DNA of 23,669 nt from a virus: positions 1 through 23,669 of the IMG/VR virus record IMGVR_UViG_3300021961_000638; one strand, given 5' to 3'. The notes under the pieces are model-generated. The model saw only the letters and a list, made by a program, of their open reading frames with translations, ran no database searches and was not told where the DNA came from. The translations under genes and the position numbers were made by a program. Below are positions 1 to 23,669 of the stretch, piece after piece; within the stretch, counting starts at the first letter, position 1; each line of letters opens with the position of its first letter.

Positions 1-795
1 TGCTGCAAGTGAAGAAACCGGAGGCTGCCCAGTTACTCCAGGACTGTTGACATTTCCTTGCAAACTCTGTACAGTAGTCGATGGCGGCGGAAGAGGTATA
101 TTAGCAGAGGCTTGTAGCGCTGCCTCTGGGTCTGCTGGCTCTGTCTCAGAACTGGTTGTTTCACTCTTTGGTGTTTCTTTATCAGAAGAGAAATAGTTGT
201 ACAGCCCACCTGCAGCGGCCGCAGCTCCTACAGCACCAAGTACACCGATACCCAGTAGTTTGAAATTCTTAAAAAAAGCACCCATCTTTGCGTTGCTTTT
301 ACCAACGGTGCCAGTCAATCCTTTTACGCGATCTAATAAACCACCAATCAACCCTTTAGATTTACCGTCTTGGCCGTCTGATGGTGCGGTAGCAGCTGCT
401 GTTGGTTTAAGAGCTTGAGAGGCCTCCGCAGCATTCTCTTCTTGCTGTGCCATCTCAATAGAGCGTCTAAGCTCGGCTTGTCTCTCAGCTTCTTTCATAG
501 AAGTGAGCTGCGCACCCATAATACCAGCAAGGTTGTATATGTTGTCTGATATGTTTGTGACGAGAGTTTCAATTCGACTCAGTGACGAGTTGACTTCTGA
601 TTGAATGCTTGACTGTTTTTCAGTTTCGTTTTTAACAGGATCTTCACCTTCGCCAGGCTTAAATACCTTTTCCCACTTGTTACCCAGAGCCGTGCCAAGC
701 AAACTACCTCCAAAAAATCCGGAGACAGCTTGACCGCCGCCCTCGGCTATGCGAGTTTGTGCTGCCTGTTTGAATTTAGAAAAGAAGCCTGCCAT
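1..795 (-). CDS. Putative tape-measure-like / tail protein, N-terminal 265 residues (runs off left edge)
   Basis: The reading frame opens at an ATG at 795 and stays open to position 1, so the 3' end lies outside the window. The visible 265 residues begin MAGFFSKFK and have a Gly-rich stretch at 18-38. Residues about 58-125 are Glu/Gln/Ala-rich and probably helical or coiled coil. Residues about 173-202 form a hydrophobic Gly/Ala helix (FFKNFKLLGIGVLGAVG) that could be membrane-active. A Ser/Thr/Pro-rich linker follows from 203. It starts 3 nt after the stop of the gp51-like segment, so the two are probably cotranslated. The order chaperone, frameshifted chaperone, tape measure is standard in long-tailed phages (lambda G/GT/H), which supports a tape-measure role. 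T4's own tape measure is gp29, and no homology to it can be claimed by eye. It could instead be another hub-associated protein with a C-terminal enzyme domain off-window. Confidence 0.6.
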   Translation of the reverse strand, partial: MAGFFSKFKQAAQTRIAEGGGQAVSGFFGGSLLGTALGNKWEKVFKPGEGEDPVKNETEKQSSIQSEVNSSLSRIETLVTNISDNIYNLAGIMGAQLTSMKEAERQAELRRSIEMAQQEENAAEASQALKPTAAATAPSDGQDGKSKGLIGGLLDRVKGLTGTVGKSNAKMGAFFKNFKLLGIGVLGAVGAAAAAGGLYNYFSSDKETPKSETTSSETEPADPEAALQASANIPLPPPSTTVQSLQGNVNSPGVTGQPPVSSLAA

Positions 796-798
796 GTG

Positions 799-921
799 TT
801 AGTGTGACAACTGTTGTTGCTGTTCCTGTAAGTATTCTTTGAGCATGTCAGCGAAGAGGTCACGTTCATATGGATAAAGATTCTCAAGCTCAGTTATAGA
901 GTATTTATGATGCTGAACCAT
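799..921 (-). CDS. gp51-like short ORF, probably the -1 frameshift extension of gp26
   Basis: From an ATG at 921 this frame encodes 40 residues, starting MVQHHKYSITELENLYPYER and ending LQEQQQQLSH. The QHHKYSITELE...YERDL pattern resembles the C-terminal part of tail-assembly chaperone extensions and gp51-like proteins in marine T4-like phages (from memory, not searched). The frame is open without interruption upstream to 981, and the intervening codons read YVGLSHNTLANYYALIFS, which looks like genuine protein. There is no other ATG in that segment and no clear ribosome binding site before 921. The likelier expression route is therefore a -1 shift at the heptamer 975-981 from the gp26 frame, giving a 291-residue fusion. 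Independent initiation at 921 remains possible. The stop (799-801) is 3 nt before the next gene's ATG. Confidence 0.7.
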   Translation of the reverse strand: MVQHHKYSITELENLYPYERDLFADMLKEYLQEQQQQLSH

Positions 922-962
922 ACTGAATATCAACGCGTAGTAGTTAGCTAGCGTGTTATGGC

Positions 963-1673
963 TCAGCCCAACGTAAAAAAATCAGTCAATGTCGATAATG
1001 TGATATCTACCTTTTTACCGTTTGAATTGGTGTAAGATACTACGTAATGCAATTTTGGCATACGGTCAACGAAACGCTGAATTTGTTCATACGATGATAC
1101 ATCGAGACTGTCGAGAAACTCTTGCACTTCTGCCGTTGTATAATCAGCCACCTTGTGTACATCGTCACCAACGTAAATCTTATCGATGCAGCTTGCAACG
1201 ACAGCAAAAGCAAACTCAACAGGATCTGTAATACCCTCAACGTCTCGCATAATACTTAGTTTAGGATACCTCAACACGATGCCTGAGTCTGTACCTGTCG
1301 CTATAGTTTTTTCTGTTTCAACATCGCCTGTGATTTCAATGCCATCGAGATCTACTTCGACATCGTAGATGTTTCCATCTTCTATATCTTTGTATGATAG
1401 CTTGACAATGCTGTTAACTGACTTGGCTCTTAGCTTAATAAAGAAGTACTCGAGATCAAAGGTTGTAAAGTTTTCAACATCAATGTTTTGATCAACAATA
1501 CAGTTACTAACGACTTGTTTGATAGCTTTCACAACATCTGCTGGATCGCCACTGCTTTGAGCAATAAGAAGAATCTTTTCTTCTCTTACAACAAACGGAC
1601 GAAACCTAATCTCTTGCTTTGTTGAAGGTAGGATAAGAGAGAAGGTTGGATGAGAGATTTGCGGAAGACCCAT
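963..1673 (-). CDS. 26: Baseplate hub / tail-assembly protein, T4 gp26-like
   Basis: A 236-residue protein starting MGLPQISHPTFSLILPST. The segment around 22-60 (RPFVVREEKILLIA, then a helix with VSNCI) is the signature of the T4 gp26-type baseplate family (Pfam T4_baseplate, from memory), and length is close to T4 gp26 (208). In T4, gp26 belongs to the baseplate hub assembly pathway. The start is supported by GGAG about 9 nt upstream of the ATG. The gp54-like gene ends 18 nt before it. The ORF ends abruptly as DFFTLG, four codons after a run of seven U on the coding strand, and the -1 frame continues as the gp51-like segment. The 0-frame product is therefore probably the short form and a frameshift makes the long form, as in lambda gpG/gpGT. 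Confidence 0.82.
   Translation of the reverse strand: MGLPQISHPTFSLILPSTKQEIRFRPFVVREEKILLIAQSSGDPADVVKAIKQVVSNCIVDQNIDVENFTTFDLEYFFIKLRAKSVNSIVKLSYKDIEDGNIYDVEVDLDGIEITGDVETEKTIATGTDSGIVLRYPKLSIMRDVEGITDPVEFAFAVVASCIDKIYVGDDVHKVADYTTAEVQEFLDSLDVSSYEQIQRFVDRMPKLHYVVSYTNSNGKKVDITLSTLTDFFTLG
975..981 (-). promoter_or_regulatory. Slippery heptamer U-UUU-UUU, predicted -1 frameshift site at the end of the gp26 gene
   Basis: In the gp26 frame the codons are GAT TTT TTT ACG TTG GGC TGA, so the seven T residues sit exactly in the X-XXY-YYZ register for tandem -1 slippage. In the -1 frame a TGA lies at 984-982, immediately before the heptamer, and the frame is then open for 60 codons to the TAA at 801-799. 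The 0 frame stops at 965-963, so only 17 nt are open in both frames and the heptamer lies inside them. The shifted product would be 233 residues of gp26 plus 58 new residues (YVGLSHNTLANYY onward). A clear downstream pseudoknot was not identified by eye; only a short GGC-TGA-GCC hairpin was seen. Confidence 0.7.
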
Positions 1674-1691
1674 AATATATTACTCCAGGGG

Positions 1692-2525
1692 TTATAAGTT
1701 ACTCGACAAACCACCTAGTACACGTTTGGTGTTACCGATTACGTTGATTGCATCAGCAACAGACGTTGGTTTGCGGAGAGATGAAATTACTTGTATGGCA
1801 GTACCAATCTTAACCAGTTTCTGGAAGTTGGTGAGAGTGGAATTTGACTTTGTTAATTCGAGTGTTGCATCAGCAGTCGTCAGTTGAGACTGTAAGAATT
1901 TGAACGTAACAGGGAACTGCATCATCTCAGAGTTACCTGCCCAACTTAGTGCAACGTCAGGAACGTTGGCTGGGAACGCGTCAGAAAGGTTATATTCAAG
2001 TATTGTCTGACCTTGTTCGTTGAATGTACGAATTGTGATTGTTGAGCGGTAGTTTTCTTTAAACTCTACTTCATACGGTTCGAGACCGTTTCTACTAAGG
2101 TTTTGAGCAGGGACCGCTGTATCGGCTCTGACAATACCATGTAACCAGTTGTAAAAGAATTTGTATATCTCACCCTTACCATCACCAATAAAATTGACGG
2201 TACAATCGTTTGTTTGATGTGAATACGGCATTGCTTCATTAGGGCCAATACCGTAGCGCTTCACATCAATAGTGTTCAAAAACAAACCTGGAAGACTTGT
2301 GCCTTCTGCATACAGAGATATTTTTCTTGCAGAGGTAGAACCAGCTAGAATTGTAGGAGCAGTGATTGTAACTTCAAAGAGGTTAGTACGAGCAACAGAA
2401 GTGCTGCGAATTTCGGAAATGAAATCCCCATACTTGTTTGTGGCGCCGCCCTGTTTGTTTGAGAACAAGGAAGCTGCGGCCGCTATTGTGCCGAGTGCGC
2501 CCATTGCTGTGTTGATAGTGGCCAT
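1692..2525 (-). CDS. 54: Baseplate tail-tube initiator, T4 gp54-like
   Basis: A 277-residue protein. After a low-complexity Ala-rich N-terminus it reads as a tail-tube-fold protein: strand-rich sequence from residue 40 (SVARTNLFEVTI), the loop LYAEGTSLPGLF, an IDVKRYGIGPNEAMPYS segment, then FFYNWLHGIV and ALSWAGNSEMMQFPVTFKF. The LPG/RYGIGP and late FPVTFKF pattern is typical of the gp19/gp54 tube superfamily in T4-like phages. T4 gp54 is 320 residues and caps the hub, starting tube polymerisation together with gp48. Its ATG overlaps the stop of the preceding 194-residue gene (TAATG), with AAGGA about 6 nt upstream, so the two are probably translationally coupled. The tube protein gp19 itself is an alternative, but the neighbouring hub genes favour gp54. 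Confidence 0.72.
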   Translation of the reverse strand: MATINTAMGALGTIAAAASLFSNKQGGATNKYGDFISEIRSTSVARTNLFEVTITAPTILAGSTSARKISLYAEGTSLPGLFLNTIDVKRYGIGPNEAMPYSHQTNDCTVNFIGDGKGEIYKFFYNWLHGIVRADTAVPAQNLSRNGLEPYEVEFKENYRSTITIRTFNEQGQTILEYNLSDAFPANVPDVALSWAGNSEMMQFPVTFKFLQSQLTTADATLELTKSNSTLTNFQKLVKIGTAIQVISSLRKPTSVADAINVIGNTKRVLGGLSSNL

Positions 2526-3109
2526 TATCGTCCTTGAATTATTCTCTTACTATCTCTGTGTACCTGCTGCTTTGTAGCACCCACAAACTGTTCTAGTGGA
2601 AGAAACAATGCTGTCTTCCATTGATGAGACGGCACTGATAGAAATCGTGATTTTACCTGACTATTTAGGTAGTGCTTGACACATGGTTTAAAGTATCCAA
2701 ACTTCGATGCTCCGTTCAACACCTCATATGACATTTTTAACTTCGTTGTATCATTCATCAGTGTGTTGTTCGCCAGCGATAAAAGAGCATCCATCAACTT
2801 AGCACGCATCATATGCGGAAGGTAGTGCATGTTGATACCATAGAATCCACCCTTGGCTGTGTTGAATGGGAATATCAACGGAAATCTGTCGTGGTACGGT
2901 AGATTTTTTGTTTTAGCGTCGTATGTGAATAAGTACATCTTGCCTATTTCAATACTAGTAACAAGACGCTCAGTATCTTTTAAAAGAGAGGATGCATTTA
3001 TTGAATTAACACCCCCTACCTGCTCACTCATCCATGATTGTGCAAGGCTTGTGTTTTGTGCAAATGACACAGGCGTCATTTGTTGGAGTGTTTGTGAAAG
3101 TGTAGCCAT
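2525..3109 (-). CDS. Conserved-looking phage protein of unknown function (194 aa) between gp4 and gp54
   Basis: I do not recognise this protein securely. It has 194 residues, with a Ser/Gln-rich N-terminus (about 1-50) and then a compact core: GKMYLFTYDAKTKNLPYHDR, FPLIFPF, GFYGINMHYLPHMMRAKLMDAL, FKPCVKHYLNSQVKSRFLSV and a basic C-terminus. The aromatic/basic make-up and the YDAKTK...LPYHDRFP and GINMHYLP motifs resemble a family seen beside gene 4 in marine T4-like phages, to my recollection. No signal peptide or membrane helix is evident. Its ATG directly abuts the gp4 stop, and its stop overlaps the gp54 start. In T4 the DNA-end protector gene 2 lies beside gene 4, so gp2-like function is one possibility from position only. 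A tail completion role is another. Confidence 0.6.
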   Translation of the reverse strand: MATLSQTLQQMTPVSFAQNTSLAQSWMSEQVGGVNSINASSLLKDTERLVTSIEIGKMYLFTYDAKTKNLPYHDRFPLIFPFNTAKGGFYGINMHYLPHMMRAKLMDALLSLANNTLMNDTTKLKMSYEVLNGASKFGYFKPCVKHYLNSQVKSRFLSVPSHQWKTALFLPLEQFVGATKQQVHRDSKRIIQGR

Positions 3110-3550
3110 TTAAAATTTTATTCCTAACTCGTGTTCAGTAAGTACGACAAATTTCCACTTACGATCCTTACAGAATTCTTGAGCTGCTTTCCATTTTGCT
3201 TCGTTTACGCCCCACGTATAAACTTCTCTAATATATCTCTTAGTAGGCTTTTGTTGCACTACTGGTGGTTTAGTTTCCTTAAAAGGTTTGATCTCAACCA
3301 TCAAAGTCTCTAATACCCCATCTCGACCTTTTTTACGAACAACAAAATCAGGAAAGTACCTATGCACTCGATTATCCACGGGGGATACGTACGGTACAAC
3401 GATTTCCTCACTGGCCCAAGAAAGGACGTCAGGGTGGGCGTCTAAATACCCCATAAACTTTAACTCCCACCTGCTGCGGTATACAATGTTTGTAGGGTCC
3501 CCCCTATATTTAGAAGGGTGCTTGGGTTTGAAGTGGCCTTTATAACTCAT
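3110..3550 (-). CDS. 4: Head completion protein, T4 gp4-like (PD-(D/E)xK nuclease-type fold)
   Basis: From the ATG at 3550 this is 146 residues, matching T4 gp4 (about 150). gp4 acts late in head maturation, closing the packaged capsid for tail joining. Visible hallmarks are an N-terminal SYKGHFKPKHPSKYRGDP, then YRSRWELKFM with E29, a VLSWASEEIVVPY strand pair, HRYFPDFVV with D68, and MVEIKP with E86 and K88. The E...D...ExK arrangement is that of restriction-endonuclease-like folds. A longer frame from a TTG at 3583 adds 11 residues but overlaps the gp48 start, so the ATG is preferred. It is the first minus-strand gene and faces gp48 across 11 nt. No good ribosome binding site lies before the ATG. 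Confidence 0.85.
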   Translation of the reverse strand: MSYKGHFKPKHPSKYRGDPTNIVYRSRWELKFMGYLDAHPDVLSWASEEIVVPYVSPVDNRVHRYFPDFVVRKKGRDGVLETLMVEIKPFKETKPPVVQQKPTKRYIREVYTWGVNEAKWKAAQEFCKDRKWKFVVLTEHELGIKF

Positions 3551-3561
3551 AGGAAATATAT
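3551..3561. promoter_or_regulatory. 11-nt divergent gap between gp4 and gp48 with the gp48 ribosome binding site
   Basis: The gap reads AGGAAATATAT. AGGA at 3551-3554 is a Shine-Dalgarno match 7 nt before the gp48 ATG (3562) and supports that start. The rest is an alternating AT tract. Because the two start codons are only 11 nt apart, the promoters for the leftward and rightward operons cannot fit in the gap and must lie inside the opposing coding sequences. No convincing T4-type late promoter (TATAAATA) was found on either side by eye. Confidence 0.6.
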
Positions 3562-4536
3562 ATGCCCGATTTACGTAGTACAACTGCTACAGTTATCGAC
3601 AAAGTAAACAACCTCCAGATTACACAAGATGTAAAAGCTGGTATTGGTAAACTTACGGACGCTCTCAGTGACACGTTCGGTTATTCAACTGGTTTGCAGG
3701 TAAAGAGCGCTTTTCCAAACGTAGACGTACCACAGGCGCCAAAACGATTAGGTGGTCAGACGCCAGAACAAGCTCGAACAGATGCTACAAAATTCAGGGG
3801 TGCACTCGTGTTCCCTACAGAACAGAAGTACTTTACTATGTTTAAGTTTTCTGCATACAAGCGTCCTGGTATTCTGAACGAAGCAAAACGACTACCTGTT
3901 GTTAACATCGTTCTACCCATGCCTAACAACCTTGCGGAGAACTTTGCTGTCAATTACGAAACACCAGCGCTTGGTCCAATTGTTGGCTCTGTCGCTGATG
4001 AAATACGTAGCGCTACCGGTAACGGTGAGCAGACAGGTGATGAGAAGACTTTGAAGGGCATGGGTGCTCAGCTTGCCATGCTGGGTATCAAGAAAGCCAT
4101 TTCAGGTAAAAGTGAAGCGCTGAACGCTGCTTTGAATAGAGAAACAGGTACTGCTCCTAACCCTCACCTGGCTACTATTTTCAGAGACATGGCTCTACGG
4201 ACGCATTCGTTCAGCTACACACTAGCACCAGCAAGTGAAGCAGAGCTACGTACTGTGAAAGAGATTGTAAAGAACCTCAAATACTCATTGTTACCTGGCT
4301 TAACGGAAGGTGGGGATTTACTGTTTACGTTTCCCGATACGTGCGAAATAACTTTTGGTCCTAATGCTGATTCACCGTATATTATAAAGCGTAGTGTGTT
4401 AACGAGCTTAAATGTCAACTACACTACAGGTGGATCACCAGCCTTTTTCAAAACAGGCGATCCTGTGACGATTACAATCGATATGACGTTCCAAGAAGTA
4501 GATGCCTTTACTCGCAAAGACTTAAAGATTGTCTGA
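3562..4536 (+). CDS. 48: Baseplate tail-tube cap, T4 gp48-like
   Basis: A 324-residue protein (T4 gp48 is 364). gp48 sits on the central hub dome with gp54 and supports tail-tube polymerisation. Features seen: a region at about 70-110 reading KFRGALVFPTEQKYFTMFKF then AYKRPG, an Ala/Gly-rich segment with GMGAQLAMLGIKKAISG (about 174-190), then NPHLATIFRDMALRTHSFSY and LAPASEAELRTVKEIVKNLK. That last pattern (NPH...F, R.HSF.Y.L.P...EL..I...K) is the gp48/tube-superfamily signature in marine T4-like phages. The C-terminus has tube-like beta strands (FPDTCEITF, VTITIDMTFQEVDAF). It is the first plus-strand gene, has a strong AGGA site, and its TGA is followed by the gp53 start 13 nt later. Confidence 0.8.
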   Translation: MPDLRSTTATVIDKVNNLQITQDVKAGIGKLTDALSDTFGYSTGLQVKSAFPNVDVPQAPKRLGGQTPEQARTDATKFRGALVFPTEQKYFTMFKFSAYKRPGILNEAKRLPVVNIVLPMPNNLAENFAVNYETPALGPIVGSVADEIRSATGNGEQTGDEKTLKGMGAQLAMLGIKKAISGKSEALNAALNRETGTAPNPHLATIFRDMALRTHSFSYTLAPASEAELRTVKEIVKNLKYSLLPGLTEGGDLLFTFPDTCEITFGPNADSPYIIKRSVLTSLNVNYTTGGSPAFFKTGDPVTITIDMTFQEVDAFTRKDLKIV

Positions 4537-4549
4537 GGATTTATAACAA

Positions 4550-5395
4550 ATGTCTGGATATTTTAATTACTTTCCAACGTCGCGATATGCGCAGGCTGTC
4601 GTTACGAACGTCATTGCAAAAGTTCGCTTTAGAGAAAGTGTTCGTAAAACAGCTGCTGTTTTTTACACATACACCGTACAAGAGGGCGAGCGTCCTGATC
4701 AAATTGCAGAGAACTATTACCAAGACCCAACCTATGATTGGGTCATTTACCTTGCTAACGACATCATTGATCCGTATCACGAGTGGCCAAAAAGTCAGAG
4801 CCAGTTTGATAACCATATCAAAGCAAAGTATGGTAGCATAGCTAACGCTCAGCTCAGTACTGCTTACTATACAACTAACTACGTTACAGATGAGCGTGTA
4901 CTGTCACCTGCTGCATATGCTGCTCTGGATTCAGGGGTAAAAAAGTACTGGAAGCCTATTATTGGTTATGATGATACGGTGGTGAACTATGAGCGTAGCA
5001 CTGCAACACTTGTTTCGGATACAAACGCAATCATATCTCTTACAGGTACCTTTAACGGTATTGCTACCGGAACCGTGTTAAAACAAGGCAGTACGGCGTT
5101 TGGAACAGTTGCAGCTGCCAACACCTCAGAAGTTGTATTGAAGCACGTCTCGGGTAGCTGGCAGACGAATACAGCCGTGAGTATTGCTCTCAGCAACCAA
5201 GCAGCAAACGCGTCTGTTACAGCTGTCACAACTATTGCAACAAGTGTACCGACTGCTGAACTTAGTTACTGGTTTCCTGTTAGTGTGTATGACCACGAAA
5301 GTGAGCAAAACGAAAGTAAGAAACATATTCAGCTAATTCATAACAGCTATCTTGATGTTATTGAACGAGATATGAAAGATCTTCTGCTGCCATGA
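4550..5395 (+). CDS. 53: Baseplate wedge protein, T4 gp53-like, with an inserted beta module
   Basis: A 281-residue protein, longer than T4 gp53 (196). gp53 joins neighbouring wedges around the hub. The N-terminal part has FNYFPTSRYA and then a LysM-like region at about 38-90 (YTVQEGERPDQIAENYYQDP, YDWVIYLANDIIDP), which is diagnostic of gp53. The C-terminus (about 240-281: YWFPVSVYDHESEQNESKKH) is also typical. Between them, residues about 160-230 hold a Thr/Ser/Ala-rich insertion containing LTGTFNG, GTVLKQGSTAFGTV and HVSGSWQTNTAV. It resembles modules in the downstream structural proteins and accounts for most of the extra length. GAGGA overlapping the gp48 stop is the likely ribosome binding site. 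The stop overlaps the next gene as ATGA. Confidence 0.85.
   Translation: MSGYFNYFPTSRYAQAVVTNVIAKVRFRESVRKTAAVFYTYTVQEGERPDQIAENYYQDPTYDWVIYLANDIIDPYHEWPKSQSQFDNHIKAKYGSIANAQLSTAYYTTNYVTDERVLSPAAYAALDSGVKKYWKPIIGYDDTVVNYERSTATLVSDTNAIISLTGTFNGIATGTVLKQGSTAFGTVAAANTSEVVLKHVSGSWQTNTAVSIALSNQAANASVTAVTTIATSVPTAELSYWFPVSVYDHESEQNESKKHIQLIHNSYLDVIERDMKDLLLP
5027..5239 (+). repeat. Beta-type module inserted in gp53
   Basis: Codons 160-230 of the gp53 gene encode a Gly/Thr/Ala-rich segment with the pattern G-x-F-x-x-G-x-x-L-K-Q-x-x-T/S-x-x-G-x-V. Similar stretches occur in the gp7-position, gp8 and DUF4815 proteins. The segment sits between two regions that match compact gp53, so it is most simply an insertion. 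The similarity is at protein level and was judged by eye. Confidence 0.5.
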
Positions 5396-6639
5396 AGCCA
5401 ACATACGAACCAGGTGATGTTCAGGTAAAACGCTTTGATCTGATATCACCAGATCTCAAGGCAAGAGCTGTTCCTTTGGATCAGCTGGCTGGGTTTGATG
5501 TTTGGGAAGACATTACAAAACCCACGCTTTATGCGTGTTTTTATTTTGTTGATAGTGTCGGACTCCTCGATAAGTTTCCTGTTCTAGGTCAGGAGGAGGT
5601 TAATGTTGAGTTTCAAACACCTGGCATGCCAAGATCTGTGTTGTATAAGTTTAAATCGTTTGAAGTTGCAAACGTTATACGCTCACCAAACGATAAGTCG
5701 GTTACATTTACTTTGAAATGTGTTAGTGTTGAGCATTTCTACAATGCAGCAGCAACACAGCAGTCATACAAGGGTGTGGTAAGTGATATCGTTCCACAAA
5801 TCGTATCTAAACATCTGCATAGTAAGAAGCAAGTTATTATTGATCCGACACGAGGATTACAAACCATTACGTTTCCTACCCTCTCACCTATCCAAGCAAT
5901 TGATATGTGCAGACAACGTGCGGTGAGTGTAAAGTACCCAACATCATCTTACGTTTTCTATGAAAATCAGTCTGGTTTTGTTTTTAAGACTGTTGAGGGG
6001 TTGATTGAATCAGGCGTCGCTTCTATTGGATCACGTGTATTCAACGCAGATCAAAATAGTACAAGTGACAAATATTCAGACAGATTAGCATACCGTACTA
6101 TACTGAGCTATGAGAACATAGCACGTGTTGATGTGAACGAGATGCTTGATAAAGGTGCGTACGGGGGCGTGGTAAAGACGTTTGACCTGTTTACGAAACA
6201 GTTCACACATACAGAACAACAGACGTCAGATATGTTTCATAAGATAACAACGACAGATAAAGGTGCGCAGTTCCCAAGCTCTGCTAATTTTATAGAAAAG
6301 TTTGGTCGACATAACGGACGCCACCAACACCTCGTGCCAAAAACAACTCTTGAACCAGATAACTTTATTGATTCAGCTGTTGCAATGCGGCACTCTTTTT
6401 CCGTCTTGTTAAACAATAATACTACAAGGGTGCTTATTCACGGTGACAGTGGATTAAAGGTTGGTGATGTTGTCACTCTCAATCTACCAGCAGCTACAGG
6501 TTTAACAGGCCGTACAGAGAAACAGCCTTTAGTAAGTGGTAACTATTTGATTACGCGCTTACGTCACATTATCAATATAAGTACAAAAAGTAAACATCAA
6601 ATATCTTTTGATGCTGTAAAGGTAGGGTTCACAAAATGA
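5392..6639 (+). CDS. 27: Baseplate central hub protein, T4 gp27-like
   Basis: A 415-residue protein (T4 gp27 is 391). In T4 the gp27 trimer is the torus that joins the gp5 spike to the tail tube. The N-terminal region has FDVWEDITKPTLYACFYFVD and LLDKFPVLGQEEV (about 35-75), characteristic of the tube-like domains of hub proteins. It continues with strand-rich segments (VTFTLKCVSVEHFY, TITFPTLSPIQAIDMCRQRA). The central helical SPIQAIDMCRQRAVS region and SYVFYENQSGFVFKTVEGL are typical of gp27/gpD-type hubs. The C-terminus (VGDVVTLNLPAATG, GNYLITRLRHI) also matches hub proteins. It overlaps gp53 by ATGA and gp5 by ATGA, so it is translationally coupled with its expected partner gp5. Assignment rests on motifs and position; direct identity to T4 gp27 is probably low. 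Confidence 0.75.
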   Translation: MKPTYEPGDVQVKRFDLISPDLKARAVPLDQLAGFDVWEDITKPTLYACFYFVDSVGLLDKFPVLGQEEVNVEFQTPGMPRSVLYKFKSFEVANVIRSPNDKSVTFTLKCVSVEHFYNAAATQQSYKGVVSDIVPQIVSKHLHSKKQVIIDPTRGLQTITFPTLSPIQAIDMCRQRAVSVKYPTSSYVFYENQSGFVFKTVEGLIESGVASIGSRVFNADQNSTSDKYSDRLAYRTILSYENIARVDVNEMLDKGAYGGVVKTFDLFTKQFTHTEQQTSDMFHKITTTDKGAQFPSSANFIEKFGRHNGRHQHLVPKTTLEPDNFIDSAVAMRHSFSVLLNNNTTRVLIHGDSGLKVGDVVTLNLPAATGLTGRTEKQPLVSGNYLITRLRHIINISTKSKHQISFDAVKVGFTK

Positions 6640-7412
6640 TGGAAGGTTTCAACTGGTTTATTGGTAAGGTTGAAGACCGTGATGATCCTGCACAGCTGGG
6701 TCGGTTGAAGATACGTGCGTTCGGTATCCACGGTAATGAAAATGAAGCACCAACAGATATGTTACCGTGGGCACATGTGATGTTGCCTATTACGAGTGCT
6801 AGTTTAAGGCACGTTGGTACAGCTCCTGTTGGTATTCAGGTTGGTAGTACAGTGTTTGGATTCTTTATGGATGGAAACCAAACACTACTTCCTGTCGTGA
6901 TTGGGGTCCTCCCTGGCGAAGGGGATGTAACACCGCTAGCAACAGGGCAGCAAATTATTAACAAGGATCAGCAAACATTTGAACCGGTTTCTGCATACAA
7001 TGCGAAGTATCCTTTCAACAAGGTTTTTCAATCTGAGTCTGGTCACGTTGTAGAGCTTGACGATACTCCTAACTTTGAGAGAATTCATGTTTATCACAAG
7101 GCGGGAACGTATACAGAAATTGATCAGGACGGTAATCGTGTTAACAGAATCGTTGGTAATGATTATGAAATAGTTGATAGAAATCAAACTGTTTACATAA
7201 AAGGAAATGTAAAAGTTGTTGTAGACGGTGATTATGAACTAAGTGTTACAGGGAACATAAAGATAAACGGAAAGACTATTAATCTGAACAGCGGTACCAT
7301 GGGTGCAGCACGTATTGGTGACGCAGCCGACTCAGGCGATGGTGGTAGTGGACATGCAGATGGTAGTAATAAGATTGAAGCAGGCTCAAGCACTGTGTTC
7401 ATAGGAGACTAA
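6636..7412 (+). CDS. 5: Baseplate spike protein, T4 gp5-like, without lysozyme domain and with PAAR-like C-terminus
   Basis: A 258-residue protein. Residues 1-95 form the gp5 OB-fold domain: FNWFIGKVEDRDDPAQLGRL, KIRAFGIHG, LPWAHVMLP and a VGSTVFGFFMDG loop. A linker leads to ESGHVVELDDTP (134-145), which begins the triple-stranded beta-helix needle with short strands (YTEIDQDGNRV, YEIVDRNQTVYIKG, VKVVVDGDYELSVTGNIKI). T4 gp5 (575 residues) carries a lysozyme domain between these parts; here it is absent, as in cyanophage homologues. The final 40 residues (GAARIGDAADSGD ... KIEAGSSTVFIGD) resemble the GD...GS.TV pattern of PAAR tip proteins, with one visible His. Two adjacent ATGs occur; the first, overlapping the hub stop, was chosen. 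Confidence 0.85.
   Translation: MMEGFNWFIGKVEDRDDPAQLGRLKIRAFGIHGNENEAPTDMLPWAHVMLPITSASLRHVGTAPVGIQVGSTVFGFFMDGNQTLLPVVIGVLPGEGDVTPLATGQQIINKDQQTFEPVSAYNAKYPFNKVFQSESGHVVELDDTPNFERIHVYHKAGTYTEIDQDGNRVNRIVGNDYEIVDRNQTVYIKGNVKVVVDGDYELSVTGNIKINGKTINLNSGTMGAARIGDAADSGDGGSGHADGSNKIEAGSSTVFIGD
7403..7407 (+). promoter_or_regulatory. Strong ribosome binding site of gp25
   Basis: AGGAG lies 6 nt before the gp25 ATG and overlaps the last codons of gp5. It is one of the best Shine-Dalgarno matches in the window and fixes the gp25 start. Confidence 0.7.
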
Positions 7413-7413
7413 T

Positions 7414-7842
7414 ATGGCTGTCGTACAGCGCAAAGATATACTTACAGCATACAAGGTTCAACCGGAATATTACTCCGACTTCCTTGATGATTTTGATATA
7501 CACCCAGTCAAAAAAGATCTGGTAAGGTATACAAACGAAAATGCTGTTAAACGTTCAATTAAAAACTTGCTAATGACTAATCGTGGTGAACGTTTGTTTC
7601 AAAACGATATTGGGTCAGATATCCGCGGTCTTCTGTTTGAGCACGCAACTCCTGCAACAGAACAAATGTTAGCAGATTTGATTAAAAACACCATCGCTGA
7701 TTATGAGCCACGTGCTACAGTCGAGAGTGTAGATGTATCAACGAGTGTTGATCAACATTACATGACTGCTACAATAATTTTTACCATAATAAATAAGCAA
7801 GAACCCGTTACTCTCGAAGTTGTCCTCGATAGGATCCGCTAA
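7414..7842 (+). CDS. 25: Baseplate wedge protein, T4 gp25-like
   Basis: A 142-residue protein, close to T4 gp25 (132). gp25 is a core wedge protein that contacts gp6 and gp53 and links the baseplate to the sheath. The GPW/gp25 fold is evident: FDIHPVKKDLVRYTNENAVK (27-46), then SIKNLLMTNRGERLFQNDIG and SDIRGLLFE (48-76), and the nearly invariant EPR at 98-100 in YEPRATVESVDV. The C-terminal strands (TATIIFTIIN, VTLEVVLDRIR) complete the fold. AGGAG precedes the start, and the stop directly abuts the gp6 ATG. The order gp5, gp25, gp6 differs from T4, where gene 25 is elsewhere, but is common in marine T4-like phages. Confidence 0.92.
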   Translation: MAVVQRKDILTAYKVQPEYYSDFLDDFDIHPVKKDLVRYTNENAVKRSIKNLLMTNRGERLFQNDIGSDIRGLLFEHATPATEQMLADLIKNTIADYEPRATVESVDVSTSVDQHYMTATIIFTIINKQEPVTLEVVLDRIR

Positions 7843-9630
7843 ATGGCAAACACAAGTATAGACCTAGTTGGGTTAGATTTTAATACCCTTAAATCCAACT
7901 TTAAAACATTTTTACGAAACAACACACAATTCAAAGATATGGACTTTGAAGGGTCCAACATCAATGTGTTGTTAGACGTACTCGCATACAATACCTACCT
8001 GAACGGTTTCTATACCAATATGGTAGCTAGCGAGATGTTCCTGGACACCGCTCAGTTGAAAGATAGTGTCGTATCCCATTCCAAGGAACTAAACTATACA
8101 CCAAGATCACACACATCATCACAGGCTTCTCTCCGCGTGAGTGTGGTACCTACAGAAACAGTATCAACTGTCGTTGTTCCAAAGTATACATCGTTTAGTA
8201 CTCGAATGGGTTCTGAAGTTTATACCTTCACGACTAACGACTCCACCATTGCAACAACATTAGATGGTGTCACGTATACGTTTGATGCTACTGTGTTTGA
8301 AGGGGTCGTTACATCAGAAACCTATGTAATGGACGGTTCTACAACACAGCGTTTTGTGCTTTCGAACCCTACAGTCGATACTTCTCTGTTGACGGTTACG
8401 GTATATGAGGATAATGGTCAAAACCAGTTTTCGTATACACAAGCACACACTCTGATTGGTGTAACTGCAACATCACAAGTGTTCTTTGTTCAGGCAGCAG
8501 AAAACGACCAATATGAAATTGTGTTCGGTGATGGTGTTTTTGGTAGACGGCCAAAGACAGGAGCTACTGTCCTTGTACAATACAGAGCTACAAACGGCGA
8601 ATTACCAAACGGAGCAACTACGTTTGTTTCAGACGGCGCAATTGATGGTCATACTAACGTAACCGTTACAACACTGACAGCTGCGGCAGGTGGATCGATT
8701 GCTGAAACCATTGAGTCTATCAGATTTAACGCACCGCGGATGTTTGTGGCACAAGATAGAGCTGTTACGGCAAACGATTATGAAGTTTTGTTGAAAGCAC
8801 GCTTCCCTGAAATTCAAGCTGTTAGCGTTTACGGCGGCGAAGAGCATACACCACCACAGTATGGTCGTGTGTTTATTTCTGCTGACGTTGCAGATGCGGA
8901 TGGTGCACCGTTATCTTCTCAGCAGCGTTTTATTGAATATATCAAAGACAAAACACCGTTGACCATCGTTCCGCAGTTCATTAACCCCGAGTTCTTGCAC
9001 GTCGAAATTGTTTCTAATGTGCAGTACGATGTTACACAAACAACCAAAACTACAAACGATATTAAACTAGCTGTGCTAGCTGCTATTACAGAATACAACC
9101 GCACCAACCTCAACGACTTTAATACTACGTTGTATTACAGTCAGTTAGTGCGCACCATCGATGCTGCTGATACCAGCATAGTTGGTAACGACACAACAAT
9201 TACTGCTATTAAGGAATATCACCCTAGTTTTGGAAATACAGAAAGTTTTACTGTTGATCTTGGTAGTGAGCTTGTGACGGAAGAGGGTTTGCTCCTACTA
9301 CAAGATGAATCTCACTATGGTCACACGATCACGAGTACAAAGTTTATTTCTGAAAACCAACAATGCATCATACTTGATGACGGTCTAGGTACACTGTATC
9401 TCGGTGCTACCGTGGGTGACAGGATTTCTTTGATTAAATCGATTGGTACTGTGAATTATACAACTGGTAATCTAACTATAAATGCTATTAATGTTAGTAG
9501 TTTGGTAGAGGGAACGTATGTTAAGATATTCATGAAAACAAAGTCAAAGAATATCAGTGCACGTAAAAACACACTTCTACTGGTTGATTTAAATGATGTA
9601 ACAATCAATGTTACTGGCGTTAAACCATAA
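7843..9630 (+). CDS. 6: Baseplate wedge protein, T4 gp6-like (baseplate J family)
   Basis: A 595-residue protein (T4 gp6 is 660). gp6 dimers form the inner ring that holds wedges together. The N-terminus is diagnostic: LVGLDFNTLKSNFKTFLRNN, FEGSNINVLLDVLAYNTYLN, FYTNMVASEMFLDTA and KELNYTPRS (about 8-90). It is followed by strand-rich sequence with YEIVFGDGVFGRRP and GATVLVQYRATNG (about 225-255), the baseplate-J-type core. Next come RFNAPRMFVAQDRAVTANDY and LLKARFPEIQAVSVYGGE. The last 150 residues are strand-rich and more variable (LGATVGDRISL, TGNLTINAINV). AGGA lies about 10 nt before the ATG, which directly follows the gp25 stop. The TAATG stop/start overlap couples it to the gp7-position gene. 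Confidence 0.92.
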   Translation: MANTSIDLVGLDFNTLKSNFKTFLRNNTQFKDMDFEGSNINVLLDVLAYNTYLNGFYTNMVASEMFLDTAQLKDSVVSHSKELNYTPRSHTSSQASLRVSVVPTETVSTVVVPKYTSFSTRMGSEVYTFTTNDSTIATTLDGVTYTFDATVFEGVVTSETYVMDGSTTQRFVLSNPTVDTSLLTVTVYEDNGQNQFSYTQAHTLIGVTATSQVFFVQAAENDQYEIVFGDGVFGRRPKTGATVLVQYRATNGELPNGATTFVSDGAIDGHTNVTVTTLTAAAGGSIAETIESIRFNAPRMFVAQDRAVTANDYEVLLKARFPEIQAVSVYGGEEHTPPQYGRVFISADVADADGAPLSSQQRFIEYIKDKTPLTIVPQFINPEFLHVEIVSNVQYDVTQTTKTTNDIKLAVLAAITEYNRTNLNDFNTTLYYSQLVRTIDAADTSIVGNDTTITAIKEYHPSFGNTESFTVDLGSELVTEEGLLLLQDESHYGHTITSTKFISENQQCIILDDGLGTLYLGATVGDRISLIKSIGTVNYTTGNLTINAINVSSLVEGTYVKIFMKTKSKNISARKNTLLLVDLNDVTINVTGVKP

Positions 9631-12482
9631 TGAAAAATATCGACGTAATAATTTCCTCGCTTGTCCAAGACCAGTTCCCTGAGTTTTACAGGGAAGAGGG
9701 TCCTCGTTTTTTGGATTTTGTTAAACAGTACTATGTCTGGATGGAACAACAGAACCAGGTAACGAATGCAAGTCGCAGCCTGCTCAGTACAAAAGACGTC
9801 GATACAACGGCTGATGGTTTTTTATCTTACCTTAAACAAAAATACTTACACGGGATTCCGTCGAATCTTTCTGCCGATAAACGACTACTCATTAAACACG
9901 CAACCGATCTTCACAGATCGAAAGGCACGTCACAAGGTGTTCAAACAACGCTACAAGCTTTCTTTAATGAAGAGTCTGTTGTTAAATATCCAAAGAATAA
10001 TATTATCAAAAGTTCGCACGGTAAATGGGTCAAACCTGAGTATCTTGAGCTGACAATATCTCCTCGTACTTCATCTTACATCAGTAAACAGGTGAAGGGT
10101 ACATCGAGCGGTGCCATGGCTTTTGTTGAGAGTTTGGTGAAGCGTAGAGTTGGTACGAAATATATTCAAGTCGCTTATCTTTCCAATGTTCAGGGTGACT
10201 TTATCACTGGCGAACAGGTCGTACCTATATCAAACACTGTAACAACAGATGCCCCGTTTGTTACGGGATCGTTGACAAGGCTTGATATCGTTACAGGTGG
10301 TGCAAACTTTGCTGTTGGTGATACCCTTGAGGTTGTCGGTTCTGGTAAGCAGGGTAGAGCGCGAGTCGTTGCTATCTCAAACGAGACGGGTAAAGTAACA
10401 TTTACACTTGAAGACAGTGGTTGGGGTTATAGTATTGATAACACACAAGTCGTTATATCTGAAAAAGTGTTGAATAGAAACACAAGCAAACATGTGTTTG
10501 ATTACTACGTGGAGCAAGTTAACCCAGGTATGTCGTCCATATCTGTTGGTGATATTATTGAAAACTACTATTCAAACGGTGATGTAGCTGCAAATGGTAC
10601 GGTTCTAACTGTCACAGCTTCAAATACCACAGCTGGTATTGTTGCAATTGAAACAAACAGCGGTAACTTGATTGCTGAAGACAGCACTTTGAGAGTACAG
10701 GGTAATACTGTTTCGTTGCTTGTCGATACTGTAGACCGTAGGGATTTTATTCGGTTTGAGACTGTTACGCAGTCTTTAGCCAACGTTCCTTATGACACAG
10801 CTACCCCAAATAACGCTTTGTTTGTGGTCGGAGCGTACTTAGAAAACTACCACGCAAACGGAGATGTTGCTGCTCTAGCACAAGTTGTAGAGGCATCGTC
10901 TACTAACTCGACAGCAGGATATGTGGTCGTCAAACCAATCACAAGCACACTTGTCACAGTCGATACGACCTTTGCTGTACAGGGTAACGGTGCAACTGCC
11001 GTGGCTGTAGGATATGATGATAGGACTGTAACAGCAAACATAACAGGATCTAATACATTATCGTTTGGTGCTCATAACATTACGCGTCCTTTCATTGCCT
11101 CTGCCTACGCTCCTGTGATTGGTGAACTATCGAATAGTATGGCGTATGTGTCGAGTATATCGACAGGGACAGGTAGCGATTTCCGTATCGCTACAATCAA
11201 CAACACAGAGAGCGTCTTCCTATCACCAGACTTTCTTTCAAGTAATAACACTGAAGATGTTGTATTCCACAGTATCAATTTGAATGGTAATAACAGTGGT
11301 GCTGCTCTTCAGTATGGCTCACCTGAGCTACTTGATTCGGGTGATACAGCTTATGGTGGTTTTGGTTTTGTAAAGTATCCAGGCTCGAACATGGATAGCA
11401 TTCTTCTTGATTGCTTGAGATTCGATGCAACAACCATTGGTTCTGTCGCAGCCATTACTGGTCTCGTCACTGGCCAAGGTTACAATGCTGATCCTTTTGT
11501 AGCGTTGATACAGCCAGATGTTGCTGGTTACGGTAAGCGTGATTATGTAATGACAATTACAGGAACCTCTGGTGCTTTTATTGCAGGTGAGACTATACAA
11601 CAGTCCATTTCAACCCCAGCTATACTGCTGTCATACAATAACTTCTCTGGCACAGCAGCAAACGGTAGTGCCTCATCGACGCTATTGGCTGGTGAATATG
11701 TGTACCAATCTAATGCAACTGCTAACGTTGCAGCTAGTGGTTTTGTACAAGAAGCAGCAACATCAACCGGTGTAGGTTCAGCTACATTAGTAAATGTCAC
11801 GGGTACGTTCCAAGACGGTACCGCTTATCCGTTAGTTGGTCTATCATCTGGTAGTACGGCTAATATAACAGCTACTTCAGTTACAACTGTTGCAACGGTT
11901 GCACGTGCAATTGTAAAAGCAGCTCCGATACCTACAACGTCACAGCTGTATCTGAAACGAATCAATCTCGAAAACACGTTTAGTAGTGGTGGTACAATAA
12001 TTGGCCGCACTTCTGGCGCTACTGCAACTATTAATCAAATTATCATTGATGATACGACAATTCCTGTTGGTTTGAATGCGATTGTTTCTGCAAACGTTCA
12101 AACAGCAAACGCTGTTGCAACTTCTTTAGCTGTTCAGGACTCGGGTTTTGGCTATGTTGAAGACGAACAAGTAAACCTTGTGAAGCTTGGCCATCCTTAT
12201 GAAATTACGGCTCAAGTAAACCTTGGAAAGCACGGAGTCGGTGAGGGTTACTTCACTTCGACGGATGGTTTCTTGGATTCAGATAAGAAAATACACGATA
12301 ACGATTATTATCAAGATTTTAGCTATGAGGTGTGGACAAAGATACCATTCAACCTTTATGTTGATGTATTGAAGAAAGTTTCACACGTTGCTGGTACAAA
12401 GCCGTTTGGTAAAGTGGTAACCGTGTCTACAGCGAATGTCGAAATGAGCGTGCTAAATAGTATAGAACAAACAAATTCGTAA
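9630..12482 (+). CDS. Large baseplate wedge-type protein in the gene 7 position (950 aa)
   Basis: A 950-residue protein between gp6 and gp8, where T4 has gp7 (1032 residues), the wedge initiator. The N-terminal about 135 residues are a defined domain: SLVQDQFPEFYREEGPRFLD, FVKQYYVWMEQQN, KDVDTTADGFLSYLKQKYLH, HATDLHRSKGTSQGVQ and NNIIKSSHGKWVKPEYLEL. That domain is common in marine T4-like phages. The rest is a string of beta modules rich in Gly, Thr, Asn and Ala, including a direct internal duplication (residues about 306-371 and 400-465). The last about 100 residues turn globular again (YYQDFSYEVWTKIPFNLYVD, VLKKVSHVAGTKPFGKVV). It overlaps gp6 by TAATG. The gp7 role is inferred from position, size and the conserved N-terminus; no sequence match to T4 gp7 is claimed. 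Confidence 0.7.
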   Translation: MKNIDVIISSLVQDQFPEFYREEGPRFLDFVKQYYVWMEQQNQVTNASRSLLSTKDVDTTADGFLSYLKQKYLHGIPSNLSADKRLLIKHATDLHRSKGTSQGVQTTLQAFFNEESVVKYPKNNIIKSSHGKWVKPEYLELTISPRTSSYISKQVKGTSSGAMAFVESLVKRRVGTKYIQVAYLSNVQGDFITGEQVVPISNTVTTDAPFVTGSLTRLDIVTGGANFAVGDTLEVVGSGKQGRARVVAISNETGKVTFTLEDSGWGYSIDNTQVVISEKVLNRNTSKHVFDYYVEQVNPGMSSISVGDIIENYYSNGDVAANGTVLTVTASNTTAGIVAIETNSGNLIAEDSTLRVQGNTVSLLVDTVDRRDFIRFETVTQSLANVPYDTATPNNALFVVGAYLENYHANGDVAALAQVVEASSTNSTAGYVVVKPITSTLVTVDTTFAVQGNGATAVAVGYDDRTVTANITGSNTLSFGAHNITRPFIASAYAPVIGELSNSMAYVSSISTGTGSDFRIATINNTESVFLSPDFLSSNNTEDVVFHSINLNGNNSGAALQYGSPELLDSGDTAYGGFGFVKYPGSNMDSILLDCLRFDATTIGSVAAITGLVTGQGYNADPFVALIQPDVAGYGKRDYVMTITGTSGAFIAGETIQQSISTPAILLSYNNFSGTAANGSASSTLLAGEYVYQSNATANVAASGFVQEAATSTGVGSATLVNVTGTFQDGTAYPLVGLSSGSTANITATSVTTVATVARAIVKAAPIPTTSQLYLKRINLENTFSSGGTIIGRTSGATATINQIIIDDTTIPVGLNAIVSANVQTANAVATSLAVQDSGFGYVEDEQVNLVKLGHPYEITAQVNLGKHGVGEGYFTSTDGFLDSDKKIHDNDYYQDFSYEVWTKIPFNLYVDVLKKVSHVAGTKPFGKVVTVSTANVEMSVLNSIEQTNS
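10545..10742 (+). repeat. Internal duplicated 66-codon module, copy 1
   Basis: Encodes a segment starting VGDIIENYYSNGDVAANG and ending VDTVDRR. It aligns without gaps over 66 residues with 10827-11024. Shared positions include ENY, NGDVAA, TAG.V, D.T and VQGN. The DNA has diverged, so the duplication is not recent. Confidence 0.75.
10827..11024 (+). repeat. Internal duplicated 66-codon module, copy 2
   Basis: Encodes a segment starting VGAYLENYHANGDVAALA and ending VGYDDR. It aligns without gaps with 10545-10742 and is separated from it by 84 nt that encode a linker around VTQSLANVPYDTATPNN. Confidence 0.75.
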
Positions 12483-12491
12483 CATAAAGCT

Positions 12492-14255
12492 ATGGCAACA
12501 AAACTAATTACAAATTATTTTAGACTGCATAACGTAAAACAGTTTAAAGAGTCAATAAACGAAACAGCAAATAGTGTATACTACGTGTTTGCCGGTCATA
12601 GCACTCCTTATGCTACGGGTGACGATACATTACCTGCTCTTACAAACGACGTCAATACAACTAACTACGATCCTTATCAGAAGATGGTGTTTGGCAAGAG
12701 AGTACAGGCATCTGATGCTGTTACGTTGATACCTCGCCACGACTGGACTGCTAACACAATCTACACATCATACAGATCTGATGCAGATATTACAAGCAAT
12801 TCTTTTTATGTGGGAGTTGCGACTGAGTCAGCCTATCACGTTTTTAAGTGCTTGGATAACAACAACGGAGCACCTTCTCTTTACGCGCCTAGCTTAGCGG
12901 AAACATCAGCAGATGATGAATACTACAGCACAAACGACCAGTATGTGTGGAAGTACATGTACTCAGTTGATACAGCTGTTTTTGATAAGTTTGCAACAGA
13001 CGCTTACGTTCCAGTTGTAGCGAATAGTGCTGTTACAGGAAACGCTGTATCTGGTGCTATTGATGCTATTACCGTCGGCTACAGCGGTTCTGATTACAAC
13101 ACCTATATTGCAAACACGTTCATCTCCACTGATTTGCGGGTTGGTGGTAATCCTGTAAAGTATTCCATTGCTAACAACGCTGTTGCTAGTAATAATTTCT
13201 ACACAGGAAGCGTGCTATACATCACTTCAGGGACAGGGTACGGGCAGGGTCGTAAGATCGTTGATTACGTGGTTGTTGGATCAACAAAGACTGTTACTAT
13301 TGAATCAGCTTTTACAACAGAACCTGATGTTACGTCTTCTTATGAAATTACACCAGGTGTTTTGATTGTGGGTGACGGGAGTAATGCTTCTGCGCGTGCA
13401 CTTGTTAACACAGCGGCGGCCAATTCAATTTATGGTGTTGAGATTATTCAACGTGGTAGGAACTATTCATACGCTACTGCTACGGTAACAGGAAATACGA
13501 GTGGTGCAACAAACAATGCTATTGTTAATGTTGTATTAGGTCCAAAGAATGGTCACGGTAGTGATCCTGAATACGAGTTAGGTGGTCATGCAGTTGGTAT
13601 CAGCGTGACGTTTAGTACCGATGAGTCAAACACTATCCCTATCTCTAACGACTACCGTCAAATAGGTATTCTGAAAGATCCGCTCTACGCAAACGTTAAC
13701 TTTACGATTGCAACCGCTTCAGGAGCATACGAGATTGGTGAAACAGTTATCCAAGAGACAACGGGCGCGCAAGGTATTGTTACAGAGTTCAATGGATTGA
13801 ACGAGATCCAAGTTACCAACGCGTCAGGTGTGTTTTTAAATGGATACTTGCTTGTTGGCCAAACATCAAATACAACGGCAAACGTTTCTTCTTTCACCAT
13901 TAACGGTATTGCAAAGAACTTCAACACGTTTGATCAGCGTCGTAAGTTTACATACACCCCAATTGAGGGTACGTTTATTGAAGACGAGCAAGTGTATCAA
14001 ACAGACGTTCAGCTTGCTAATGGTTACTTCCATAGTAATAATAGCAATTACATTTATTTGACCGATGTGAGAGGCACGCTAAATACAGGTAATACATTGA
14101 TTGGACAGAACAGTGGTGCATCAGCAAACTTACTGTTTGCATATCCACCGGATATTGTTGTTGGGTCAGGTGAAGTGCTTTACTTGGAAAACCAGTCACC
14201 TGTATCGCGGTCTAACTCACAATCAGAGATCATCAAACTTATACTGCAGTTTTAA
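12492..14255 (+). CDS. 8: Baseplate wedge protein, T4 gp8-like, with tandem beta modules
   Basis: A 587-residue protein (T4 gp8 is 334). gp8 dimers sit in the baseplate periphery with gp7 and gp10. The N-terminal about 175 residues carry the family pattern: YVFAGHSTPYATGDD, YDPYQKMVFGKRVQASDAV, IPRHDWTANTIYTSY, YHVFKCLDNNNGAPS and DQYVWKYMYSVDTAVFDKF. In the middle, GPKNGHGSDPEYELGGHAVG and NDYRQIGILKDPL are also family-like. The C-terminus closes with VGSGEVLYLENQSPVSRSNS and KLILQF, again typical. The extra length is beta modules, including a tandem pair at 13719-13895 and 13965-14141. The start is 9 nt after the previous stop with only a weak ribosome binding site. Confidence 0.83.
   Translation: MATKLITNYFRLHNVKQFKESINETANSVYYVFAGHSTPYATGDDTLPALTNDVNTTNYDPYQKMVFGKRVQASDAVTLIPRHDWTANTIYTSYRSDADITSNSFYVGVATESAYHVFKCLDNNNGAPSLYAPSLAETSADDEYYSTNDQYVWKYMYSVDTAVFDKFATDAYVPVVANSAVTGNAVSGAIDAITVGYSGSDYNTYIANTFISTDLRVGGNPVKYSIANNAVASNNFYTGSVLYITSGTGYGQGRKIVDYVVVGSTKTVTIESAFTTEPDVTSSYEITPGVLIVGDGSNASARALVNTAAANSIYGVEIIQRGRNYSYATATVTGNTSGATNNAIVNVVLGPKNGHGSDPEYELGGHAVGISVTFSTDESNTIPISNDYRQIGILKDPLYANVNFTIATASGAYEIGETVIQETTGAQGIVTEFNGLNEIQVTNASGVFLNGYLLVGQTSNTTANVSSFTINGIAKNFNTFDQRRKFTYTPIEGTFIEDEQVYQTDVQLANGYFHSNNSNYIYLTDVRGTLNTGNTLIGQNSGASANLLFAYPPDIVVGSGEVLYLENQSPVSRSNSQSEIIKLILQF
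13719..13895 (+). repeat. Tandem 59-codon module in gp8, copy 1
   Basis: Encodes SGAYEIGETVIQETTGAQG onward. It aligns without gaps with 13965-14141; shared positions include G, E, Q, I.(V/L)T, the late L(V/I)GQ.S and AN. The same pattern (G-A/T-F/Y, G/D-E-x-V/I-x-Q) occurs in other structural proteins of the window. Confidence 0.6.
13965..14141 (+). repeat. Tandem 59-codon module in gp8, copy 2
   Basis: Encodes EGTFIEDEQVYQTDVQLANG onward, ending near LIGQNSGASANLLFA. It is the second copy of the module at 13719-13895, after a 23-residue linker. Confidence 0.6.
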
Positions 14256-14264
14256 GAGACTAAT

Positions 14265-17200
14265 ATGCCATTAGAGAACCAATTCAACGCTAGCCCTTAC
14301 TTTGATGACTATAGTCAAGAAAAAGACTACTACAAAGTACTTTTTAGGCCTAGTGTAGCTATCCAAACGCGGGAGCTGAATCAGCTCCAAACAATCCTGC
14401 AAAACCAGATTGAGCGTTTTGGTAATCATGTGTTTAAGAGTGGTACCATCGTTAGTGGTGTGAACTTCTCTTACATGCCGAACTACAGTTACGTGAAAAT
14501 TCTCGATCTACAAGGTGATGGTCAGCCTGTAGTGCCGTCAGGCTATGTTGGATTGTTTGCGCGCGACGCTTTGAATCTGACAGCACGTATTGTTAACTCA
14601 GAAACTGGCTTTGAGTCTAAGGCACCCGATCTCAACACACTATACCTTCAGTATACAAACAGCTCCGATCCGGATACATCCAACGGTAACGTATCTTACA
14701 CCCAGTTCCGTGTTGGAGAAACGCTGACAGTCTTTAGTAAAAACTATGAGTTGTTTGGCGTAGACGTTACAAACGGTGGTACAGGGTTTTCAAACTCTGA
14801 CACTGTTGTATTCCAAAGCGCTCTGGTTGTTACAGGCAACACAGGTGCTTTTGCAAACGGTGAATACATCCAGCAAGCTACCACGAACGCTGTTGCACAA
14901 ATTGTTCAAGTCAACGCTACAGCAATTCCTGACTCCTTGGTACTCAAGGTTCGTCCTCGTACATCCGACCTTGTAAACAACTCTGTCAATGCCGCTGCCT
15001 GGACTTTCTCTTCAGGTTATAACATTGTTGCTAACAACGGCACAACAGCTAACGTGGCATCTCTTGTTGGTAACAGCGCAGTTGGTATTGTTACTACTGA
15101 TTCGTTGGGTATCATTATCAGTGTTAACGTCACTTCCGGTGGTTCAGGTTTCAATGTACCTCCATACGTAACTGTAAAGACATCGAACACAACAGCTACT
15201 GTTTCATCCTTGAACTTAGGTGCTCGCAACTACAAGGCAAACGTCACAGTTGGTAATACAACCGTTAACGCAGTGGGTACTGGTTACGCATTTGGTGTGA
15301 CAGAAGGTATCATTTACCAAAAGGGATTCTTCCTACGCGTTGAGCCACAAGTTATTGTTATCGATCGCTACAGTACACAGCCAAACAACGTATCTGTTGG
15401 CTTTACAACCACAGAAAGCACAGTAGATAGCAACGTCGATGCAACGCTCTTTGACAACGCAGCAAATACCACCAACTATTCTGCGCCAGGTGCTCACCGT
15501 CTGAAGTTGATCCCTACACTTGTTGCTGGTAACACGGATGTTCTTGCTTCTAATACAGAATTTTTGGTTCTGGCTGAGTGGAAAGAAGGTCAGCCATACA
15601 AAGAAAACAGAACAACACAATACTCCGTAATTGGTGAAGAGTTTGCTCGGCGTACACGTGAATCATCAGGTGATTTCGTTTTGGATCCGTTCCTCGTCGA
15701 GACACGTGAGAAGGCAACGTTTGGATCCAACACGTTTAACGTGGTCATTGACCCAGGTACAGCCTATATTCAAGGTAAGCGTGTTCAGACTGGTTTCAAC
15801 AACTATTTAAGCGTAAACAAAGCTAATACCGTAGAGTCTGCTACAGATCAAGTGTTTACAACCAACTACGGTAATTATGTTCTTGTAAAAGAACTTGGTG
15901 GTTCGTTTGATTTTAACACAGCATCCACGGTTACGTTGAGAAGTGCAGCTAAGAGCTTCTTGAGCTCAGGGTCATACTCAACAAGCATTACAGCACCAGG
16001 TAGCCAAATTGGTACTGCACGGGTCCGCTCAATTGTGCTAGAATCTGGAGACCACGGTTCTAAGAACGCTGTCTACAGAATGTATCTGTTTGACATTCAG
16101 ATGGCGGCTGGTAAATCATTCCGCAACGTACGTGCTATCCATAGAAATGATACGACAGACGGTGTAGCTGATATCGTTACGGTGACTGATCCTACTACTG
16201 GCAGCACAATTGCTGAGTTGTATGATACAGCAAATAGCCGTTTGATCTTCTCTGTACCGGGTCCAACAAGAAGCGTTACAAGTACGACATACACATACAG
16301 AACATCTGATAACAGCCTACAAGCCAACACAGGTGGTTATATTTCTGTCGGTCCTCTCACAACGACAGGTCTTTCTTTCCCATACACAGCGGGTGGTACG
16401 TTATCGACAACGCAGGAGAAAGAAGTTGTCATTATCCCGTTGTCTACAGTCGATGCAGCCGCAAACTTGACTGGCGTGGCAAGCGTGACCTCTGGCAACA
16501 CTAAAGTCACAGGTTCAGGTACTACGTTTACATCTGAACTGAGAGTTGGTGATTACGTTCGCTTCTTCTCCAATTCAAGTGTTTCAACGACTGGTAGAGT
16601 TGGTAGTATTGCAAACAACACGGTGTTATACCTCGATGCAGCTGCCTCTATTACAAACTCCGTTGCTGTCGGTATCATCACGTTCCCAGCAAGCGTTCCT
16701 GTCAGTCTGGAAAAAAGAGGAACCGTTACACAGTCAAACACGACTGCAATGGAAATCAACCTTGGTGTTGCCCTTGCTACAAGCATGGGTGTTGAAGTTT
16801 CTTACAACGTAAGATCGACCCCCACATCTGCAACCAGTAAGACAGTAAACAGAGATTTGTTTGTAAAGATCAACACTGGCACCCACGCCAAAACTACTGT
16901 GGGTCCATGGTCTGTTGGTGTACCAGATATCATTCGTTTGAAAAAGGTGTACCTTGGTAACACCAGCTCAAACAGCACAAACTTGACACCGGCTCAGGTT
17001 GGTATTGAGGATATTACAAAGTATTTCCGTCTTGATAATGGACACACGGATGATGCATACAAAGTTGGTAGCCTGGTGAAGGTTAATAATTCGGGATACG
17101 ATATACCAGCTGGTAGACAATTGCTGGTGCAGTTTGATGCGTTCACAAGCTCAGGACGTACATTGTTTACGGTTGATTCTTACAACATTGATGATACGAA

Positions 17201-18416
17201 AACGCTGGCTGAATCAAATACATCTATCAACACAATTGAGTTGCCAGAGTACGTGAGTAGCTACGGATACAGAGATGTTGGTAATGCTATTGACTTTAGA
17301 CCAATTGCTGCGAATACAGCAGCGATTACGACATCTGCTAATAGTGCAACAGTTAACCCATCTGCAACATTTACATTACCTGCGGTTGATCAGTTGTTCC
17401 CGTTACCAGATGCAGTAGTGTCCTATGATGTAGAATATTATGTCGGTCGTAAAGATCTTGTGGTAGTGAGTGGTGATAATTTGTTCAGCGTCATAGAAGG
17501 AACGCCTGCGAGACGCCCAACACCACCTAAGGTTCCGTATGGCACAATCAGCATCGGCACACTGAACGTTGCTCCGTACCCTTCGTTGCCAGCTCTACAG
17601 TCCAGTTCTACAATCGATATTGCCACGAAGCGTATCAACAGCTCTGGTGTGTCTGCAGAAAAACGTGCAAATCGTTTGACTACAAAGCCTGCTAGAAACG
17701 GAACAGGTGCGGATCAGCCCCGTGGTTATACGATGCGTGATATCCATAAACTTGAAGCACGTATTCAAGCCTTGGAATACTACACAGCATTCTCTCTCGT
17801 TGAAGCTAGTGTCAAAGCTAAAAATATTCCAAGCTCTATCACGCCTACGCTTAACCGCTTCAAGTATGGTTTCTTTGTTGATTCATTTAACGACTACTTT
17901 ACGTCCGATACGACAAGTGTTGAGTTTTGCGCGACAATCAACCAAGAAGAAGGACTGTTAGCGCCCCTTACTAAATCATTCAACTGTGTCCCGTTGTTCG
18001 ATACTAACGACGCTACAACAGCTGCTTCAATCACTGGTAAAACGTTGATGTTGCCGTATGTTGAAGAAGTGTTAATTGATCAAACAATCGCTACAAGTGT
18101 CGTTGGCTCTGATGGACAAAAGATTCAGTTTGCTGGTTCCATGACAATCGATCCACCTTCATTTACAATACGCGTTCGCGGCGAAGCTACGTTAGTACCA
18201 GATCCAGTGATTTACTCAGGTAGTGGCGGCGGTAGTGGTTATCAGGCCAACTATCCCGGTGGTATTGTCCAAGATGGCTACGGTGGGTACATATCAACGC
18301 CTAACTCGGGTGGTTACTTGAGCTACGGTGATCCAAGTTACGCATCCTCACTCGATGGCGGCGAGAGTTATGGCACTTTTAGTGGCCCAGCTGACGATGG
18401 TAGTTTCGAGATCTGA
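14265..18416 (+). CDS. Large virion structural protein with DUF4815-type N-terminus (1383 aa)
   Basis: The N-terminus (NASPYFDDYSQEKDYYKVLF, VAIQTRELNQLQTILQNQIE, RFGNHVFKSGTIVSG) is the hallmark of the DUF4815 family, large structural proteins of marine phages (family name from memory). At about residues 165-325 a beta-module insertion (NGGTGFSNSDTVV, GNTGAFANGEYIQQATTNAV, SGGSGFNVPPYVTVK) interrupts this domain, which then resumes with EGIIYQKGFFLRVEPQVIVI, TLFDNAANTTNY and SAPGAHRLKL. Further beta regions follow (GSGTTFTSELRVGDYVRF near 750). A helical segment GYTMRDIHKLEARIQALEYY occurs near 1155. The last about 65 residues are Gly/Ser/Tyr-rich. T4 has genes 9-12 in this position, so a baseplate-periphery or fibre-attachment role is likely. 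GAGA precedes the ATG. No enzyme motif was seen. Confidence 0.8.
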   Translation: MPLENQFNASPYFDDYSQEKDYYKVLFRPSVAIQTRELNQLQTILQNQIERFGNHVFKSGTIVSGVNFSYMPNYSYVKILDLQGDGQPVVPSGYVGLFARDALNLTARIVNSETGFESKAPDLNTLYLQYTNSSDPDTSNGNVSYTQFRVGETLTVFSKNYELFGVDVTNGGTGFSNSDTVVFQSALVVTGNTGAFANGEYIQQATTNAVAQIVQVNATAIPDSLVLKVRPRTSDLVNNSVNAAAWTFSSGYNIVANNGTTANVASLVGNSAVGIVTTDSLGIIISVNVTSGGSGFNVPPYVTVKTSNTTATVSSLNLGARNYKANVTVGNTTVNAVGTGYAFGVTEGIIYQKGFFLRVEPQVIVIDRYSTQPNNVSVGFTTTESTVDSNVDATLFDNAANTTNYSAPGAHRLKLIPTLVAGNTDVLASNTEFLVLAEWKEGQPYKENRTTQYSVIGEEFARRTRESSGDFVLDPFLVETREKATFGSNTFNVVIDPGTAYIQGKRVQTGFNNYLSVNKANTVESATDQVFTTNYGNYVLVKELGGSFDFNTASTVTLRSAAKSFLSSGSYSTSITAPGSQIGTARVRSIVLESGDHGSKNAVYRMYLFDIQMAAGKSFRNVRAIHRNDTTDGVADIVTVTDPTTGSTIAELYDTANSRLIFSVPGPTRSVTSTTYTYRTSDNSLQANTGGYISVGPLTTTGLSFPYTAGGTLSTTQEKEVVIIPLSTVDAAANLTGVASVTSGNTKVTGSGTTFTSELRVGDYVRFFSNSSVSTTGRVGSIANNTVLYLDAAASITNSVAVGIITFPASVPVSLEKRGTVTQSNTTAMEINLGVALATSMGVEVSYNVRSTPTSATSKTVNRDLFVKINTGTHAKTTVGPWSVGVPDIIRLKKVYLGNTSSNSTNLTPAQVGIEDITKYFRLDNGHTDDAYKVGSLVKVNNSGYDIPAGRQLLVQFDAFTSSGRTLFTVDSYNIDDTKTLAESNTSINTIELPEYVSSYGYRDVGNAIDFRPIAANTAAITTSANSATVNPSATFTLPAVDQLFPLPDAVVSYDVEYYVGRKDLVVVSGDNLFSVIEGTPARRPTPPKVPYGTISIGTLNVAPYPSLPALQSSSTIDIATKRINSSGVSAEKRANRLTTKPARNGTGADQPRGYTMRDIHKLEARIQALEYYTAFSLVEASVKAKNIPSSITPTLNRFKYGFFVDSFNDYFTSDTTSVEFCATINQEEGLLAPLTKSFNCVPLFDTNDATTAASITGKTLMLPYVEEVLIDQTIATSVVGSDGQKIQFAGSMTIDPPSFTIRVRGEATLVPDPVIYSGSGGGSGYQANYPGGIVQDGYGGYISTPNSGGYLSYGDPSYASSLDGGESYGTFSGPADDGSFEI
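14832..14970 (+). repeat. Beta module inserted into the DUF4815-type domain
   Basis: Encodes TGNTGAFANGEYIQQATTNA and following strands. This is the clearest member of the G-x-F-x-x-G-E-x-(V/I)-x-Q module in this gene. The best comparison is GTSGAFIAGETIQQSIST at about 11562-11615 in the gp7-position protein. Boundaries are approximate. Confidence 0.5.
16473..16646 (+). repeat. GSGTxFTS-type beta module in the DUF4815-type protein
   Basis: Encodes a 58-residue segment GVASVTSGNTKVTGSGTTFT followed by SELRVGDYVRFFS and a closing VLYLDAAA. It has the same organisation as 19572-19754 in the 685-residue protein, VTGSGT.FTS..(R/Q).GD, and a looser match at 20583-20765. This is a known general type of short beta domain in phage structural proteins. 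Confidence 0.55.
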
Positions 18417-18454
18417 GGGATGGGGTTAAATATAACTTAGCGTATGAAAAACGT

Positions 18455-18470
18455 TATACATAACATGTAT
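18455..18470 (+). promoter_or_regulatory. Putative late-promoter-like box and small hairpin in the 76-nt gap
   Basis: TATACATA at 18455-18462 differs by one base from the T4 late promoter box TATAAATA. A start site 10-13 nt downstream would give a leader of about 20 nt before the ATG at 18493. The same bases form an inverted repeat, ATACAT-AAC-ATGTAT (18456-18470). There is no T-run after it, so it is a poor terminator. The gap 18417-18492 is the only sizeable non-coding stretch on the plus strand and is AT-rich. Promoter activity is inference. Confidence 0.35.
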
Positions 18471-18492
18471 GTAATCAAAAGAGAAAATAAAA

Positions 18493-18921
18493 ATGCCAAC
18501 GTATAAGAATCAAAAAGTTATATTCATTGCTGCGCCGCAGAAGTTTACTATAACTGTGCGGGGGTTACTGCCCCGTACAATTCATTATGCATATTTCGAA
18601 GCAAATAAAATTGATTCAGGTAACATAAAACCTGTTAACGGTAAGTTAGGTGATGATTTGCTTACGGATGAAAACGGTCAAATGACATTTGAATATTATT
18701 ACGATTCTGGATTACCTGCTTCTGCATCAAGCTATGCGTACTTTCAAGAACTTCGTGCATCTGTTGCAGGTACTAAGAAAGTTGTGGTAACAAACATAAA
18801 CCAAAGCTCATTACCGACAAATTACACAGACACGTCTCTGTCGTATGCAGAAAGCTCTATTGGTATTGAGATTTACGATGCATCATCGTCAGAATTTAAC
18901 ACAGGCTTCAGCGAGAAGTAA
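18493..18921 (+). CDS. Small virion structural protein (142 aa), probable detached beta domain of the DUF4815-type protein
   Basis: A 142-residue protein without signal peptide or membrane helix. The core FTITVRGLLPRTIHYAYFEA, then IKPVNGKLGDDLLTDENGQM and TFEYYYDSG, looks like an Ig-like or fibronectin-like beta sandwich with the pattern LxPxTxHYxxF ... G-L-x-T/S-D-x-x-G-x-(x)-F. I recall this pattern as an internal domain of long phage structural proteins, placed before a LAQTFFVD-type domain. Here the next gene starts with that very motif (DLAQTFFVDADAV). The C-terminus is Ser/Thr-rich and polar. AGAG lies upstream of the ATG, and the next gene's ATG is 11 nt after the stop. It follows a possible promoter, so it might be made at a different level from the 1383-residue protein. 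Confidence 0.7.
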   Translation: MPTYKNQKVIFIAAPQKFTITVRGLLPRTIHYAYFEANKIDSGNIKPVNGKLGDDLLTDENGQMTFEYYYDSGLPASASSYAYFQELRASVAGTKKVVVTNINQSSLPTNYTDTSLSYAESSIGIEIYDASSSEFNTGFSEK

Positions 18922-18932
18922 GAGGAACAAAC

Positions 18933-20990
18933 ATGTCGTATAGCTTTGACTTAGCTCAAACATTTTTCGTTGATGCAGACGCCGTAAAACAGTCTGATGC
19001 TGTGTTTATTACAAGCGTGGATTTGTACTTTTACAGCAAACCGATACAAGGTAATACAAAAACAGGTATCGCATCACCTGGCGTTACCATCTCTATTTGT
19101 CCTGTTGATGAAAACGGGCCAATGTTGGAATCTGCGATTTCAACGTTCTCTTCAAGAAAAGAGTACAGTGATATTTTAGTCAGCACTGTTGGTGCAACGC
19201 CAACGTCATTTACCTTTGACCAACCAACGCCACTCAAGACCAATACTTCATACGCTGTTCTAATTCAGTTTGATGGTAGCGATGATGATTTCCAGCTATG
19301 GTATAACAAGTCCGGTGAAGTTAAGTTGGGTTCAACGACACTTACTCAGACTACGTCGGGTAAAATCGACGGATTCCTTTATAAAATTACTAACGGCAAG
19401 GTACTGACACCTGAGAGAGATGCGGACCTTAAAATGGCCGTTAAGGTGGCTAGATTCAGTTCTACCAACGAAACATTCTCCTTGGTAAACGACGCACACG
19501 AGTTTCTGACGACTGGTGAGTTTGATGGTACGTTCAGAGCTGGTGAAGCCGTATACCAGGACCGTACACCTGGTACAGGCACCCTATCATGCAACACGAC
19601 ATCAGCTAACGTTGTAGGTTCAGGTACATCGTTTACGTCCACGTTCCAAGACGGTGACACTATTGTGATCACCGACGGTACCGCACTCAACACTGATGTA
19701 CGTACAATCGTTACTCGTACAAGTGCAACGGCAATGACGCTGAACGCTCCTCTGTCGTTTACAAACACATCTGCAAGCTATCTGAAAACTGTTACAGGTT
19801 TTATTGATTACACAGATGCGATTACTAACACAATTGTACTTTACGGGTCTACAGCAAACAGTACCGTATACTTGAGTACTGGTACTACACTTGTGGGTGT
19901 TGATTCACAGGCATCAGCAAACATTTCTTCCATTAATTTGTTTGAAGCACAAGAAGTTATTCCCTCATACGCTGTTCGTATGCCAGCAGGTACGGCAGCT
20001 GAGCTTTCTGTAAGTTTTGCTAACAGCACATATGGTTACAGTGCAGCAAGATCAACAGCAATCCAAAACGGTACAAGATATTTCACAGCTCCGTTGGGAA
20101 GTAGTGTAATTCATTCAAGAAGTAACGAAGTTCAAAACCCTGGTAGCCGTTCTGATGGTAAGTCATTCTTTGGTGACTTAACGTTCACAACGACAAACGA
20201 ATACGTTTCACCTTTTGTTCGTCAAGAAAACCTTGATCTGTTTGTTAATAGATACTTTATTAACGGAGACAGTTCTGATGAGCACACCGTAAACGGTAAC
20301 GCTTCTTCAAAGTATATTTCTTCCAAGGTCGTCTTATCTGCAAACCAAACAGCAGAAGACATTCGTGTGTTTATGACCGCTCATAGACCAACGAATACAA
20401 ACATTGAAGTCTACGCAAAAATACACAACAGTAGCGATACAGATGAAACGTTTGCATCGAAGAACTGGTCAAAGATGGAGCTGGTTAACTCAGATACCAC
20501 GTACAACAGCACCACGAATATCCGTGATATGTCTGAATTTGAGTACAAGATTCCTACATTCCCTCTCGCTTCAACAGAAGTCACTTCCGGAACGTTTGTT
20601 GTTACAAACGGTAGTGCAACGATCACAGGTAACTACAGCACGGTGAGTTCTGATATTGCCGCCGGTGACCTGGTTAAAATTGCAGATCCTTCATTCGCTG
20701 AGAACTACTTTGTTGCAAGTGTACTGAGTGCTAATACCACGGCGTTTGTTATTGAGGAAGCTGTATCCAACGCCAGCTTGGCTGGTGATGGTCGTGTCGT
20801 GTCAAAAGCAACAAATCCTAACGACGCTTTCTTGAACAACCAAAACAATAACGTGGTACGTTACTTCAACGTAGCAGGAGCTTACTACGACGGTTTTGAA
20901 GCAATGTCAATTAAAGTTGTGTTGCTGACAAACGATGATACGAAGATCCCGTACGTCGATGATCTCAGAGCAATTGCAGTGTCTGCGTAA
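18933..20990 (+). CDS. Virion structural / tail fibre-type protein (685 aa) starting with a LAQTFFVD domain
   Basis: Residues 1-170 contain DLAQTFFVDADAV, FITSVDLYFYSKP, GVTISICPVDENGPML, PTSFTFDQPTPLKTNTSYAV and FQLWYNKSGEVKLG. This is the LAQTFFVD...LTSxDxYFxxK domain usually found near the C-terminal half of very long phage structural proteins. Residues about 214-275 and 551-611 are GSGT-type beta modules. Between them, SKYISSKVVLSANQTAEDIR, VFMTAHRPTNTNIEVYAKIH and NWSKMELVNSDTT form another common segment. The end (FEAMSIKVVLLTNDDTKIPY, VDDLRAIAVSA) is the normal terminus of such proteins. AGAGGAA precedes the ATG. The stop overlaps the next ATG (TAATG). It is probably part of the distal baseplate or fibre complex; receptor binding is a guess. 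Confidence 0.75.
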   Translation: MSYSFDLAQTFFVDADAVKQSDAVFITSVDLYFYSKPIQGNTKTGIASPGVTISICPVDENGPMLESAISTFSSRKEYSDILVSTVGATPTSFTFDQPTPLKTNTSYAVLIQFDGSDDDFQLWYNKSGEVKLGSTTLTQTTSGKIDGFLYKITNGKVLTPERDADLKMAVKVARFSSTNETFSLVNDAHEFLTTGEFDGTFRAGEAVYQDRTPGTGTLSCNTTSANVVGSGTSFTSTFQDGDTIVITDGTALNTDVRTIVTRTSATAMTLNAPLSFTNTSASYLKTVTGFIDYTDAITNTIVLYGSTANSTVYLSTGTTLVGVDSQASANISSINLFEAQEVIPSYAVRMPAGTAAELSVSFANSTYGYSAARSTAIQNGTRYFTAPLGSSVIHSRSNEVQNPGSRSDGKSFFGDLTFTTTNEYVSPFVRQENLDLFVNRYFINGDSSDEHTVNGNASSKYISSKVVLSANQTAEDIRVFMTAHRPTNTNIEVYAKIHNSSDTDETFASKNWSKMELVNSDTTYNSTTNIRDMSEFEYKIPTFPLASTEVTSGTFVVTNGSATITGNYSTVSSDIAAGDLVKIADPSFAENYFVASVLSANTTAFVIEEAVSNASLAGDGRVVSKATNPNDAFLNNQNNNVVRYFNVAGAYYDGFEAMSIKVVLLTNDDTKIPYVDDLRAIAVSA
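19572..19754 (+). repeat. GSGTxFTS-type beta module, first copy in the 685-aa protein
   Basis: Encodes 61 residues beginning GTGTLSCNTTSANVVGSGTS, then FTSTFQDGDTIVITDG and a closing AMTLNAPL. It matches the module at 16473-16646 in register. Confidence 0.55.
20583..20765 (+). repeat. GSGTxFTS-type beta module, diverged second copy in the 685-aa protein
   Basis: Encodes 61 residues beginning TSGTFVVTNGSATITGNYST, then IAAGDLVKIADPS and a closing AFVIEEAV. It has the same layout as 19572-19754 but the GSGT core has changed, so it is a more distant copy. Confidence 0.45.
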
Positions 20991-21205
20991 TGATAAAGAC
21001 TGACGATCCCAACTACCTAAGAGATCAGCGCTCTAAAGCGCTGATAAATACTGACGTAGAGGGTGCAGAACGGTACAAGGCCGAGCGTGCGCGTCATTTG
21101 GATATGATACGTATGCAAGAAAGATTACACAACGTCGAAGGCGACGTTCACGATATCAAGAATATGTTGTTACAAATAACAACACTTTTACAAAACGGAA
21201 AGTAA
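20990..21205 (+). CDS. Small charged helical protein (71 aa), unknown function
   Basis: A 71-residue protein starting MIKTDDPNYLRDQRSKALIN. The N-terminal part (YLRDQRSKALINTD) resembles a small protein found among structural genes of marine T4-like phages, with a D-x-x-SKAL(L/I)NTD motif (recollection). Residues 22-71 are strongly charged with hydrophobic residues at heptad-like spacing (MIRMQERLHNVEGDVHDIKN), so a coiled coil is likely. Its ATG overlaps the previous stop (TAATG), and its stop is 3 nt before the next gene. Conserved placement between fibre-type genes suggests a virion or assembly role, perhaps as an adaptor or chaperone; this is a guess. The coding sequence contains a perfect 9-bp inverted repeat near its start. 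Confidence 0.75.
   Translation: MIKTDDPNYLRDQRSKALINTDVEGAERYKAERARHLDMIRMQERLHNVEGDVHDIKNMLLQITTLLQNGK
21024..21045 (+). other. Perfect 9-bp stem-loop inside the 71-aa gene
   Basis: ATCAGCGCT at 21024-21032 and AGCGCTGAT at 21037-21045 are exact inverted complements around the loop CTAA. The stem holds five G/C pairs. No T-run follows (AAATACTG), so it is not a standard intrinsic terminator. GATAAATA at 21043-21050, one base off a T4 late promoter box, overlaps its right arm. Function is unknown. Confidence 0.6.
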
Positions 21206-21208
21206 CAC

Positions 21209-22933
21209 ATGGCTAAAGCAATTGCTAACGTCGTAATCGCAACAGATTCATTTGCGGGATGGGTTGGTATCACCAACCAGATGGCGCACACATTCACAAC
21301 ACAGGCTTTGACTGCTAACCTGTCTTCGACGGGTGCAACTGTTACTGGTAACTCCGATTTGGTAGGTATCTTCAGTGCTAATGTGGTAGCAGCAAAAGAC
21401 GGTTTACGTGGTGGCACAATCGACACTCCTGCAACGTTGATTATTACTTCTAATACAAACGTTACTGGGGCACAATCAAACCTTACAAGCAACGTCTACA
21501 TTAATAACAGCAACACCACGATCAACGCTCCTAATACTGTAATTAGTGGTGGTCGTCTTGATGTTACATCGAATACATTCCTGACAACAACTGGTGTCAC
21601 CGTCACAGCAACGACAACTACAGTCGCTGGTGGTAGTGCGGCTGTGACATCAAACGCATATCTCAATAGTGCTAACGTCTTTGCGAATACAGCAAAGCTA
21701 ACAGTTCAGGGTGGTACGGTCAACATTAACTCTACTGTTTCTGTTACGAATACAGTTAGCGTTCAATCTAATACAACTGTTAATGGTAACATCCACAACA
21801 TCGGTGGTAATGTAAACTTTGATACAGGTACGTTGTTCATTGATGCTGTTAATAACCGTGTCGGTTTGATGAATACAGCACCCGATGCTGTCGTCACAGT
21901 TACTGGTACTGCAAACGTGTCTGGAGCTGTGCAGCTTGGTTTAACCCTAGGTGTAACAGGTGCAACAACACTCAGTAACACACTAGGTGTAACGGGTGCT
22001 GCAAACTTGGCAAGTACGCTTGGTGTCGTGGGCGCTGCAGCACTATCAAATACATTGAGTGTAGCAGGCGCAGCCAACCTAGCCTTGACGTTGGGTGTAA
22101 CAGGTGCAACAACACTTTCGAATACATTAGCAGTTGCGGGTGCTGCAAACCTGGCCAGCACGATTGGGGTAGTTGGTGCAGCCACGCTGTCTAATACGCT
22201 AGCTGTTGCGGGTGCTGCCAACTTGGCTACCACGTTAGGTGTTGCTGGAACAACAACACTTGCGGGATTGGATGTTTCTGCTAATGCTAACTTTGATAGT
22301 GGTGTGCTATTTGTTGACACTGTTAATAACAGAGTCGGTATCAATAATACATCACCAAACGCAGCTTTGACCATCACGGGTACTGCAAACGTTTCTGGTG
22401 CTGTCATTCTGGGTAGCACTCTGAGTGCAGGTAATACATCGATTAGCCGATTGACAGCTAGTAGTGTCGCCAACCTGAACAGTACTGTAAATATCGGTGG
22501 TGTAACGACAATATCCAATACATTAAGCGTTTCACAAGGGGCCACATTCTCTAACACTGTTGACCTGAGCGGTAGTGCTACGACGTTCCAGAATAATTAC
22601 GTCGTAGTTGTAACCTCTAATTCAAACATTGGTGCAAACACAACGAACCCTGTAGAAGTAGCTACGTTTAGCGCAACGACTTATACAGCAGCAAAGGTAA
22701 CAGCACGAGTAAAGAAAGATGCTGCATCTAACGTTTCTATCCAAGAACTTCTTATCACACACGACGGCGCTGATACAACGCTGACAGTATACGGTACAGT
22801 CGCAACACCTCCTACTTCCAACCTCGGCGTGTTTAGTGCGAGCCTAAATACTGGTAACAATACTGTATCAATTAACTTCTTGCAGACCACCGCCAATTCT
22901 AATGTAGTGGTAGCTGCTCATCTGTTAAAGTAA
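21209..22933 (+). CDS. Repeat-rich tail fibre-like protein (574 aa)
   Basis: The N-terminus (MAKAIANVVIATDSFAGWVG, then ITNQMAHTFTT) looks like a virion attachment domain. It is followed by Asn/Thr/Val-rich strands consistent with a triple beta-helix shaft. Residues about 203-244 and 361-402 are two copies of a 42-residue unit (core DxVNNRVGxxNTxP, then TANVSGAV). Between them lie nine 12-residue repeats of the type LGVTGATTLSNT / LAVAGAANLAST. The last about 110 residues become globular (AAKVTARVKKDAASNVSIQE, LLITHDGADTTLTVYGTV), probably a trimerising or terminal domain. No Cys-rich, enzymatic or chaperone motif is visible. GGAAA precedes the ATG. The next gene starts 8 nt after the stop and shares the NNRVGI unit, so the two are probably paralogous fibre components. 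Receptor binding is plausible but unproved. Confidence 0.78.
   Translation: MAKAIANVVIATDSFAGWVGITNQMAHTFTTQALTANLSSTGATVTGNSDLVGIFSANVVAAKDGLRGGTIDTPATLIITSNTNVTGAQSNLTSNVYINNSNTTINAPNTVISGGRLDVTSNTFLTTTGVTVTATTTTVAGGSAAVTSNAYLNSANVFANTAKLTVQGGTVNINSTVSVTNTVSVQSNTTVNGNIHNIGGNVNFDTGTLFIDAVNNRVGLMNTAPDAVVTVTGTANVSGAVQLGLTLGVTGATTLSNTLGVTGAANLASTLGVVGAAALSNTLSVAGAANLALTLGVTGATTLSNTLAVAGAANLASTIGVVGAATLSNTLAVAGAANLATTLGVAGTTTLAGLDVSANANFDSGVLFVDTVNNRVGINNTSPNAALTITGTANVSGAVILGSTLSAGNTSISRLTASSVANLNSTVNIGGVTTISNTLSVSQGATFSNTVDLSGSATTFQNNYVVVVTSNSNIGANTTNPVEVATFSATTYTAAKVTARVKKDAASNVSIQELLITHDGADTTLTVYGTVATPPTSNLGVFSASLNTGNNTVSINFLQTTANSNVVVAAHLLK
21815..21940 (+). repeat. 126-nt direct repeat, left copy, flanking the 36-nt repeat array
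   Basis: Encodes 42 residues beginning NFDTGTLFIDAVNNRVGL and ending TANVSGAVQLG. It aligns without gaps with 22289-22414, with about three quarters of residues identical by eye. Confidence 0.8.
21947..22270 (+). repeat. Nine in-frame 36-nt tandem repeats in the fibre gene
   Basis: Nine 12-codon units without indels. They alternate between types ending LSNT and LAST/LATT, so the higher-order unit is 72 nt. Typical units are LGVTGATTLSNT, LAVAGAANLAST and LGVAGTTTLAGL (last). All keep the xGVxGAxxLxxT frame. Third-position differences show that the copies have aged while the protein pattern was kept. Confidence 0.9.
22289..22414 (+). repeat. 126-nt direct repeat, right copy, flanking the 36-nt repeat array
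   Basis: Encodes 42 residues beginning NFDSGVLFVDTVNNRVGI and ending TANVSGAVILG. It lies 474 nt (158 codons exactly) from the left copy, so recombination between them would keep the reading frame. Confidence 0.8.
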
Positions 22934-22941
22934 GGTAACAA

Positions 22942-23669
22942 ATGGCTGCCGGTAATACCCAATTTAAAGTAGATCATGGTTTAGTAGTAGTAGGAGCTGC
23001 TAATATTAGCGGCACACTATCTGTTGGCGGTGATCTGAGCATTAGCGGCAATATGTCGTTCAGTGGTACTGCCAATGGTGATTATCGTCCTGTAAACAAT
23101 ACATTTTCTCTTGGTAACACATCAAACCGTTGGACGTTGTTTGCTTCAAACGGCACCTTTAGTTCTAATGTAAGTATTGGTAACCAGCTAACTGTCACAG
23201 ACCAGATCACTTCCAATGCAAGTATCCCTTCCGCAAACAACAGGGAGCTAGGAACGGCCTCACGTCTGTGGACTTTGTACGCAAACGTTGCTTCAATTGC
23301 AAATGCGCAAATTAGCGGTTCCGCAAACGTTGGTAACACACTAGGTGTTGTTGGGCAGATTAATACATCTAACAACTTGGTTGTTGCCGGTACAGCAAAC
23401 GTTACTGGTGTTGTGACGCTTTCAGCAAACCTTGCTGTTGCAGGTCGGTCTGTATTCACTGGTAATGTTTCAACGAACGCTACACTGGTTTCGTTTACTT
23501 CAACTGGAAACGTTAACCAATCGTTCAACGCAACAATGACGTTTGATACAGACGTATTTGCAATCGACTCTGTCAATAACCGTGTTGGTATTAAGAACAC
23601 CACACCATCTGCACAGGGTGTATTGACGATCACAGGTAACACAATCTTCAACGCCAACAACACCGGCTT
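22942..23669 (+). CDS. Tail fibre-like protein, N-terminal 242 residues (runs off right edge)
   Basis: The frame opens at an ATG preceded by TAAGG and stays open to the window end; it is not closed here. It begins MAAGNTQFKVDHGLVVVGAA. Short beta repeats follow (NISGTLSVGGDLSISGNMSF). Two copies of a LGxxSxRWTLxA motif (SLGNTSNRWTLFA near 54-66 and ELGTASRLWTLYA near 102-114) are typical of phage fibre shafts and peptidase-processed tail spikes. Near the edge, DSVNNRVGIKNTTP repeats the unit found twice in the preceding gene. Composition (Asn, Thr, Val, Ser) matches that gene, which supports paralogy or shared modules. The C-terminal part, which would show a receptor-binding or chaperone domain, is missing, so the exact role is open. 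Confidence 0.75.
   Translation, partial: MAAGNTQFKVDHGLVVVGAANISGTLSVGGDLSISGNMSFSGTANGDYRPVNNTFSLGNTSNRWTLFASNGTFSSNVSIGNQLTVTDQITSNASIPSANNRELGTASRLWTLYANVASIANAQISGSANVGNTLGVVGQINTSNNLVVAGTANVTGVVTLSANLAVAGRSVFTGNVSTNATLVSFTSTGNVNQSFNATMTFDTDVFAIDSVNNRVGIKNTTPSAQGVLTITGNTIFNANNTG
23539..23643 (+). repeat. Third copy of the NNRVGI unit, in the last gene
   Basis: Encodes 35 residues beginning TFDTDVFAIDSVNNRVGI and ending LTITGNT. It is related to 21815-21940 and 22289-22414 in the preceding gene, with one extra residue near the Pro-Ser-Ala-Gln turn. Confidence 0.65.

Follow-up and report, generated by a model that had tools for sequence, protein, structure and literature searches.

Tail assembly chaperones produced as a short and a long protein in unequal amounts have their model in the G/GT system of phage lambda, where the gene just before the tape-measure position encodes a short protein in the zero frame and a fusion reached by shifting to −1 (PMC5009743). 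In the Vandenendeviridae and Andersonviridae (phage Adele), the relevant passages of a recent paper describe how TAC-N undergoes a conserved −1 frameshift, the T-rich slip site lying close to the end of the gene and the extension behind it being annotated as a separate gene (PMC12846349). Among T4-like phages, tail assembly chaperones have been identified by Vladimirov, Gautam, and Davidson (2022; Virology 566:9-15), whose work is known here from passages of two papers that cite it (PMC10885494, PMC12846349). In those passages, the PRFect paper ascribes separate short and fusion genes to some T4-like phages (PMC10885494), and the Adele paper ascribes poly-T slippery sequences to the TAC-N genes of T4-like phages (PMC12846349).

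A published listing for T4 places both gp26 and gp51 among the hub assembly chaperones. Assembly depends on gp51, yet the protein is not part of the virion, and it has been described as essential and of unknown function (PMC3004832). Sullivan et al. (2010) further reported that cyanophage gp51 is only ~20% as long as other gp51 proteins, and that gp51 is missing in Aeh1 only (PMC3037559).

The window analyzed here, a stretch of 23,669 bases constituting the entire IMG/VR record IMGVR_UViG_3300021961_000638, contains T4-like tail genes, among them a gene 26 that very likely yields a tail assembly chaperone in two lengths, short and long; near the end of the gene, the ribosome very probably slips back by one base on a run of seven T. 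The locus resembles lambda G/GT in its short zero-frame protein, its predicted −1 fusion, and its placement just before the tape-measure position. It differs in its slip sequence, in the lack of a detectable sequence relation, and in belonging to a family (PF12322) represented by two genes in T4 relatives. It shares with phage Adele a conserved −1 frame, a T-rich site, and a detached annotation of the extension; Adele, however, belongs to other phage families and uses a GTTTTT motif, and the passages on it describe no stem of the kind found here. As far as the citing passages go, the T4-like chaperones of Vladimirov et al. are by all indications of the same gene family, and the window's lineage, its clade-specific stem, and the GAGGG element of its relatives may lie outside the coverage of that study. 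We do not claim as new that T4 gp51 amounts to gp26 plus an extension, since the PRFect citation indicates that a pair of short and fusion genes had already been reported. Subject to Vladimirov et al., what seems new is the lineage, the near-universal conservation, the clade-limited stem, the GAGGG element, and an explanation for the oddities noted in 2010.

Anatomy of the locus and identity of its products

Gene 26 lies at 963..1673 on the minus strand, encodes a zero-frame short product of 236 aa, and ends ACT GAT TTT TTT ACG TTG GGC TGA. An earlier note on this DNA had claimed a T_TTT_TTT heptamer in −1 slip register near this end, and the heptamer is exact to the base at 981..975 (975..981, minus strand). 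Directly on its 5′ side, a TGA at 984..982 (982..984, minus strand) closes the −1 frame, which from the slip site onward consists of sense codons down to 804..802 and stops at the TAA at 801..799. The zero and −1 frames are jointly open for only 17 nt, 981..965, a stretch that contains the heptamer and leads into the zero-frame TGA at 965..963 (963..965, minus strand), itself located within the 5′ arm of a predicted stem. The −1 extension (799..981, minus strand) reads FFYVGLSHNT...QQLSH and represents a gp51-type C-terminal domain; recomputed, the fused product is 291 aa. The flanking stop, the reach of the open frame to 799, the 17-nt overlap, and the length of the shifted product had all been put forward in the earlier note, and each was reproduced.

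Both parts of the fusion have recognizable families. The zero-frame product matches PF12322 (T4_baseplate) at 6.4e-53, with 180 bits against a cut-off of 24.5, and PHROG 150 at 3.6e-55, while the extension alone, taken as the residues from 969 on, matches PHROG 634 (baseplate hub assembly catalyst, gp51) at 5.6e-20. By tblastn, relatives of gp26 were found in 666 phage records (limit 0.01) and relatives of the extension in 533 (limit 1), cyanophages in the main. Existing annotation either enters the extension as a separate, late-starting gene or omits it, and examples of both in phage records bear out the suspicion that the gp51-like product is split or missed as a matter of standard practice. 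Modelled with AlphaFold (pLDDT 83), the window's gp26 matches many models of viral gp26 proteins. Its top match in the PDB is the HK97 tail assembly chaperone 2ob9, which at E 0.5 and a probability of 0.30 is weak and serves as a mere hint; no relative turned up when solved structures were searched by sequence.

The next ATG, at 795, lies 3 nt past the stop of the extension. It opens a gene in the tape-measure position (1..795, minus strand) that runs off the record, so that only its first 265 aa fall inside the window. A tape-measure-like gene had been expected here. The start stands, and by position the gene is a candidate for a tape-measure gene; tape-measure profiles gave no match beyond chance to those 265 aa. 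The gene is 38% identical to its counterpart in the relative L214, and the counterpart in SynMITS9220M01 shows weak tape-measure matches, the best at 1.9e-6.

Two other features of the window may be recorded in passing. An ORF of 574 aa at 21209-22933 on the plus strand contains a run of near-repeats of the TLGVVGAAALSNTLSVAGAANLA kind and is probably a repetitive tail fibre or structural protein, and a head-closure (gp4-like) protein at 3110-3583 on the minus strand matches the TnsA-like endonuclease domain PF08722 at 7.1e-22.

Conservation of the slip site and the alternative of a separate start

Relatives came from reference phages and from protein-query searches of viral contigs that started from gp26 or the extension, and neither the frame nor the heptamer was used as a criterion in their selection. 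An alignment of diverse gp26 sequences proved too divergent for use in scanning, and KVP40 gp26 as query recovered close kin only. Comparison of extension and heptamer across these relatives, a check that the earlier note had proposed, places the extension in the −1 frame at 358 of the 359 loci that hold both parts. A T_TTT_TTN heptamer stands in register at 289 of 290 distinct junctions, in the forms TTTTTTC (170), TTTTTTT (116), TTTTTTG (2), and TTTTTTA (1); at the lone exception, L349, gp26 is broken in two pieces. Codon choice is equally constrained. In every one of the first 183 junctions, TTT encodes the first of the two Phe residues and the codon ahead of the pair ends in T, even as the meaning of that codon varies among Ser, Asp, Asn, Ala, and Gly. 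The resulting NNT_TTT is thus seen in 183/183, against ~84/183 expected given the amino acids and the codon usage of the same genes.

The T4 proteins provide a second line of evidence. T4 gp26 and gp51 are both members of PF12322, and a profile of the fused product aligns with gp51 as a single block that spans the slip site (residues 15-244), and with gp26 over residues 4-207, ending at the slip-site FF. In T4, then, the short form and the long form each have a gene of their own: gp26 as the short form, and gp51 as a gp26-like part followed in frame by the extension, as in the fused long form. T4 differs in that these are paralogous genes, divergently placed on opposite strands, for which a frameshift is not needed. 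RB43 likewise has a full-length gp51.

These alignments also account for the observations of 2010, since the part that appears to be lacking from short cyanophage gp51 and from Aeh1 is gp26, predicted to be joined through the frameshift. In Aeh1, gp26 ends GAT TTT TTC GAC TGA, and the gap up to the next gene is taken up by a −1 extension that carries no annotation. Aeromonas phage Aeh1, P19, and AsFcp_4 all have an unannotated gp51 that is a −1 extension behind T_TTT_TTC.

The alternative that survives best, though we consider it improbable, would have the extension translated as a small protein in its own right, through stop-restart or from a start codon belonging to it, the T run being incidental. 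An in-frame ATG does occur near the gp26 stop in 112 of the 190 relatives that fall outside the window's clade (the clade being defined by a zero-frame stop 16 bases past the start of the heptamer); TAATG or TGATG is found in KVP40, in rhizobial phages, and in some Vibrio phages, and gp51 is annotated as its own gene in cyanophages. Within the window's clade, however, such an ATG is present in just 1 of 99 members, on which count a separate start codon was rejected there; the first ATG of the window's extension lies inside a conserved block, after NYYALIFS. ACP17, P19, and Aeh1, which fall outside the clade, are also without such an ATG. A separate start would furthermore leave unaccounted for the near-invariant heptamer, the fixed choice of codons, the stem, and a T4 gp51 that corresponds to the full fusion. 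Taken together, the conservation of heptamer and frame, the rarity of the ATG, and the alignment with T4 gp51 and gp26 argue that gene 26 very likely makes two forms of the chaperone.

The earlier note had named relatives with two separate products and no heptamer as the case that would tell against a frameshift, and such relatives occur, solely among the distant Vibrio phages 1.255.O, D503, and K475. In these, the heptamer has given way to CTT TTC or CTT TTT, and the gp51-type ORF has its start in a TAATG that overlaps the stop of gp26. Stop-restart thus seems to have replaced the frameshift, making restart a real alternative in that lineage; this shows replacement there, not absence of the frameshift from the window's clade. 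KVP40 and two rhizobial phages combine the heptamer with an overlapping TAATG or TGATG, so that fused and free extension may both arise.

Putative stimulatory elements and their distribution

The dnaX gene of E. coli slips on A_AAA_AAG with two stimulators acting together: a Shine-Dalgarno-like element that precedes the slip site by about 10 nt, and a stem that follows it. The same two kinds of stimulator appear in T4-like relatives, though for the most part in different clades. In the window's clade, the downstream element is a stem of 9 bp (GCUGAGYCA with UGGYUCAGC) with a 38-nt loop and a 7-nt spacer from the heptamer, inside the 5-9 nt range expected for −1 frameshift stimulators. In the window, the predicted 5′ arm GCTGAGCCA at 967..959 pairs with the 3′ arm TGGTTCAGC at 920..912 (959..967 and 912..920, minus strand), and the 82-nt fold has a z of −2.90.

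Pairing and covariation support this stem across 72 non-redundant clade members. Stem cells are paired in 94.9% of cases, against 17-36% in slid versions; in 11 cells both partners have changed, where shuffles give 2.7; and the covariation score lies above 500 of 500 shuffles. Because the arms encode conserved residues, codon-level nulls were also applied. Random synonymous codons, given the amino acids, form 6.04 (sd 0.17) of 9 pairs, and synonymous codons permuted within columns form 8.44 (sd 0.017). The observed mean of 8.54 is reached by 0 of 1000 permutations, a margin over 8.44 that is small in absolute terms and whose apparent significance is inflated by the kinship of the sequences. 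The stem is part of the minimum-energy fold in 60 of the 72. RNAalifold returned no structure for all 72 together, probably because a few sequences break the stem, and recovered it with 5 to 40 sequences and again with 24. A scan for the combined pattern of heptamer and stem led to gp26 with its extension at 80 of 80 examined loci, some of which also possess a Shine-Dalgarno-like element. A comparison of the window with Rfam gave no match.

Of 190 junctions that do not belong to the window's clade, 174 have a Shine-Dalgarno-like stretch ahead of the heptamer, typically GAGGG at −14 to −10, compared with 1 of 99 within the clade; sought about 10 nt upstream, the element is absent from the window and from 98 of the 99 clade members. 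Among the first 183 junctions it is present at 164, against 12% at other positions of gp26. The Glu codon inside the element is GAG in 111 cases and GAA in 41, the reverse of the usage elsewhere in the same genes (GAA 3063, GAG 1359), which indicates that the element is more than a by-product of the protein sequence.

On a tree, the stem is confined in the main to one clade of 75 rows, of which 57 have the stem alone, 7 have both elements, 3 have the Shine-Dalgarno-like element only, and 8 have neither, these last counting against our main reading. A repeated trade-off between stem and Shine-Dalgarno-like element was tested on this tree and is not supported, and independent pairs show no association. 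Four further loci, L074, L102, L103, and L118, have neither the Shine-Dalgarno-like element nor a stem of the window's type and display instead another short hairpin directly after the heptamer (such as CCCTCT...AGAGGG), possibly a third kind of stimulator.

The same elements bear on transcriptional slippage, in which RNA polymerase would add or drop a base in the T run and the altered mRNAs would give the fusion. Homopolymer runs can trigger polymerase slippage, and the window and its clade do have a run of seven T. The run is T6 followed by C, short for such a process, at 170 of 289 junctions, however, and the register suited to a slip of tRNAs is kept throughout. A Shine-Dalgarno-like element spaced as in dnaX and a stem 7 nt downstream are, moreover, stimulators of the ribosome, and polymerase slippage is in our estimation highly improbable. 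Homopolymer runs are also prone to sequencing errors, but the notion that an indel or a chance open frame has brought together two functionally unjoined parts has a negligible likelihood and is ruled out by conservation, the same arrangement recurring in sequenced isolates and across independent assemblies numbering in the hundreds, with an extension that constitutes a conserved family (PHROG 634, 533 records).

Proposed decoding and its implications

The central proposal of the earlier note, that a programmed −1 frameshift joins gp26 to a gp51-like extension, draws strong support from conservation, from T4 gp51, and from the stem. We hold it highly probable that gene 26 is decoded in two ways, a stem-promoted slip giving a pair of short and long chaperones. 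The proposal builds on the anatomy of the sequence, its conservation, the homology of its products, and the covariation of the stem, from which we infer slippage in infected cells at a rate that would leave the majority of ribosomes to halt at the TGA at 965..963 and release the 236-aa short protein. Some ribosomes would slip by −1 on U_UUU_UUU, with both Phe tRNAs re-pairing with UUU, and continue to a 291-aa protein whose final ~58 residues form the gp51-type domain. The stem formed by 967..959 and 920..912, 7 nt downstream, would promote this slip. Together the two products would make up a pair of tail assembly chaperones, one short and one long, active in tail or hub assembly and probably working with the product of the next gene.

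For the family as a whole, we favor as likely a homologous slip site in T4-like phages that is served by lineage-specific stimulators. Most lineages would employ the upstream GAGGG with T_TTT_TTC and the window's clade the stem with T_TTT_TTT, some members having both; elsewhere the frameshift would have been replaced, by paralogues in T4 and by stop-restart in Vibrio phages. The T4 comparison points to a role for gp51, namely, that of the long form of the chaperone, and what hundreds of marine phage records enter as gp51 is probably a fragment of a fusion. If this account is true, the family represents a natural series in which a programmed frameshift has been rewired and lost, and its clade-specific stimulators would provide a clean comparative system for the study of frameshift signals.
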